NCBI RefSeq assembly: GCF_002216145.1 | Contig: NZ_CP022278.1 | Coordinates: 2,418,001-2,482,000, forward strand | Origin: Neisseria chenwenguii | GTDB taxonomy: Bacteria > Pseudomonadota > Gammaproteobacteria > Burkholderiales > Neisseriaceae | Direction: 5' to 3' | DNA: 64,000 nt | Part shown: positions 1-64,000 of the stretch, one piece after another | Layout: each line of letters begins with the position of its first letter | Position numbering within the stretch: position 1 is the first letter of the stretch | The notes under the pieces: generated by a model | What the model saw: only the letters and a program-made list of their open reading frames with translations | Databases searched by the model: none | Told to the model about the DNA's origin: nothing | Made by a program: the position numbers and the translations under genes

Positions 1-2
1 TT

Positions 3-722
3 ACCGATTTTGAAGAATTGCACGGTGACCGCCATTTTGCCGACGATCACGCCGTAGTCGGCGGTTTGGCGCGGTTCAACGGTCAGAGCGTAGTGGTAAT
101 CGGCCATCAGAAAGGCCGCGATACCAAAGAAAAAATCCGCCGCAATTTCGGTATGCCGCGCCCCGAGGGCTACCGCAAAGCCCTGCGACTGATGCAGACG
201 GCGGAAAAATTCAATCTGCCGGTAATGACGTTTATCGACACGCCGGGCGCGTATCCCGGTATCGGCGCGGAAGAGCGCGGCCAGTCGGAAGCCATCGGCA
301 AAAACCTTTATGAAATGACGCGCTTGCGCATTCCCGTGATTTGCACCGTGATCGGCGAGGGCGGCTCAGGCGGCGCGCTGGCGATTGCCGTCGGCGATTA
401 TGTGAACATGCTGCAATATTCGACTTACTCGGTGATTTCGCCTGAAGGTTGCGCCTCGATTTTGTGGAAAACTGCCGAAAAAGCCGCTGATGCAGCGATG
501 GCGCTGGGCATTACCGCCAAGCGTTTGCAGGAATTGGATTTGATCGACCGCATCATCGACGAGCCGCTGGGCGGCGCGCACCGCGATATTGATGCTGTTA
601 CGAAGAGCGTGAAAAAAGTGTTGGAAGAAGAGTTGCGCGAAGCACAGGCCACGCCGATGGCCGATTTGCTGGCACGCCGCTTCGACCGCATCATGGCCTA
701 CGGTAAGTTTACCGATAAATAA
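3..722 (+). CDS. accA: Acetyl-CoA carboxylase carboxyltransferase subunit alpha, 5'-truncated
   Basis: AccA is the alpha half of the carboxyltransferase that moves CO2 from carboxybiotin to acetyl-CoA, the first committed step of fatty acid synthesis. The reading frame is open to the window edge, so the N-terminus lies outside. The visible part begins [15 protein letters not shown], a family signature, and continues through IDTPGAYPG and the glycine-rich [10 protein letters not shown] oxyanion region. The C-terminus is complete and ends in FTDK. Roughly the last 240 residues of a protein of about 320 are present. A strong hairpin follows the stop. The family assignment is secure; the TTG at 18 is internal and not a real start. 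Confidence 0.97.
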
Positions 723-733
723 GCAGTTGGCAG

Positions 734-768
734 AAAAACAAGCAGGCAGTGCACGCCTGCTTGTTTTT
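734..768 (+). terminator. Intrinsic terminator of accA
   Basis: A perfect 14-bp inverted repeat (AAAAACAAGCAGGC and its complement) with a 7-nt loop starts 12 nt after the accA stop, and the descending arm ends in a T-run. Confidence 0.9.
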
Positions 769-883
769 GTTTAGTTGGGCCGTCTGAAAAAATGCAGGCG
801 GTTTTCAGACGGTATCTGCTGTTGCGAAAGGCTGCTAAGTTGTTTCAAAGATCAACAAGGTCATCTGAAATTTTCAGAATATT

Positions 884-983
884 ATTCCCGCGCAGGCAGA
901 AATTTATGTTTGATTTTATAAAACCTATTTTTAAACAAGATATTGCCGTCATGTTTAACCGTGGATTCCCGCTTGCGGGGAAT
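884..983. repeat. dRS3-bounded neisserial mosaic repeat (NIME-like)
   Basis: The pattern ATTCCC-N8-GGGAAT is the dRS3 repeat of Neisseria. A degenerate copy (ATTCCC-N8-AGAAAT) lies at 884-903 and a copy with a 7-nt core at 965-983. The intervening DNA shares AAACAAGATATTGCC with the element at 42440-42533. It fills most of the accA-tilS gap, which has no other gene-like content. Confidence 0.7.
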
Positions 984-1005
984 GACGTCGGTTGGGGCAT
1001 TAACC

Positions 1006-1051
1006 TTTTCAGACGGCCTTTCCGCCTTTTACCGTAAAGGCCGTCTGAAAA
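1006..1051. repeat. Inverted DUS pair abutting the tilS start codon
   Basis: Two uptake sequences face each other as TTTTCAGACGGCCTTT (1006-1021) and AAAGGCCGTCTGAAAA (1036-1051), forming a 16-bp stem with a 14-nt loop. The stem ends two bases before the tilS ATG at 1054, where a ribosome binding site would be expected. Confidence 0.8.
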
Positions 1052-1053
1052 AC

Positions 1054-2385
1054 ATGAAACAAAAAATGGACATCTTCCCGCAGTTCGCATCTGCATTCCC
1101 CGATTTTCCGGCCGGTATCCGCATCGAAGCCGCCCTGAGTGGCGGTTTGGATTCGGTCGTATTGCTGCATCTTTTGGCGCAGATGCGCACGCAGCGGGTA
1201 TTTGAACTGAGCGCAGTGCACGTTCACCACGGCTTGAGCACGAATGCGGACGAGTGGGCGGCGTTTTGCCAAAATTATTGCGGCCGCTTGGGCGTGCCGC
1301 TGCGGGTATGTCGCGTTCGGGTGGAAAAAAACGGTTTGGGGGTGGAAGCGGCGGCGCGTTCGGCGCGGTATAGCGTTTTTTCAGACGGCCTTTGCGATGT
1401 GGTTGCGCTGGCGCATCATCAAAACGACCAAACCGAAACCTTTATGCTCGCGGCGCTGCGCGGCGGCGGAATGCGGGCGCTGGCGGCGATGCCGGTTTGG
1501 CGCAGTTTGAACAGGCAGACAAAAATCTGGCGGCCGCTGCTGAGTTTTTCGCGCGAAGATTTGCAGCATTATGCGGCGGAACACGGCTTGGATTATGTCG
1601 ATGACGAGAGCAACGGCAATCCGGCATTTCTGCGCAACTGGCTGCGCAACGAGGCTTTGCCCGCATGGCGGCAGCGCATTCCCGAGTTGGACAAGCATAT
1701 TTTGGCCAACGTCCGCTCGCTGCAAGATGATTTGGCGCTGCTGGACGAAATTGCCGCCGAAGATTTTCAGGCCGTTTGTGCGGACGGTTTTTTTGCCGTC
1801 GATAAATGGCGGCGGTTCAGCCAAGCCCGCCGCTTACGCCTGCTTTGGAAGTTTGTCAAGCATCACAACGGTAAAATTCCGACGCATTCTGCCATCCGTA
1901 ATTTCGAACAGGTGTTACACGAAGCGGATTCCTGCGAATGGCAGCTCGATGGTGCAAGGATTTTTGCCTATCGAAACTGCCTGTATTGGTTTGATGAAGA
2001 TGTTAATGTTCAGACGGCATTTTGGAAAAAAACCGCGTTAACAGGCCGTCTGAAAGATATTTTGATGCAGACGGGATTTGTATTGAAACCGCACCCGCAG
2101 GGTTTGCCGGAATCGGTTTTGAATGAAGACGGAATTATCCGCTGCGTGGGCGGCGGCGATATGCTTCGGATAAACGGCAGACAAAAGCCGGTAAAAAAAC
2201 TGTTGCAGGAAAGCCATATACTACCGTTCGTTCGAAAAAAATGGCCGATTATCACAAGGATGGATAACACCTGCCTCGCTGTTGGTAATCTAAAGGTTTC
2301 GCAGGATTTTCAGACGGCAAACGGTTTTTTGCCGGTTTGCGAAGAATTAAATCAGTATCTTCGGGAACTTAATTTTGTTAAATAG
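1054..2385 (+). CDS. tilS: tRNA(Ile)-lysidine synthetase
   Basis: TilS uses ATP to attach lysine to C34 of the CAU-anticodon tRNA-Ile, giving lysidine and switching codon reading from AUG to AUA. The PP-loop SGGLDS is at residues 29-34, followed by the family motifs HVHHGLS and HHQNDQTETFMLAALRGGG. The product is 443 aa, a usual length. ATG 1054 is chosen because upstream in-frame starts would translate the mosaic repeat; no clear Shine-Dalgarno precedes it, and ATG 1066 is an alternative. At least four uptake sequences are embedded in frame (about 1380, 2010, 2044 and 2310), mostly in the less conserved C-terminal half. The stop overlaps the rpoE promoter. Confidence 0.95.
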   Translation: MKQKMDIFPQFASAFPDFPAGIRIEAALSGGLDSVVLLHLLAQMRTQRVFELSAVHVHHGLSTNADEWAAFCQNYCGRLGVPLRVCRVRVEKNGLGVEAAARSARYSVFSDGLCDVVALAHHQNDQTETFMLAALRGGGMRALAAMPVWRSLNRQTKIWRPLLSFSREDLQHYAAEHGLDYVDDESNGNPAFLRNWLRNEALPAWRQRIPELDKHILANVRSLQDDLALLDEIAAEDFQAVCADGFFAVDKWRRFSQARRLRLLWKFVKHHNGKIPTHSAIRNFEQVLHEADSCEWQLDGARIFAYRNCLYWFDEDVNVQTAFWKKTALTGRLKDILMQTGFVLKPHPQGLPESVLNEDGIIRCVGGGDMLRINGRQKPVKKLLQESHILPFVRKKWPIITRMDNTCLAVGNLKVSQDFQTANGFLPVCEELNQYLRELNFVK

Positions 2386-2391
2386 GTCTTA
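2364..2391 (+). promoter_or_regulatory. Sigma-E-type promoter of rpoE
   Basis: GGAACTT (2364-2370), a 16-nt spacer and TCTTA (2387-2391) match the known group-wide sigma-E consensus (GGAACTT, N15-16, TCnnA). It straddles the tilS stop and lies about 65 bp upstream of the rpoE ATG. Because the protein encoded next closely resembles E. coli RpoE, autoregulation is the natural inference. Confidence 0.75.
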
Positions 2392-2455
2392 GCGTGGCAC
2401 GAAATGCTTTGCCGCCTATTGCTTATATAGTGCAGTCAATTATAAAAGGTTGGAT

Positions 2456-3055
2456 ATGAATGATCGTCAAATCGATCGCATGTTGGTAGAGCGCGCGCAA
2501 AAGGGTGAACAAAAGGCGTTTGAAATGCTGATGTCTAAGTATCAGCGCCGTTTGATCAGACTGATTTCCCGTTTCATCAGCGACGAACACGAAGTCAACG
2601 ATGTAACGCAGGAAGCGATGATACGCGCGTACCGTGCATTGCCGAATTTCCGCGGCGAAAGTGCTTTTTACACTTGGCTTTACCGTATCAGCATCAACAC
2701 CGCAAAAAATTATCTGGCAAACTCAGGAAAGCGGCCTTTTGTCAGCGCAGAAGCCGCCAACGAAGAAGGGGACGTACTGGATTTAGTCGATCAGGTTGCC
2801 GACCATCACACGCCGGAAGCCGAAATGATTAACTGGGAAATCCTGCAAACCGTCGAGACAGCCATTTCGAAGCTGCCCGACGACTTGAAAAAAGCCATAA
2901 CATTACGCGAACTCGAAGGCATGTCTTATGAGGAAATTGCTCAGATAATGGATTGTCCGATAGGGACGGTGCGTTCCCGAATTTTCCGGGCGCGCGAGGT
3001 TATCGCCAAAGACCTGCGTCCACTGTTGGACAGATCCGACGACCAAAGGTGGTAA
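2456..3055 (+). CDS. rpoE: RNA polymerase sigma factor RpoE (ECF, sigma-E/AlgU type)
   Basis: An extracytoplasmic-function sigma factor that directs RNA polymerase to envelope-stress genes. Region 2 is clear (DVTQEAMIRAYRALPNF, then ESAFYTWLYRISINTAKNYL at about residues 58-93), as is region 4 (LPDDLKKAITLRELEG, then SYEEIAQIMDCPIGTVRSRI). It is 199 aa and very close to enterobacterial RpoE in both regions, so it belongs to the classic RpoE/AlgU group rather than the divergent ECF factors. ATG 2456 is preferred over the TTG at 2450. A sigma-E-like promoter sits upstream, and the putative anti-sigma gene follows after 3 bp, so the two are co-transcribed. Confidence 0.96.
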   Translation: MNDRQIDRMLVERAQKGEQKAFEMLMSKYQRRLIRLISRFISDEHEVNDVTQEAMIRAYRALPNFRGESAFYTWLYRISINTAKNYLANSGKRPFVSAEAANEEGDVLDLVDQVADHHTPEAEMINWEILQTVETAISKLPDDLKKAITLRELEGMSYEEIAQIMDCPIGTVRSRIFRAREVIAKDLRPLLDRSDDQRW

Positions 3056-3058
3056 AAA

Positions 3059-3628
3059 ATGAACACAACAATAAACGAAACATACGAATATGTTTCCATT
3101 GCGGCCGACGATGAAGAATTATCCGAAGTCTTTATCGACCGACTTTTAAACGATGATGAAGCCGCCCGAAAATGGTATGAATACCATCTCATCGGCGACT
3201 GCATCCGCAACGAACGCGAAGCCGCAGGCCGCGACGCCGGTTTTCTGAAAAATGCGGACTTCCAAGCCGCATTGGCCGAAATCAGCGCCGAACACCAAGC
3301 GCGCAGCGGCAACACGCCCAAAGCGGCTGCCAAGCCCGCCGAAGCAGCCAACCACACGTTTAAAGGCTTTGCCGTTGCTGCAAGTCTGGCGGCCGTCGCC
3401 GTATCGGTATGGCAGTTCTGGCCGCAAGCCGATCAGGGCGCAACGCCCGTTGCTGCCGAGCAAACCCGTCCGGCGGACAACAACGTCGTTTCGGTCGGCG
3501 GACATGCAGACAAAACTGCGTCCGCGCCCGTCGTGCCGAATGCGTCAAAAGATACGCAGACGACCGAAAGCCGGAGTGCAGTCGGTGTCGAAGCAAACAA
3601 AGCCGCACAACAACAGCTTGTACATTAA
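3059..3628 (+). CDS. rseA: Sigma-E negative regulator, RseA-like membrane protein
   Basis: A probable inner-membrane anti-sigma factor that holds RpoE inactive. The N-terminal part has the RseA/MucA-type layout: an acidic start, then SEVFIDRLLNDDEAARKWYEYHLIGDCIR (about residues 22-50). One predicted membrane segment spans residues 102-121 (FKGFAVAASLAAVAVSVWQF), followed by a short, Ala/Thr-rich periplasmic tail. Total 189 aa. AAAGGTGG precedes the ATG, and the gap to rpoE is 3 bp. There is only one cysteine, so it is not a zinc-binding (ZAS) anti-sigma factor. No rseB/mucB follows; the next gene is crcB on the other strand. Assignment rests on position, topology and the N-terminal pattern. 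Confidence 0.8.
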   Translation: MNTTINETYEYVSIAADDEELSEVFIDRLLNDDEAARKWYEYHLIGDCIRNEREAAGRDAGFLKNADFQAALAEISAEHQARSGNTPKAAAKPAEAANHTFKGFAVAASLAAVAVSVWQFWPQADQGATPVAAEQTRPADNNVVSVGGHADKTASAPVVPNASKDTQTTESRSAVGVEANKAAQQQLVH

Positions 3629-3640
3629 GCCGTAAAAAAC

Positions 3641-3674
3641 AAAAAGCCTTTGCATATGCAGAGGCTTTTTTTGT
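3641..3674 (+). terminator. Terminator of the rpoE-rseA operon
   Basis: AAAAAGCCTTTGC pairs with GCAGAGGCTTTTTTT across a 4-nt ATAT loop, with one G-U pair and a T-tail, 13 nt after the rseA stop. Confidence 0.88.
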
Positions 3675-3745
3675 TTTGAACAATGCGGTGCCGTCTGAAA
3701 AAAAGTTTCAGACAGCATTTTACATAGCGGCTGCCTGCCCGGATT

Positions 3746-4108
3746 TTATTTAAAAAACTGCGCCGTCCACATGCCCAGCGCCGTCAGAGCAAACGAGCCG
3801 AAGACGTGCAATAAAACGGAAACCAGCGCCGCGCCCCAGCGCTGCGCCTGCATCAGGGCGACGGTTTCGAGGGAGAAGGCGGAGAGGGTGGTCAGACTGC
3901 CGAGGAAACCGGTAATCAGCAGGAGCCGCCATTGCGGATTGTGGACGAGTTCGGCGCAAAGCCCGACTGCAAACGCGCCCGCCCAGTTGGCGGCGAGGAT
4001 GCTGATGGCGAACGGAGCGGCGGTATGGGCGAGGGCGAGGCCGAGCAGCCAGCGGGTAAGCGCGCCGAAGACGGCACCGAGGGCGACGGGGAGGATTTGT
4101 GCGGGCAT
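3746..4108 (-). CDS. crcB: Fluoride efflux channel CrcB/Fluc
   Basis: A small dual-topology membrane channel that exports fluoride. It is 120 aa with four hydrophobic segments, the family size. The conserved GFLGSLTTLSAFS stretch lies at residues 67-79 and the pore Asn is in AANWAGAF (N41). No fluoride riboswitch motif is visible in the roughly 100 bp upstream. It runs in the same direction as the CbiM-like gene, with a DUS-pair hairpin between them. Confidence 0.93.
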   Translation of the reverse strand: MPAQILPVALGAVFGALTRWLLGLALAHTAAPFAISILAANWAGAFAVGLCAELVHNPQWRLLLITGFLGSLTTLSAFSLETVALMQAQRWGAALVSVLLHVFGSFALTALGMWTAQFFK

Positions 4109-4166
4109 GGAGTTTTACCTTGTTTTTGGATTTTCAGACGGCATGGGCAGGTGTGTTTGTTTGGTT

Positions 4167-4205
4167 GAGGCCGTCTGAAACATTCATGATTTTTCAGACG
4201 GCCTC
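4167..4205 (-). terminator. DUS-pair terminator
   Basis: GAGGCCGTCTGAAA and its complement form a hairpin 3 nt beyond the stop of the CbiM-like gene on the minus strand. Confidence 0.75.
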
Positions 4206-4207
4206 TC

Positions 4208-4888
4208 TCAAAACCAAATCGTATTCTTACTTTTCAAATACTTACCGTCGTCAAACGTCTGTATCCACTGCGGGCGCATGGCGATGAAGACGGCGGTGGC
4301 GATGCCGCTTAAAAAGGCTTCCACCCACGCCATCAGGAAGAAGACAGGGAAGGCAGACTGCCACAAGATGCCGTCTGAAAACGAGCCGGCGCCGGCTAGT
4401 GTGGCGGTGAGTACGGCGCCGGTTGCCAGCATGCTGAGGGCGGAGGCAATGAAGCCGTTGATGAAAATGAAGATGAAAATGTTGGCGGGCAGGCGGTTGA
4501 CGGCGGTGCGGGCGGCAAGGTTGACCGCCAGCGGCGGTAGGAGCAGGGCGAGGGCGTTGGCGGGGTAGGACTGAATGTCGCCGCCAAACAGCCAGAGGTG
4601 CGGAAACAGCAGCATGGTGCCGAGCCAGAGGGCGGCGGGGGCACCGATCATCAGGGCGGTGAAGTTGAGGGCGAGCAGGTGGTAGCTGATGCCGGCGAGC
4701 TGTCCGCCTTCGGGCGCAGCGTTGAGTGACCACGCGGCGGCGAGGATGCAGACGGCCACGACAACGGCGCTTTTATACTGCTGCACGGCCTGCCATGCAG
4801 GTTTGGCGGCAGCGGCGAGCAGGAGGGCGAGCGGCAGCCATGCGGCGTAGAGGGTGGCAGGTTCAAACCATTCGGCTTGGAAAATCAT
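4208..4888 (-). CDS. CbiM-like integral membrane protein (ECF transporter permease family)
   Basis: 226 aa with about six or seven hydrophobic segments. The pattern (SYHLLALNFTALMIGAPAALWLGT in the middle, AVNRLPANIFIFIFINGFIASALS later) fits the CbiM-like family linked to cobalt/nickel energy-coupling-factor transporters. No T component, ATPase, CbiN or cobalamin gene is nearby, so transport activity is uncertain; orphan CbiM-like proteins are common in beta-proteobacteria. A DUS 10-mer is embedded in frame near 4371, encoding FSDG. The start is the ATG at 4888. Substrate cannot be called from sequence. Confidence 0.7.
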   Translation of the reverse strand: MIFQAEWFEPATLYAAWLPLALLLAAAAKPAWQAVQQYKSAVVVAVCILAAAWSLNAAPEGGQLAGISYHLLALNFTALMIGAPAALWLGTMLLFPHLWLFGGDIQSYPANALALLLPPLAVNLAARTAVNRLPANIFIFIFINGFIASALSMLATGAVLTATLAGAGSFSDGILWQSAFPVFFLMAWVEAFLSGIATAVFIAMRPQWIQTFDDGKYLKSKNTIWF

Positions 4889-5036
4889 GGGTTTGCGGGG
4901 AAACGGGTTTCAGACGGCCTCAATTATACGCGTTTGCCCGCAAATATCGTTTTTAGGCGCGGCAAATATTCTTTTTAAGTCTGAAACAGGCTAAAATAGC
5001 GGTCTTTTTTGCTGTTGATTGAAGTTGGGCGTTTTT

Positions 5037-8000
5037 ATGTTTTGGACTGTATTGATTCTCTTGCTGCTGGCGGCCATCGGCGCGGCGTTGTGGCTGCACT
5101 ACCGTCAGGACAAAGACTGGCAGGACGAGCTGGCGCACATGAAAGCGGGCGCCGCGGACGGCGAGGAATTGCCGCGTTTACCGGACTTTACCGAGCGCAC
5201 GGAAACGGCGGAACAGTCCGGTTCGGCGGCGGGTGTGTACGAGCGGCTTCAGAGCCTGCTGACGCAATTTCAAAGACCGGAAGAAACCGAACCTGAAGCG
5301 CAAGAGCCTGTTTATATTCAGGATTTTCGCAAGCAGGCTGATGTACCGTCTGAAAAAGCGGCGGTGCAGGACAGTTTCGACCTGTTTCCCGAAGTGGCCG
5401 AAGAGGAAGATTACGCGCCGCTGGAATTGGATTTGGGCAACAGGCCGTCTGAAACGGAAACGGCGGCGGTTTCGCAGCTGACCGGCAAGCCGCGCCTTTC
5501 CCATGCGCCCGAGCCTTATATTGTGCCGTTTGTGGAAACGGAAGCGCCCGATTACGCGCCGCGCAAGGTTGAGGGCGCGGATTTCGACGAAATCACGTTG
5601 GAAGAGGCGACGCGTTCGCTGGGCGAGGCGGCGGTTCAGGAGCGCGCGGAAAAAATGCGGGCGAAAAAACCGGTTTGGGCGGAGATGCCGTCTGAAACCG
5701 CGCCCCGTGCGGTGCTGCAACCAGACAGCCGTTTGGAAGTCATCGATTTGGACGATCCCGCCTTGCGCCGTACCCGCGAGCGTGTGTTGGCAGATGTGGA
5801 CGGCATCCACATCGGCAAGGCGCAGAAGCCGCGCATCGAATCGGCGCAAACCGCGCTGAAAACGTTGGAACGCGAACCGGCTGTGCGCGTCGATATTCCG
5901 AGCCGTTGGGACAGAATCGACGACTTGGCCGACATTCATCACAACCTCGCCCGCCAATCCGCCGCGCGCAAACGTTTGGCCGAAGCGGTCGCGCCGGTGC
6001 GCGATTTCCGTCCGCAGGTGATTCCCGACGAAGAAGTGTGGGCGAATCTGTCGCACACGTCTTCCGCGCTGACGCGCCGCAACCGCCCGATCCGCCGCAT
6101 CGATACTTCGACGCGCGAGAGTGTGATTCCCGATGCGGTCAGGGTGAGCAGCAGCGCGGCGAAAGTGCAGCCGCCAAAATCGGTGTTCCCGCCGAAAACT
6201 TCGCGTTATCAAAACGAGGTCTTTATTTCCCGGCCCGCGCCGCCGACGGCGACGGTGGTCGAGCCGCCCGTTGTGCCGCCGACCGCGCCCGTTCCTTTGG
6301 ATATTCCCGAGCCGGCGGTAGTGCCCGAAGCGCCGCCGCCGGCTGCGGTCGATTTTCCCGAGCCGCCGAAATTCAGCGGGCCGGCGGTAGTGCCCGAAGT
6401 GAATGCGCACATCAGCACGTCGCCCGAGCGCACGATTTCCGATTATCTGATCAGCGAATCGGTGGACGCGGAAAGTGGAAATCTTCAGACGGCCTCTGCC
6501 GCTGAGAAAGATGATGCGGCAGTGGATGTGTTTGAACACGGCGCGGTGCGTGTGCGCGAAACGGGCGCGGTGCCGTCTGGACATCATGCCGTCCGGCCTG
6601 TTTTTCAGACGGCCTCAAACAGCCTGATGCCGTCTGAAAACGCTGCCTACGACGACAAACACCTGCCGACCGTCAGCCTGCTGCGCCCGCCGCAATTTGA
6701 CCCGAGCGCGACGCAGAGCGAAGAGGCGCTGCTGGAAAACAGCATTACCATCGAGGAAAAACTGGCCGAATTCAAGGTCAAAGTGAAGGTGGTGGATTCG
6801 TATTCTGGCCCCGTGATTACCCGCTACGAAATCGAGCCGGATGTCGGCGTGCGCGGCAATGCGGTGCTGAACTTGGAAAAAGATCTGGCGCGCTCGCTCG
6901 GCGTAGCTTCCATCCGCGTGGTCGAAACCATTCCGGGCAAAACCTGCATGGGCTTGGAACTGCCCAACCCGCGCCGCCAGATGATCCGCCTGAGCGAAAT
7001 CTTCAATTCGCCCGCGTTTACCGAATCCAAATCCAAGCTGACGCTGGCGTTGGGGCAGGACATTACGGGCGAACCGGTTGTTACCGACCTCGCCAAAGCG
7101 CCGCACCTTTTGGTGGCCGGTACCACCGGCTCGGGCAAATCGGTGGGCGTGAACGCGATGATTCTGTCTATGCTCTTTAAAGCCACGCCCGAAGACGTGC
7201 GCATGATTATGATCGACCCGAAAATGCTGGAACTGAGCATTTACGAAGGCATTCCGCACCTGCTTGCGCCCGTCGTTACCGATATGAAGCTGGCGGCGAA
7301 CGCGTTGAATTGGTGTGTGAACGAAATGGAAAAACGCTACCGCCTGATGAGCCATGCGGGTGTGCGTAACTTGGCGGGTTTCAACCAAAAAATTGCCGAA
7401 GCCGCCGCGCGCGGCGAGAAGCTCGCCAACCCGTTCAGCCTCACGCCCGACGATCCCGAACCGCTGGAAAAACTGCCGTTTATCGTGGTGGTGGTCGATG
7501 AATTTGCCGACCTGATGATGACCGCCGGTAAGAAAATCGAAGAACTCATCGCCCGCCTCGCGCAAAAAGCCCGCGCCGCCGGCATCCATCTGATTTTGGC
7601 CACCCAGCGCCCGAGCGTGGACGTGATTACCGGTCTGATTAAAGCCAATATTCCGACCCGCATCGCGTTCCAAGTGTCGAGCAAAATCGACAGCCGCACC
7701 ATTCTCGATCAAATGGGCGCGGAAAACCTGCTCGGTCAGGGCGATATGCTGTTCCTGCCGCCGGGCACCGGCTATCCGCAGCGCGTCCACGGCGCGTTTG
7801 CTTCCGACGACGAAGTCCACCGCGTGGTCGAATACCTGAAGCAGTTCGGCGAACCCGACTACATCGACGACATTCTGAGCGCAGGCGTCGGCAGCGACGA
7901 TGTATTCAGCAATGCCGTCGGAGGCAACAACGACCGCGACGATTTATACGACGAAGCCGTCGCCACCATCATCAAAACGCAGAAACCCAGCATTTCCAAC

Positions 8001-8138
8001 CTGCAACGCCACTTGCGCATCGGCTACAACCGCGCCGCTTCGCTGTTTGACCTGATGGAAGCCAATGGCGTAATTTCCCCCGCCGAACCCAACGGCAAGC
8101 GCACGATTTTGGCGAGAAGCCCGGATCATTCGGACTGA
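5037..8138 (+). CDS. ftsK: DNA translocase FtsK, single-TM neisserial type
   Basis: A membrane-anchored hexameric ATPase that pumps DNA through the closing septum and helps resolve chromosome dimers at dif. ATG 5037 gives [20 protein letters not shown], a single N-terminal membrane helix as in one of the two known neisserial FtsK proteins; the TTG at 5019 is less likely. Residues of about 30-560 form a long low-complexity linker rich in Pro, Ala and charged residues. The motor follows, with Walker [12 protein letters not shown] near residue 694 and Walker [14 protein letters not shown]. The C-terminal gamma (winged-helix) domain is at about 970-1033. At least six uptake sequences are embedded in frame in the linker (about 5347, 5443, 5688, 6485, 6605 and 6629), none in the motor. 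Confidence 0.95.
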
Positions 8139-8159
8139 TTGCGTTGTGTATTGAATTAC

Positions 8160-8192
8160 AGGCCGTCTGAAAATCCTGTCAATTTTCAGACG
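8160..8192 (+). terminator. Imperfect DUS hairpin after ftsK
   Basis: AGGCCGTCTGAAAAT is followed by ATTTTCAGACG after 7 nt. The second arm lacks the final GCCT and there is no T-run, so termination is only possible. Confidence 0.4.
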
Positions 8193-8223
8193 CAAACTGA
8201 ATAACGGAAAAGGAGCGGCTGCA

Positions 8224-8805
8224 ATGAATAAATGGAATGAACGCTACGCGGCCGACAGCGGCTTTGTTTTCGGCACCGAACCGCATGAATTTATCCGCCG
8301 CGTTGCGCCGTATTTTCCCGAATCGGGCAGGGCGCTGGATTTGGCGGCGGGAGAGGGGCGCAACGGCGTGTTTCTGGCCGAATGCGGTTTGCAGGCAGAG
8401 GGTACGGATTTGTCGGCGGTGGGCGTTGGAAAAGCGCGCAGGCTGGCGGCAATCAAGGGCGTCGGTTTTCATGCCTACGTTGCCGATGTCGCGGAAATGG
8501 CGATGCCGTCTGAAACTTTTTCCGTGATTACTTCGGTCAACTGCCATTTCGCCGAACCTGTGCGCAGTCGTTTGGCGCAGAAAATCGTCGCCGCGCTGGT
8601 TTCAGACGGCCTTTTTGCCGGTGTGTTTTTCCATCCCGAACAGGCCGCGTTGGCGAAAGGACCGAATGATGCGACGATGCTGGCGGATCTGCCCACACTT
8701 CAGACGGCCTTTTCTGGCTTGGAATGGCTGGTGGCGGAACACCGGCGCGAGGGTGTGGGCGATGAGGCGAAATCGGTTATCTGCCTTTTGGGGCGCAAGG
8801 TTTAA
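8224..8805 (+). CDS. Class I SAM-dependent methyltransferase (TehB-like)
   Basis: 193 aa, beginning MNKWNERYAADSGFVFGTEP as in small TehB-like/thiopurine-type methyltransferases. Motif I is LDLAAGEGRNGVFLAE (about residues 39-54), followed by GTDLSAVGVGKARRLA. AAAAGGAG precedes the ATG. It stands alone between ftsK and sbp1. The substrate is unknown; tellurite or other oxyanion detoxification is only a family-level guess. Two in-frame uptake sequences occur (about 8503 and 8701). Confidence 0.82.
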   Translation: MNKWNERYAADSGFVFGTEPHEFIRRVAPYFPESGRALDLAAGEGRNGVFLAECGLQAEGTDLSAVGVGKARRLAAIKGVGFHAYVADVAEMAMPSETFSVITSVNCHFAEPVRSRLAQKIVAALVSDGLFAGVFFHPEQAALAKGPNDATMLADLPTLQTAFSGLEWLVAEHRREGVGDEAKSVICLLGRKV

Positions 8806-8851
8806 GTTGGGATAAATGTTGTGCAAATACAGTAGATGCAAATTCTTTTTT

Positions 8852-8880
8852 AGGCCGTCTGAAATTTTTCAGACGGCCTT
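8852..8880. terminator. DUS-pair terminator
   Basis: AGGCCGTCTGAAA and TTTCAGACGGCCT are almost back to back, followed by a T-rich tract. It separates the methyltransferase from sbp1. Confidence 0.8.
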
Positions 8881-8935
8881 TAGCTTTTTTTCGTTTTTCG
8901 CAAAGATTTCAGCCTGACAGAAAATTCCCAAACGC

Positions 8936-8976
8936 TTATAACCGAAAGCCCTTTCCATACAATCAAGCATTCTTTC
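8936..8976 (+). promoter_or_regulatory. Putative sulfur-regulon operator of sbp1
   Basis: TTATAAC (8936-8942), 23 nt, then AGCATTCTTTC (8966-8976). The same two words with the same 23-nt spacing lie upstream of cysJ, and the 11-mer recurs upstream of cysH. It ends 60 bp before the sbp1 ATG. A GATAAT -10-like hexamer lies at 9011-9016 without a good -35, which would put the element where LysR-type activators usually bind. CysB is the obvious candidate but is an inference. Confidence 0.65.
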
Positions 8977-9036
8977 TGTTTTTTCCGCCGCGCCGTTAAA
9001 GTGTTTGCTTGATAATAAACAAAGGGCTTGAAACAG

Positions 9037-10068
9037 ATGAGACCGCTTTGCTATCTTGCCGCCGCACTGGTTTTGGCCACGGCTGCCTGTTCCGACGGGC
9101 AGGGTGCGGGTTCGGACGGCGAATACAAAAAAATCCTCAATGTCTCCTACGACGTTTCGCGCGATTTCTATAAAGAATACAACGAGCTGTTTATCAAGGA
9201 ATACCAAAAATCGCATCCGAAAACCGATCTGTACGTCCAGCAGTCGCACGGCGGTTCGAGCAAGCAGGCGATGTCGGTTATCAACGGTCTGCCTGCCGAT
9301 GTTGTCACCATGAACCAGGTTTCCGACATCGACAATCTGGCGCAGCGCGGCTTGGTCAAAACAGACTGGGCAGAACGTTTCCCCAACCGCGCCGTACCGT
9401 TTACCAGCGTTACCGTCATGCTGGTGCGCAAGGGTAATCCGAAGCGGATTAAGGATTGGAACGATTTGGTGCGGCCGGATACGAAAGCGGTGTTTGCCAA
9501 TCCGAAAACCAGCGGCAACGGACGCTATGCCTTGCTCAGCATTTACGGCTACGGCCTGAAAGCCTCGGGCGGCGACAAGGCGGTGGCGGAGAAGTTTACC
9601 GGCGGTGTATTGAAAAACGTGCCGATGTTTGAAAACGGCAGCCGTGCGGCGAGTACCAGCTTTACCCGCCGCAACATCGGCGATGTTTTGGTGGCGCCGG
9701 AAAACGAAGCCTCCGTCATCAGTAAAAAGCTCGAGCCGGGTAAGTTTGAAATCGTTTATCCGAGTTACACCGCCGCACTGGACAGCCCTGTAGCTGTGGT
9801 CGAGACCGTGGCGGAGAAAAAAGATTCGGCACAGATTGCGCAGGATTATCTGACTTATCTTTGGAGTAAACCCGCGCAGGAATTGGCGGCCAAGCTGTAT
9901 TTCCGCCCGAGCGACAAAGACGTTCTGACCAAACACCGCGCCGCATTTCCGGAAACAGAAACATTCCGCCCCGACGAAACGTTGGGCACATGGCTGGAAA
10001 TCATGAAAACATTTTTTGCCGACGGCGCGCTGTTTGACAGGCTGACGGCAGGAAAGCAGCCGCAGTAG
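9037..10068 (+). CDS. sbp: Sulfate ABC transporter substrate-binding protein, copy 1
   Basis: A periplasmic solute-binding protein that delivers sulfate (or thiosulfate) to the CysTWA transporter. The N-terminus has a lipobox-like LATAAC, so it is probably a lipoprotein. Family signatures include LNVSYDVSRDFYKEYN, SHGGSSKQAMSV, GLPADVVTMNQVSDID and NPKTSGNGRYA. It is 343 aa from ATG 9037 (the TTG at 9028 is an alternative). It is a tandem paralogue of the next gene. No membrane or ATPase component is nearby. The putative sulfur operator lies just upstream. Confidence 0.93.
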   Translation: MRPLCYLAAALVLATAACSDGQGAGSDGEYKKILNVSYDVSRDFYKEYNELFIKEYQKSHPKTDLYVQQSHGGSSKQAMSVINGLPADVVTMNQVSDIDNLAQRGLVKTDWAERFPNRAVPFTSVTVMLVRKGNPKRIKDWNDLVRPDTKAVFANPKTSGNGRYALLSIYGYGLKASGGDKAVAEKFTGGVLKNVPMFENGSRAASTSFTRRNIGDVLVAPENEASVISKKLEPGKFEIVYPSYTAALDSPVAVVETVAEKKDSAQIAQDYLTYLWSKPAQELAAKLYFRPSDKDVLTKHRAAFPETETFRPDETLGTWLEIMKTFFADGALFDRLTAGKQPQ

Positions 10069-10090
10069 CCGAAATCGCAAAAGAAACCTC

Positions 10091-10140
10091 AGGCCGTCTG
10101 AAAAACCGGTTGTCCCCCGCGGCCGTTTTCAGACGGCCTT
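10091..10140. terminator. DUS-pair terminator after sbp1
   Basis: AGGCCGTCTGAAAA and TTTTCAGACGGCCT flank a 22-nt GC-rich loop that can pair further. It begins 22 nt after the sbp1 stop, so the two sbp genes are likely separate transcripts. Confidence 0.7.
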
Positions 10141-10247
10141 TCCATATAACCGCCCGCCATATCGCCATAATCAAAGGTTTGTTTGCGCCGCCGCCGCCAC
10201 CCACTAGAATGACGGGCATTTAAAACATTTGAAACAAGGAAACCATC

Positions 10248-11291
10248 ATGACTATCCGCACATTCACTTTCGCCGCCGCTGCTGCCGCATTTGCCCTAAG
10301 CGCGTGTTCGCCAAAATCCGGGCAGGGCGCGGGCAACGCCGCCGGCGACGGTAAAAGCGTGAAGCTGCTCAACGTCTCTTACGATGTGGCACGTGATTTT
10401 TATAAAGAATACAACCCGTTGTTTATCAAAGAATATCAGGCGAAAAGCAAGGGTGAGGAAATCGACATCCAGCAGTCGCACGGCGGCTCGAGCAAACAGG
10501 CGATGTCGGTGGCCAACGGTTTGGCAGCGGATGTCGTGACCATGAACCAGACTTCCGACATCGATTTGTTGCAGAAAAAAGGTTTGGTCGCCGCCGATTG
10601 GGCCAAACGCCTGCCGGATAACGCTGTGCCGTTTACCGGCACAACCGTGTTCCTCGTGCGCAAAGGTAATCCGAAGCAGATTAAAGACTGGAGCGATTTG
10701 GCCAAACCGGGCGTCAAAATCGTCCTTGCCAACCCGAAAACCACGGGCAACGGCCGCTACGCTTTTCTCGGCGCCTACGGTTACGGCCTGAAAGCGAACA
10801 ACGGCGATGAAACGAAAACCAAAGAATTTGTTTCCGCGTTGCTGAAAAATGCACCGTCTTTTGAAAACGGCGGACGTGCGGCGACCACGACGTTTACCCA
10901 GCGCAACATCGGCGACGTGTTGATTACCTTTGAAAACGAAGCCAACCATGTGAGCAAAAAGCTGACGCAGGGGCAGTTTGAAATCGTTTACCCTAGCTAC
11001 ACCATTCTTTCCGAAAGCCCTGTGGCCGTGGTGGATAAAGTGGTCGAGAAAAAAGGGACGCAGGCCGCGGCCAAAGCCTATCTCGAATACCTCTGGAGCG
11101 TACCCGCGCAGGAATTGGCCGCCAAACTCTATCTGCGCCCGCGCAACGCCGAAGTTTTGGCAAAACACAAGGCCGATTTCCCCGACATCGAAACGTTCAA
11201 ACCCAACGAAAAATTCGGTACTTGGGAGGAAATCATGAAGAAATATTTCGCCGACGGCGGGCTGGTTGACCAGCTTTCGCCGAAGAAATAA
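10248..11291 (+). CDS. sbp: Sulfate ABC transporter substrate-binding protein, copy 2
   Basis: 347 aa, colinear with copy 1 and with the same signatures (LLNVSYDVARDFYKEYN, SHGGSSKQAMSV, GLAADVVTMNQTSDID, NPKTTGNGRYA). The signal sequence ends FALSACS, a lipobox. ACAAGGAAACC precedes the ATG. Its upstream DNA keeps ATAACCG and a CCATAATCAAA stretch resembling the sbp1 promoter but has lost the AGCATTCTTTC word, so the two copies may be regulated differently. Sulfate binding is the family role; specificity differences between the copies cannot be judged here. Confidence 0.94.
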   Translation: MTIRTFTFAAAAAAFALSACSPKSGQGAGNAAGDGKSVKLLNVSYDVARDFYKEYNPLFIKEYQAKSKGEEIDIQQSHGGSSKQAMSVANGLAADVVTMNQTSDIDLLQKKGLVAADWAKRLPDNAVPFTGTTVFLVRKGNPKQIKDWSDLAKPGVKIVLANPKTTGNGRYAFLGAYGYGLKANNGDETKTKEFVSALLKNAPSFENGGRAATTTFTQRNIGDVLITFENEANHVSKKLTQGQFEIVYPSYTILSESPVAVVDKVVEKKGTQAAAKAYLEYLWSVPAQELAAKLYLRPRNAEVLAKHKADFPDIETFKPNEKFGTWEEIMKKYFADGGLVDQLSPKK

Positions 11292-11307
11292 GCAGCTGTC
11301 AGAAACA

Positions 11308-11339
11308 AAAAAGGCCGTCTGAAATTCAGACGGCCTTTT
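11308..11339. terminator. DUS-pair bidirectional terminator
   Basis: AAAAGGCCGTCTGAA is followed immediately by its complement ending CCTTTT. It serves sbp2 from the left and the convergent pilC remnant from the right. Confidence 0.85.
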
Positions 11340-13825
11340 CAGCGGGTTGACGTTGATTTCCTCAATATTGCCGCTGTCGCCGACCCACACAATACTTTGT
11401 TGCCCAACTTGCCGCTTTGGGCGTCTTGCATTTTGACATTGACACGTTTGAGAGATAAGCCTTCGCTGGTAATCATCGCGCTGGCCTGTACATCGCCTTC
11501 GCTGAAGCGCTTGTCGTTGTTGGTGTCAAACAGCTTGTCGCTGTACAGACCGCCGGTAAACAGGCTGACCTCGATAAGGGCAGACTGGCCGGAACTGGTA
11601 CAGACATTGGCCGAATTTTCGCTTGCCTTATTAGAAAAAGCAAAAAACTGCGCCACTTTATTACGGCGGACATACGCATCATCAATGCTGATGAAGCCTT
11701 TTGGCAGCGCAAGCTGCCAGCCTTTTTGATTTTCAATCGGATTGCGGGTGGCCTCATAAAACGTTCTATTGCCGTTGGCCGCAACAACTTTGGTTTGGAC
11801 TTCCTGTTTCAACAAGTCGTTTTCGGAAATAGCCGAACCGTCTTTGTCAAACAGGCCGTAGGCATGGTTTTGCTATCCGGTATCGCCCTGGGTTGACGGA
11901 TTAAAATAGATGCCTGTGCTGAAAATCACAGTATTGCCCGCTACGTCTGGCGCTCCGGTAATCGGACGGCTTCCGTTGAACTTGACTTTGGCCGACCAAG
12001 TGCCGCTTGAGGCATTATAATCCGCACGCCAGAGTTTGCCTTCTTCGTCGCCAGCGTAGATACGGTCGATTGCGCCGTCACCGTCGGGTATCGACGGTTT
12101 TGGGTGCACCTACGCCGGTTTTGCCCGATTCGATTTTCCAGTACCGCTGACAACGGCGACAGGGATGTCTTTACCGTCTTTTTTTACCGTACCCAGCTCA
12201 GGTTTGTGGACAGGCAGCCCCAAGTCGGCATCATCCGCAGCAGTAAATTCCCACATTACATCGCTTGCAGACGGAGAATAGTCGGAACTCCCCATTCTAC
12301 TTGCATCAACCGCATAAACAGCGGCCACTTCTTCGGCTCGGCCGGTTGTGCCGACGATTACCGAAGTCTGCTGATCGTTGACACAAACTTCGCCGGCAAC
12401 AGGAGAGCCGTCGTTAAGATAGATATATTCATCGTTTTTTTCTGCAAAATTTCTCAGCTTGGGCAATACGGTCGAAGGAATGTAGGCAAATTTTTCGTTA
12501 CCGTCAGTGTCACTGATGTGCAGCATCTCGTCGTTGGCGGCAAAATGCGTAAACAGAAGCCCGATTTTTCAATTCGTTGTAGCGGATCGCGTTTTGGCAA
12601 ACGTCTTGTGCGGGCTTGGGCAACACTTCTACGGAGGAATTGACAACCGTGCCGAGCAGCCCACCGGCAGGTCGGACACGGAAAGTATCGCCGCCGGTTT
12701 TCATTAATGCTGTCGCCCAATAATATATAGTTAATCAAGTTGGCAGAATTTCTGGTAATGGTTTGGTCTTCCGGTAATCCGAGTTTGGAGGAAATATCAG
12801 TCCGGTTGGCTGTCGAAAAGCGTTTGTCCGTACCCGAAATCTGAGTCCAAACTTGACGGTTAGCAGATTTACTGCCTCGGAACGCCTCTAATTTAGTTGC
12901 AAATTGCCATTTGTCAGTATATCCGCTGGGGATCTGTGTATGCATAACAGTTAGGCTCCAGCATTCCCGGTTTGCAAACTTCTACAACAACATTCATCAA
13001 TTTATAGACACCTTCTTTCAAGGTATAGGTGCCGCGGTTATTGTTGTATCTACCGCCTGATGTAGGGACGGCAATGCGGAAATCGCTGTTATTAACCCGA
13101 AGCCCGTCGCTTTCCACTTGCAGGCCGGCAGTAGGAAAAACCTTTCCGGTTTGAAGCAAATCCGTGGCAAGCTTTCGCATTGCCATACCGGTCTGGCCGT
13201 TACGCCCTTTGTCTTGAGTAGCGGATACATTTACGAATGCACGACGGAGTGCGGTAAAGCTTGAGGTGTCGGCGCCTTTGTAATTGGTTGCTTTATTGCC
13301 TGCACCAATAGCGCGGTTACCACCGGTCATTGCCAAGCGGTAGATGTCGATAGACGTCATGGTCAACCAGTTCATCGCTTTGCCGCTGTATTGACCGCTA
13401 CCGCAGTAGCCTTTTGCATCCGCATAGGCCACAGGCGTGAAATAACCGTTTGTCTCGTTATAGGTATAGCATTTTTTTGGTCAAAATAACCGACAAAGCT
13501 GCCTGCTTCAAAAGCGGCTTTGGTCAAGCGGGGAACGCGTCCGGTAGTCCCCGAGGTGAATTGCCGGTAGAGATAAAACGGAAACGGATCATCTTTGGTT
13601 TGCTGCATCATGGCCGTATTTCCCCACAAGCCGGCTGCATTGTAGGCAGCCCCTGCTGTCGGAAACTCTACAGACAAGGCGAGCAGTACGTTAGGCGGAT
13701 AGCTTTGGCTGGCACCGACAAAAGGGGCGTTAGAAATATCGGTTTCCGCATAAATTTTGCCCGCGCCAAATGCGGCGAGGGCTGCAAGGGTAAAATTGGA
13801 GAGCGGGTTTGGAACGAGTTTTCAT
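11339..13825 (-). pseudogene. pilC: Type IV pilus tip-associated adhesin PilC/PilY1, decayed
   Basis: PilC/PilY1 proteins sit at the pilus tip, act in adhesion and control pilus retraction. Translating the minus strand across frames gives a colinear PilC-like product: a signal peptide (FTLAALAAFGAGKIYA), then WGNTAMMQQTKDDPFPFYLY, AMNWLTMTSIDIYRLAMTGG, a calcium-binding DGDGAIDRIYAGD with GKLWRADY in the beta-propeller, and a C-terminal region with GLYSDKLFDTN. The frame breaks near 13800, 13472-13478 (seven T), 12940, 12695, 12542-12545, 12134-12137 and 12086-12088, and there is an in-frame TAG at 11873-11875. At about 2.5 kb it is also shorter than usual pilC genes (about 3 kb). It is almost certainly non-functional; sequencing error at mononucleotide runs is the alternative. 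Confidence 0.9.
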
Positions 13826-14091
13826 CGGTTTTCCTGGCTGAAAATGTGGGATTAATTGTTATGATTTTAAGGTATAACAAATTTCAACATATTATTATTT
13901 CTTTGTAATAAATTCAGTCTGGTGCCGTCTGAAAAAGGCTTGGGGCGCGGCTTTTTGGCGACAGTATGTCTGATGGAAACGATTTGCGGAGGAGGGTTGT
14001 TTTTCAAAAAGATGGCCGGTTCGACTTGTTTTATAATCAAGGCCGTCTGAAAACGTCTTGTATCTTGTACCTGTTGAGTATCGTTCCAACC

Positions 14092-15150
14092 ATGTCCGCC
14101 CGCAAAATCATCCACCTCGATATGGACGCGTTCTACGCCTCGGTAGAATTGCGCGAACAGCCTCATCTTAAGGGCAAGCCCGTGGTGGTGGCATGGGAGG
14201 GCGCGCGTTCGGTGATTTGCGCGGCCTCGTATGAGGCGCGGCAGTTCAGGCTGCATTCGGCGATGTCGGTGGCAACGGCCAAACGGCTCTGTCCGCAGGC
14301 GGTTTATGTTCCGCCGCATTTCGATTTATACCGCCGCATTTCCGCGCAGATTCACAGTATTTTCAGACGGCATACCGATGTAATCGAGCCGCTCTCGCTC
14401 GACGAAGCCTATCTCGACGTGACCCGCAATTTCCAAAACATTCCCTATGCCAGCGAAGTGGCGAAAAAAATCCGTGCCGAAATTTTTGCCGAAACGGGGC
14501 TGACAGCTTCGGCAGGCATCGCGCCCAACAAATTCCTCGCCAAAATCGCCTCCGACTGGCGCAAGCCAAACGGACAGTTTGTGCTGCCGCCTGAAAAAAT
14601 CAGCGCTTTTCTGGAAACACTGCCACTGGGCAAAATCCCCGGCGTGGGCAAGGTTACGCTGAAAAAAATGCAGGCACACGGAATGCGGACCGCCGGCGAT
14701 TTGCGCCGTTTCGAGCGCGGCGAACTGCTGAACCTGTTCGGCCGCTACGGTTACCGCCTCTACGATTTGGCGCGCGGTATCGACGAGCGCCCCGTCAAAC
14801 CCGACCGCGAACGCCTTCAGATTTCTACTGAAATCACGCTGCCCGAAGATCTGCCGCTGGCGCAGACTTTGGAACACCTGCCGCATCTGGCCGAAGATTT
14901 GTGGCGGCAGATGGTGCGTAAAAACGTCGAAGCGCAGGGCGTTACCCTCAAGCTGAAAACCTCCGATTTCCGCATCATCACCCGTTCGCTGACCTATTCT
15001 TCCGCGCTGCCCGACAGCACCTCGCTGCTCCTTGCCGCGCAAACGCTGGCCGCACGCATTCCGCCCCAGCGCGAAGACACGTTCCGCCTGATCGGCATCG
15101 GCGTCAGCCACCTTTTGCCCGAAAACCGCCAGCCGCCGCTTTGGTTATAA
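14092..15150 (+). CDS. dinB: DNA polymerase IV
   Basis: A Y-family translesion DNA polymerase. ATG 14092 gives MSARKIIHLDMDAFYASVE, with the first catalytic Asp pair region, and SLDEAYLD carries the other acidic residues. The helix-hairpin-helix IPGVGKVTLKKM and a little-finger domain follow. Length is 352 aa, typical. The upstream extension in the same frame includes a DUS and is not coding. The protein ends PPLWL, and its TTATAA end forms part of the sequence shared with the cysJ and sbp1 promoters. Confidence 0.96.
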   Translation: MSARKIIHLDMDAFYASVELREQPHLKGKPVVVAWEGARSVICAASYEARQFRLHSAMSVATAKRLCPQAVYVPPHFDLYRRISAQIHSIFRRHTDVIEPLSLDEAYLDVTRNFQNIPYASEVAKKIRAEIFAETGLTASAGIAPNKFLAKIASDWRKPNGQFVLPPEKISAFLETLPLGKIPGVGKVTLKKMQAHGMRTAGDLRRFERGELLNLFGRYGYRLYDLARGIDERPVKPDRERLQISTEITLPEDLPLAQTLEHLPHLAEDLWRQMVRKNVEAQGVTLKLKTSDFRIITRSLTYSSALPDSTSLLLAAQTLAARIPPQREDTFRLIGIGVSHLLPENRQPPLWL

Positions 15151-15172
15151 AGAAAGAAAAAAGCATTCTTTC
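15145..15172 (+). promoter_or_regulatory. Putative sulfur-regulon operator of cysH
   Basis: TTATAA (15145-15150) and AGCATTCTTTC (15162-15172), the words seen upstream of sbp1 and cysJ, but here only about 10 nt apart. The segment also contains a GAAAGAA-N7-TTCTTTC inverted repeat. It lies about 115 bp upstream of the cysH ATG. Confidence 0.5.
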
Positions 15173-15287
15173 CGATGCGGTAGCGAGGGGCGGACAATAA
15201 TGAGGTGTGAGATTTTCAAACGGCCTTCTTAAATTGAATCAGGCCGTCTGAAAAAATAAAACCAAAAACCAAAGGAACACCCAAACC

Positions 15288-16019
15288 ATGTCCTCATTCC
15301 GCCCTAAATTCTGGCAGATTCCCGCTGCTACCGAAGCCGACGAACAGCGCCTGCCCGAGTTGGCCGCCGCGTTGGAAGGCCGTCTGAAAGAGATTGCCGA
15401 ACGCTTTCCGCAAGCCGTGTTCGCCTCCAGCCTCGCGGTTGAAGACATGGTGATTACCGACACCATCTGCCGTCTGAAACTGCCGCTGCGCATCATCACG
15501 CTCAATACGGGCAAGCTCAACCCAGAAACCGCCGCGCTGATTGCCGAAACCGCCGCGCGTTACGGCATCGCGCTGGAAGTGTTCACGCCCGACGAAGCCG
15601 CAGCTGTTGCGTTTGAAGCTGAATTCGGTGCGGCGGCAATGTATGAAAGCGTCGAACTGCGCCGCCGCTGCTGCCACATCCGCAAAATCGAACCTCTCAA
15701 CCGCGCCCTCGCCGGTGCGCCTGCCTGGTTGACGGGGCAGCGGCGCAGCCAGTCGGATACCCGCAGCGAACTGGTGTTTGAAGAGCAGGATGCAGGCCGC
15801 GGCATCGCCAAGTTCAACCCGATTTTCGACTGGGAAGAAGCCGACATTTGGGCATACGCCGAAACCCATGATGTTCCGCTCAATGCGCTCTACCATCAGG
15901 GCTATCCCAGCATCGGCTGCGAACCCTGTACGCGGCCGGTGAAAGAGGGCGAAAACATCCGCGCGGGCCGCTGGTGGTGGGAAAGCAAAGACAGCAAGGA
16001 ATGCGGTTTGCACAAATAG
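15288..16019 (+). CDS. cysH: Phosphoadenylyl/adenylyl-sulfate reductase
   Basis: Reduces activated sulfate (APS or PAPS) to sulfite in cysteine synthesis. It is 243 aa. The C-terminus ECGLHK carries the catalytic cysteine. A CC pair (RRCCHIRK, about residues 127-128) and CEPC (about 210-213) form the four-cysteine set that binds a [4Fe-4S] cluster; this is typical of the APS-using, iron-sulfur type rather than the enterobacterial PAPS enzyme. AAAGGAA precedes the ATG. Two DUS cores are embedded in frame near 15378 and 15468. The gene stands alone, away from cysJ. Confidence 0.94.
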   Translation: MSSFRPKFWQIPAATEADEQRLPELAAALEGRLKEIAERFPQAVFASSLAVEDMVITDTICRLKLPLRIITLNTGKLNPETAALIAETAARYGIALEVFTPDEAAAVAFEAEFGAAAMYESVELRRRCCHIRKIEPLNRALAGAPAWLTGQRRSQSDTRSELVFEEQDAGRGIAKFNPIFDWEEADIWAYAETHDVPLNALYHQGYPSIGCEPCTRPVKEGENIRAGRWWWESKDSKECGLHK

Positions 16020-16074
16020 GGATAAGACAACGCAATTCGGTTACTGATTTTTCCAATTTTATTGGCGATAAATA

Positions 16075-16106
16075 AAAAGGCCGTCTGAATATTCAGACGG
16101 CCTTTT
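16075..16106. terminator. DUS-pair bidirectional terminator
   Basis: AAAAGGCCGTCTGAA and its complement are separated by about 2 nt and end in CCTTTT, between convergent cysH and the DUF945 gene. Confidence 0.85.
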
Positions 16107-16123
16107 AACGTTTATGACGGAAT

Positions 16124-17734
16124 TTATGGCTTGGATTTGGCGCTTTCCTGCTCTGCCGCTTCCTGTTTTACGGCCTCTTCATTTTCATTGAAGAGCGATT
16201 CATCGCCGATGTCGATTTCCTCTTCGTTTTCCAAGACCTTGCCGTTGAGTTTCAACTCGTTGTTTTTCAAGGTCAGATGGGTGTTGATATTGCCGTTGGT
16301 AACGGTCAGGTATTGCTCGGCAGCCATAGATTGGATGGTGCTGTCCACCATCATGCGCAGGGTTTCGTTGATGTCTTCGATGTCGGCCTGTCCGGCGGCT
16401 TCGTCTTCAGGATTGATGCTGAACAGACTCTGCGCTTGGTTGGCGGCAAGGGATTCGATCAACTTCTGCGGGACTTGGAGTTTGAAATCGGCTTGGGTTT
16501 TTTTCAGCATTCCGTCCAAGCTGTCCAAATCTTTTTGGGTCAAACCGTTAAACGCCAGCTTGCCGCTTACGTCAACCAAACCGTGCGGCATGGTGAATTT
16601 GAAGGTTTTCACGTTCAACACGGGGTTTTGCGTAAACAGGCCGGAGGCTTTGGTTTTGACGGTTTGGATCAATTCGTCCTGAATCTGTTCTTCGCTCATT
16701 TCTTTACCGGCAACTTCGGCGAGCTTGGCTTTGAGTGTGGTCAGGCCGGCGGCGTCGAGGTGTTCGGCGGAAATATTGATGTCGAGCGGGCCGTATTTGT
16801 CTTCGCCGTAAGCGAGGGTTTCAAATTGGAAACGGCCTTCGCTGTTGATAAATTTGCCGGACTCGGCGGTATTGGTATCAAACTTGAGCTTATTGACTTC
16901 GATTTTCGAGGGCGCAATCGTACCGGTCGGGTTGATAAACGCGCCGATTTGCAGGTTGGTCACCATGTTGACCAACTCGTTGAGTTTCAGGTTGTAATCG
17001 ATGCCTTCTTTCCATTGCAGCATGAATTTATCGACGGCGATGCTGCTTTTGCCCAAAGCGATTTTGTTTTGGCCTTCGGTGGTTTCGGATTGGAAACTGA
17101 GGTTTTCCATGGTTACGTCGCCTTTGTCGGCAAGTTTGACTTGCAGCGACGGGGCGGCGTAATCGTGTTTGTAGGATTTGAAGCCGTCGTCGTAGGCGGT
17201 TTCGCCGCTCAGACCTTTCCATTGGATTTTGATGCCGGAAAGCTCTTCGTAGTCAAACGCGGGCATTTCCATCTTCATCACGCCGTTGCCGTTGAAATGG
17301 ATGGTGTTGGTCATTTTCAACGGTGTTTCGGTGCCGAAGAAGCGGGCGAGGGCTTTGGTGGTTTCGGGGGAATATTTAAACTCGGTTTCCACCTGCGCGC
17401 GCGTACCGAAGCCGCCGGCAAACGGGCCGTGTTTGACGTGGTTGACGATGGTAACCGGCTCGATTAAGACGGTTTTGAGGTTGTCGGGCAGGTATTTTTG
17501 GGTATTGAGAAGCAGGGTCGGCTTCACGCGCACGACCATGGTTTCCGTGGCGCTAAACCAGCCGCGCTCGTATTTGTGCGATTCGACGGTGAGAAAACCG
17601 GATTCGTTTAACAATTTCTGCTGCGCGGTCAGGCTTTCTTCTGCTTTGATACCGAAGTAGTAGGGCGTGCCGAGACCGACGGCGGCGGCCGCTACGGCAA
17701 TCGCGGCCACGGTCGGGATGAGAAATTTTTTCAT
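16124..17734 (-). CDS. YdgA-like DUF945 family protein
   Basis: 536 aa. The N-terminus MKKFLIPTVAAIAVAAAAVGLGTPYYFG is a signal anchor, followed by the DUF945 pattern ESLTAQQKLLNESGFLTVESHKYERGWFSATET. The rest alternates short beta strands with few hydrophobic segments, consistent with a periplasmic protein tethered to the inner membrane. The last about 25 residues are acidic and low-complexity. Function is unknown, although family members are widespread in proteobacteria. It is monocistronic by context. Confidence 0.85.
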   Translation of the reverse strand: MKKFLIPTVAAIAVAAAAVGLGTPYYFGIKAEESLTAQQKLLNESGFLTVESHKYERGWFSATETMVVRVKPTLLLNTQKYLPDNLKTVLIEPVTIVNHVKHGPFAGGFGTRAQVETEFKYSPETTKALARFFGTETPLKMTNTIHFNGNGVMKMEMPAFDYEELSGIKIQWKGLSGETAYDDGFKSYKHDYAAPSLQVKLADKGDVTMENLSFQSETTEGQNKIALGKSSIAVDKFMLQWKEGIDYNLKLNELVNMVTNLQIGAFINPTGTIAPSKIEVNKLKFDTNTAESGKFINSEGRFQFETLAYGEDKYGPLDINISAEHLDAAGLTTLKAKLAEVAGKEMSEEQIQDELIQTVKTKASGLFTQNPVLNVKTFKFTMPHGLVDVSGKLAFNGLTQKDLDSLDGMLKKTQADFKLQVPQKLIESLAANQAQSLFSINPEDEAAGQADIEDINETLRMMVDSTIQSMAAEQYLTVTNGNINTHLTLKNNELKLNGKVLENEEEIDIGDESLFNENEEAVKQEAAEQESAKSKP

Positions 17735-17922
17735 TGCTTCGGGTCGATGTTGGGTGGTTCAAAAAAGGGCAAGGATAGCACTTTTTACAGGCTTTGTGTT
17801 GCGCTTAGGACAGACGGGAGGAATATGATAACGAAAGGATTTTTGCATGGAATTTTGTGCGGATACCGTCTGAAAAACGGTTTGCAGACGGCATTTTTTC
17901 AGATTTTCAGACGGCCTCGGGC

Positions 17923-18501
17923 TTATTTCTGCTTAGGGCGGAACGCTTTGCTGATGCTTTCGTCGGTTTCGATAAATGCGCCGCCGATTAAATCGACGCA
18001 GTAGGGAATCGCGCTAAACAGGCCGTGCACCTTGATTTCACCGTTTTCCCCACGCACGCCGCCCAGCGTTTCCGCAATCGCCTTCGGGCGGCCGGGCAGG
18101 TTTACAATCAGGCATTTGCCGCGGATTCCTGCCGTCTGCCGCGACAAAATGGCGGTCGGCACATAATAAAGGCTGATTTGGCGCATCTGTTCGCCGAAGC
18201 CGGGCATTTCTTTGTCTACGACGTTTAAAGTCGCTTCGGGCGTGATGTCGCGCGGGGCGGGACCGGTGCCGCCGGTAGTAAAAACGAGGTCGCACAAATC
18301 TTCGTCGGCCATTTTTTTCAGCGTATTTTCGATAACGGCCTGCTCGTCGGGAATCAGCGCTTCCACAAACCGAATCGGATTTTTCACGGCTTTTTGCAGC
18401 CAGTCTTTCAGCGAGGGAATACCTTCGTCGGCATAAACGCCGCTGCTGGCGCGGTCGCTGGCGGAAACGAGGCCGATGGTGACGGAGGGTAGGGGATTCA
18501 T
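17923..18501 (-). CDS. mog: Molybdopterin adenylyltransferase
   Basis: Activates molybdopterin by adenylation before molybdenum insertion. It is 192 aa, with the MPT-binding signature TTGGTGPAPRDITPEA (about residues 75-90) and GKCLIVNLPGRPKAI near the C-terminus. AAGGAATCACG precedes the ATG. No other molybdenum cofactor gene is in the window. The 188 bp between it and the DUF945 start hold two DUS cores and nothing gene-like. Confidence 0.94.
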   Translation of the reverse strand: MNPLPSVTIGLVSASDRASSGVYADEGIPSLKDWLQKAVKNPIRFVEALIPDEQAVIENTLKKMADEDLCDLVFTTGGTGPAPRDITPEATLNVVDKEMPGFGEQMRQISLYYVPTAILSRQTAGIRGKCLIVNLPGRPKAIAETLGGVRGENGEIKVHGLFSAIPYCVDLIGGAFIETDESISKAFRPKQK

Positions 18502-18577
18502 CGTGATTCCTTGTGTGTCGTTTGTCAGGCCGTCTGAAAATTCAAGAGGTTAGAACGAAACGGCGGAAGAGATGTTT

Positions 18578-19612
18578 TCAGGAACGCGCTGATTTCAAAC
18601 CGAAATGCAGATACGCGCGCTCGGTAGCCATACGCCCGCGCGGGGTGCGTTGCAGAAAACCCTGCTGAATCAGATACGGCTCGATGACGTCTTCAATCGT
18701 GTCGGTAGATTCGCCGATGGCCGCAGCGACGTTTTCCAAGCCGACCGGCCCGCCGCTGAATTTGTGCAGGATCGCTTCGAGAAATTTTCTGTCCATCACG
18801 TCCAAACCCTGCGCATCAACGTCCAGCATACTCAAGGCTGCATCGGCAACGTCGGCATCAATCACGCCGTTGTGTTTCACGTCGGCATAATCGCGCACGC
18901 GGCGCAGCAGGCGGTTGGCAATCCGCGGCGTTCCGCGGCTGCGCTTGGCTACTTCCATTGCGCCTTCGTCGCCCATCTCAAGCTGCAAAAGTTGCGCCGA
19001 ACGGCGGACAATAGTTGCTAAGTCTTTGTTTTCATAAAATTCCAAACGTGCCACAATCCCGAAGCGGTCACGCAGCGGATTGGTCAGCATCCCCGCGCGC
19101 GTGGTCGCGCCGACCAGCGTAAACGGCGGTAAATCAATTTTGACAGAACGCGCCGCCGGCCCTTCGCCGATCATGATGTCCAACTGATAATCTTCGAGGG
19201 CAGGGTAGAGAATTTCCTCAACTACGGGGCTTAAGCGGTGGATTTCGTCAATAAAAAGAACATCATGCGGCTCAAGATTGGTCAGTAGCGCCGCCAAATC
19301 GCCGGCGCGTTCCAACACCGGGCCGCTGGTTTGACGCAGATTGACGCCCAATTCTTTGGCAATAATGTGCGCCAGCGTCGTTTTGCCCAAACCCGGCGGG
19401 CCGAACAAAAGCGTATGATCCAGCGCTTCGCCGCGTTTTTTCGCCGCTTGGATAAAAATTTCCAATTGTTCTTTGGCTTTCGTTTGCCCGATGTAATCGG
19501 TAAGCGTTTTCGGGCGCAGGGCGCGTTCCAACAATTCTTCCTGCGGAGAAAGGTTCTGCGCCGTTACGATACGCTGTGGCCGGGCGGCGGTAAGATTGTC
19601 TGTTTGCAGCAT
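18578..19612 (-). CDS. ruvB: Holliday junction branch migration helicase RuvB
   Basis: The AAA+ motor of the RuvAB complex that migrates Holliday junctions. Walker [11 protein letters not shown] is at residues 71-80 and Walker [11 protein letters not shown] near 120; the sensor region GATTRAG and the C-terminal winged helix ([17 protein letters not shown]) are present. It is 344 aa. ruvA and ruvC are not in the window. Confidence 0.97.
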
Positions 19613-19682
19613 AATATTCGGAAATTAAAAGATTTTTCAAACGGCCTGAATGCTTTTCGACCGTAAACAACGAAAGCGTATT

Positions 19683-19988
19683 CTAACCGCGTATTTCGCG
19701 CCAAGCCAGATAATCGCGCAACGGCGGCATCGGCGGATTGATGCAGTGCGGGCAAACGCCGGTAATGTCTTCATCGTCGCTGTCGATATGGAAAGCGTCC
19801 GGATCAAAGCGAACCTGCTGCAAAACCGCCTGCGCCAAAGCCTGCGCCTGAACAACGTCAAATTCAAAACGATCGAGAATTTCATTAAGCAGCGAAAATT
19901 CGCCGGCGCTGAAACCGCTGGAATTTTGCGTAATCAGGTGTTGGTAATCCTGATTGGGGATTTTGAGGAGCAGATGGGGCTGGAGCAT
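19683..19988 (-). CDS. Conserved small protein with a CPHC motif
   Basis: 101 aa, acidic, starting MLQPHLLLKIPNQDYQHLI. A CPHC pair at residues 79-82 in an otherwise cysteine-free protein suggests metal binding or redox chemistry, but two ligands alone are not diagnostic. Its codon use resembles neighbouring genes, and it is cleanly spaced 70 bp before ruvB on the same strand. The family is not recognised. Confidence 0.6.
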   Translation of the reverse strand: MLQPHLLLKIPNQDYQHLITQNSSGFSAGEFSLLNEILDRFEFDVVQAQALAQAVLQQVRFDPDAFHIDSDDEDITGVCPHCINPPMPPLRDYLAWREIRG

Positions 19989-20049
19989 GATGGAATGGAC
20001 TGGTAAATTTTAGACTTTTTGCATTATATCACATTAATTCCTTAGTTCG

Positions 20050-20065
20050 CATAATGTATATTATG
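20050..20065. promoter_or_regulatory. AT-rich palindrome in the divergent rbfA intergenic region
   Basis: CATAATGTATATTATG has 6-bp inverted arms around GTAT. It lies in an unusually AT-rich gap between two divergent genes. This could be an operator or simply part of AT-rich promoter DNA; no regulator is identifiable. Confidence 0.35.
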
Positions 20066-20219
20066 TAAAATTATATTTAGCTATTCACAATTGGTCAACG
20101 GCGTGATTCTGGCCTGCGAGGCGGCGTTTTTGTTTAAATTAATTTGTGCTGTTTGACATCATCAAATACCACCTTCATTCCCAACCTTTTTCAGACGGCC
20201 TTAAACAGCCGATTTCCGC

Positions 20220-20225
20220 TATAAT
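20220..20225 (+). promoter_or_regulatory. -10 element upstream of rbfA
   Basis: A perfect TATAAT lies 57 bp before the rbfA ATG. No good -35 is seen at 17 bp. Confidence 0.45.
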
Positions 20226-20281
20226 AACGCACTTACAGCGACTTAGGCCGTCTGAAACGGCCGCTCTCTCAAGGATTTACC

Positions 20282-20653
20282 ATGCGAAAACCCCAACGCG
20301 GCTACGCCCGCCAAGACCGTGTTCAAGAACAAATCATGCGCGAGCTGGCCGAGCTTGTCCGCACCGGCCTGAAAGACCCGCGCGCGGGCTTCATCACCAT
20401 CAACGAAGTGGACGTTACCCGCGATTACAGCCACGCCACCGTATATTACACCGTTTTGAACGACGGCACCCGCGAAGTCACCGAAGAAGCGCTGGAACAC
20501 GCCAAAGGCTATCTTCGCACGGAATTATCCAAAAGAATCAAACTCTTCAAAACGCCCGAGCTGCATTTCAAATACGACGAATCGCTGGAACGCGGCATGA
20601 GCATTTCCAGCCTGATCGATAAAGTGGCCGCGGAAAAACCGGTTGAGGATTAA
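20282..20653 (+). CDS. rbfA: 30S ribosome-binding factor A
   Basis: A late 16S rRNA maturation factor that binds free 30S subunits. It is 123 aa. The N-terminus MRKPQRGYARQDRVQEQIMREL and ITINEVDVTRDYSHATVYYT match the KH-like fold of the family. AAGGATTTACC precedes the ATG. truB follows after 55 bp, but the usual infB is absent upstream. Confidence 0.95.
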   Translation: MRKPQRGYARQDRVQEQIMRELAELVRTGLKDPRAGFITINEVDVTRDYSHATVYYTVLNDGTREVTEEALEHAKGYLRTELSKRIKLFKTPELHFKYDESLERGMSISSLIDKVAAEKPVED

Positions 20654-20664
20654 CATTAGAACAA

Positions 20665-20692
20665 AGGCCGTCTGAACACTTCAAGACGGCCT
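20665..20692 (+). terminator. Partial DUS hairpin between rbfA and truB
   Basis: AGGCCGTCT and AGACGGCCT flank a 10-nt loop. The right arm has an extra A that spoils the uptake sequence. No T-run follows, so it may only attenuate. Confidence 0.45.
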
Positions 20693-20708
20693 CAATCAAG
20701 AAAACCCC

Positions 20709-21620
20709 ATGCAAAACAAACCCCTAAAACGCAAAATCAGCGGTGTTCTGCTGCTCGACAAACCGCTCGGGCTTTCAAGCAACACTGCGCTGCAACAGGT
20801 CCGCCGCCTTTACCGCGCCGAAAAAGCGGGGCATACGGGTGTACTCGACCCTCTGGCGACGGGGCTTCTGCCCATCTGCTTCGGCGAGGCGGCGAAGTTC
20901 GCCCAATATCTGCTCGACGCAGACAAAGCCTACACCGCCGAAATGCGGCTGGGCGAAGCGCGCAGCACGGGCGATTTGGAGGGCGAAACCGTGGCGACGG
21001 GGCGCAGCGGCGTTTCGCTTGCAGAATTTCAGACGGCCTGCAAGGCGCTGACGGGCGCGATTCGGCAAGTTCCGCCGATGTTTTCCGCCTTGAAACACGA
21101 AGGCAAGCCGCTTTACGAATACGCGCGGCAAGGCATTACGATTGAGCGCAAACCGCGCGACATCACCGTTTACTCAATTGATATTGTTGAATTTAATGCG
21201 CCTCAAGCGCGGATAGACGTGCGTTGCAGCAAGGGTACTTATATCCGCACGCTGAGCGAGGATCTTGCCAAACAATGCGGCACACTCGCCTGCCTCACCG
21301 CCCTGCACCGCACGGAAACCGCGGGTTTTACCATCGCAGAAAGCCACACGCTCGAAGCGCTTGAAAAACTGGCAGAAGCCGAACGCGACGCGCTGCTGCT
21401 GCCTTGCGACGTTTTGGTGCGCCACCTGCCGCAAATCACTTTGAACGATAAAGCGGTGGAAATGCTGAAATTCGGCCAACGCCCGCAGTTTGGCGAAAAC
21501 ATCGGCCATGAAACGCCCATCCGCGTGTACGGCCGCAACGGCGCGTTTGTCGGCCTAGTGCAATACCAAAAAGAAACAGGCCGTCTGAAAGCACTGCGGC
21601 TGATGAATACGGCGGGGTAA
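20709..21620 (+). CDS. truB: tRNA pseudouridine(55) synthase
   Basis: Makes the universal pseudouridine in the T-loop of tRNAs. The catalytic Asp is D47 in GHTGVLDPLATGLLP; LLLDKPLGLSSN lies at the N-terminus and RCSKGTYIRTLSEDL in the middle. It is 303 aa. Two in-frame uptake sequences occur (about 21031 and 21580). Confidence 0.96.
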   Translation: MQNKPLKRKISGVLLLDKPLGLSSNTALQQVRRLYRAEKAGHTGVLDPLATGLLPICFGEAAKFAQYLLDADKAYTAEMRLGEARSTGDLEGETVATGRSGVSLAEFQTACKALTGAIRQVPPMFSALKHEGKPLYEYARQGITIERKPRDITVYSIDIVEFNAPQARIDVRCSKGTYIRTLSEDLAKQCGTLACLTALHRTETAGFTIAESHTLEALEKLAEAERDALLLPCDVLVRHLPQITLNDKAVEMLKFGQRPQFGENIGHETPIRVYGRNGAFVGLVQYQKETGRLKALRLMNTAG

Positions 21621-21650
21621 AAAACTGCCGTTTTTCTGTTTTTCCGTTTA

Positions 21651-21690
21651 AGCCGTCTGAAAATCCCGACACTTTTCAGACGGCCTTTTC
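21651..21690 (+). terminator. DUS-pair terminator after truB
   Basis: GCCGTCTGAAAA and TTTTCAGACGGC flank a 9-nt loop and end in CTTTT. Confidence 0.75.
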
Positions 21691-21718
21691 GCATTCCACC
21701 CTGCCCTACATCCAAAAC

Positions 21719-21759
21719 TTATAACGAAATCATCTTATATTAAAACCAAGCATTCTTTC
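21719..21759 (+). promoter_or_regulatory. Putative sulfur-regulon operator of cysJ
   Basis: TTATAAC (21719-21725), 23 nt, AGCATTCTTTC (21749-21759): identical words and spacing to the element before sbp1. It lies about 140 bp upstream of the cysJ ATG, with a DUS immediately after it. Confidence 0.65.
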
Positions 21760-21900
21760 CTTTTTTCAGACGGCCTCTTTAAAGTAACGCCGTCAAATCA
21801 GGCTGTGTTTTTGCGTTTCAAACGCCGCCGTAAAACATTACCCGCCCGCCGTAAAAATTACGATAAAACGGCGGTACGCATGAGAAAAAAAGGAACCTCC

Positions 21901-23688
21901 ATGACCCAAGTCAATCCGCTGCCTGCGGAACTTTCCGCGCAATTATCCGCCCTCTCCCCCACCCAGCTCGCGTGGCTTTCCGGCTATTGCTGGGCGCAGA
22001 GTCAGGGAACGGGCGCGGTTGCCGCTGCGCCCGCTGCGTTTGCCGACGCACCGGCCGCCGTTGCGCGCCGCGTAACCGTTTTATCCGCTTCACAAACCGG
22101 CAACGCCCGCCGCGTGGCGGAATCTTTGCAGGCCAAACTCAAGGCGGCAGGAGTGGGCGCAAACTTGGTCGGTGCGGGCGATTTCAAGAGCAAAACGCTG
22201 CCCGACGAAGACATTGTGCTGATGGTAACGTCCACGCAAGGCGAGGGCGAACCGCCCGAAGAAGCCCTGCCGCTGCACAAATTCCTGTTCGGCAAAAAAG
22301 CACCAAAGCTCGACGCGCTGACGTTTGCGGTGTTAGGTTTGGGCGATTCGTCCTACCCGAATTTCTGTCAGGCGGGCAAGGATTTCGATGCAAAATTTGC
22401 CGAACTCGGCGGAACTCGGCTGGCGGATTTGGGCGTGTGCGACTTGGATTTCCAAGCGGCGGCGGATGCGTGGGTTGATGCAGTCGTGCCGAAAGTGGCC
22501 GAACTGACCGCGCAGGCTGCCGCGCCCGCCGCCGCGGTTGCCGATGTCGCCGGCGCAGCCCAAAACGGTACGGTTTATACCAAAGAGCAGCCGTTTACCG
22601 CCGTTTTGTCGGTTCGCCAGAAAATCACTGCCCGCAACGCGGAAAAAGACGTCGAACACATCGAAATCGACTTGAGCGGCTCGGGCATCCGCTATCAGGT
22701 GGGCGACGCGCTGGGCGTGTGGCCGCTGAACGCACCGGATTTGGTCAAAGAAATTCTGGATTTGAACGGCCTCTCCGGCAGCGAAACGGTCAAACTCGCC
22801 GACGGTAAGGAAACCGATATTCAGACGGCCTTGACCGAGTTTGCCGACATTACCCAAAACACGCCCGCTTTCGTGCAGCAATACGCCGAACTTTGCGGCA
22901 ATGGCGAATTGAAAGCGCTGGCCTCCGACGCAGAACAACGCGAAATCTTCTTGGCCGCCACCCCGCCCGTCGGCGTTTTAGCCGCCTATCCGCACGCTCT
23001 CGACGCGCAAACGCTGTTCGGCATCTTCCGCGCGCAAACGCCGCGCCTCTATTCCATTGCCTCTGCGCAGGACGAAGTAGGCGACGAGGTGCACCTCACC
23101 GTCGGCGTCGTGCGTTTCGACCACCACGGCCACGCCTACACCGGCGCGGCCTCGGGCTATTTGGGCGAACAGTTGGAAGAAGGCGCCACCGTGCGCGTGT
23201 TCGTCGAAACCAATCCGCATTTCCGCCTGCCCGCCAACGGCGATACGCCCGTGATTATGATCGGCGCCGGCACCGGTATTGCCCCGTTCCGCGCCTTTAT
23301 GCAGCAGCGCGAGGCCAACGGCGACAGCGGCAAAAACTGGCTCTTCTTCGGCAACCAGCGCCTCTGCGACGATTTCCTCTACCAACTCGAGTGGCAGCAA
23401 TACCGTAAAGACGGTCTGCTCACCCGCGCCGATTTGGCATGGAGCCGTCAGGGCGCGCAAAAAGTGTACGTGCAGCACAAAATCACGGAAAACGCCGCCG
23501 AAGTATGGGCATGGCTGCAACAGGGCGCGCACATCTATGTCTGCGGCAACGCCGCCCGCATGGCGCGCGACGTCGAAGAAGCGCTGCTCGATGTGATTGA
23601 ATCGCAAGGCAAACTCAACCGCGACGAGGCTGAAGACTACCTCAACGATTTGCGCGAAGACAAACGCTATCAGCGCGATGTTTATTGA
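21901..23688 (+). CDS. cysJ: Sulfite reductase [NADPH] flavoprotein alpha subunit
   Basis: Passes electrons from NADPH through FAD and FMN to CysI, which reduces sulfite to sulfide. ATG 21901 follows AAAAAAGGAACCTCC, a strong ribosome binding site. The FMN-binding flavodoxin domain starts at about residue 58 (VLSASQTGNARRVAESL), the FAD domain includes RLYSIASA, and the NADPH domain has GAGTGIAPFRAF; the C-terminus is KRYQRDVY. It is 595 aa, full length. cysI does not follow; the next gene is convergent. An Ala-rich linker separates the flavodoxin and reductase domains. Confidence 0.95.
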   Translation: MTQVNPLPAELSAQLSALSPTQLAWLSGYCWAQSQGTGAVAAAPAAFADAPAAVARRVTVLSASQTGNARRVAESLQAKLKAAGVGANLVGAGDFKSKTLPDEDIVLMVTSTQGEGEPPEEALPLHKFLFGKKAPKLDALTFAVLGLGDSSYPNFCQAGKDFDAKFAELGGTRLADLGVCDLDFQAAADAWVDAVVPKVAELTAQAAAPAAAVADVAGAAQNGTVYTKEQPFTAVLSVRQKITARNAEKDVEHIEIDLSGSGIRYQVGDALGVWPLNAPDLVKEILDLNGLSGSETVKLADGKETDIQTALTEFADITQNTPAFVQQYAELCGNGELKALASDAEQREIFLAATPPVGVLAAYPHALDAQTLFGIFRAQTPRLYSIASAQDEVGDEVHLTVGVVRFDHHGHAYTGAASGYLGEQLEEGATVRVFVETNPHFRLPANGDTPVIMIGAGTGIAPFRAFMQQREANGDSGKNWLFFGNQRLCDDFLYQLEWQQYRKDGLLTRADLAWSRQGAQKVYVQHKITENAAEVWAWLQQGAHIYVCGNAARMARDVEEALLDVIESQGKLNRDEAEDYLNDLREDKRYQRDVY

Positions 23689-23700
23689 TGTGATGTAAAA

Positions 23701-23732
23701 CAAGAGGCCGTCTGAATTTCAGACGGCCTCTT
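23701..23732. terminator. DUS-pair bidirectional terminator
   Basis: CAAGAGGCCGTCTGAA and its exact complement are almost back to back between convergent cysJ and the epimerase gene. Confidence 0.85.
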
Positions 23733-23748
23733 GTTTTGAAACTATCCG

Positions 23749-24672
23749 CTATCTTGCTTCCAAAACATAGCGCGTTTCAAACCGTTTTTCCTGCTGCGGC
23801 TGCAATACCGCCAACCCCATGCCGTTGTTGAAACAGTCCGGCGCACCGCTGAGGTTTTCCAGCGCGATACTGTCGCGTTCGGGTGGAATGTAGATTTGCA
23901 GGTAGGGATAGCTTTCGCCCGCGAAAATGCTCAGGCGCAGTTTGTCGCCGGTCAAAACGCAGGCGGCGGTTTGGTGGCCGTTTAAAACAAAACTGTTGTC
24001 CAATTCAATACCGCGAAGGCTTGAGGCCGTCTGAAAATGCGTGTCTGCGACAGTTTCGCCGTTGGGCACCAAATCTTGGTCGAACACCAGCCGCGTCGCG
24101 CTGTTGGTTTGCAGCGTCCAATCATCCGCACGGCCGCCGAGCGTGAAATACGGATGCCAGCCGTCAGCCAGCGGCATGGCGGTTGGGCCGGTATTTTTCG
24201 CGACGGTGGCAACGGTAAGGCCGTCCGAATCCAAATGGTAGCTGACGGTGAGGCGGTAGGGAAAGGGGAAACCGCCGTCTTCGCCGCTGTAATCGGCAGC
24301 TATTTTTACCCACGCGGCTTGGCCGTCTGCGCCACTGCCGATGAGTGAGAATTTTGCGTCAAACATCAAGCCGTGCACCGCATGGCCCGCAATGAAGAAT
24401 TTGCCACACCTGTATTTACTTCCCCGAAATTCATAGCCGCCGTTGCGGATGCGGCAGGCAAACGGGCTGAGTTTGGCACTGTGAAAACCGCCGGTCAGCG
24501 TTTCGCGGCTGTGTTGCGGGCTTTGATAGGCTTTGACGGCGTTGAAACGGCTGCCGTCGCGCAAAACGGTCTCATAGCGGTTTAACAGGCCGCCCGAAAG
24601 ATAGATTTCGGCTTGGGTCCGGTCGGGTGCAGTCAGGATGATGCGTTCGGAATCGGTGTTGCAAATAAACAT
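23749..24672 (-). CDS. Aldose 1-epimerase family protein
   Basis: Galactose mutarotase-like protein of 307 aa. The conserved HxxF-type histidine lies in DGWHPYFTLGG, and the other sites are HGLMFDAKF and a C-terminal ENLSGAPDCFNNGMGLAVLQP, the usual signature of the family. It acts on anomeric carbons of hexoses or hexose-6-phosphates; the substrate cannot be told apart here. One DUS is in frame near 24026. No sugar operon is adjacent. Confidence 0.85.
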   Translation of the reverse strand: MFICNTDSERIILTAPDRTQAEIYLSGGLLNRYETVLRDGSRFNAVKAYQSPQHSRETLTGGFHSAKLSPFACRIRNGGYEFRGSKYRCGKFFIAGHAVHGLMFDAKFSLIGSGADGQAAWVKIAADYSGEDGGFPFPYRLTVSYHLDSDGLTVATVAKNTGPTAMPLADGWHPYFTLGGRADDWTLQTNSATRLVFDQDLVPNGETVADTHFQTASSLRGIELDNSFVLNGHQTAACVLTGDKLRLSIFAGESYPYLQIYIPPERDSIALENLSGAPDCFNNGMGLAVLQPQQEKRFETRYVLEAR

Positions 24673-24746
24673 AGTTACTTTCGTTTTATAAATAAAATCA
24701 GACGGCTAAAAGCGTTTTATCAAAAGTTCCCACGAATTTTGAGAAA

Positions 24747-24764
24747 AGTCATTCTTATTTGACT
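24747..24764. promoter_or_regulatory. Inverted repeat upstream of ferritin
   Basis: AGTCA-N8-TGACT, an 18-bp interrupted palindrome, about 130 bp before the ferritin ATG. It resembles neither a Fur box nor an FNR box well. Confidence 0.35.
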
Positions 24765-24781
24765 CCGCTCAAGCAAGAAAC

Positions 24782-24805
24782 GGATATATCTCAGGGATAT
24801 CTCAG
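24782..24805. repeat. Short direct repeat upstream of ferritin
   Basis: GGATATATCTCAG and GGATATCTCAG follow each other directly. It is intergenic; the role is unknown. Confidence 0.4.
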
Positions 24806-24891
24806 ACGGCTTTACGGCATTTTGGCGCAAAGCGTAAGATGCAGATGAAGCCTCAATGAGGTTTGAAAACAGTCAAACAAGGAGAGAAAAA

Positions 24892-25383
24892 ATGTTATCA
24901 GCAAATGTTGTCAAATTGCTCAACCAACAGATGAATCAGGAAATGGTTTCCAGCAACCTCTACCTGCAAATGTCGGCTTGGTGCGACAGCAAAGGTTACG
25001 AAGGCGCGGCGGATTTTTTGAAAGCCCATGCTGACGAGGAAATGGGTCATGCCCGCAAACTCTTTGATTATCTTCACGAAACCGGCGCAGCCATCGAAGT
25101 CGGCGCCATTGCCGCCCCGAAAACCGAATACGCCGGTTTGCGCGAAGTTTTCCAAGAAGTGTTTGAACACGAGCTGGAAGTAACCGCCAAAATCAACGCT
25201 TTGGTTTCCGCCACTTGGGACGAAAAAGACTATTCGACCTTCAACTTCCTGCAATGGTACGTTGCCGAGCAACACGAAGAAGAGCATCTCTTCCGCACCA
25301 TTTTGGAAAAAATCGACATCATCGGCACCAACGGCAACGGCCTTTACCACGTTGACCGTGATTTGGGTCAGATGAAAGGTTGA
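24892..25383 (+). CDS. ftnA: Non-haem ferritin
   Basis: An iron-storage protein that oxidises Fe(II) and stores it as ferrihydrite. It is 163 aa. Ferroxidase residues are visible: the first-helix glutamate in NQQMNQEM, the EEMGHARK motif of helix B, and EQHEEEHLF. No haem-ligand methionine pattern of bacterioferritin is evident. AAGGAGAGAAAAA precedes ATG 24892, which argues against the longer frame. Two short repeats upstream may be regulatory. Confidence 0.92.
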   Translation: MLSANVVKLLNQQMNQEMVSSNLYLQMSAWCDSKGYEGAADFLKAHADEEMGHARKLFDYLHETGAAIEVGAIAAPKTEYAGLREVFQEVFEHELEVTAKINALVSATWDEKDYSTFNFLQWYVAEQHEEEHLFRTILEKIDIIGTNGNGLYHVDRDLGQMKG

Positions 25384-25396
25384 TTTTAAGCTGCAA

Positions 25397-25430
25397 CAAA
25401 ACCCGCTTGGATAAAGCGGGTTTTGTTTTG
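25397..25430 (+). terminator. Terminator of ferritin
   Basis: CAAAACCCGCTT and AAGCGGGTTTTG form a 12-bp stem with a 5-nt loop followed by TTTTG, right after the ferritin stop. Confidence 0.9.
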
Positions 25431-25499
25431 TTTTGCAGTTTTGAGTTTTCAGACGGCCTCAGATCTTGCAAAACCCGCAAATGCCGTCTGAAAAACCGT

Positions 25500-26609
25500 T
25501 TACTTCCGCCGTTTCCGTTCCCCGGGCAGCCGCATGTCCGCCCATTTCACAATATTCGCTACTTCCGCGGGGTTCAGCTCGTAAAACTGGCCGCGTTTCA
25601 AGCGGTTGGGCAGACCGATGGGGCCGAAGCCGACGCGCACGAGGCGGCTGACGGTCAAGCCCTGACTCTCGAAAATACGGCGTACTTCGCGGTTGCGGCC
25701 TTCTTTAATGACTACGTTATACCATTTGTTCGCGCCCTCGCCGCCCTGCTCCCAAATCCGTTCGACCTTCGCCAAACCGTCTGCCAGCATCACGCCTTCT
25801 TCGGTCAAAACGCGCATCTGCCCGGTCGTCAGCCCGCCCAACACGCGTACGGCGTATTCGCGTTCCACCTCGAAACTCGGGTGGGCAAAACGCTGCACCA
25901 ACTCACCCGAAGTGGTCAGAATCAGCAAACCGCTGGTGTTGATGTCCAAACGCCCGATGGCGACCCAGCGGCTGCTGGCGGCCTGCGGCAGGCGGTCGAA
26001 AATGCTCACGCGCCCCTGCGGATCGTCGCGCGAAACGATTTCGCCTTCCTGTTTGTAATACAAAATGATGCGCGGCAGGCGGTCGGCCCATTTGAGCTTG
26101 ATAATATTGCCTTTCACGGTAACGTGGTCTTCGGGCGTCACTTTTTCACCCAATTCGGCCACACGGCCGTTGACCGTTACCCAGCCGTTTTGAATCCACT
26201 CTTCCATTTCGCGGCGCGAACCCACACCCGACGCGGCCAGAATCTTCTGCAAACGCTCCGGCCCCGCGCGCGACAAATCGCTGCGGCGCTCTTTCAAATC
26301 GCGGGCGTGTTCCATGATTTTCTGGTTCGGATTGCGCACCACCAGTTTTTTCGCCTTGGAAACGCGCTGTTTCGGCGCGCCCTGCCCCGTTTCCTTGAGG
26401 CCGTCTGAAACTGCGTTGCCGCGCGGATTCGGCTGCGCTTTGCGGTTTTGGAACCCGCTGTCCGCCGCACCTGCGCGTTTGCCGCGGGGCCGGTCGTCCG
26501 CCTTGCGGGAGGATGTTTTGGAAAACGGTTTTTTCGGGGATTTTTTTGCTGCGGATTCCGGCGCTACGCCGTCGCGCCATTGGCGTTTGCTGACTGTTTT
26601 TTTAGACAT
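25500..26609 (-). CDS. rluB: 23S rRNA pseudouridine(2605) synthase family protein
   Basis: A RluB-type pseudouridine synthase that modifies the peptidyl transferase region of 23S rRNA. An S4 domain (ERLQKILAASGVGSRREMEEWI) is followed by the catalytic domain with GRLDINTSGLLILT, the catalytic Asp motif. Residues of about 1-110 are a basic, disordered Lys/Arg/Pro-rich extension. ATG 26609 gives MSKKTVSKRQWRDG; the ORF runs further upstream but without good codon use. Length is 369 aa. One DUS is in frame near 26400. Confidence 0.9.
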   Translation of the reverse strand: MSKKTVSKRQWRDGVAPESAAKKSPKKPFSKTSSRKADDRPRGKRAGAADSGFQNRKAQPNPRGNAVSDGLKETGQGAPKQRVSKAKKLVVRNPNQKIMEHARDLKERRSDLSRAGPERLQKILAASGVGSRREMEEWIQNGWVTVNGRVAELGEKVTPEDHVTVKGNIIKLKWADRLPRIILYYKQEGEIVSRDDPQGRVSIFDRLPQAASSRWVAIGRLDINTSGLLILTTSGELVQRFAHPSFEVEREYAVRVLGGLTTGQMRVLTEEGVMLADGLAKVERIWEQGGEGANKWYNVVIKEGRNREVRRIFESQGLTVSRLVRVGFGPIGLPNRLKRGQFYELNPAEVANIVKWADMRLPGERKRRK

Positions 26610-26723
26610 TTGAAAGACTCCTAACGCGCCTGATTGGCTCGGCAAACCGGCGGTTCTTCTGCGGCGGATGCGGCAGGTTTGGGTTGGAAATAAAAGATAA
26701 CACAGCAACTCCGCAGCCTCCTG

Positions 26724-26811
26724 CAGGCCGGGCTCGGTTGGTAAGCTGTCGAACCATTAGCCCGGCTGCAAACATTCAAAATGCTGTGCTGAAGCCCGGC
26801 CTACGAAGTTG
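26724..26811. repeat. GC-rich palindromic intergenic repeat
   Basis: GCCGGGCT and AGCCCGGC enclose CGGTTGGTAAGC and GAACCAT, and a second GAAGCCCGGCCTACGAAG follows. The same words recur at 62021-62197. This is a REP-like family, not a known gene or IS end. Confidence 0.6.
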
Positions 26812-26823
26812 CCTTGAATTTAA

Positions 26824-26866
26824 AAGGCCGTCTGAAAAACCGTTGTAAAACTTTTCAGACGGCCTC
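26824..26866. terminator. DUS-pair bidirectional terminator
   Basis: AAGGCCGTCTGAAAA and TTTTCAGACGGCC flank a 15-nt loop, after pdxH on the minus strand. Confidence 0.65.
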
Positions 26867-26915
26867 TGAAAACGAAGCGGGATTCTACCCTATTCCATTG
26901 AATCCGTGCGGAAAA

Positions 26916-27548
26916 TTACGGCGACAAACGCTCTTTAATCCAACTGCCGTCAAGCAAACGGTATTGGATGCGGTCGTGCAGGCGGCTCGGGCGACCCTGC
27001 CAGAATTCGATGCGGTCCGGCACCACGATATACCCGCCCCAATGCGGCGGACGCGGGACGTGCAACGGATGTTTCGCGCCGACTGCCGCCGCTTTCGCTA
27101 CCAAAACCGCCTTGCTCGACAAAACTTCGCTCTGTGCGCTTGCCCACGCGCCGATTCGGCTGGTGTAGGGGCGGCTGTCGAAATATTCGTCGGACGCCGC
27201 CGCATCGAGTTTCTCAATCCGCCCTTCAATCCTGACCTGCCGCTCGAGTTCCGGCCAGAAAAACGTCATCGCGGCAAACGGATGCGCGTCAAACGACCGC
27301 CCCTTGCGGCTTTGGTAATTGCTGAAAAACACAAACCCGCGCGGGTTCACTTCCTTGAGCAAAACCATGCGGCTGTTCGGCCGGCCGTCTTCGTCCACCG
27401 CCGCCACATTCACCGCCGTCGGCTCATTGACCTCCGATTTTACCGCCTCGTTAAGCCATTGTTCAAATTGAACAATCGGGTCGGCATGGCATTCCGTTTC
27501 CGACAATTCGCGCTTGCTGTAATCCTGACGGATGTTGTGTAAATCCAT
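26916..27548 (-). CDS. pdxH: Pyridoxamine 5'-phosphate oxidase
   Basis: An FMN enzyme that oxidises pyridoxine/pyridoxamine phosphate to pyridoxal phosphate. It is 210 aa. [51 protein letters not shown] and [13 protein letters not shown] are all family-typical, including FMN-contacting Arg and Lys residues. AAGGAGGATTTT precedes the ATG. Confidence 0.96.
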
Positions 27549-27626
27549 AAAATCCTCCTTTTTCGATCAATCAACGCCATCATACGCTTTTTCAGACGGC
27601 CTTAGAAAGCCCGAGGGCGGAGATTG

Positions 27627-27634
27627 TGTATAAT
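27627..27634 (+). promoter_or_regulatory. -10 element of dut
   Basis: TGTATAAT contains a perfect TATAAT 31 bp before the dut ATG. No convincing -35 is seen. Confidence 0.45.
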
Positions 27635-27664
27635 TCCCGCCAACCGAAACCGAAAGGAACCATC

Positions 27665-28117
27665 ATGCAAACCGAAGTCGAACTGAAAATCCTCAATCCC
27701 AAAATGGCCGAATACCTGCCCGCCTACGCCACCGCCGGTTCCGCCGGCCTCGACCTGCGCGCCTGTCTGGACGCCGACGTTACCCTTCAGCCGGGCGAAA
27801 CCTATCTCGTGCCGACAGGTCTGGCCGTCCACCTCGCCAATCCCGCTTACGCCGCCGTTTTGCTGCCGCGCTCGGGGCTGGGACACAAACACGGCATCGT
27901 GCTCGGCAACCTCGTCGGCCTGATTGACTCGGATTATCAGGGCGAACTGAAAGTGTCACTGTGGAACCGCGGAAGCGAAGCGTTTACCGTCAAGCCGCTG
28001 GAACGCATCGCGCAAATGGTCATCGTACCCGTCGTTCAGGCCGCATTTAAAGTGGTGGACGAATTTGCCGCCAGCGACCGCGGCGAAGGCGGATTCGGCA
28101 GCACGGGCAAGGCGTAG
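27665..28117 (+). CDS. dut: dUTP diphosphatase
   Basis: Hydrolyses dUTP to dUMP, keeping uracil out of DNA. It is 150 aa. The five family motifs are present: [46 protein letters not shown] and the C-terminal [10 protein letters not shown] that closes over the trimeric site. AAAGGAACC precedes ATG 27665. Confidence 0.97.
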
Positions 28118-28130
28118 CTGCTTGAAAACT

Positions 28131-28169
28131 AAGGCCGTCTGAACGTATCGGTACTTTCAGACGGCCTTT
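28131..28169. terminator. DUS-pair terminator after dut
   Basis: AAGGCCGTCTGAA and TTCAGACGGCCTT flank a 12-nt loop, between convergent dut and the porin gene. Confidence 0.8.
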
Positions 28170-28262
28170 GGGATTTGCCGTCAAACCGTCTGAAAAACCC
28201 CTCCCTTAAACAACAAAACAGGCAGAAGAAACCCCTCTGCCTGTTTTTTCTGCATCCGCCGT

Positions 28263-29453
28263 TTAGAATTTGTATTCCAACTGACCGCGGATGACGTTGA
28301 CGTCTTGTTTTTCCGTGCCCACAGTTGCGGTAACTTGTTTGCCGCGCAGGTAGAACGCGTTGAATTTCCAGTCTTTCCACGGCACGAAGTTGGCGCCGAT
28401 TTGTACGCCCTGCACGTTTTTGCTGTAATCCTCAACCGAAGACACGCCCGAAAGCGGGCCGACGCGGCGGTAGTTTAAGAAAATGTCGTAGGAATTGCGC
28501 ACTTTCCAGTCGGCCAGTTTGTAGCGCACTTGGGTAAACACGCCGTCATTTTTGATTTTCCGGCCGGCGTCGTTGTAGGCTTTAATGTTGGATTTGCTCA
28601 CCGCAGCCATCCAGCGCCAATCGTCGTTGAATTTCACATCGGTGCCGATTTCGCCGAATACGGCGTTTTTGGCGTCTTGATTTGCGCCGATGTCCACGTC
28701 TTTCATGTAGCTGACGGTGGCGCCGACATTGATGTTTTCATTGATCGGCAGCGTGCTTTGGATGGTGGCAAACTGTTTGCGGCGTCCGCCGATGCCCCAT
28801 GCATTATCGTTCAGATTGCCGGTGCGGCGGCCTGCGACGATTTTGGTCGGCAGCACTTTGTTGTCGAAGAAAAGTTCGCCGCCGGTCACTTCGGTATCCC
28901 AAATGCGGCCGTATGAAGAGAATGCGCCGAATTTACCGACGCGGGCTTTCAGGCTGGCATTGTCGCTGAAGTTGTAAACCGTACCTTCGCCGTAGAGTTT
29001 GACCATCGGGATGTCATGGTCTCCACGCATTTTGCCGGTTTCCAAATCCCAGTTCGGCTCGATTTGCAGAACGGCTTTCCAGTCTTTATAGAGTTTGGCG
29101 CGGAACCACAGGCTGGCGTTGAATTCGCTGTGGGTGTCGGTCGGTGTCGGATTGGTGGAAGAATTATTGGCATTGATGTCTTTGCTGTCCACGCGCAGGC
29201 GCAGCTCGGGGTTGATGGTGACGATGTCGTTGAACAGGCTGATTTTGTCTTCGTCTTTGCGGATAAACGCGCCGTCGTTGATGTTGTCGTTGGAGACGAC
29301 GGAGGCGGGCGTGCCTGCGCCGGAGTTGACATAGTCCCCGGTCGGAGACATGGCGGCCGCGTCGCGCACAGTGTCGGCAGGTGCTGCGAGGGCGACGGCG
29401 GGAACGGTGGCAAATGCGGCGCAGATTAAGGCAAAATTGGTTTTGAGTTTCAT
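28263..29453 (-). CDS. Putative outer-membrane porin
   Basis: 396 aa. A signal peptide (MKLKTNFALICAAFATVPAVALAA) leads into a domain of alternating amphipathic strands, ending in the C-terminal QLEYKF typical of beta-barrel outer-membrane proteins. ELRLRVDSKD and the long run of tyrosine/tryptophan-rich strands (WRWMAAVSKSN) fit a porin of the 'putative porin' type rather than PorA/PorB. Solute specificity is not inferable. ATG 29453 has GGAG upstream; the longer start at 29465 is less likely. A 7-bp-arm palindrome lies upstream. Confidence 0.75.
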   Translation of the reverse strand: MKLKTNFALICAAFATVPAVALAAPADTVRDAAAMSPTGDYVNSGAGTPASVVSNDNINDGAFIRKDEDKISLFNDIVTINPELRLRVDSKDINANNSSTNPTPTDTHSEFNASLWFRAKLYKDWKAVLQIEPNWDLETGKMRGDHDIPMVKLYGEGTVYNFSDNASLKARVGKFGAFSSYGRIWDTEVTGGELFFDNKVLPTKIVAGRRTGNLNDNAWGIGGRRKQFATIQSTLPINENINVGATVSYMKDVDIGANQDAKNAVFGEIGTDVKFNDDWRWMAAVSKSNIKAYNDAGRKIKNDGVFTQVRYKLADWKVRNSYDIFLNYRRVGPLSGVSSVEDYSKNVQGVQIGANFVPWKDWKFNAFYLRGKQVTATVGTEKQDVNVIRGQLEYKF

Positions 29454-29616
29454 AGAAATCTCCAAAGGTAAAAGGCAAGAAGTTTATGTTTTTCCGCTAA
29501 GGCCGTCTGAACGATTTTTCAGACAGCTTGGCGGCATGAAGTGAAAGACCTACTGATGCGCTTTTATGACGTTTTTGTCATTCGGTTACAAAATCTGCCC
29601 GAATTTTTTGGTATTT

Positions 29617-29632
29617 TAAGTAAACTTACTTA
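29617..29632. promoter_or_regulatory. Operator-like palindrome upstream of the porin
   Basis: TAAGTAA-AC-TTACTTA, 7-bp perfect arms with a 2-bp centre, about 165 bp before the porin ATG in an AT-rich intergenic region of about 370 bp that holds no gene. Confidence 0.45.
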
Positions 29633-29822
29633 CATTCCGTAACTTACCTGTCGGCAATCCTATGTAGCCAGACAGATTGCGTCAAGAAAATTTTACAAGA
29701 ATTAAAAAAGAACGCAGGAGGTTTGACCGAAGTCAATTCCCGCTTCCTGCGCCCATGCCGTTTTGTGCCGATATTTATGCAAAACTACTTTTACGGTCTG
29801 CCTTAACCCGGCCGTCTGAAAT

Positions 29823-31574
29823 TTAATTTCCTTTAAAACAATCCCCAATCATATCCGCCAGCGCCGTCTGCCGCTTTTTGCGCGTCTCAACCGCCGCCGT
29901 CCACTCGTTTTTCCCGCCCCAAAACACAAATTTCTCCCGCGCGCGGGTAATCGCGGTATAGAGCAGCGCGTTGTTCAGCCCCGACAAAACATCGTCTTCG
30001 TCCGTATCCGCCGCCGGTGCGCCGCCCGATGGCGGCAGCAGCCAGACCTCGCCGTATTCCGAACCCTGGCTTTTGTGCACCGTCATCGCAAACGCCGGTT
30101 CATACGGCGGCAGGCGGCTGACGGGGATTTTTTTCAGGCCGTCTGAAACCTTGAAATACGCCGCGAGGCCGTCTGAATCCGCATTGGGCATCATCAGGCC
30201 GATGTCGCCGTTAAACAGATCCAGCCCGTAATCGTTGCGCGTCACCATCAGCATCTGCCCCGCATACCACGGCACATCCGCGCGGGCGCGTTTTTCCAGC
30301 ATCAGGCGGTTGAGATAGGCTTCGTTGAACGCCGCCGCGTCTTTGCGCCACGCCGCGAGTACGACCACGTCCGCCGCGTGTTTGAAGGCCGTCTGAACAT
30401 CTCCGGCGTCCACCGCCCGCCAATAGGCCGCGTGTTTGCGGTAAAGCAGCGCCGCCTGCTGTTTGGGCGTACCCGCCATCACCGCCAAATGCTCGGGAAA
30501 TTTGTCGAACTGCGCCCATGCTTCTTCGCTCTGCCCCGCCACCACCGCGCGTGCGAGGCAGCCGATGCCGCTGTCGGCGCCGAAACGGTGGCTGACGGTC
30601 AGCGCAGCGGTATTTTGCGCCAGCGCGGGCGGATGTCCGGCCGTCTGAAAACCGTGTTCGGGCAGATATTCGCGCAAACGGCGGTCGGTTTCGGCGTCCA
30701 ACACCGTTTCCCGCGCCAGCGCCGCCAACACTGCGCCCACGCCCACCGAGGGCAGTTGGAACGGATCGCCGAGAAACACCAGGCGGCAGCCCGTCGGCAC
30801 CGCGCGCAGCAAATCCAAAAGCAGCGAAACGTCCAGCATCGACGCCTCATCAACCACCAGCATATCCAGCGGCAGCGGATTTTGCGCATCAAACGCCGGC
30901 CGCATCTGCGGCGGGCGCAGCTTCAGCAGGCGGTGCACCGTTTTGCCTTCCAGAGCCGCCAGATGCGTTTTGGTTTCAGACGGCATCTCGAATTTTTCCA
31001 GCGCCTGATGCAGCGCCCGCGCCATATGCGCCGCCGCCTTGCCCGTCGGCGCCGCCAGCGCGATGCGCGGCAGCTTGGCCGAATTGGCGCACACCAAACC
31101 CAGCAGTTTCGCCACCGTCGTCGTCTTGCCTGTACCCGGCCCGCCCGTAATCAGCATAAACGGCTTGATCAACGCCAGCGCCGCCGCATCGCGCTGCCCT
31201 TCGCTACCCTTGTCTGCAAACCAGTTTTGCAGGTTTTGCGCCGTCTGCATCCAATCCACTTCCGGCGCAGGCGCTTCGGCCAGCCGTTTGATTTCTGCCG
31301 CCAAATCCTGCTCGAGCTGCCAAAGCCGTCCTAAAAACAAACGGTTGCCCGCCAAAACCAAAGGCGAACCCGCGCCGCCGACCAACCCGCCGCAACGCCG
31401 CAACGCCGCCGCATCGCCATCGCTGATGCGGACAAACGAATGCCCGTTTTGCAGCGCATTGAAAAGCTGCACGACAAACGGCGACGCCACACCCGCCACG
31501 TCGGGGGCAAAGTTTTCGATAAAACGCGTCGCAGCGGCGGCGGGACTGAGATAAAAATGTTCGGGATCTTGCAT
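29823..31574 (-). CDS. recD: Exodeoxyribonuclease V subunit alpha
   Basis: The fast 5'-3' helicase of RecBCD. Walker A GGPGTGKTTTVAKLL is at about residue 145, Walker B MLVVDEASMLD near 250, and a UvrD-like C-terminus with AMTVHKSQGSEYGEV and LYTAITRAREKFVFWG is present. ATG 31574 gives MQDPEHFYLS; length is 583 aa. Several DUS cores are in frame, two near 30140-30170. recB and recC are not in the window. The 370 bp downstream belong to the porin's upstream region. Confidence 0.92.
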   Translation of the reverse strand: MQDPEHFYLSPAAAATRFIENFAPDVAGVASPFVVQLFNALQNGHSFVRISDGDAAALRRCGGLVGGAGSPLVLAGNRLFLGRLWQLEQDLAAEIKRLAEAPAPEVDWMQTAQNLQNWFADKGSEGQRDAAALALIKPFMLITGGPGTGKTTTVAKLLGLVCANSAKLPRIALAAPTGKAAAHMARALHQALEKFEMPSETKTHLAALEGKTVHRLLKLRPPQMRPAFDAQNPLPLDMLVVDEASMLDVSLLLDLLRAVPTGCRLVFLGDPFQLPSVGVGAVLAALARETVLDAETDRRLREYLPEHGFQTAGHPPALAQNTAALTVSHRFGADSGIGCLARAVVAGQSEEAWAQFDKFPEHLAVMAGTPKQQAALLYRKHAAYWRAVDAGDVQTAFKHAADVVVLAAWRKDAAAFNEAYLNRLMLEKRARADVPWYAGQMLMVTRNDYGLDLFNGDIGLMMPNADSDGLAAYFKVSDGLKKIPVSRLPPYEPAFAMTVHKSQGSEYGEVWLLPPSGGAPAADTDEDDVLSGLNNALLYTAITRAREKFVFWGGKNEWTAAVETRKKRQTALADMIGDCFKGN

Positions 31575-31697
31575 GACTGTCGCTTTTCTCTGTCGGAACG
31601 GCGGTTTGACTAAAAAATACGGGCGGGTATCAACCCCGCCCTGCATCCGGCCTGCCCGGACGTTTCGGTTTTAAACGCAGAAGGCCGTCTGAAAAAT

Positions 31698-32363
31698 TCA
31701 CAGCAGCTTGCCGCAGCAGGCTTTGTATTTCTTGCCGCTGCCGCACGGGCAAGGATCGTTGCGGCCGATTTTTGCGGCTTTGCGGCAGTAGGTTTGCGGT
31801 TTGTTGATGACGGCCTGCCAATAGAAATAGATGTCGAGCAAAACGTGCGGCAGTTCGGATTCGAGTTCGGTCAGTTCGCTTTCGGTCAGGTGCAGGATGA
31901 CTTCGCCGTTTTGTTCTTCGTCGTAAATGCCGCCCAGCGCCATAATCGGGTAAAACAAATCTTCAAATTCTTCTTGGGCAATGGTTTCAAACCAGTCGGT
32001 CGGCACGACGTCGAGCGCGTAGAGATAGGCGTTGCACCAGGTGTAGAAATCGGGATTGCCCGCATCGTCTTCGTAAAGCCACAAATCGGGCAGCATTTTC
32101 GCTTGGAGTTTGCTGCGCATATCGGTGGCCAGCGCGATGACGAGACGTTCGACTTCGCTGCGCTCTTTGGCATCGAACAACGATTCGTCGCCCAATACTT
32201 CGGGCAACCAGTCGTTGGGATTTAAGGCGTCGGGACCGCTCAAAAGCGCGGTCATAAACGCCTGCACTTCGTCGCAGCGCATGGTGTTGTGTTCCAGCGA
32301 TTTTTCGTCCAAGAGCGCCATCAGGCGCGTGCGCGCAGTTTGGTCGAAGGTTGGAATTTGCAT
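31698..32363 (-). CDS. YecA/UPF0149 family protein with SEC-C motif
   Basis: 221 aa. The UPF0149 N-terminal domain (residues of about 1-190, with [18 protein letters not shown]) is followed by the SEC-C zinc motif [19 protein letters not shown] (about residues 200-218), the same zinc-binding tail that ends SecA. The role may be in proteostasis at the ribosome/Sec interface, which is inference. The start is ATG 32363. Confidence 0.82.
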
Positions 32364-32397
32364 GATCAATCCTTGATTTTAAAGTGTTTTAATATTT

Positions 32398-33186
32398 TCA
32401 GACGGCCTGAATGCGCTGGCGCATCTGTTCAAACAGGCAAACCGTCGCGGCCATTGCGGCGTTGAGCGATTCGGTCTGCCCGAGCATGGGAATGCGCACA
32501 CAGCCGTCGGCGGCGGCAATCAGCGCAGCATCCACGCCGCTGCCTTCGTTGCCGAAAATCCACGCGGCGGGCGCGGTGAGCTTCATTTCATAGAGATTCT
32601 GCGGATTGCCGCTGTCCAAAGCCGTGGCCCAAACGGGCGCGCGGTAATGCTGCCGCCAATCGGCAAGATCGACATCGGTATGAAGTGCCAACAGGAAATG
32701 CGCCCCCATGCCCGCGCGCAATACTTTCGGCGACCAGACGTCGGCGCAACCGCGCCCCAAGACGATTTGCCGGACGCCCGCCGCCGCGGCGCTGCGCAGT
32801 ATGGTGCCGACATTACCCGGATCTTGCAGGCGGTCGAGTATCACGCAGTCGCCCGTTTGCGGTAGATTGCCGGGTTTCGGAATCTTTACCAGCGTCATGA
32901 TTTCGTCGCCGTCGGTCAGGCTGCCGGCTTTGGCCAAAAGGCCGTCTGAAACCTGCGTCAGCAATGATTCGGGCAGTTTACCGGCCAGCCTGCGGATTTC
33001 ACGATTGGCGGTTTTGGCCTCGGGCAGGTAAACCTGCTCGGGAACAATCCCTGCCCGAAGGCAGGCGTCTAAAAGGTGCACTCCCTCCAGCACGGCCTGC
33101 CCGCCCTCCCGCCGCGCTTTGGCTTGGGAGAGCAGTTTGCCGAGGTGTTTGATTTGGCTGTTTTGGACGGAGGTAATCAATTTCAT
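32398..33186 (-). CDS. TrmH/SpoU-family RNA 2'-O-methyltransferase
   Basis: 262 aa. An N-terminal substrate-binding domain is followed by the SPOUT knot: RLQDPGNVGTILRSAAAAGV, FGNEGSGVDAAL and IPMLGQTESLNAAMAATV are the three SpoU motifs. It resembles RlmB-like enzymes; the RNA target (23S rRNA or tRNA) is not decided. ATG 33186. The stop codon lies inside a DUS: the gene ends CAG-GCC-GTC-TGA, so the last residues QAV are DUS-encoded. Another DUS is in frame near 32940. Confidence 0.88.
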   Translation of the reverse strand: MKLITSVQNSQIKHLGKLLSQAKARREGGQAVLEGVHLLDACLRAGIVPEQVYLPEAKTANREIRRLAGKLPESLLTQVSDGLLAKAGSLTDGDEIMTLVKIPKPGNLPQTGDCVILDRLQDPGNVGTILRSAAAAGVRQIVLGRGCADVWSPKVLRAGMGAHFLLALHTDVDLADWRQHYRAPVWATALDSGNPQNLYEMKLTAPAAWIFGNEGSGVDAALIAAADGCVRIPMLGQTESLNAAMAATVCLFEQMRQRIQAV

Positions 33187-33613
33187 GGAGGCATTATAGC
33201 GGTTTTCAGACGGCACGGGCGGCAGAAAATGCCGCAGTTGTTTTCAGACGGCATATTGTGTACACAACCATACAGAAAGAAAAATAATATTTATACATTT
33301 CAATATATTATTAACAATTCGGCAAAATTTTCCGCGCAAGGCTTGAATGTGCCCGATTTCTTGTTTTAGACTAACCCGCATCCGTCAACCAAACCGTTTG
33401 ATGAAATCATGAACACCCGTTTCCGCCCGTCTGCTTATTATTATTGGTACCCCACAAAAGTGCGGTACTTTTTTGCGCTTGTCTGAGAATACAGACGTTT
33501 GAAGCAGATGCGAAACAGAGCCGCCGATTTTTTCAGGCGGTTTTTTGTATTTGTGCGATTGCTGTCTGAAACCGCCTCCCCGACCCGACACACTAAAAAC
33601 AAGGAGCAATCAC
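33187..33613. other. Intergenic region without a supported gene
   Basis: Holds two DUS, an AT-rich stretch (33280-33370) and a short hairpin-forming AAGTGCGGTACTT. The small minus ORF here has no family features. Nothing else is recognised. Confidence 0.5.
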
Positions 33614-34132
33614 ATGAAAACCGCCGCCCGACGCCTCCCTGCCGCCCCCGTCCTCAAACCCGAAGCGCTGCACCGCTTTGCCCTGATTGTCGACGGCAAC
33701 GCCCACCGCTCCGATTTGTGTGGTGCCGCCCTGCCCGATACGCCGCATCCTGCGCTCAGCGAGGCGCTTATTCCGCAAATCCGCACTGTTGCCACCTTGA
33801 TTGCCGCCGCCCGCCACGATTTCGGCAGCCGCAGCCCCGGCGTCTTTACCGAAGAAGCCGATTTTTTCGCCGCCCGCATTTTAGTATTGGGCGCACGCCG
33901 CTTCCATCTCGACATTACGCTCGTTCCCATGCTCAACACCGCCAACCGCCGCGCCCGCGAATTTGCGCAGCGCCACGGCCTGCCGTTTGCCCCCGCCGAA
34001 ATCCGCATGAGCCTCAACGCCGGCCGGCCGGCCAACCTGCTGATTATCGAAAGCTGCCGCCATGCGGAAAACATCGGCAGTCTGGTCGAAAACAGCCGTG
34101 CGTTTGCCGCAAACCTGCCCTTTGCCGTCTGA
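33614..34132 (+). CDS. Hypothetical protein
   Basis: 172 aa, not recognised. AACAAGGAGCAATCAC precedes the ATG, a strong ribosome binding site, and codon use fits the genome. It has no signal peptide, membrane segment or obvious cofactor motif. Composition is Ala/Arg-rich with the sequence ARRFHLDITLVPMLNTANRRAREFA near the middle. It ends TTT-GCC-GTC-TGA, taking its stop from a DUS. Confidence 0.55.
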   Translation: MKTAARRLPAAPVLKPEALHRFALIVDGNAHRSDLCGAALPDTPHPALSEALIPQIRTVATLIAAARHDFGSRSPGVFTEEADFFAARILVLGARRFHLDITLVPMLNTANRRAREFAQRHGLPFAPAEIRMSLNAGRPANLLIIESCRHAENIGSLVENSRAFAANLPFAV

Positions 34133-34169
34133 AAAACCGACAAACCCGTAAATCCGCCCGCAAACACGC

Positions 34170-34199
34170 TTGATAAATTCCCAATCCGCACCATATAGA
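34170..34199 (+). promoter_or_regulatory. Sigma-70 promoter of the lipoprotein gene
   Basis: TTGATA (34170-34175), an 18-nt spacer and TATAGA (34194-34199), about 39 bp before the ATG. Confidence 0.6.
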
Positions 34200-34237
34200 G
34201 CGCTGACTACCTTCCAACCACCCCGACAGGATAAACA

Positions 34238-34831
34238 ATGAAAAAAATCCTTGCCTTAGCCGCCGTAACCGCTTTTGCGCTTGCCGCGTGCAAAGACAAT
34301 ACGCAAGCCCAGCTCGAGCAGCAGCAGAAGCAGATTGAAGCTTTGCAGCAACAGCTTGCCCAACAAGGCGCCGCTGCCGCGCAGGACAACACCGTTTACC
34401 AGCTCGCTGCCAGCGCGGTCAAAGATACCATTCCCGCCGAAGCGCTTGCCAACAACGGCAACGGCCAGCCCGTAACCGGCAGCGACGGCCAGCAGTATAT
34501 CTACGACCAGTCCAGCGGAAGCTGGCTGTTGCAAAGCCTTGTCGGCGCGGCTGCGGGCGCGTTTATCGGCAACGCTTTGGCCAACAAATTCACCCAGGCG
34601 AAAAACCAAAACAGCCCGATCGCCCAACGCGCGCGCAACAGCTACTACCAAACCGCCCGCCCGAATGCGCGCACGACGCAGCAGCTCAACACCCGTACCG
34701 TTCCTGCGCAAAACCGCGCCGCCGCCGGCAATCCGCAATACCGCCAAACCCAAAACGCGCCGTCAAACTACCGCCGTCCGGCGACTGTCCGCCGCAGCGG
34801 ATTCGGTCGCGGGTTCGGCCGCAGACGTTAA
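34238..34831 (+). CDS. Hypothetical lipoprotein with coiled coil and glycine-rich segment
   Basis: 197 aa. MKKILALAAVTAFALAAC is a lipoprotein signal with its lipobox cysteine at residue 18. A Gln-rich coiled coil follows (QAQLEQQQKQIEALQQQLAQ, about 22-42), then LLQSLVGAAAGAFIGNALANKF, a glycine-zipper-like hydrophobic stretch, and a very basic tail rich in Arg, Asn and Gln (RRSGFGRGFGRRR). Homologous families include the YgiB-like lipoproteins, but this is only a resemblance. Likely anchored in the outer or inner membrane, facing the periplasm. Confidence 0.7.
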   Translation: MKKILALAAVTAFALAACKDNTQAQLEQQQKQIEALQQQLAQQGAAAAQDNTVYQLAASAVKDTIPAEALANNGNGQPVTGSDGQQYIYDQSSGSWLLQSLVGAAAGAFIGNALANKFTQAKNQNSPIAQRARNSYYQTARPNARTTQQLNTRTVPAQNRAAAGNPQYRQTQNAPSNYRRPATVRRSGFGRGFGRRR

Positions 34832-34842
34832 GCGCATAACAG

Positions 34843-34867
34843 AGGCCGTCTGAATTTCAGACGGCCT
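34843..34867 (+). terminator. DUS-pair terminator
   Basis: AGGCCGTCTGAA and TTCAGACGGCCT are back to back, 11 nt after the lipoprotein stop. Confidence 0.75.
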
Positions 34868-34939
34868 GAGGCGTATATTCCGTTTGTTGGATTTTTTGAC
34901 GGCAAACGTCTTTCCTACACCGCTTTTCAGACGGCCTGA

Positions 34940-35932
<993 letters not shown>

Positions 35933-35949
35933 GTGTTCCGTTAAAACCC

Positions 35950-35984
35950 AAGGCCGTCTGAAAATGCGGTTTTCAGACGGCCTT
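35950..35984 (+). terminator. DUS-pair terminator after trxB
   Basis: AAGGCCGTCTGAAAA and TTTTCAGACGGCCTT flank a short loop. Confidence 0.8.
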
Positions 35985-36018
35985 CCCCTATTTCCGCTCC
36001 TAAAAAACACCCCACACC

Positions 36019-38010
36019 ATGCACAGAATCACGCCGAAAAACCTTCCTGCCCTGCTCGACCAACACATCGACGACACCGATTTTGTGTTGGTGTTGAACG
36101 CGTTGGTCTGCTTTTTGCGCCGCGGCGGACGGAAAAACGCGTTTGCCCGTTTCGACCGCTTCATTGAGGTTTTGCAGCGCGACAAAGCCTTATGCCGCCG
36201 TTTCGGCAACCGTTTCCATGCTTGGCTGGCGGAAGTTCACACCGTGCCCGCGCTGGTGAAACTCGGCATTTTCTCGCGCGACAGTTTTCTGCGTGAAACC
36301 GCCGTGCGCATTTACGAGCGTTTCAGCCCGTCTTACAAGGATTTCGGCAATCTGCGCGAAGTGTTTCTCTATCTTTTCCACAGCGGAAACGACGAAAAAT
36401 GGCTGGGAGGCATTTCCCTGCGCCAATGGCTGAAATGCTACCGCCTGATTTGCCGGAACACCGAACCCGCGCTGGTTCAGACGGCCTCGCGCCATATCGG
36501 CGAAGCGCGCTTGAGGGCGATGGAACTTTTATCCGTCTGGATTGCCGCCGAGGCGCTCGAACCCGAGCTTATCCGCCTTGAGCCACGCATTTTGGAAACC
36601 GATTCGGCCTTTATCGCGCTGCAACGCGAGGTGTCGAAACTGGTCGAACACAGCCGCGAACACGACCATCCGTATGATGCCGCGCATCTGGAAGTGATGT
36701 TCGACCAATGCCAAACCCAAGTCGATCACCTGCGCCGCAGGGGTACGGGCGCAGGCTCTGGTTCGTCGGTCAAAGTCGCCCACCTTTTGGAACGCCTGCA
36801 ACAAACCTTAGGCCGTCTGAAAATCCTCATCCGTATCCAAAACCGGCCCGCCCAGCGCCGCCGCTTTTCCATCACGCTGCTGGGCGGCATGGTTGACGCC
36901 GCCGTCAAACAGCACAGCACGCGCGAGTTGCGCAAAAGCAGCATCAAAATGCTCGCCCGCAGCATCACCGAAAACAAAAGCCACCACGGCGGCCACTACA
37001 TCACCCGCACCCGCAAAGAATACTGGAATATGCTCTATTCCGCCGCGGGCGGCGGCGTAGTCATCGCCCTGATGGCCTTGCACAAAATCCACATCGGCGC
37101 TTTGGGTTACAGCGAATTTGCCACCTCCCTGCTCGCGGGTTTGAACTACGGCTTCGGCTTCATGCTGATTCACGTTCTGCACATGACCGTCGCCACCAAA
37201 CAGCCCGCCATGACTGCCGCCAGTTTTGCCGAACAGGTCGATTTGAACGAACGCGGCCGCGCCGTGGACAACAAACTCGCCAAACTCCTCATCGATGTAA
37301 GCCGTTCGCAAAGCGTCGCCGTGTTCGGCAACGTCAGCTTGGCGATACTTGTCGCCGGCATCGTTTCCGCCGCCTACGCCCACACATTCCACGCGCCGCT
37401 GCTCTCCGCCGCCGACAGCGCTTACCAGCTCGAATCGGTCGAACTCCTGACCCGCCCTACCCTCTGGTATGCTGCCATTGCCGGCGTCTGGCTGTTTTGC
37501 TCCGGCATCATCGCCGGCTTTTTCGATAACCGCGCCGACTACCTCGACCTGCGCAACCGCCTGACCGTCAACCCGCTTTTGCGCAAAATCCTGCCGACCA
37601 AAATCCGCCGCGTCTTTGCCGCTTACATTCACGCCCACTACGGCTCGCTCGCCGGCAACTTCATCTTCGGCATGCTCTTGGGCATGACCGGCTGGCTCGG
37701 CCACGCCCTCGGCCTGCCGCTCGACATCCGCCACGTCGCCTTCTCCTCCGCCAACTTAGGCTACGCCGCCGTCAGCAGCCACATCGGCTTTACCGCCTTC
37801 CTCTACGGCATGGCCGGCGTACTCACCATCGGGCTGGTCAACCTCATTGTCAGCTTCCACCTCGCCCTCTACGTCGCCCTGCGTTCGCGCGGCACCGAAA
37901 TCGGCAGCATCGGCAAACTGCTGAAAAGCCTGTGGGTGCAGATTAGAGCCAACCCGCTGCTGCTGGTTTATCCCGTTCAGACGACCGGGAAAAACAGCAG
38001 CGTAAAATAA
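36019..38010 (+). CDS. gcr: Gcr-family integral membrane protein (annotated as site-specific recombinase)
   Basis: 663 aa. It resembles the neisserial 'Gcr' proteins often labelled site-specific recombinase. The first half (residues of about 1-330) is soluble, mostly helical and basic. From about 335 onwards there are about six strong hydrophobic segments, e.g. MLYSAAGGGVVIALMALHKI, SLAILVAGIVSAAYA, LWYAAIAGVWLFCSGIIAGFF, GNFIFGMLLGMTGWLGHALG and FLYGMAGVLTIGLVNLIVSF. No serine- or tyrosine-recombinase catalytic signature is visible. It is therefore best described as a polytopic inner-membrane protein of unknown function. A DUS lies in frame near 36478. Confidence 0.75.
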   Translation: MHRITPKNLPALLDQHIDDTDFVLVLNALVCFLRRGGRKNAFARFDRFIEVLQRDKALCRRFGNRFHAWLAEVHTVPALVKLGIFSRDSFLRETAVRIYERFSPSYKDFGNLREVFLYLFHSGNDEKWLGGISLRQWLKCYRLICRNTEPALVQTASRHIGEARLRAMELLSVWIAAEALEPELIRLEPRILETDSAFIALQREVSKLVEHSREHDHPYDAAHLEVMFDQCQTQVDHLRRRGTGAGSGSSVKVAHLLERLQQTLGRLKILIRIQNRPAQRRRFSITLLGGMVDAAVKQHSTRELRKSSIKMLARSITENKSHHGGHYITRTRKEYWNMLYSAAGGGVVIALMALHKIHIGALGYSEFATSLLAGLNYGFGFMLIHVLHMTVATKQPAMTAASFAEQVDLNERGRAVDNKLAKLLIDVSRSQSVAVFGNVSLAILVAGIVSAAYAHTFHAPLLSAADSAYQLESVELLTRPTLWYAAIAGVWLFCSGIIAGFFDNRADYLDLRNRLTVNPLLRKILPTKIRRVFAAYIHAHYGSLAGNFIFGMLLGMTGWLGHALGLPLDIRHVAFSSANLGYAAVSSHIGFTAFLYGMAGVLTIGLVNLIVSFHLALYVALRSRGTEIGSIGKLLKSLWVQIRANPLLLVYPVQTTGKNSSVK

Positions 38011-38100
38011 TACTGCAAGCTGCGCCTTCCCGCCGAACCGGCAAAATACCGAATCACGATTATTAACTGTTTTCAGACGGCCTTTCCCGGCCAAACCGCC

Positions 38101-39291
38101 ATGACCACCATCACCTTCCCCCGTCCCACCCGCCTGAGCGCTCTGCCGCCGCTATCGCTCTATATCCATATTCCGTGGTGCATCAAAAAATGTCCGTATT
38201 GCGACTTCAATTCCCACAGCCTGAAAAACCTGCAAAACGGCCTGCCCGAAGCGGATTACGTTGCCGCGCTGCTGACCGACCTGCAAACCGAGCTGCCGCA
38301 CGTCTGGGGGCGCAAGGTCGAAACGGTCTTTATCGGCGGCGGCACGCCCAGTCTGTTTTCCGCCGACGCTATCGCGCGCCTGCTCAGCGGCATCCGCGCG
38401 CTGCTGCCGCTCCAGCCCGACGCGGAAATCACGTTGGAAGCCAATCCGGGCACGTTTGAAATTGAAAAATTCAAAGGTTTTAAAGACGCGGGCATCACGC
38501 GGCTCTCCATTGGTGTGCAGAGTTTCGACGATGAAATGCTCCAACGGCTCGGACGCGTACACAACGGCGGCGAGGCATTGGCAGCCATTGATACTGCTTT
38601 GAATTTATTTGAAAAAGTCAACATAGACTTGATGTATGCCCTGCCGCACCAAACCGTTCAGACAGCCTTAAGCGACGTCCAAACCGCCATCGCCACGGGC
38701 GCCGGCCACATCAGCGCCTATCATCTGACGATGGAACCGAACACGCCCTTCGGCCACACGCCGCCGCAGGGTTTGCCGCAGGACGATGCCGCGCTCGACA
38801 TCGAAGACGCCGTTCACGGCGCGTTGGCTCAGGCCGGTTTCCGCCACTACGAAACTTCCGCGTTTGCCCGCGCCGGCAAAGAATGCCGCCACAACCTCAA
38901 TTATTGGCAGTTTGGCGACTACCTCGGCATCGGCGCGGGCGCGCACGGCAAAATCTCACACCACGACCGCATCGGGCGCACCGTACGCCGCCGCCACCCG
39001 ACCGAATACCTCGCCGCCATGCAGCACAGCCCCGCTGCCGCTGTCGAGCGCAAAAACATTGCCGAGGGTGATTTGGCGTTTGAATTCATGATGAACGCCC
39101 TGCGCCTCACCGACGGCGTTCCAGCCGCCCTGCTCGAAGAACGAACCGGCATCAGTACTGCGCAAATCATGGTGCAAATCGAAACCGCCCGCCGCAAAGG
39201 GCTGCTCGAACCCAACCCGACGGTGTTCAGGCCGTCTGAAAAAGGGCTGCTGTTTTTGAATGATTTGTTGCAGTGTTTTTTAGCAGATTAA
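38101..39291 (+). CDS. hemW: Radical SAM heme chaperone HemW
   Basis: Formerly HemN-like; binds haem and transfers it to respiratory enzymes. It is 396 aa. The radical SAM cluster motif is CIKKCPYCDF (CxxxCxxC), followed by GGGTPSLFS and SIGVQSFDDEML. The C-terminal HemN domain is present (EFMMNALRLTDGV). It lacks the extended features of coproporphyrinogen oxidase HemN. Start ATG 38101. Confidence 0.92.
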   Translation: MTTITFPRPTRLSALPPLSLYIHIPWCIKKCPYCDFNSHSLKNLQNGLPEADYVAALLTDLQTELPHVWGRKVETVFIGGGTPSLFSADAIARLLSGIRALLPLQPDAEITLEANPGTFEIEKFKGFKDAGITRLSIGVQSFDDEMLQRLGRVHNGGEALAAIDTALNLFEKVNIDLMYALPHQTVQTALSDVQTAIATGAGHISAYHLTMEPNTPFGHTPPQGLPQDDAALDIEDAVHGALAQAGFRHYETSAFARAGKECRHNLNYWQFGDYLGIGAGAHGKISHHDRIGRTVRRRHPTEYLAAMQHSPAAAVERKNIAEGDLAFEFMMNALRLTDGVPAALLEERTGISTAQIMVQIETARRKGLLEPNPTVFRPSEKGLLFLNDLLQCFLAD

Positions 39292-39443
39292 AAAGTTTGG
39301 GCGGCCCAAAATGCCGTCTGAAATTTTCCGCCTGCGGTATTTTGCGGATAGAACCGGCCGGTCAAACACCGGGCTTATGCTTTTGTTTATAATGCGGGTA
39401 AATGTGCCGTTTCAGACGGCAGACTCAAACCGGAAAGTAAAAC

Positions 39444-40103
39444 ATGACAGAACGACAAAAAGTAATCGCCATCGACGGGCCGAGCGCATCGGGCAAGGGA
39501 ACGGTGGCTTCGCGCGTGGCGGCGGCGCTGGGTTTCGATTATCTCGACTCCGGCGCGCTTTACCGCCTGACGGCGCTGTTTGCGCAGAAAAAATGCGTGG
39601 AATGGTCGGACGGCGCGGCGGTTGCGGCTTTGGCCGAGTCGCTTCCTGCGCGCTTTGACGGACAGCAGGTGTTTTTGGACGGCGAAGACGTTTCGGCGCA
39701 AATCCGCACCGAAGCCATCGGTATGGGCGCATCGGCGGTGGCGCAGGTGCCTGAGGTGCGTCAGGCGCTGTTGCAGCGGCAGCGCGATTTTCTGACGGAT
39801 AAAGGCTTGGTGGCCGACGGGCGCGACATCGGTTCGGTTATTTTTCCAAACGCGGCGGTAAAGATTTTTCTGACGGCAAGCGCGCAGGTTCGCGCCGAGC
39901 GCCGTGCCAAACAAATCGGCCTGCCTTGTGAGGGCGTGGCGTTTGACCGCATTCTGGCCGACATCAAGGCGCGCGACGAAGCCGACCGCCGCCGTGCAGT
40001 TGCGCCGCTGGTTCAACTTCCTGATGCGCACTTACTTGATACAACGCAATTAAGCATCGAGGAATCGGTAAAAAAAGTGCTTGATTGGTATAGCAAAGTT
40101 TAG
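39444..40103 (+). CDS. cmk: Cytidylate kinase
   Basis: Phosphorylates CMP and dCMP. It is 219 aa; the P-loop is IDGPSASGKGTVASRVA at about residues 9-25, and the family motifs LDSGALYR and VADGRDIGSVIFPNA are present. It is followed by rpsA and ihfB, the order found in many proteobacteria. Confidence 0.97.
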   Translation: MTERQKVIAIDGPSASGKGTVASRVAAALGFDYLDSGALYRLTALFAQKKCVEWSDGAAVAALAESLPARFDGQQVFLDGEDVSAQIRTEAIGMGASAVAQVPEVRQALLQRQRDFLTDKGLVADGRDIGSVIFPNAAVKIFLTASAQVRAERRAKQIGLPCEGVAFDRILADIKARDEADRRRAVAPLVQLPDAHLLDTTQLSIEESVKKVLDWYSKV

Positions 40104-40110
40104 CGGTTGC

Positions 40111-40118
40111 TGTATAAT
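40111..40118 (+). promoter_or_regulatory. -10 element between cmk and rpsA
   Basis: TGTATAAT holds a perfect TATAAT just after the cmk stop and about 140 bp before rpsA; the -35 is unclear. It suggests an extra rpsA promoter. Confidence 0.45.
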
Positions 40119-40259
40119 TCCGCTGTCTCTTTTCAGACGGCCTGCTGCTGTTTTTTCAGGGAAGGCCGTCTGAAATATTTTTCCAACCTGCCGCGCCAAG
40201 GGCGGCAGGTATTTTGCAACCAACCCGCACCCCTTGGCGGTGTACCGAAAAGAGAATAT

Positions 40260-41945
40260 ATGTCTATGGAAAATTTTGCCCAGTTGTTGGAAGAAAGCTT
40301 TACCCTGCAGGAAATGAATCCGGGTGAAGTGATTACTGCCGAAGTTGTCGGCATCGATCAAAACTTCGTTACCGTAAATGCAGGTCTGAAATCAGAATCT
40401 CTGATTGATGTTGCCGAATTCAAAAACGCTCAGGGCGAGATTGAAGTAAAAGTCGGTGATTTCGTTACCGTAACCATCGAATCTGTCGAAAACGGCTTCG
40501 GCGAAACCAAACTGTCGCGCGAAAAAGCCAAACGTGCTGCCGACTGGCTTGCTTTGGAAGAAGCGATGGAAAACGGCGACATCCTGTCCGGCGTGATCAA
40601 CGGCAAAGTCAAAGGCGGCCTGACCGTGATGATCAACAGCATTCGCGCATTCCTGCCGGGCTCGCTGGTTGACGTGCGTCCCGTTAAAGACACTTCGCAC
40701 TTTGAAGGCAAAGAAATCGAATTCAAAGTCATCAAATTGGATAAAAAACGCAACAACGTGGTGGTATCGCGCCGCGCCGTTTTGGAAGCCACTTTGGGCG
40801 AAGAGCGCAAAGCCCTGTTGGAAAACCTGCAGGAAGGCACTGTTGTCAAAGGTATCGTTAAAAACATCACTGATTACGGTGCATTCGTTGACTTGGGCGG
40901 CATCGACGGCCTGCTGCACATCACCGACCTGGCATGGCGCCGTGTGAAACACCCGAGCGAAGTGTTGGAAGTCGGTCAGGAAGTCGAAGCCAAAGTATTG
41001 AAATTCGACCAAGACAAACAGCGTGTTTCTCTGGGTATGAAACAGTTGGGCGAAGATCCGTGGAACGGTCTGACCCGCCGTTACCCGCAAGGTACCCGCA
41101 TCTTCGGTAAAGTTTCCAACCTGACTGATTACGGTGCATTCGTTGAAATCGAACAAGGCATCGAAGGCTTGGTACACGTTTCCGAAATGGACTGGACCAA
41201 CAAAAATGTCCACCCGAGCAAAGTGGTTCAGCTGGGCGACGAAGTCGAAGTGATGATTCTGGAAATCGACGAAGACCGCCGCCGCATCTCTTTGGGCATG
41301 AAACAATGCCAAGCCAATCCGTGGGAAGAATTTGCCGCCAACCACAACAAAGGCGACAAAATTTCCGGCGCGGTTAAATCCATTACCGACTTCGGCGTAT
41401 TCGTCGGCCTGCCGGGCAATATCGACGGCTTGGTACACCTGTCCGACCTGTCTTGGACCGAATCGGGCGAAGAAGCCGTACGCAAATACAAAAAAGGCGA
41501 AGAAGTCGAAGCAGTTGTATTGGCCATCGACGTGGACAAAGAGCGCATCTCTTTGGGCATCAAACAGCTCGAAGGCGATCCGTTCGGCAACTTCATCAGT
41601 GTAAACGACAAAGGTTCGCTGGTGAAAGGCGTTGTGAAATCCGTTGACGCCAAAGGCGCGGTTGTTGCGCTGTCTGACGAAGTAGAAGGCTACCTGCCTG
41701 CTGCCGAGTGGTCGAGCGAACGCGTTGAAGACCTGCGTAATGTTGTGAAAGAAGGTGATGAAGTGGAAGCCGTTGTGGCCACCGTTGACCGTAAAAACCG
41801 CAGCATCCGTCTGTCTGTAAAAGCGAAAGACGCGAAAGAAAACCGCGACGCACTGAACTCTGTCAACGCCGCAGCAACCGCACACGCTGGCACTACCAGC
41901 CTAGGTGACCTGCTGAAAGCCAAACTGTCAGGCGACCAAGAATAA
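40260..41945 (+). CDS. rpsA: 30S ribosomal protein S1
   Basis: A multi-domain RNA-binding protein that recruits mRNA to the 30S subunit. It is 561 aa with six S1 repeats, each with the recurring [30 protein letters not shown] pattern. It starts at ATG 40260 ([14 protein letters not shown]); the much longer open frame upstream covers the cmk tail and a DUS. It is highly expressed, and codons here look less GC-biased than in neighbours. ihfB follows after 11 bp. Confidence 0.98.
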
Positions 41946-41956
41946 GGTCGGAAATT

Positions 41957-42262
41957 ATGACTAAGTCTGAGTTAATGGTACGTTTGGCAGAAGTTTTTGC
42001 CGAAAAAAACGGTACCCAACTGATGGCTAAGGACGTCGAATACAGCGTTAAAGTTTTGGTTGATACCATGACCCGCTCGCTTGCCCGCGGTCAGCGGATT
42101 GAAATCCGCGGCTTCGGCAGCTTCGACTTAAACCACCGTCCGGCGCGCGTCGGCCGTAATCCCAAAACCGGCGAACGCGTGGAAGTGCCCGAAAAGCATG
42201 TTCCACATTTCAAACCGGGCAAAGAGTTGCGCGAACGCGTGGACTTGGCCTTGCAAAAATAA
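41957..42262 (+). CDS. ihfB: Integration host factor subunit beta
   Basis: One half of the heterodimeric DNA-bending protein IHF. It is 101 aa: [40 protein letters not shown] with the beta-arm RNPKTGE, and the conserved C-terminal [11 protein letters not shown]. It is transcribed with rpsA. The long Correia element about 360 bp downstream has the IHF-site form, so IHF made here could bind it. Confidence 0.97.
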
Positions 42263-42283
42263 TTCCGTTAAATACGAAATAGG

Positions 42284-42316
42284 AAAAACGCCGCAGCAAT
42301 GCGGCGTTTTTATTTT
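42284..42316 (+). terminator. Terminator of the rpsA-ihfB operon
   Basis: AAAAACGCCGC and GCGGCGTTTTT form a perfect 11-bp stem with a 6-nt loop and T-run, just after ihfB. Confidence 0.92.
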
Positions 42317-42439
42317 TGAGGCAAACTTTTCGGGGTGTGTTTTAAATGGGTGGAACGTATTTTCAGACAGACTGAGATATAGAAATCACAAGCGTCCGCC
42401 CAAAGGCCGTCTGAAACGGTTAATCCTGCAACCGATGCC

Positions 42440-42533
42440 ATTTCCACGCAGGCGGGAATCCACGTTTTTTGAAACTTCTATTAAAACAAGATATTGCCTG
42501 TTTTTTGCCATGGATTCCCGCCTGCATGGGAAT
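42440..42533. repeat. dRS3-bounded neisserial mosaic repeat (NIME)
   Basis: A perfect dRS3 (ATTCCC-N8-GGGAAT) at 42514-42533 and a one-mismatch copy (ATTTCC-N8-GGGAAT) at 42440-42459 enclose a core containing AAACAAGATATTGCC, shared with the element near 884-983. Confidence 0.75.
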
Positions 42534-42618
42534 GACGTCTGCGGGAATTTCAGACGGCCATTCTGATTTTTGTAACGGTCTCGCCCTCAATGCCCGTATG
42601 ACGTCGTTATCAAAAAGA

Positions 42619-42774
42619 TATAGTGAATTAAAATAAGAAATCTGCTTCGTTGGCCGCGGCTGGGCTCAAAGAGAACGATTCACTAAGGTGCTGAAGCGCC
42701 AAGCTCATCTGTCCCGTACTACCCGTACTGTCTGCGCCTTGCTGTCTTGTATCTTTCTTATTTTACTTCACTAT
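42619..42774. repeat. Correia repeat enclosed element, long (about 156-bp) form
   Basis: It begins TATAGTGAATTAAAATAAG and ends in the inverted counterpart CTTATTTTACTTCACTAT. Inside are ATTCACTAAGGTGCTGAAGC, the IHF-site segment that distinguishes long CREE, and GTACTACCCGTACTGTCTGC, a core word. Size fits the 154-156 bp class. The ends are TATAGTG/CACTAT rather than the TATAGTGG of pathogenic species, so it is diverged. It lies 160 bp upstream of zapE. Confidence 0.88.
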
Positions 42775-42789
42775 GAATCAGCGCAGGCG

Positions 42790-42816
42790 TTTGGGCCGTC
42801 TGAAATCATTTATAAT
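42790..42816 (+). promoter_or_regulatory. Candidate zapE promoter
   Basis: A perfect TATAAT at 42811-42816 with a weak TTTGGG-like -35 at about 15 bp. A DUS lies within the spacer. Confidence 0.45.
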
Positions 42817-42934
42817 GGCGGCTGTTTGGTTTGGCAGATGCGCAGATTCTGTCTGCATTTATATTTTCAGACGGCCTTTCTGCCGCAATGCAATTAAAGC
42901 CGTAAAACAACAAATTTGATACAAGGTTTAATGA

Positions 42935-44077
42935 ATGAGCAATAGAGAAAATCAGTTTGTCCCGCCCGCTTTCGACAACCACAGCCCGCTGACCTGGTAT
43001 CAGGCGGCGAAGCAGCAACCGGGTTTTATCAGCGATAAGGCGCAGGCGCAGGCGATTGAATATCTCGACCGTTTGTGGACGGAACTGATGATGTTCAAAC
43101 GTAAGCGCAACCGCTTTTTGGGGCGCAGTCTGCGTTCGCCGCAAGTGCCCAAAGGTCTGTATTTTTACGGCGATGTCGGGCGCGGCAAAAGTTTTCTGAT
43201 GGATGCGTTTTTCGGCTGCCTGCCTTACAAACGCAAACGCCGCGTGCATTTCCACGCGTTTATGGCGGAAATCCACAAGCGTTTGAAAGAACTGAAAAGC
43301 GAGGAGAATCCGCTGAAAGCTGTAGCTTCGGAAATCGCCAACGAAACGCGCGTTTTGTGTTTCGATGAATTTCACGTCAGCGATATTGCCGATGCGATGA
43401 TTTTGGGCAGGCTGCTGGAAAATCTGCTGGCCGAGGGCGTGGTGTTGGTGGCGACTTCAAATTACGCACCGTCCGAACTTTACCCGCAGGGGCAGAACCG
43501 CAGCAGTTTCCTGCCGACGATTGCGCTGATCGAATCCAATCTGACGGTGTTGAATGTGGACGGCGGCGAAGATTACCGCCTGCGCACGCTGAAGCCCGCC
43601 GAGATTTTCTTCGTGCCCGCCAATGAGGAAAACGAGCAGAAGCTCGCGGCGCTGTTTCAGGAAATGTCCGGCCTGTCCGGCCCGGATCCGGGTGTCAGCA
43701 TTATTCACGGCCGCGAAATCGCACACAAAGCCAAAACCGAACACGCCGTTTGGTTCGATTTCCGCGCCCTGTGTTTCGGCCCGCGCTCGCAGGCGGATTA
43801 TCTTTATTTGGCCGAACACTACGAAATCATTTTCATATCGGGTTTGGAACGGCTGACCCCGCAGGAAAAAGCCGAAGCGCGCCGCCTGACCTGGCTGGTG
43901 GACGTTTTATACGATTTCCGCGTCAAACTCTGCGCCACCAGCGAAGTGCTTGTGGACGACATTTATGTCGAGGGCGACTTCGTCCAAGAGTTTACCCGCA
44001 CCGCCAGCCGCATGACCGAAATGCAGTCGGAAGCCTATCTGGCGCTGCCGCATCTGACTTTGGGCACGAAAGCGTAA
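42935..44077 (+). CDS. zapE: Cell division protein ZapE (AFG1-like ATPase)
   Basis: An AFG1/ZapE family P-loop ATPase that in E. coli associates with the Z-ring under stress. It is 380 aa: Walker A YGDVGRGKSFLMD near residue 77, Walker B VLCFDEFHVSDIADAM near 144, and sensor VATSNYAPSELYP. ATG 42935 follows a region of repeats, the nearest being the long Correia element. Confidence 0.93.
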   Translation: MSNRENQFVPPAFDNHSPLTWYQAAKQQPGFISDKAQAQAIEYLDRLWTELMMFKRKRNRFLGRSLRSPQVPKGLYFYGDVGRGKSFLMDAFFGCLPYKRKRRVHFHAFMAEIHKRLKELKSEENPLKAVASEIANETRVLCFDEFHVSDIADAMILGRLLENLLAEGVVLVATSNYAPSELYPQGQNRSSFLPTIALIESNLTVLNVDGGEDYRLRTLKPAEIFFVPANEENEQKLAALFQEMSGLSGPDPGVSIIHGREIAHKAKTEHAVWFDFRALCFGPRSQADYLYLAEHYEIIFISGLERLTPQEKAEARRLTWLVDVLYDFRVKLCATSEVLVDDIYVEGDFVQEFTRTASRMTEMQSEAYLALPHLTLGTKA

Positions 44078-44153
44078 CACGGTCTTTTTACCAAAAATAA
44101 CGGAAGTTTGGTAAAATGCCAAGCTGAAAAAATTCTCAAAAAAGGATATTCAA

Positions 44154-44579
44154 ATGGCGATTGAACGCACCATTTCCATTGTTAAACCCGACGCCGTCGG
44201 CAAAAATATTATCGGCAAAATTTACAGCCGTTTTGAAACCAACGGCTTGCGCATTGTCGCCGCCAAAATGAAACACTTGAGCGTGCGCGAAGCGCAAGAT
44301 TTTTACGCCGTTCACAAAGAGCGCCCGTTTTTCGGCGAACTGGTTGAATTTATGACCAGCGGTCCGGTGATGATTCAAGTTTTGGAAGGCGAAAACGCCG
44401 TCGCCAAAAACCGCGAGCTGATGGGCGCAACCAACCCCGCCGAAGCTGCCGAGGGAACCATCCGCGCGGATTTCGCCGAGTCGCTGAGCGTTAACGCCGT
44501 ACACGGTTCCGACAGCTTGGAAAACGCCGCCATCGAAATCGCCTACTTCTTCAGCCAAAGCGAAATCTGCTCACGCTGA
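44154..44579 (+). CDS. ndk: Nucleoside-diphosphate kinase
   Basis: Transfers the gamma phosphate between nucleoside tri- and diphosphates. It is 141 aa; the catalytic histidine is in [12 protein letters not shown], and [21 protein letters not shown] starts the protein. AAAAAAGGATATTCAA precedes the ATG. Confidence 0.98.
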
Positions 44580-44587
44580 TCCGTCAG

Positions 44588-44637
44588 AGGCCGTCTGAAA
44601 GTTTTGAAGCCGTTGCAAACGGTTTTTCAGACGGCCT
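44588..44637. terminator. DUS-pair hairpin after ndk
   Basis: AGGCCGTCTGAAA and TTTCAGACGGCCT flank 24 nt; no T-run follows. Confidence 0.55.
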
Positions 44638-44717
44638 GAAGCAGCAAAGTCAAAAAGCATCGGCGCGGGCGGTAACGCTGTATCCGGTTGTTTGCCGTAT
44701 TTGATTTGTAAGACATA

Positions 44718-44753
44718 TTTTCAGACGGCCTATCCATTCAGGCCGTCTGAAAA
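44718..44753. repeat. Inward-facing DUS pair upstream of rlmN
   Basis: ATTTTCAGACGGCCT and AGGCCGTCTGAAAAT enclose only a few nucleotides, in the orientation opposite to the preceding pair. Confidence 0.6.
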
Positions 44754-44797
44754 TCAATAAAGCAGGCCGCAATGCAAGCCTGCTGCACCGTAAGAAC

Positions 44798-45892
44798 ATG
44801 AAAACCAACCTACTGAATTACGACTTGAAAGGTCTGACCGAGCATTTCGCCGAAATGGGTGAAAAGCCTTTCCGCGCCAAGCAGGTGATGCGCTGGATGC
44901 ATCAGGGCTGCGCGGCGGATTTCGATGAAATGACCGATTTGGCCAAATCGCTGCGCCAAAAGCTGAACGGGCAGGCGGTTGTCGGCGTTCCCTCGCTGAT
45001 GACGTCGCAGGAGTCTTCAGACGGCACGCGCAAATGGCTCCTCGATGTGGGAACGGGCAACGGCGTGGAAACTGTGTTTATCCCCGAAACCGACCGCGGC
45101 ACGCTCTGCATTTCTTCGCAGGTCGGCTGTGCACTCGAATGCACTTTTTGTTCCACCGGCCGGCAGGGGTTCAACCGCAACCTGACCACCGCCGAAATCA
45201 TCGGCCAGCTTTGGTGGGCGAATAAAGCGATGGGCGTGACGCCGAAAAACGAGCGCGTGATTTCCAATGTCGTGATGATGGGGATGGGCGAGCCGATGGC
45301 GAATTTCGACAACGTCGTGACCGCGCTCAATATTATGCTCGACGACCACGGCTACGGCCTTTCCCGCCGCCGCGTAACCGTATCTACTTCGGGCATGGTG
45401 CCGCAGATGGACAGACTGCGCGATGCCGCGCCCGTGGCGCTGGCGGTGTCGCTGCATGCTTCAAACGACGCGGTGCGCGACGAAATCGTGCCGTTGAACA
45501 AAAAATATCCGCTCAAAGAATTGATGGCGGCGTGTCAGCGCTATCTGGTCAAAGCGCCGCGCGATTTTGTCACTTTCGAATATGTGATGCTCGACGGCAT
45601 CAACGACAAAGCCGAACACGCGCGCGAGCTGATTGAATTGGTGAAGGACGTGCCGTGCAAATTCAATCTGATTCCGTTTAATCCGTTTCCGAATTCGGGC
45701 TACGAGCGCTCGGGCAACGAAAACATCCGCGTGTTCCGCGATATTCTCCAGCAGGCGGGTTTTGTCGTGACTGTGCGCAAAACTCGCGGCGACGATATTG
45801 ATGCAGCCTGCGGCCAGCTTGCCGGCCAAGTGCAGGACAAAACGCGCCGCCGGCAGAAATGGCAGCAAATTGTGGTTGAAAAACAGGGGTAA
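44798..45892 (+). CDS. rlmN: Dual-specificity RNA methyltransferase RlmN
   Basis: A radical SAM enzyme that methylates C2 of A2503 in 23S rRNA and A37 in some tRNAs. It is 364 aa. The cluster motif is [10 protein letters not shown] (CxxxCxxC), with [16 protein letters not shown] and the C-terminal [22 protein letters not shown] carrying the methyl-accepting cysteine region. pilW follows after 3 bp. Confidence 0.97.
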
Positions 45893-45895
45893 AAC

Positions 45896-46648
45896 ATGAA
45901 ACTGAATATCTGGCAGCCGCTGCTTCTGGCGGCATTTTTGAGTGCCTGCGCCAATTCGGGCGAGCCGAGCAAACGCGAGCGCGAAGAGCAGGTTTCCAAT
46001 ATCAAAACGCAGCTGGCGTTGGAATATATGCGCGGGCAAGATTACCGTCAGGCCACCGTCAGCATCGAAGAAGCCTTGAAAGCAAACAGCAAAAACGACA
46101 TGGCTTGGCTGGTGCGCGCGCAGATTTACCAATATCTGAAAGTGCAGGACAAAGCGCGTGAGAGTTTCCAAAAAGCACTGGCTTTGAAACCCGACAGCGC
46201 GGAAATCAACAACAACTACGGCTGGTTTTTGTGCAGTAGCGGCAACAATCCCGCGCAATCCCTCGCTTATTTCGACAAAGCGCTGGCCGACCCGACTTAT
46301 CCCAGCCCGCATATCGCCAACCTGAACAAAGGCATCTGCAGCGCCAAACTGGGGCAGTTTTCGCTGGCCGAATCTTATCTGGAACGCTCGCTTGCCGCCG
46401 CACCAGGTTTTCCGCCCGCGTTTAAGGAATTGGCGCGCACCAAAATGATGGCCGGCAATCTGAAAGATGCCGACTACTATTTCCGCCAGTACCAAAGCAA
46501 AGTCGATGTTTTGCAGGCCGACGATCTGCTTTTGGGCTGGAGGCTGGCCAAAGCGCAAGGCAATGCGCAGGCAGCTTACGAATACGAAGCCCAGCTCCGG
46601 GCGAATTTCCCTTATTCCGAACAATTAAAAGAAATCACAGGCCGTTAA
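45896..46648 (+). CDS. pilW: Type IV pilus biogenesis/stability lipoprotein PilW
   Basis: A TPR lipoprotein (PilF in Pseudomonas) that pilots the secretin PilQ into the outer membrane. It is 250 aa with lipobox LLAAFLSAC and several TPRs from about residue 40, e.g. AWLVRAQIYQYLKVQDKARESFQKAL and ALKPDSAEINNNYGWFLC. It is intact, unlike pilC. It sits in the rlmN-pilW-rodZ-ispG series with gaps of only 1-3 bp. Confidence 0.95.
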   Translation: MKLNIWQPLLLAAFLSACANSGEPSKREREEQVSNIKTQLALEYMRGQDYRQATVSIEEALKANSKNDMAWLVRAQIYQYLKVQDKARESFQKALALKPDSAEINNNYGWFLCSSGNNPAQSLAYFDKALADPTYPSPHIANLNKGICSAKLGQFSLAESYLERSLAAAPGFPPAFKELARTKMMAGNLKDADYYFRQYQSKVDVLQADDLLLGWRLAKAQGNAQAAYEYEAQLRANFPYSEQLKEITGR

Positions 46649-46651
46649 GAT

Positions 46652-47524
46652 ATGGAAAACCAACAAAAAGCCGCATACAACCAACAAGCGGCAAAAGAGC
46701 TGGGACAGGAACTGAAAAAGCTGCGCACACAGCAAGGTATGGATACGGACGATGCCGCAGGCCGTCTGAAACTGAGTGCAGAGCAGGTAGAAGCCTTGGA
46801 ACAGGGCAATTATGCCGACTTTTCGGGCTTGGTATTTGTGAGCGGTTTTCTGCGCGCATACGGGCGCCTGCTGAAAATGGACGAAAAAGACCTCGCAGGC
46901 CGTCTGAAAGCCGTCGTGCCGGCGGCGGCCGACCATGTTTACGCGGTCAACCGCCAACAGTCCGGAACCATACGCTACCAAAATATTGAGAAAGCGGGCT
47001 TCCCTAAATGGATTTTAGGCTTGGCTACCGGCCTGTTGGTCGGCAGCGGCATTTTGGCATGGCAGAACAAATCCAATCAGGAACACGCCCTGCAAACCAA
47101 GCAGGACAGCAGCGCAGTTCAAAACAGCCTGCAACCGCCGGCTTTGAAAGCCAGCAATATTTCCGTATCAAAAATGGCGGATGAAAACAAACAGGCTTCT
47201 GCCGCCGCAGCGTCTCAAGCCACGCCGGCTGCCGCCTCTGCTGCTGCGGCTTCCGCACCGGCCGTTACCGTTGCGCCAGACGAACTTTGGATTAAAGTCC
47301 ATTTCCGCAGCAACCTGATTATTACCGACAAAGACGGCAAAATGGTGTTCAGCCGCATCGTTCCTGCCGGCGGCGAACAGCGCTTCAAAGGCGGTGCGCC
47401 GTACAACGTCTGGGTCGGCATTTCCTCCGGCGCGCAGGCCAATTTCGGCGGCAAAGCCATCAATCTTCAGGAACACCGCGCAGCGGGCGAACGCTCCGCT
47501 TCCTTTATCGCCGGGAAAAAATAA
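46652..47524 (+). CDS. rodZ: RodZ-like helix-turn-helix membrane protein
   Basis: Anchors MreB in rod-shaped bacteria and in Neisseria may keep other roles. It is 290 aa. The cytoplasmic HTH ([42 protein letters not shown]) occupies about residues 15-57, a membrane segment [21 protein letters not shown] about 112-132, an Ala/Ser linker about 165-205 and a C-terminal DUF4115-like domain ([20 protein letters not shown]). Two DUS are embedded in frame in the N-terminal half (about 46758 and 46897), both encoding AGRLK. Confidence 0.9.
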
Positions 47525-47525
47525 T

Positions 47526-48791
47526 ATGAACGGATACCAGCGCCGCCAAACCCACCAAGTGCAGATCAATCACGTTACCGTCGGTTCGGACGCGCCCGTG
47601 GTCGTGCAGTCGATGACCAATACCGACACCGCCGATGCCGAAGCCACCGCCTTGCAGGTGAAAGAACTCAGCGATGCCGGCTCCGAAATGGTGCGGATTA
47701 CCGTCAACAGTCCTGAAGCCGCTTCAAAAGTAGCCGAAATCCGCAGCCGTTTGGACGACATGGGCTACACCACGCCGCTGATCGGCGATTTCCACTTCAA
47801 CGGCGAACGCCTGCTGGCCGAGTTTCCCGAATGCGGCAAAGCCCTGTCGAAATACCGTATCAACCCAGGTAACGTCGGCAAAGGCGCGAAAGGCGATGAA
47901 AAGTTCGCCTTTATGATCCGCACCGCCGCCGAAAACGACAAAGCCGTGCGTATCGGCGTCAACTGGGGTTCGCTCGACCAAAGCCTCGCCAAACGCATGA
48001 TGGATGCCAACCTCGCCTCCGCCACGCCCAAAGCGCCCGCAGAGGTGATGAAAGAAGCGCTGATCGTTTCCGCGCTCGAGTCCGCCGAAAAAGCCGTCAC
48101 CCTCGGCCTGCCCGAAGACAAAATCATTTTGTCGTGCAAAGTCAGCGCCGTGCAAGACCTGATTCAGGTTTACCGCGAACTCGGCAGCCGCTGCCGCTAT
48201 CCGCTGCACCTCGGCCTGACCGAAGCCGGCATGGGCAGTAAAGGCATCGTCGCCTCAACCGCCGCTTTATCCGTATTGCTGCAAGAAGGCATCGGCGACA
48301 CCATCCGCATTTCCCTCACACCCGAACCAGGCAGCCCGCGTACGCAGGAAGTCATCGTCGGCCAGGAAATCCTGCAAACCATGGGCTTGCGCTCGTTTAC
48401 CCCGATGGTCACAGCCTGCCCCGGCTGCGGCCGCACCACCAGCACCGTGTTTCAAGAGCTGGCGCAGGACGTGCAAAACTACCTGCGCCAGAAAATGACC
48501 GTATGGCGCAGCCTCTATCCCGGCGTCGAATCGCTCAACGTCGCCGTTATGGGCTGCGTCGTCAACGGTCCCGGCGAAAGCAAACTGGCCGACATCGGCA
48601 TCAGCCTGCCCGGCACGGGCGAAACCCCCGTCGCCCCCGTTTATGTGGACGGCGAGCGCAAAGTAACCCTCAAAGGCGACAACATCGCCGCCGAGTTTTT
48701 ACAGATTATCGAAGAATATGTAAAAACCAATTACGGCGAGGGCGGCGCCAAGCGCCGTTTGGCCAAGGTTATTCCGATTCAAACCGTCTGA
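47526..48791 (+). CDS. ispG: Flavodoxin-dependent (E)-4-hydroxy-3-methylbut-2-enyl-diphosphate synthase
   Basis: Penultimate enzyme of the MEP isoprenoid route. ATG 47526 gives [21 protein letters not shown]; length is 421 aa. The iron-sulfur cysteines lie in TACPGCGRT and GCVVNGPGE, and the TIM-barrel motifs [18 protein letters not shown] are present. The stop overlaps the end of a DUS-like word (ACCGTCTGA). rodZ ends 1 bp before. Confidence 0.97.
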
Positions 48792-48810
48792 TTCGGCAAC
48801 AATATGAAAC

Positions 48811-48864
48811 AGGCCGTCTGAAAACTCCGATTGCAGAGTGATGCCGGAGTTTTCAGACGGCCTT
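48811..48864. terminator. Extended DUS-pair terminator after ispG
   Basis: AGGCCGTCTGAAAACTCCG and CGGAGTTTTCAGACGGCCT form a 19-bp stem with a 15-nt loop. Confidence 0.85.
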
Positions 48865-48918
48865 AGTATTTTTCCTTTATAATGCCGACTCTTGTTTCCG
48901 CCTGTTTCCCGTATTTCC

Positions 48919-50220
48919 ATGAGACCGATTCCGACCTACCGACGCTGGTGGCGCTATAAGGCGTTCCGCCAAGATGCCGCGCTGCCGGCGCATACGGTCG
49001 ATTGTCCGGACTGCGGCAGCCGCATGGATATTCCGCGTTTGGTGCAGGGGCAGGAGGTGCATTGTCCGGTGTGCAACCACGAAATCGTCGAGGTGGAAAA
49101 CAATCCCTACGTCGCGCCGCTGGCTTATGCAACGACGTCGCTGATTCTGATGGCTTTTGTGTACGGCATGATGCTGATGAAGGTCGAAATGTTCGGTATG
49201 ACGTCGATTCTGTCGCTGCCGGGCATGATGCGCGGGCTGGTGCTGCTGGATTACGGTTTTCTCGCCGAGGTGATGTTTGCGCTGGTTTTCGGCACACCGC
49301 TGCTGTTTCTGCTGCTCTGTCTGTATGTTTACACGGCGCTGGCGCGGGAAAGGGTTTTTCCGGGGCTGCGCTGGGCGACGCGGGTATTGGTGCGGCTGCG
49401 GCATTGGATTATGGTGGATGTGTTTGTGGTGTCAGTGTTGGTGGCGCACATCAAACTGACCACGGTCGCGGCGGTGGAATACGGGCCGGCGGCTTATCTG
49501 ATGCCGGCGCTGGCGGTGATGCTGATTCGGACTTCGGTGTCGATTCCGCAGCATTGGGTTTATTACAAAATCCACCGCATTTTGGGGTGCAATGCCGTTC
49601 AGACGGCCTCTGAAGACAGAATCTGTTGCGGCCGCTGTCTGTATTTCCGCGACCAAAACGAGGAAACCTGCGGCGTGTGCGGTGCGGATCTGTACCGCCG
49701 CCGCCCGAAAAGCCTGAGCATTTCGACGGCGTTTCTCATCGCGGCAGCAGTGCTGTATATCCCGGCCAATCTGCTGCCGATCATGATTTCTTCCAACCCG
49801 ACCGCCTTGGAAATCAATACGATATTGAACGGCATCGTGTATATGTGGAACGATGGCGACAAGCTGATTGCGGTGATTATTTTCTGCGCCAGTGTGCTGA
49901 TTCCGATTATGAAGATTGCAGCGATGTCGTGGCTGACTGTTTCGGCGCATTTCCGGCCGTTTGCGAGTGCGCACTTAATGACGACGGTTTACCGCGTTAC
50001 CGAAGCCATCGGCCGCTGGTCGATGATCGATATTTTTGTGATTATTATCCTGATGAGCGCGTTTCATACCAATGTCGCGCGCGTCGTGCCCGGCGAAGCC
50101 GCCGTGTATTTCTGTTTGGTCGTTTTGCTGACCATGCTTTCTGCCTATTTTTTCGACCCGCGCCTGATTTGGGACAAACACAGCGTTTCAGACGGCCTCA
50201 AGAATGATGAACCAAGATAA
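48919..50220 (+). CDS. pqiA: Paraquat-inducible protein A
   Basis: Inner-membrane component of the PqiABC lipid transport system. It is 433 aa with two zinc-ribbon-like pairs: CPDCGSRMD...CPVCN (about 32-55) and CCGRCLYFRDQNEETCGVCG (about 236-255). There are about eight membrane segments in two halves, each half preceded by a ribbon. ATG 48919. It overlaps pqiB by 17 bp, so the two are translationally coupled; a DUS lies in the overlap region. Confidence 0.93.
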   Translation: MRPIPTYRRWWRYKAFRQDAALPAHTVDCPDCGSRMDIPRLVQGQEVHCPVCNHEIVEVENNPYVAPLAYATTSLILMAFVYGMMLMKVEMFGMTSILSLPGMMRGLVLLDYGFLAEVMFALVFGTPLLFLLLCLYVYTALARERVFPGLRWATRVLVRLRHWIMVDVFVVSVLVAHIKLTTVAAVEYGPAAYLMPALAVMLIRTSVSIPQHWVYYKIHRILGCNAVQTASEDRICCGRCLYFRDQNEETCGVCGADLYRRRPKSLSISTAFLIAAAVLYIPANLLPIMISSNPTALEINTILNGIVYMWNDGDKLIAVIIFCASVLIPIMKIAAMSWLTVSAHFRPFASAHLMTTVYRVTEAIGRWSMIDIFVIIILMSAFHTNVARVVPGEAAVYFCLVVLLTMLSAYFFDPRLIWDKHSVSDGLKNDEPR

Positions 50221-51868
50221 CTCTTCCGAAACCCGAAGCGTGCCCGCGCGCGTGAATAAAACCAATGTTTTCACTTCCGTCGTCTGGATTATCCCGCTGG
50301 TTGCGCTGGTGGCCGGCGGCTGGCTTTTGATGAAGCAGATCCGCGAAACCGGCCCGCGCATCACGCTGCTGATGGACAGCGCCGAGGGCATCGAAGTCAA
50401 CAATACAGTGGTGAAAGTGTTGAACGTCGATGTCGGCCGCGTCATCCGCATCAAGCTGCGCGACGACCGCAAAGGCGTGGAAGTGACCGCGCAGCTCAAC
50501 GCCGACGCCAAAGAACTGATGCGCAGCGATACCCAGTTTTGGGTGGTCAAGCCGCGCATCGACCAAAGCGGGGTAACGGGTTTGAATACGTTGCTTTCCG
50601 GCTCGTATATCGCGTTTACGCCCGGCAAAAGCAGCGAGGAAAAACATACGTTTGAAGTGCAGGACATTCCGCCGATTGCCGCCATCGGCCAAAGCGGCCT
50701 GCGTCTGAAGCTGACCGGCAAAAACGACAAAATCCTCAACGTCGGCAGCCCGGTTTTATATGAAAACTTCATGGTCGGCATGATTGAAAGCGCGCGCTTC
50801 GAGCCGGCCGACCAGACCGTTCACTACACCGTCTTCATCCAAAGCCCCAACGACAAACTCATCAATTCCAACAGCCGCTTCTGGCTGTCCAGCGGTTTCC
50901 ATATCGAAACTTCAGCCAACGGCATCAAAGTCGATTCTGCCCCGCTGGGCGCGTTAATCTCCGGCGCGATCTCGTTTGACGCGCCGAAAACCGGCGACAG
51001 CCACGCGGTCAAAAACAACGACCAATTCACGCTTTACGACAGCCAAAGCGAAGTCGCCAACCTGCCCGACGGGCGCTCGATTTACTACACCGCGTTTTTC
51101 AAACAATCCGTGCGCGGCCTGACGGCGGGTTCGCCTGTGGAATACAAAGGCATCAACATCGGCGTCGTCACCGATGTGCCGTATTTCGACCGCAACGACA
51201 GCCTGCATCTGTTTGAAAACGGCTGGATTCCCGTGCGCCTGCGCCTCGAGCCCGCGCGCATGGAAATCAATGCCGACGCGCAAAGCAAAGACGTTTGGAA
51301 ACAGCAGTTTCAGACGGCCTTAGACAAAGGGCTGACCGCTACGATTTCCAGCAACAACCTGATTACCGGCACAAAAATGGTCGAACTGACCGAACCGCGC
51401 GGCTCGTCGCCCAAGCTCAAACCGCACACCGTTTACGGCGGCGACACCGTGATTGCCACGCAAACCGGCGGTTTGGACGATTTGCAGGTGCAGGTCGCAA
51501 ATCTGCTGGAAAAATTCAACAGCCTGCCGCTGGATAAAACCGTCAACAACCTCAACGGCTCGCTGGCCGAGCTGAAAACCACGCTCAAATCCGCCGATGC
51601 CGCGCTTAAATCCGTCAATTCGCTGGTCGGCAAACCGCAGACGCAAAACCTGCCCGCCGAGCTGAACGCCACGCTGCGCGAGTTGCGCGAAACCCTCAAA
51701 GGCGTATCGCCGCAATCGCCCGTGTACAGCGACGTTCAATCCACCCTGCAAAGCCTCGACAAAACGCTGAAAGACGCGCAGCCAGTCATCCAAACCCTGA
51801 AAGAAAAACCCAACGCGCTGATTTTCAACCAAAATGCCAAAGACCCGATCCCGAAAGGAAGCCGATAA
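50204..51868 (+). CDS. pqiB: Intermembrane transport protein PqiB
   Basis: An MCE-domain protein that forms a periplasm-spanning tube for lipids between membranes. It is 554 aa: an N-terminal membrane anchor (TSVVWIIPLVALVAGGWLLM, about residues 20-39), repeated MCE-type units (ITLLMDSAEGIEVNNTVVKVLNVDVGRV; RLKLTGKNDKILNVGSPVLYENF; AFFKQSVRGLTAGSPVEYKGINIG) and a long coiled C-terminus. ATG 50204 or 50207 is the start. One DUS is in frame near 51310. Confidence 0.93.
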   Translation: MMNQDNSSETRSVPARVNKTNVFTSVVWIIPLVALVAGGWLLMKQIRETGPRITLLMDSAEGIEVNNTVVKVLNVDVGRVIRIKLRDDRKGVEVTAQLNADAKELMRSDTQFWVVKPRIDQSGVTGLNTLLSGSYIAFTPGKSSEEKHTFEVQDIPPIAAIGQSGLRLKLTGKNDKILNVGSPVLYENFMVGMIESARFEPADQTVHYTVFIQSPNDKLINSNSRFWLSSGFHIETSANGIKVDSAPLGALISGAISFDAPKTGDSHAVKNNDQFTLYDSQSEVANLPDGRSIYYTAFFKQSVRGLTAGSPVEYKGINIGVVTDVPYFDRNDSLHLFENGWIPVRLRLEPARMEINADAQSKDVWKQQFQTALDKGLTATISSNNLITGTKMVELTEPRGSSPKLKPHTVYGGDTVIATQTGGLDDLQVQVANLLEKFNSLPLDKTVNNLNGSLAELKTTLKSADAALKSVNSLVGKPQTQNLPAELNATLRELRETLKGVSPQSPVYSDVQSTLQSLDKTLKDAQPVIQTLKEKPNALIFNQNAKDPIPKGSR

Positions 51869-52386
51869 TGCGCCTGTTTCCCACCGCCGCCGCGCTGGCC
51901 TTAGCCGCCTGCTCAAGCGCGCCGGCCACGCAATATTTCATGCTGCCCGACAGCCAATACAGCCGCCCCGCCGCGCAGGGCGAGGAAGTGGCGGTGAAAG
52001 TATTCCTCGCCGCCCCGTTGGACAACGGCGGGCTGGTGTACCAAACTGATGCCTTAAGCATCAATTTCGCCAAAAACAACCTCTGGGCAAGCCCGCTCGA
52101 TGCCGCGCTGGCCAACAGTTTCAGCAACAAACTCAACCGCCTGAACCCGCGTTATGTATATGCACCCGCCGGCCGCAGCCAAAGCGGCAAAACGCTGAAA
52201 ATTTACGTCGAAGCCTTCAACGGCAGCTACCGCGGCCAAACCGTCGTCGTCGGCTACGCGCAATGGCCGAACGGCCAAACCCGCCCGTTTAAAGCCGAAA
52301 CCGCACAGCAGGGCGACGGCTACGCCGCGATGGTGCAGTCGCTCGAGCAGGGTTTGCAGGCCGCGGCGGAACAGATTGCACGCTGA
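51868..52386 (+). CDS. pqiC: PqiC/YmbA-type lipoprotein
   Basis: The outer-membrane partner of PqiB. It is 172 aa. MRLFPTAAALALAACS carries the lipobox; the ABC-type transport auxiliary domain with QYFMLPDSQYSRP and a Tyr/Asn-rich beta domain follow. Its ATG shares one base with the pqiB stop (TAATG), so the operon is tightly coupled. Confidence 0.92.
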   Translation: MRLFPTAAALALAACSSAPATQYFMLPDSQYSRPAAQGEEVAVKVFLAAPLDNGGLVYQTDALSINFAKNNLWASPLDAALANSFSNKLNRLNPRYVYAPAGRSQSGKTLKIYVEAFNGSYRGQTVVVGYAQWPNGQTRPFKAETAQQGDGYAAMVQSLEQGLQAAAEQIAR

Positions 52387-52617
52387 GGCCGTCTGAAATT
52401 TAACCGCCCTATCCTGCCGCTCCTTTTGCTTCGTTTGCGATCGCCCCGATAATGTTATGGATGTTTAGGGTTATCGGGCAGTTTCCCAATAAAAAAACAA
52501 GTCCGGCATCTCCATTTCTACCATTGTTCAGACGGCCTTTTTAATCTGTCTGGCACTCCCCTGCCCCTGCAGGTATAATCGCGCCCGTTTGCCAACAAAA
52601 GATAACGGAATTTAACC

Positions 52618-53844
52618 ATGCAGCAGCTCAAATCCGCCATTGCCGGCGCACAGATTTTGTTTGTCGCGTTTGGCGCGATGGTACTCGTTCCCCTGCTTAC
52701 CGGACTTAATCCCGCGCTGGCGCTTTTGGGCGCAGGCTGCGGCACTTTGCTGTTCCAACTGCTGACGCGGCGAAAAGTGCCGATTTTTTTGGGCTCGTCT
52801 TTCGCCTTTATCGCACCGATTATTTACGCGATTCAGGAATGGGGGCTGCCCTCGACCATGTTCGGCCTGTTTGCCGCGGGCTTTATGTATTTTGTATTTG
52901 CCGCGATAATTAAATGGCGCGGGCTGGAAGCGGTGCACAAACTGCTGCCGCCCGTGGTTATCGGCCCGGTGATTATGGTCATCGGTTTGTCGGTGGCAGG
53001 CGCAGCGAGCCAGATGGCGATGGGCTTTTCGGGCGACAAGCAGGTAATCGAATATGGCAGTTCGTTGATTTTGGCAGGTTTTTCATTTGCGGTAACGGTG
53101 ATTGTGTCGGTATTCGGCAGCAAAATGATGAAACTCATCCCGATTTTAATCGGCGTAGCCTCGGGCTATCTGCTGGCGCTGGCAATGGGGCTGGTGGATT
53201 TGAGCGGCATCATCAATGCGCCGTGGTTTGCCGTTCCCCATTTTGAAACGCCGCAGGTCAACTGGCAGGCGGCGCTGTTTATGCTGCCCGTCGCCATCGC
53301 GCCCGCCATCGAACACATCGGCGGCGTCATGGCCATCGGCAACGTCACCGGCAAAGATTACGCCAAAGACCCGGGTTTGGACAAAACCCTTGCCGGCGAC
53401 GGTTTGGGCGTGTGCGTAGCCGGTTTGATCGGCGGCCCGCCGGTAACGACTTACGGCGAAGTGACCGGCGCGGTAATGATTACCAAAAACAGCAATCCTG
53501 TAATTATGACTTGGGCGGCGGTTTTCGCCATCTGCATGGCGTTTTTCGGCAAATTCAACGCCTTCCTCGCCTCGATTCCGCTGCCGGTAATGGGCGGCAT
53601 CATGATTTTGCTGTTCGGCACCATCGCCTCGCTCGGTCTGAAAACGCTGATTGACGCGAAAGTCGATTTGATGAAGCCGCGCAACCTCGTCATCGTCAGC
53701 TCGGTTTTGACCACAGGCGTCGGCGGCATGATCATCAAGGTCGGCACTCTCAGCTTCGCCGGCGTGGGTTTGTGTGCGGTGTTGGCGATTGCATTGAATA
53801 TGTTGCTGCCGGATTCGGAAGATTCAGTGGAAAGCATCCACTAA
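52618..53844 (+). CDS. uraA: Uracil permease (NCS2 family)
   Basis: A uracil:proton symporter. It is 408 aa with about 12-14 hydrophobic segments. MQQLKSAIAGAQILFVAFGAMVLVPLLTGLNP at the start is like UraA, and the substrate-binding segment PVAIAPAIEHIGGVMAIGNVTGKDY with the glutamate of transmembrane helix 8 is present, as is the second key glutamate in GLIGGPPVTTYGEVTG. The 230 bp upstream contain a DUS but no other gene. Confidence 0.94.
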   Translation: MQQLKSAIAGAQILFVAFGAMVLVPLLTGLNPALALLGAGCGTLLFQLLTRRKVPIFLGSSFAFIAPIIYAIQEWGLPSTMFGLFAAGFMYFVFAAIIKWRGLEAVHKLLPPVVIGPVIMVIGLSVAGAASQMAMGFSGDKQVIEYGSSLILAGFSFAVTVIVSVFGSKMMKLIPILIGVASGYLLALAMGLVDLSGIINAPWFAVPHFETPQVNWQAALFMLPVAIAPAIEHIGGVMAIGNVTGKDYAKDPGLDKTLAGDGLGVCVAGLIGGPPVTTYGEVTGAVMITKNSNPVIMTWAAVFAICMAFFGKFNAFLASIPLPVMGGIMILLFGTIASLGLKTLIDAKVDLMKPRNLVIVSSVLTTGVGGMIIKVGTLSFAGVGLCAVLAIALNMLLPDSEDSVESIH

Positions 53845-53854
53845 ACAGATGCTT

Positions 53855-53911
53855 AAGGCCGTCTGAAAACTGTTTTTCCACAGGGGGACATGGTTTTCAG
53901 ACGGCCTTTTC
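53855..53911. terminator. DUS-pair bidirectional terminator
   Basis: AAGGCCGTCTGAAAAC and GTTTTCAGACGGCCTT flank about 25 nt and end in T's, between convergent uraA and the aldehyde dehydrogenase. Confidence 0.75.
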
Positions 53912-53912
53912 T

Positions 53913-55256
53913 TTATTTCTGCCAATACGTTTTGACGTTTACAAATTCATACAGCCCGAATTCCGACAATTCCCGCCCGTAGCCCGAATTTTTTACCCCG
54001 CCGAAGGGCAGGCGCAGGTCGCTGCTGGTGTGGCGGTTGATAAATACCGAACCGGCTTCAATTTTTTCGGCCAAATGCCAAGCGCGTTTGGTGTCGGCGG
54101 AATAAATGGCGGCGCCGAGCCCGAAGGGCGTGTCGTTGGCCAGCGCAACGGCGTGGGCTTCGTCTTTTGCGCGCAGGATCATGGCGACGGGACCGAAAAC
54201 TTCTTCGTGATACACGCGGCAGGCGGGGTTGACTTCATCCAAAACAGTGGCAGGATAAAACCACCCTATCCCTACAGGAATTTCGCCGCCAATCAGACAC
54301 TTTGCGCCGTTTTCGACGGCGTTTGTTACCTGATCATGCACATTTTCGCGCAAATCGGCGCGGTGCAGCGGCGCGAGCGTGGTTTCGGGCGATTTCGGGT
54401 CGCCGCTTTTGAGTTTGGCACATTCGTTTAAAAACAAAGCGATAAATTCATCCGCCACCGCCCCGGTTACGATAATGCGCTTGGCAGCGTTGCACGACTG
54501 CCCCGCATCGCGGAAACGCGAATAGCAGGCTTCTTTGGCAGCCTGCGCCAAATCGGCGTCGGGCAGAACGATAAAAGCGTTACTGCCGCCGAGTTCCAAC
54601 ACGGTTTTTTTGATGTGCGCACCCGCGTGGGCGGCGAGCAGGCGGCCGGTGGCGGTTGAGCCGGTAAACGCCAGCGCGTCGGTGTATTCGATGGCTTTGA
54701 GCGTGTCGCCGTGGTCGAGCCACGCAGGTACGATTGGCAGCTCGCTGCCGACCAGGTCAAACAGCGCGGCGCTGACTTTGGCCACGCTGGGCGCGGGTTT
54801 GACCGTGCAAGCATTGCCTGCGCACACCGCAGGAACGGCGAAACGCAACACCTGCCACACGGGATAATTCCACGGCATCACGGCAAACACCGAACCCAGC
54901 GGCTCGAAGCGGACCTGACTCAGGCCGGCATGGGTGGCAATGGTTTTGTGCGCCAGCAATTCGGGCGCAAGGCGGGCATAGTAGCGGATGAGCTCGACCG
55001 ATTTTTGCAGCTCGGCACGGCATTCGTGCAGGCAGCGGCCGACTTCTTCGCATACCATTTCCGCCAGCATTTCTTTGGCCTCGTCCAAACGGGCGGCAAA
55101 ACGGTTGAGCCGCACCGTGCGCTCGGTTACAGACAACGCTGCAAACGCCGCCTGACGCGCGTTCAAATCATCGAGTTTGGCGGCAAACGCCGCCCAAGTT
55201 TCTGCCTCGCGGCGGTAAAATTCCTGCCCGTTTGCGGCGTTGGTGCTGACAAACAC
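53913..55256 (-). CDS. NAD(P)-dependent aldehyde dehydrogenase (succinate-semialdehyde dehydrogenase-like)
   Basis: 447 aa, a little short for GabD. The general base is in LELGGSNAFIVLPDAD, the catalytic cysteine in DAGQSCNAAKRI, and FTGSTATGRLLAAH binds the cofactor. The start is GTG 55256 with AAAGGAAAC upstream. Succinate semialdehyde is the likely substrate from overall resemblance; other aldehydes are possible. A short Correia element lies 62 bp upstream. Confidence 0.88.
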   Translation of the reverse strand: MFVSTNAANGQEFYRREAETWAAFAAKLDDLNARQAAFAALSVTERTVRLNRFAARLDEAKEMLAEMVCEEVGRCLHECRAELQKSVELIRYYARLAPELLAHKTIATHAGLSQVRFEPLGSVFAVMPWNYPVWQVLRFAVPAVCAGNACTVKPAPSVAKVSAALFDLVGSELPIVPAWLDHGDTLKAIEYTDALAFTGSTATGRLLAAHAGAHIKKTVLELGGSNAFIVLPDADLAQAAKEACYSRFRDAGQSCNAAKRIIVTGAVADEFIALFLNECAKLKSGDPKSPETTLAPLHRADLRENVHDQVTNAVENGAKCLIGGEIPVGIGWFYPATVLDEVNPACRVYHEEVFGPVAMILRAKDEAHAVALANDTPFGLGAAIYSADTKRAWHLAEKIEAGSVFINRHTSSDLRLPFGGVKNSGYGRELSEFGLYEFVNVKTYWQK

Positions 55257-55317
55257 GGTTGTTTCCTTTATATGTATTTTATTTTTAAGAGATAAAAATC
55301 ATGATGCCGTCTGAAAA

Positions 55318-55423
55318 TATAGTAAATAAAATAAGCAAGATGCAAGGCGGCAAGGCGCAGACAGTACGGGTAGTACGGCAAGCTGCAGCCAACGAAGTAG
55401 ATTTCTTATTTTAATTTACTATA
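55318..55423. repeat. Correia repeat enclosed element, short (106-bp) form
   Basis: Begins TATAGTAAATAAAATAAG and ends in its inverted counterpart, finishing TTTACTATA. The core GCAGACAGTACGGGTAGTAC and AACGAAGTAGATTTC are CREE words. Length 106 bp fits the 104-108 bp class, which lacks the IHF segment. It lies upstream of the aldehyde dehydrogenase. Confidence 0.85.
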
Positions 55424-55582
55424 GAAAAGTTTTCAGACGGCCTTTGCAAAAATCAGAACGGCCGTCTGAAACTTTTACAGACATCGTTTTTTGCAGGAAC
55501 AAGTTTTTCCCTACCCGGACGGCAGCAGTACCGTTTTTTTATTTTACAAAAGGTTCAGACGGCCGAATGCCGTCTGAAAACC

Positions 55583-56725
55583 CTACTTTTTCAAAACCGT
55601 GTGCAGTCGCTGCGCGTTTTGCAAGGCTGTGTCCACGTCCTGCGCCAGCGTGACGAAATGCCCCATTTTGCGGCCTTTACGGGCGGCTTTTTTGCCGTAG
55701 AGGTGCAGATGGGAATGCGGGTCGGACTGAAGTGGCAGCCAGTTTGGTTCGCTGCCGTCTCCGCCCCAAACGTCGCCGAGAATGTTCGCCATGCAGCAGG
55801 CGGAAAGCAGACGGGTGTCGGCGGGGGGCAGGCCGCACATGATGCGCACCTGCTGCTGGAACTGGCTGGCGGCGCACGCGTCGATGGTGTGGTGGCCGCT
55901 GTTGTGCGGGCGCGGGGCGATTTCGTTTACCACCAGCTCGTGCGTGTCGCCGACGACGAACATTTCCACCGCCAGCACGCCGACGTAATCCAGCTCGTCG
56001 GCCAAACGTCGCGCCATTTCCCGCGCCTGCTGCTGCACGTCGGCGCTCAGGCGGGCGGGCACGATGGAATAGGCCAGAATGCCGTTTTCGTGGATGTTTT
56101 CGGCAGGGTCGAAAGTCTGCACGTTTTCGCTGTTCAGACGGCATACCACCACCGAAATCTCACCGCGCAAATCGACCATTTTTTCCAACACGCAGTCCAC
56201 GCCGCCGTGTTCGGCAAAGGCCGTCTGAAGTTCGGCCAAGGTTTTCACGCGGATTTGGCCTTTGCCGTCGTAGCCCAGCGTGGCGGTTTTCAGAATGCCG
56301 GGCAGAAATTCCGCGCTCGCGTCGCTGATGTCTTCGGGTTTGCAGACGGCTTGATACGGCGCGGTCTGCAAACCGGCTTTGCGTATCCACGCTTTTTCCT
56401 GAATGCGGTTTTGCGCAACAGCGACGCAATCGCCGCTCGGCGACACGCGGGTGTGCCGCGCCAAAAAACGCATCGCGTCGGCATTGACGTTTTCAAATTC
56501 GGTGGTGACGGCGGCGCATTCCGCCAACTCGTCCAACGCGGCTTGGTCGTCGAACGGCGCGCACAGATGGCGGTTGGCAAATTCCGCCGCCGGCGCGTTC
56601 GGGTCGGGGTCGAGCACGGTCACGCGGTAGCCCATGGTTTTGGCGGCAACGGTGAACATACGTCCAAGCTGGCCGCCGCCGAGAATGCCGAGGTTGGCGG
56701 GAGGGAGGATGGGGGTGTTTTGCAT
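55583..56725 (-). CDS. purK: 5-(carboxyamino)imidazole ribonucleotide synthase
   Basis: The ATP-grasp enzyme that carboxylates AIR in purine synthesis. It is 380 aa. The N-terminal dinucleotide-fold motif is ILGGGQLGRMF (about residues 14-24). YVGVLAVEMFVVGD and VNEIAPRPHNSGHHTIDAC are typical. Two in-frame DUS cores lie near 56130 and 56218. purE is not adjacent. Confidence 0.95.
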   Translation of the reverse strand: MQNTPILPPANLGILGGGQLGRMFTVAAKTMGYRVTVLDPDPNAPAAEFANRHLCAPFDDQAALDELAECAAVTTEFENVNADAMRFLARHTRVSPSGDCVAVAQNRIQEKAWIRKAGLQTAPYQAVCKPEDISDASAEFLPGILKTATLGYDGKGQIRVKTLAELQTAFAEHGGVDCVLEKMVDLRGEISVVVCRLNSENVQTFDPAENIHENGILAYSIVPARLSADVQQQAREMARRLADELDYVGVLAVEMFVVGDTHELVVNEIAPRPHNSGHHTIDACAASQFQQQVRIMCGLPPADTRLLSACCMANILGDVWGGDGSEPNWLPLQSDPHSHLHLYGKKAARKGRKMGHFVTLAQDVDTALQNAQRLHTVLKK

Positions 56726-56769
56726 GGTTTGATTTACTTAGTTAATTATGAACATAATTTTATGAATAT

Positions 56770-57501
56770 TCAGATTTTTGCTAATTTCTTCATTACCTCA
56801 AGTCTAAATTTCATAAATTCACTTAAGTCTTCTGAAATCCCTTCCTCTCCATAAAACCTCATGCTATCAATACCATGTTCAGGCGTTAAATTAAGTAATT
56901 TTCGTAGTTTGGAAATATATTGAGGATCAAAGTCTTCTCGCCCTTTTTGTCCTTTTTTCTTCACAGTGACACCTTGGATAACACTATTTGTCCTAAGATT
57001 TCTTATTTTGTAAACTGCACCATAGTCTAATAAGCCGTAATTGAAATTGGCTAAAATACTTTTTAATCGGTTAAATTTTAAAGGTCTATCACCTTTACTT
57101 TGATGGCGAGAATTCGTTTCTAAAAATTCAGCAATGACACTAACTTCATCATTTCGATTTTCACAAATTTCATGCGCAGCAATTTGTCGAGTAAATTCAT
57201 ATAACTCATCGTCAGAGCATCGTTCTAATAATATGCCTAATTCTCCTAAATAATAAATAGTAGAGAGTAATGCTGTTCGTTTATTTCCATTATGAAAAGG
57301 ATGATTATTGATGATGCTATGAAATAATGCAGCGGCTTTCAGATAAGAAGTATCATACTCTGGGTTTAAATCGGGACGACTGGCAGCAGATTCAATTCCA
57401 TTCTGACTTTTTACTCCAGGAGGTTGAATTGGATCTTCTAAATTAACAAAATAGTTGGTTAGATAGTCATGGATAAAAATAATAGTATTGGAATTTATCA
57501 T
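56770..57501 (-). CDS. Fic/Doc-family protein, Doc-like, with C-terminal extension
   Basis: 243 aa. The Fic core (about residues 1-117) carries the catalytic motif HPFHNGNKRTALLS. Its GNKR form, without the second glycine and final arginine of AMP-transferring Fic proteins (HPFxxGNGRxxR), is the Doc pattern; Doc of phage P1 phosphorylates EF-Tu. The remaining about 125 residues (TNSRHQSKG onwards, including LNLTPEHGIDSMRFYG) are not recognised. The DNA is clearly AT-rich compared with both flanking genes, which indicates acquisition. No small antitoxin gene is visible: only 44 bp lie before purK and 67 bp before trpE. Confidence 0.8.
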   Translation of the reverse strand: MINSNTIIFIHDYLTNYFVNLEDPIQPPGVKSQNGIESAASRPDLNPEYDTSYLKAAALFHSIINNHPFHNGNKRTALLSTIYYLGELGILLERCSDDELYEFTRQIAAHEICENRNDEVSVIAEFLETNSRHQSKGDRPLKFNRLKSILANFNYGLLDYGAVYKIRNLRTNSVIQGVTVKKKGQKGREDFDPQYISKLRKLLNLTPEHGIDSMRFYGEEGISEDLSEFMKFRLEVMKKLAKI

Positions 57502-57568
57502 TTTTGAATTTAATCCTAATATGATTTATTGTTTCAATAAAATTAATGCCGTCTGAAAAAATACACGG

Positions 57569-59044
57569 TTAGCTGTCCAACCCTTCCTGCACCATCTGCG
57601 CCGCGCGCAAAACCGCGCGGGCTTTGTTTTGGGTTTCCTGCCATTCGGCTTCCTCGTCGGAGTCGGCGACGATGCCGCCGCCGCTTTGCACGTAGAGCGT
57701 TTGGTCTTTGATGACGGCGGTGCGGATGGCGATGGCCAAGTCCATGTCGTTGTTGAAGCCCCAGCAGCCGACGGCGCCGCCGTAGATGCAGCGTTTGGCG
57801 GGTTCGAGTTCTTCGATGATTTCGAGCGCGCGTACTTTGGGTGCGCCGGAGAGTGTGCCGGCGGGAAAGGTGGCGGCGAGGATTTCCATGTTGTTCACGC
57901 CGTTTTTCAGACGGCCTTCGACGTTGGAGACGATGTGCATCACGTGGGAATAGCGTTCGATGACCATTTTGTCGGTTACGTTTACCTGCCCGGTTTGGCT
58001 GATGCGGCCGACGTCGTTGCGGCCGAGGTCAATGAGCATGACGTGTTCGGCGATTTCTTTGGCGTCGCTGAGCAAGTCCTGTTCGTTGGCAAGATCTTCG
58101 GCGGGGGTTTTGCCGCGCAGGCGGGTGCCGGCGATGGGGCGGACGATAACGGTGTCGCGTTCGCGGCGCACGAGGATTTCGGGCGAGGAGCCGACGATGT
58201 GGAAGTCGCCGAAATCGTAGTAGAACATATACGGCGAGGGATTGAGCGTGCGCAGGGCGCGGTAGAGCGAGAGCGGGTTGTCGGCAAACGGCAGTTTCAT
58301 GCGCTGGCTGGGGACGACCTGCATGCAGTCGCCGTCGAGGATGTATTCGCGGATGCGGCGCACGTATTCTTTGTAGCGCGCTTCGCCGGTTTCGTGCTGC
58401 GGTTCGGCTTTTGCGCTGCCGAGCGAAAGCGGGATAACCGCGCTTTGGCGCAGCTGTACGCGCAAATCTTCCAGCCGCGCGCGCGCCTGTTCGTAGCCGT
58501 CTGAAACGCTCGGGTCGGCATAGACGATCAGGTAGATTTTGCCGCTTAGATTATCGACTACGGCCAACTCCTGCGAGAGCATGAGCAGGATGTCGGGCGT
58601 GCCGACGGTATCGGGCTTGCCGCTGTTTTGGAAGCGGTGGGCGAAATGTTCGAAATGGTAGATGGTTTCGTAACCGAAATAGCCGACCAGTCCGCCGGTA
58701 AAGCGCGGCAGGCCGGGGATTTCGGGCGTTTTGAAACGTTGGTGGAACTGTTCGATAAAGTGAAGGGGATTGCCGTCGTATTGTTCGGTAATTTCGCCGT
58801 TTTGATGGAGATCGACGTGCCGTCCGCTCGATTTCAGATAGGTGGTGCAGGGCAGGCCGATAAAGGAATAGCGGCCGAAACGTTCGCCGCCCACCACGGA
58901 CTCGAGCAGATAGGTAAACGGCTTGTTCGCCAGTTTGAGATAGAGCGACAGCGGCGTGTCGAGATCGGCCAGCAGCTCCTGCACGAGCGGAATGCGGTTG
59001 TAGCCTGCGGCGGCTTGGGCTTGGAATTCTTGTTTGGTAATCAT
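57569..59044 (-). CDS. trpE: Anthranilate synthase component I
   Basis: The chorismate-binding subunit of the first enzyme of tryptophan synthesis. It is 491 aa. [17 protein letters not shown] is the region around the tryptophan-feedback motif [36 protein letters not shown] and [11 protein letters not shown], with [13 protein letters not shown], are the chorismate site. No trp leader peptide or attenuator was seen upstream. trpG is not adjacent. Confidence 0.96.
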
Positions 59045-59117
59045 GTTTCAGACGGCCTTCAGACGGATTTTTTCGGCGGTTTTGGCGGTTTTCCGACCGC
59101 CTGCTTCGAGCGGAAAA

Positions 59118-59126
59118 AGTATAGCA
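59118..59126 (-). promoter_or_regulatory. Extended -10 promoter of trpE
   Basis: On the minus strand TGCTATACT is a TGn extended -10, about 75 bp before the trpE ATG; no -35 match is seen at 17 bp. Confidence 0.5.
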
Positions 59127-59161
59127 GTTTATCGGAATGGTTGACAGTTTGAGACCGTCTG

Positions 59162-59200
59162 AAAAAAACACCGCCGGGTTAATTTCGGCGGTGTTTTTTT
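59162..59200 (-). terminator. Intrinsic terminator of the 141-aa membrane protein gene
   Basis: ACACCGCCG and CGGCGGTGT with a 9-nt loop and long A/T tails on both sides; the stop of the membrane protein gene is within it. Confidence 0.88.
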
Positions 59201-59624
59201 ATTTGGCGGGAAAATTCGTGGCGGCCTGCCGCTTGGCGGCGCGGGCGCGTTTGAATTTGTAGAGATAGCCGGCAGCGGCGGGGATCAGGGCGAGGATGAT
59301 TTTAAACGTCCACGTTACGTACCAGGGTTTGTCAATCGGAGCGGCCTGCGTGTCTATGCCGGCGGCGATCAAATCTTTGACGGCGTACCAGTCAAGCAGC
59401 GGCCACCAGCAAACCACCAAAAAGCCGAGAAACAGCGGCCAAACGGTCAGGCTCAGACCGCGTTGCCACAGCACAAAACAGACCACCGCCCAAACCAGCG
59501 TCAAGCCGGTGATAAGGAACATGGTGTAGGCGTCGCCCGTCAGGTAGGCGGCGGTAAAATAGGTCAATACCGCCCACAATACTGCCAGCAGTAAAACGAT
59601 GATTTCTTCGGGGCGTTTGAACAT
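59199..59624 (-). CDS. Hypothetical membrane protein
   Basis: 141 aa with about four hydrophobic segments (IIVLLLAVLWAVLTYFTAAYL; MFLITGLTLVWAVVCFVLW; VWPLFLGFLVVCWWPLLDW; WTFKIILALIPAAAGYLY) and a basic C-terminal tail. GGAGAAAAG precedes the ATG. The family is not recognised. Confidence 0.7.
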   Translation of the reverse strand: MFKRPEEIIVLLLAVLWAVLTYFTAAYLTGDAYTMFLITGLTLVWAVVCFVLWQRGLSLTVWPLFLGFLVVCWWPLLDWYAVKDLIAAGIDTQAAPIDKPWYVTWTFKIILALIPAAAGYLYKFKRARAAKRQAATNFPAK

Positions 59625-59672
59625 TCTTTTCTCCGGATTTGTTTTTAAGAACTGCCGTTACTATACCCGAAA

Positions 59673-59710
59673 AGGCCGTCTGAAAACAGGTTAACGGTTT
59701 CAGACGGCCT
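59673..59710. terminator. DUS-pair hairpin beyond argB
   Basis: AGGCCGTCTGAAA and TTTCAGACGGCCT with a 12-nt loop lie beyond the argB stop. Confidence 0.65.
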
Positions 59711-59720
59711 GATTCCCGCG

Positions 59721-60713
<993 letters not shown>

Positions 60714-60715
60714 TT

Positions 60716-60760
60716 AAAAAGGCCGTCTGAAAACGGAAACGGCGTTTTCAGACGGCCTTT
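60716..60760. terminator. DUS-pair hairpin
   Basis: AAAAAGGCCGTCTGAAAACG and its near complement with a short loop, between divergent argB and the M14 peptidase gene. Confidence 0.6.
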
Positions 60761-60862
60761 GCCGGTTTTTGCAAAGCCGCCGGCGGGCGCGCCTTTCATC
60801 ATGCGCAGGAAATGCTTTAAAATACGTCCTTTCATTACGCCTGTTTTTTGTTAGGAACGTCC

Positions 60863-61993
60863 ATGTTGAAAATCAGCAGCCAATTCGATGGCGGCGCCGT
60901 TACGGTAAAAGATTTGAGTAATCCCGCTGACATCCGCCTCGCCATCCGCGGCGACAACGCTTCGGATTTCGCCCAATGGTTTTACTTCCGCCTGCAGGGC
61001 GCGGCCTATCAAAACTGCGTGATGCACTTTGAAAACGCAGCCGACGCCGCCTATCCCTCCGGTTGGGAAGACTATCAGGCCGTCGCCTCTTACGACCGCC
61101 AAAACTGGTTCCGCGTGCCGACCCGCTACGAAAACGGCGTTCTGACCATAGACCACACCCCGCTTTCCAACAGTGTTTACTACGCCTATTTCGAACCCTA
61201 TTCCCACGAGCAACACCTTAATTTACTCGGCGACGCGCAAGGCAGCGGCCTTTGCCAGATCGAGGATTTGGGCAGCACCGTGCAAGGCCGCGACATCAAT
61301 CTTCTGACCATCGGCAACCAAGTCGAAAGTGACCTGAAAATTTGGATCATCGCCCGCCAGCACCCCGGCGAAACTATGGCCGAATGGTTTGTCGAAGGCT
61401 TCCTCGCCCGCCTGCTCGACCCACAAGACCCCACCGCCCGCGCCCTGCTCGACCGCGCCACATTTTACGTCGTTCCCAATATGAACCCCGACGGCTCCGT
61501 ACTCGGCAATCTGCGCACCAACGCCGCCGGCGCCAACCTCAACCGCGAATGGCTGGAACCGAGCATTGAAAAAAGTCCCGAAGTGTATTTCGTGCGCGAA
61601 AAAATGGAAGCCGTCGGCGTAGATTTGTTTTTGGACATCCACGGCGACGAAGGTTTGCCGTTTGTATTCGTCGCCGGCACCGAAGGCGTGCCCAATTACA
61701 ATGAGCGCACCGCCGCGCTGGAAGCGCAGTTCAAAACCGCCCTGCTCGCCGCCAGCCCCGATTTCCAAGACGAACACGGTTACCCGAAAGACGCGCCGGG
61801 CGAAGCCAATCTGAACATGGCAACGGCTTGGGTCGGCAACCGCTTCAACTGCCTCGCGTTCACGCTGGAAATGCCGTTCAAAGACAACCTCAACCTGCCC
61901 GACGACGACTTCGGCTGGAACGGCCAACGCTCGCTGCGCTTGGGCGAAGCGATGGTTTCGGCAGTTTGGAATGTTTCGGATATGTTGCGTTGA
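60863..61993 (+). CDS. M14 family metallocarboxypeptidase
   Basis: 376 aa, cytosolic carboxypeptidase-like. The zinc ligands are in RQHPGETMAEWF (HxxE) and LDIHGDE; NMNPDGSVLGNLRTNAAGANLNREWL contains the substrate-binding Asn-Arg pair, and the general-base glutamate is in AFTLEMPFKD. Residues of about 1-110 form an N-terminal beta domain as in CCP-like proteins. No signal peptide is present. TTAGGAACG precedes ATG 60863. Confidence 0.88.
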   Translation: MLKISSQFDGGAVTVKDLSNPADIRLAIRGDNASDFAQWFYFRLQGAAYQNCVMHFENAADAAYPSGWEDYQAVASYDRQNWFRVPTRYENGVLTIDHTPLSNSVYYAYFEPYSHEQHLNLLGDAQGSGLCQIEDLGSTVQGRDINLLTIGNQVESDLKIWIIARQHPGETMAEWFVEGFLARLLDPQDPTARALLDRATFYVVPNMNPDGSVLGNLRTNAAGANLNREWLEPSIEKSPEVYFVREKMEAVGVDLFLDIHGDEGLPFVFVAGTEGVPNYNERTAALEAQFKTALLAASPDFQDEHGYPKDAPGEANLNMATAWVGNRFNCLAFTLEMPFKDNLNLPDDDFGWNGQRSLRLGEAMVSAVWNVSDMLR

Positions 61994-62020
61994 TGTTTTG
62001 ATGCAGGACGCAAACGGCGC

Positions 62021-62197
62021 AGGCTGGGCTTCAGCCCGGCAATGCCTCTAAAAATATCGGTTGAAACTGCTGGGCTAAAGCCCAGCCTACACAGCTTCCC
62101 AGTCATTCCGCCAGATAAAAAGGCCGTCTGAAAAATCAGGCTACGCCCGCAGGCTGGGCTCGGTTGGTAAGCCTGCAGAACCATCAGCCCAGCTTTT
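62021..62197. repeat. Cluster of GC-rich palindromic intergenic repeats
   Basis: GCTGGGCTTCAGCCCGGC (62023-62040), GCTGGGCTAAAGCCCAGC (62069-62086) and GCTGGGCT...AGCCCAGC (62153-62193), enclosing CGGTTGGTAAGC and GAACCATC. The last unit shares words with 26724-26811. Confidence 0.65.
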
Positions 62198-62250
62198 GTA
62201 ATAGTCGAACCATCAGGCCGACAAAGACAAAATTATTATTCCCCAAACAA

Positions 62251-62297
62251 AAAGGCCCCGTCTGAACCCCCGCCCCCACAACTTTTCAGACGGCCTT
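62251..62297. terminator. DUS pair with one arm altered by CC
   Basis: The left arm reads AGGCCCCGTCTGAA instead of AGGCCGTCTGAA; the right arm ACTTTTCAGACGGCCTT is regular. A C-rich loop separates them. It lies upstream of lgt. Confidence 0.5.
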
Positions 62298-62335
62298 AAA
62301 CAAACACCATAAAAACCCCAAAGGACACCCCCATC

Positions 62336-63190
62336 ATGATGATACACCCGCAGTTTGACCCTATCGTTTTCAGTGCAGGCCCGCTGGCCGTGCGTTGGTA
62401 TGCCTTGAGCTACATCGTCGGCTTCATCCTCTTCATCTGGCTCGGCCGCCGCCGCATCGCGCAGGGCAATACCTTGTTTACCAAAGAAATGTTGGACGAC
62501 TTCCTCACATGGGGCATCCTCGGCGTCATCCTTGGCGGGCGCATCGGCTATGTTTTGTTTTACAAATTTTCCGACTACCTCGCCGATCCCGTGGCCATTT
62601 TCAAAGTCTGGGAAGGCGGAATGTCGTTTCACGGCGGCTTTCTCGGCGTCGTCGCCGCCATGATTCTGTTTGCCCGCAAACACCACATGAGCACCTTGAA
62701 AGTCATGGACTTCGTCGCCCCGCTCGTGCCGTTGGGCTTAGCTTCCGGCCGCATCGGCAACTTCATCAACGGCGAACTCTGGGGGCGCGTGACCGACATC
62801 AACGCCTTCTGGGCGATGGGCTTCCCGCAGGCGCGTTACGAAGACATGACCGCTGCCGCGCACAACCCGCAATGGACGCTGTGGTTGGAGCAATACGGCA
62901 TGCTGCCGCGCCACCCCTCTCAGCTCTACCAGTTTGCCCTTGAAGGTGTCTGCCTCTTTATTTTGGTGTGGGTATTCTCCAAAAAAACGCGCCCCGACGG
63001 CCAAGTCGCCTCGCTGTTTTTGGGCGGTTACGGCTTTTTCCGCTTCATCGCCGAATTCGCCCGCCAGCCCGACGACTACCTCGGCCTGCTCACGCTGGAA
63101 TTATCGATGGGCCAATGGCTGAGCGTGCCGATGATTGTTTTGGGTGCGATTGGTTTTGTCTATTTCGGCAAACGCAAACAAACCGTATAA
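62336..63190 (+). CDS. lgt: Prolipoprotein diacylglyceryl transferase
   Basis: The inner-membrane enzyme that adds diacylglycerol to lipobox cysteines; it would act on the lipoproteins encoded in this window. It is 284 aa with about seven hydrophobic segments. [14 protein letters not shown] is the family signature, and FHGGFLGV carries a conserved histidine. ATG 62336 or 62339 is the start. Confidence 0.96.
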
Positions 63191-63193
63191 AAC

Positions 63194-63239
63194 AGGCCGT
63201 CTGAAAACTTCTATCCCTATGTTTTCAGACGGCCTTTTT
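63194..63239. terminator. DUS-pair terminator after lgt
   Basis: AGGCCGTCTGAAAAC and GTTTTCAGACGGCCTTTTT with a 12-nt loop. Confidence 0.85.
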
Positions 63240-63258
63240 ACAAAAAACCGCTTACCTC

Positions 63259-63924
63259 ATGAACAAACAAACCTTTGAATCCGACGGTAAAACCCTTGCC
63301 CTCTACCCGCCGCAATCGCCCGAACTGCCGCTGTTCCTCACCTTCCTCACCCCGCAGGAAGCCGACGCACTTGCCGCGTTGATTGACGGCAAAGCCGCGC
63401 TATTGGCGGTGGACGAACCCTTGTGGGAACACGCTTTCACGCCGTGGCCTGCGCCGGCCGCGTTTAAAAAAGCACCCGATTTTAGCGGCGGCGCAGACGC
63501 TTATCTGCAATGGCTGACTGAAACCGCCTTATCGCAGGCGCTGGAAACAGGCCGTCTGAAACCGCAATGGAACGCTCTTCTCGGCTATTCGCTGGCCGGT
63601 CTCTTTGCTGCCTACGCCGCCTACCGCAGCCATGTTTTTACCCGCACCGCCTCCGTTTCCGGCTCACTGTGGTTTGACGGCTGGACGGATTTTATACAGA
63701 CAAATCCGCTCTCCCCCCTGCCGCAGAAAGCCTGTTTTTCCGTCGGCGACAAAGAAAAAAACAGCAAAAATCCGCGCATGGCGGTTGTCGAAACCGCCAC
63801 CCTCGCCACGCAGCAAAACTGGCAGCAGCAAGGCGTTGAATGTGTGTTTGAATTAAACGCCGGCGGGCATTTTGAAAACGTGCCGCTGCGGCTTTATCGG
63901 GCGGCAGAATATCTGCTTGGGTGA
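63259..63924 (+). CDS. Alpha/beta-hydrolase, esterase-like
   Basis: 221 aa. The nucleophile elbow GYSLAGLFAAYAAY (GxSxxG, about residue 112) and the C-terminal GGHFENVPLRLY with the putative catalytic histidine fit an esterase of the IroE/Fes-like group. No signal peptide. The substrate is unknown; siderophore esterase is a possibility but is not supported by neighbours. One DUS is in frame near 63549. Ends 76 bp before the window edge. Confidence 0.75.
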   Translation: MNKQTFESDGKTLALYPPQSPELPLFLTFLTPQEADALAALIDGKAALLAVDEPLWEHAFTPWPAPAAFKKAPDFSGGADAYLQWLTETALSQALETGRLKPQWNALLGYSLAGLFAAYAAYRSHVFTRTASVSGSLWFDGWTDFIQTNPLSPLPQKACFSVGDKEKNSKNPRMAVVETATLATQQNWQQQGVECVFELNAGGHFENVPLRLYRAAEYLLG

Positions 63925-63983
63925 AAAACCTTTTAAAACCGGTTTTGTCCGCGTTTACGCCTTGATTTTTCAACAAAGATTTC

Positions 63984-63995
63984 AGGCCGTCTGAA
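63984..63995 (+). repeat. DNA uptake sequence, AG dialect
   Basis: AGGCCGTCTGAA, the last complete copy in the window. Confidence 0.9.
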
Positions 63996-64000
63996 ACTTC

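Follow-up and report, generated by a model that had tools for sequence, protein, structure and literature searches.

Does the sequence shared by the upstream regions of sbp1 and cysJ in this Neisseria mark a sulfur regulon, and which protein would read it? In the window, the whole 64-kb stretch of DNA analysed here, the bipartite pattern TTATAAC-N23-AGCATTCTTTC was found at 8936-8976 ahead of sbp1 and at 21719-21759 ahead of cysJ. Not one of 100 shuffles yielded two such matches, even with 3 mismatches allowed, which confirmed the pair as described in an earlier sequence-only reading. That reading had also noticed no further copy of the 11-mer besides those before sbp1, cysJ and cysH. With both strands of the window searched, exact AGCATTCTTTC started at 8966, 15162 and 21749, and a fourth exact copy was not found on either strand. 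The features are collected in the table below.

Features of the sbp1, cysH and cysJ promoter regions; positions refer to the window
Feature	Position	Strand	Basis or remark
Distal operator element TTATAAC, sbp1	8936..8942	+	pattern match; ATAA kept in 116/116 long-class sequences
Proximal operator element AGCATTCTTTC, sbp1	8966..8976	+	predicted -43 to -33
Predicted -10 hexamer TAAAGT, sbp1	8997..9002	+	20 nt past 11-mer; spacer without DUS
sbp1, sulfate ABC transporter substrate-binding protein	9037..10068	+	ATG 9037; NCBIfam TIGR00971 352.7 bits, cut-off 155.5
Distal element GGTTATAA of compact cysH operator	15143..15150	+	overlaps dinB stop codon
Proximal element AGCATTCTTTC of compact cysH operator	15162..15172	+	11 nt past TTATAA
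Predicted -10 hexamer GACAAT, cysH	15193..15198	+	20-nt offset as in long form
cysH, adenylyl/phosphoadenylyl-sulfate reductase	15288..16019	+	NF002537 261.4 bits, cut-off 154
Distal operator element TTATAAC, cysJ	21719..21725	+	pattern match
Proximal operator element AGCATTCTTTC, cysJ	21749..21759	+	exact 11-mer
DUS TTCAGACGGCCT within predicted cysJ promoter spacer	21765..21776	+	AG dialect, reverse orientation
Predicted -10 hexamer TAAAGT, cysJ	21780..21785	+	sequence reading
cysJ, assimilatory sulfite reductase flavoprotein subunit	21901..23688	+	TIGR01931 788.4 bits, cut-off 668.15

In the 2.5 Mb genome, 6 exact copies of AGCATTCTTTC were found, all on the + strand, and the letters of the 11-mer read backwards gave 0 copies in the whole genome. 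Because an order-1 model predicts approx. 1.7 copies per genome, the count by itself was only moderately unlikely (Poisson P about 0.008). What makes the evidence strong is where the copies lie rather than how many there are: 6/6 precede sulfate genes, namely sbp1, cysH, cysJ, cysI, cysN and cysT, which bore out the proposal that the motif ties sulfate genes together. In a profile search of the same genome the top nine matches were all located before sulfur genes. Five of these were training rows of the profile; the others preceded cysD (E 4e-9), cysG (0.0024), a cystine-type binding protein (0.027) and cysH (0.55), the match at the cystine-type transporter gene being weak. Beyond these sulfur-gene matches none was detected at E<1. 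Many copies at unrelated genes, which the sequence-only reading had named as a case against it, were not found. Matches that it had suggested seeking ahead of cysI, cysD, cysN and cysT were present, and the one sought before cysB was absent from the profile search of this genome. We also considered sbp2 as a target in the window and rejected it, as no profile match was found there and a one-mismatch 11-mer at 11001-11011 falls inside the sbp2 gene.

The site at cysH had been described as AGCATTCTTTC behind TTATAA at a shorter distance. This description held, but the site does not represent the long form: it has a distinct compact architecture, TTATAA-N11-AGCATTCTTTC, which is 13 bp shorter and whose TTATAA shares bases with the stop codon of dinB (15148-15150). 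A cysH match was present in 36/46 genus genomes, and among the 30 cysH loci that were read the compact form was found by the strict pattern in 20 and by eye, with small changes, in 7, while 3 had none. As this form has been kept across the genus, we ruled out that cysH carries a decayed long site. The proximal site and the -10 spacing at cysH would be as elsewhere, with the distal site correspondingly nearer.

Conservation was followed across the genus. A profile match was obtained in 46/46 genus genomes at E<=0.1 and in 44/46 at E<=0.01. From the matches listed, 136 relative loci (30+60+26+20) were taken so as to span many genomes and dialects. Two of them, L181 (sbp-type, genome G045, one-base shift) and L257, were dropped with scores under 25, and merging of duplicates led to 130 sites, including seven long sites of the genome under study; about 14 of the 130 were also training rows of the profile. 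Genes of the cys/sbp type were located downstream of 128/130 distinct sites (45 genomes), and a -10-like TAnnnT was found exactly 20 bases past the 11-mer in 126/130. As read, the predicted promoter lies upstream of scattered sulfate-assimilation genes in 42/46 Neisseria genomes. Across 116 distinct long-class sequences the ATAA and CATTCTTTC letters were 96-100% conserved. A lack of conservation in sister species, the second case against the sequence-only reading, was therefore not observed. We concluded that the earlier observation was real and larger than first noted, and that its interpretation as a sulfur regulon is supported.

The spacer between the operator and the predicted -10 hexamer mostly contains a DNA uptake sequence (DUS). 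Allowing at most one mismatch, a DUS was found inside the spacer at 101/130 sites, in 98 cases at the single offset +5, and its predicted position is about -27 to -16. The sequence-only reading had overlooked the DUS between operator and -10 at cysJ, as well as the distinct cysH architecture. Host dialects were assigned from genome counts and local k-mers. From hosts with an assigned dialect we obtained 100 spacer DUS, and 91 of these were in the dialect of the host, although related genomes are not independent. By host, the agreement was 19/19 for muc, 3/3 for AT, 1/1 for wad, 65/72 for AG and 3/5 for a CTGCA-type dialect. The latter was named after the spacers had been seen and from local k-mers only (genomes G001 and G032); scoring its hosts as AG instead gave 1/5, and 89/100 overall. 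The AG-, AT-, muc- and wad-DUS correspond to dialects named in the available part of Frye 2013 (PMC3630211), whereas no named dialect was matched to the CTGCA-type form. A spacer without DUS was found at 29/130 sites, including sbp1 of this genome and both tabulated G016 sites, and the DUS was absent in 9/10 wad-host and 6/9 AT-host promoters. With so many promoters lacking it, among them most wad- and AT-host sites, the DUS is not required.

That DUS occur in gonococcal promoters is already known (PMC4176332, seen in part). In the part of Remmele 2014 available, a forward DUS is described just upstream of the -10 box, as in the sulfate promoters, but there the DUS of 34 promoters is placed around -35 and proposed as the -35 box, and no regulon is named. 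In the Neisseria sulfate regulon, by comparison, the DUS is predicted further downstream, in the spacer, and is mostly in the host dialect. A DUS anchored at -35 was not found in the sulfate promoters, where TTCAGA lies 9 bp from the predicted -10. The word 'promoter' does not appear in the main text of Frye 2013 (PMC3630211), and a regulon-wide, dialect-tracking placement of DUS was not described earlier in the literature searched.

One alternative concerns this reading of the DUS and not the regulon itself: the spacer DUS may be a passive by-product of DUS abundance or of DUS-tolerant intergenic DNA, unlinked to the regulon. We regard this as close to an even chance, slightly on the lesser side. 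The genome contains 3068 AG-DUS, and 170 DUS were reported in 890 gonococcal promoter regions in the part of PMC4176332 available. On the other hand, 5/7 long-class promoters of this genome carry the DUS at one offset, for which a genome density of 6e-4 per strand position gave a P of about 2e-15, with promoters taken as independent, and a P of 2e-10 even with tenfold enrichment. The arrangement DUS-N2-4-TANART was found at 18 places in this genome. Five of these belong to the sulfate regulon, against 9 in hairpins and 4 others; these four non-hairpin DUS precede a -10-like hexamer as well and so fit a passive origin.

As to the binding protein, we consider CysB the best candidate, judged by its sequence and by the putative targets. 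One CysB match per genome was found in 46/46 genus genomes, damaged in two. In the present genome the gene (L119 1231-2178) reached 424.6 bits with NF009327 (cut-off 402) and 388 bits with the equivalog NF009326, which is under the 436-bit cut-off. Its sequence identity to the Klebsiella CysB of known structure is 49%, and the helix letters TSQPGISKQ are the same in both, a likeness to enteric CysB. In the N-acetylserine pocket 7/9 listed residues are retained; F199S and M246T differ, and T202 is Q. If the -10-like hexamer is correctly placed, the predicted operator centre would be near -53, and the geometry suits an activator of the LysR type; for enteric CysB, the accessible portion of PMC11329422 reports activation sites whose centres lie 50-60 bp upstream of the start. 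The target genes are the same as in the E. coli/Salmonella cys regulon, except that cysB itself was absent among the targets found. The enteric sites have a very weak consensus, as far as the same partial source goes, whereas the Neisseria operator is nearly invariant and keeps a fixed register at six dispersed units of this genome.

It is improbable, in our judgement, that another regulator, a MetR-like LysR-type protein or an unrelated factor, binds the operator and CysB is a bystander. The genome has 16 LysR-substrate-domain matches, one of them closest to MetR, and CysB was found also where the motif was not: in Neisseriaceae it is present in 80/83 genomes, including those of neighbouring genera without a strong operator match. 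Because CysB is nearly family-wide, co-occurrence cannot single it out. Furthermore, E. coli cys promoters were poorly found by the Neisseria profile and not clearly recognised. Shuffles scored as good in 4 (cysK), 20 (cysP), 48 (cysJ) and 171 (cysD) of 200 cases, compared with 113-183 of 200 for four control regions, so that cysK alone stood out. Against another regulator, the targets are those classically assigned to CysB (sulfate uptake, activation and reduction, and siroheme), methionine genes were absent among the targets found, and the shared helix letters point to CysB.

Less probable still is the spread of one mobile or duplicated cassette of operator, DUS and -10 around the genome, which would make the promoters alike through recent copying and not through regulation. 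Several elements, the DUS included, are indeed equally spaced at dispersed loci, but immediately beyond the element the sequence is close to random (32-36% at positions -1 to 2), the letters between the two operator halves are weakly conserved, and the different cysH architecture is kept genus-wide. Promoters within a genome differed on average at 10.0 of 44 positions, orthologous ones at 9.8 and unrelated pairs at 11.8; cassette duplication is disfavoured, as promoters of the same genome are no more alike than orthologues. The least probable reading, that the DUS provides the -35 element with TTCAGA as a degenerate TTGACA, can draw on the same orientation, with TTCAGACGGC facing the gene, and on the proposal for the 34 gonococcal promoters (PMC4176332, in the part available), but we rejected it because TTCAGA is too near to TAAAGT for a sigma-70 -35 box, and the promoters without DUS mostly keep the operator-to-minus-10 layout.

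We consider it very probable that the sulfate genes share a promoter of about 70 bp that is likely activated by CysB under sulfur limitation and whose spacer mostly holds a host-dialect DUS. The elements, their fixed spacing, the downstream genes, the conservation, the DUS with its dialect and the presence of a gene for CysB in each genome of the genus were read from the DNA itself. The distal TATAAC and the proximal A[GC]CATTCTTTC resemble parts of two direct repeats spaced by about 21 bp. A tetramer of CysB would occupy both, the former (about -73 to -67) as the LysR recognition site and the latter (about -43 to -33) as the activation site. Loaded with N- or O-acetylserine, CysB would let RNA polymerase open the promoter at TAAAGT; polymerase would need CysB, because a recognisable -35 hexamer is missing. 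The spacer would need its length but not its sequence, and therefore 12 bases would be free for a DUS, where turnover by natural transformation may maintain the local dialect. The evidence thus supports a regulon of the CysB type, with predicted CysB binding, a newly defined operator and a DUS-bearing core.

The sulfate regulon may further consist of self-addressed promoter-gene units, so that a lost or damaged gene could be regained with correct predicted CysB control; we put this forward as a speculative and rather unlikely extension. The DUS would occupy one position in the promoter core and be rewritten when a species changes its dialect, and a loose fragment with a working sulfate promoter would bring its own uptake ticket. 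Among the pairs listed, cysT is 95-98% identical between G039 (AT), the muc clade and G021 (AG), compared with 74-77% for cysB across these groups, and each of their cysT promoters carries a DUS in the host's own dialect. Where the cysB identity of a pair was below 90%, the identity excess over cysB had a median of +10.7 points for cysD, +10.6 for cysT, +7.3 for cysN, +3.4 for cysI and -1.9 for cysJ. Between G007 and G018, cysB is 82.8% identical and the other cys genes read are 96-98% identical. Because cysB diverges faster than some cys genes, it makes a weak neutral clock of gene exchange, and the case for exchange also draws on cysJ (73.5%) and on the cysH locus (78.9%) of G021 versus G007.

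In meningococcus, the expression of sbp, tcyA (cystine ABC), cysG, cysH, cysJ and cysN varies among isolates of one household (Ren 2017, PMC5686521), and the part of this study available reports that neither a regulator nor a site was identified. For this pathway there is now an explicit genus-wide operator, which a single protein and some DNA fragments would suffice to test. The control of transcription and the labelling of DNA for uptake, demands unrelated to each other, coincide here in 12 bp. Several dialects provide natural replicates, and whether DUS are selected at functional sites or merely tolerated is now open to direct test.

The sequence-only reading had proposed that a bipartite operator common to sbp1, cysJ and cysH marks a candidate sulfur regulon. 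Both long copies and the third 11-mer, the proximal operator element, were confirmed in the window at the positions tabulated below, and the three gene identities were upheld by NCBIfam matches. With up to three mismatches allowed, none of 100 dinucleotide shuffles contained the 41-base bipartite pattern twice. In the whole N. chenwenguii genome, a single contig (C1) of 2,496,444 bases with the window at 2,418,001-2,482,000, the 11-mer was found six times, every copy on the + strand; the three copies beyond the window lay upstream of cysT, cysN and cysI, as checked by gene family. Five of the six copies shared ATAAC-N23-AGCATTCTTTC and, 20 nt further on, TAAAGT, which is predicted to be a fair -10 hexamer; between AGCATTCTTTC and TAAAGT no recognisable -35 was detected in these five. 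The operator element extends further than had been described from the window.

The genome was searched with a sequence-only profile (R1) of 44 columns, built from 15 sites (five from N. chenwenguii and ten from relatives found via cysJ) and excluding all sequence downstream of these columns. The nine best matches were all at sulfur genes, the top five being training sites. Three more matches (E 1.9-6.5) were at no recognised sulfur gene, and cysB gave no R1 match in this genome. For the cystine-type ABC binding protein the best family was PRK11260 with a score below the family cut-off, and its substrate assignment is uncertain.

Features of the sulfate regulon and neighbouring observations, with coordinates where available
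Feature	Location	Match or remark
sbp1, long operator copy	window 8936-8976	R1 training set, top five
cysJ, long operator copy	window 21719-21759	R1 training set, top five
cysI		R1 training set, top five
cysN		R1 training set, top five
cysT		R1 training set, top five
cysD		R1 E 4e-9, outside training set
cysG		R1 E 0.0024, outside training set
Cystine-type ABC binding protein gene		R1 E 0.027, outside training set
cysH		R1 E 0.55, outside training set
cysH, 11-mer	window 15162-15172	
cysB	C1:1,589,403-1,590,350	NF009327, 424.6 bits
536-residue open reading frame downstream of cysH	window 16124-17734 (-)	no NCBIfam match
Long promoter in a Cardiobacteriaceae MAG	L021, 261-304	upstream of a Neisseria-like cysJ (62% identity); spacer without DUS

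R1 matched all 46 genomes of the genus at E<=0.1 and 44 of them at E<=0.01, the exceptions being G030 and G044. At family level a match at E<=0.01 was present in 55 of 83 genomes, spread over three of 12 genera; among the 11 family genomes with a match outside the genus, G076 alone was strong. From 136 relative loci examined, two low scorers were removed, duplicates were merged and seven N. chenwenguii long sites were added, giving 130 sites from 45 genomes (44 in the genus), about 14 of which double as R1 training rows. All except two (128 of 130) lay upstream of cysT, cysA, cysN, cysI, cysJ, cysD, cysG or an sbp gene, and these represented 42 of the genus's 46 genomes, with G076 in addition. 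At one exception, L254 of G015, none of these genes was found downstream; the other, L099 of G036, carries a complete operator and a muc-type DNA uptake sequence (DUS) without a cys gene downstream and looks like a promoter remnant left by gene loss. A TAnnnT hexamer stood at exactly +20 in 126 of the 130 sites. Across 116 distinct sequences ATAA was invariant and the proximal element had the consensus A-A-[CG]-C-A-T-T-C-T-T-T-C, in which the letters of CATTCTTTC were conserved at 96-100%. Upstream of cysJ in Neisseria dentiae (L011, before 8335) a second TTATAAC was seen slightly upstream of the distal element.

The cysH promoter is a second form of the operator. In the genus it reads GGTTATAA-N11-A[GC]CATTCTTTC, followed at +20 by GACAAT or a similar hexamer, so that the proximal site and the -10 spacing are retained and the distal site lies 13 bp nearer. 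The strict pattern was found at 20 of 30 cysH loci and, by eye, with small changes at seven more (L192, L203, L211, L213, L214, L216 and L217); no such form was seen at L207, L215 and L219. In the window its distal site overlaps the dinB stop codon, but in some relatives (L199, L209, L212 and L218) the element was present although the upstream sequence differed by eye. The compact spacer of L213, from the wad-dialect genome G028, seems to contain a wad-DUS (TTCAGACAGGCA).

CysB is most likely the regulator of this operator, judging from the target set, the identity of the DNA-binding helix and a LysR-like geometry. The N. chenwenguii protein is 49% identical to Klebsiella CysB, has the same TSQPGISKQ letters in the helix region and retains seven of the nine N-acetylserine pocket residues listed in PMC11329422. 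Counted from the predicted -10, the proximal element would occupy -43 to -33, while the distal ATAAC would span -71 to -67. Tested against E. coli promoters, the profile matched cysK weakly (4 of 200 shuffles scored equally well); its matches to cysP, cysJ and cysD were unconvincing (20, 48 and 171 of 200), with 113-183 of 200 for control regions. A CysB match was present in 46 of 46 genus and 80 of 83 family genomes, and because the protein is nearly universal, co-occurrence cannot prove its pairing with the operator. The cysB of G015, a genome also without a cysH match, has one internal in-frame stop, and that of G019 is truncated (match to residues 1-193 only); regulon decay or strain-specific defects are possible explanations.

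DUS are plentiful in the genus genomes, which is one ground for assigning these to Neisseria. In 101 of the 130 promoters the interval from the 11-mer to the -10 held a DUS, one mismatch being allowed (89 exact), and in 98 of them it started exactly 5 nt past the 11-mer. Host dialect was taken as the commonest of AG-, AT- and muc-DUS by genome counts, and from local k-mers only for G001, G032, G028, G029, G006, G025 and G040; the CTGCA type (G001 and G032) was named after its spacers had been seen. The spacer DUS was in the host's dialect in 91 of 100 cases, or 89 with the CTGCA-type host scored as AG; one further DUS belonged to a host without assigned dialect.

Spacer DUS by host dialect
Host dialect	Spacer DUS	Promoters without DUS
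AG	n=72: 65 AG, 5 AT, 2 muc	10/82
muc	19/19 muc, 14 exact	0/19
AT	3/3 AT	6/9
wad	1/1 wad	9/10
CTGCA-type	3/5 in host form	2/7
Not assigned		2/3

The muc clade holds the muc form in its cysD, cysI, cysJ, cysN and cysT promoters, where most relatives hold AG. In N. chenwenguii the arrangement DUS-N2-4-TANART occurs at 18 places (nine DUS hairpins, five in the sulfate regulon and four elsewhere); the spacer DUS is thus concentrated in the regulon, yet not exclusive to it. Those four others (L300, L302, L303 and L305) are non-hairpin DUS just before a -10-like hexamer.

Comparison confined to the cys genes and loci read showed 95-98% identity in cysN, cysI, cysT and cysD between G021 (AG) and G007 (muc) (L160-L164 vs L150-L154), whereas identity was 73.5% for cysJ and, at the cysB and cysH loci, 74% and 79%. 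Among the matches listed, cysT of the AT-dialect G039 (L274) was 95-96% identical to the muc clade or G021. The spacers of these cysN, cysI, cysT and cysD copies are in the host's own dialect, except G021 cysN, which keeps the muc form. This suggests that the four genes were exchanged across species, the exchange being followed by, or bounded at, the promoter DUS. A strong form of this reading is weakened by cysB itself, which in general evolves faster than cysT and cysD (by a median of 10.6-10.7 points) and has diverged even inside the muc clade.

DUS dialects are described in PMC3630211, and in gonococcus 170 DUS were reported across 890 promoter regions, 34 near the -35 (PMC4176332). In meningococcus the sulfate genes vary jointly, the cysN and cysG variation being unconfirmed by qRT-PCR, and the authors identified no regulator (PMC5686521). 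Searches of the open-licence literature on Neisseria and CysB, DUS and CysB, CysB sites, and DUS and promoters yielded no description of the operator or of a dialect-tracking spacer DUS. We concluded that the sulfate sites form a genuine regulon of known kind, whose operator, newly defined here, is most likely that of CysB. The unusual feature of the regulon is a DNA uptake label within the promoter core that mostly tracks the dialect of the species.
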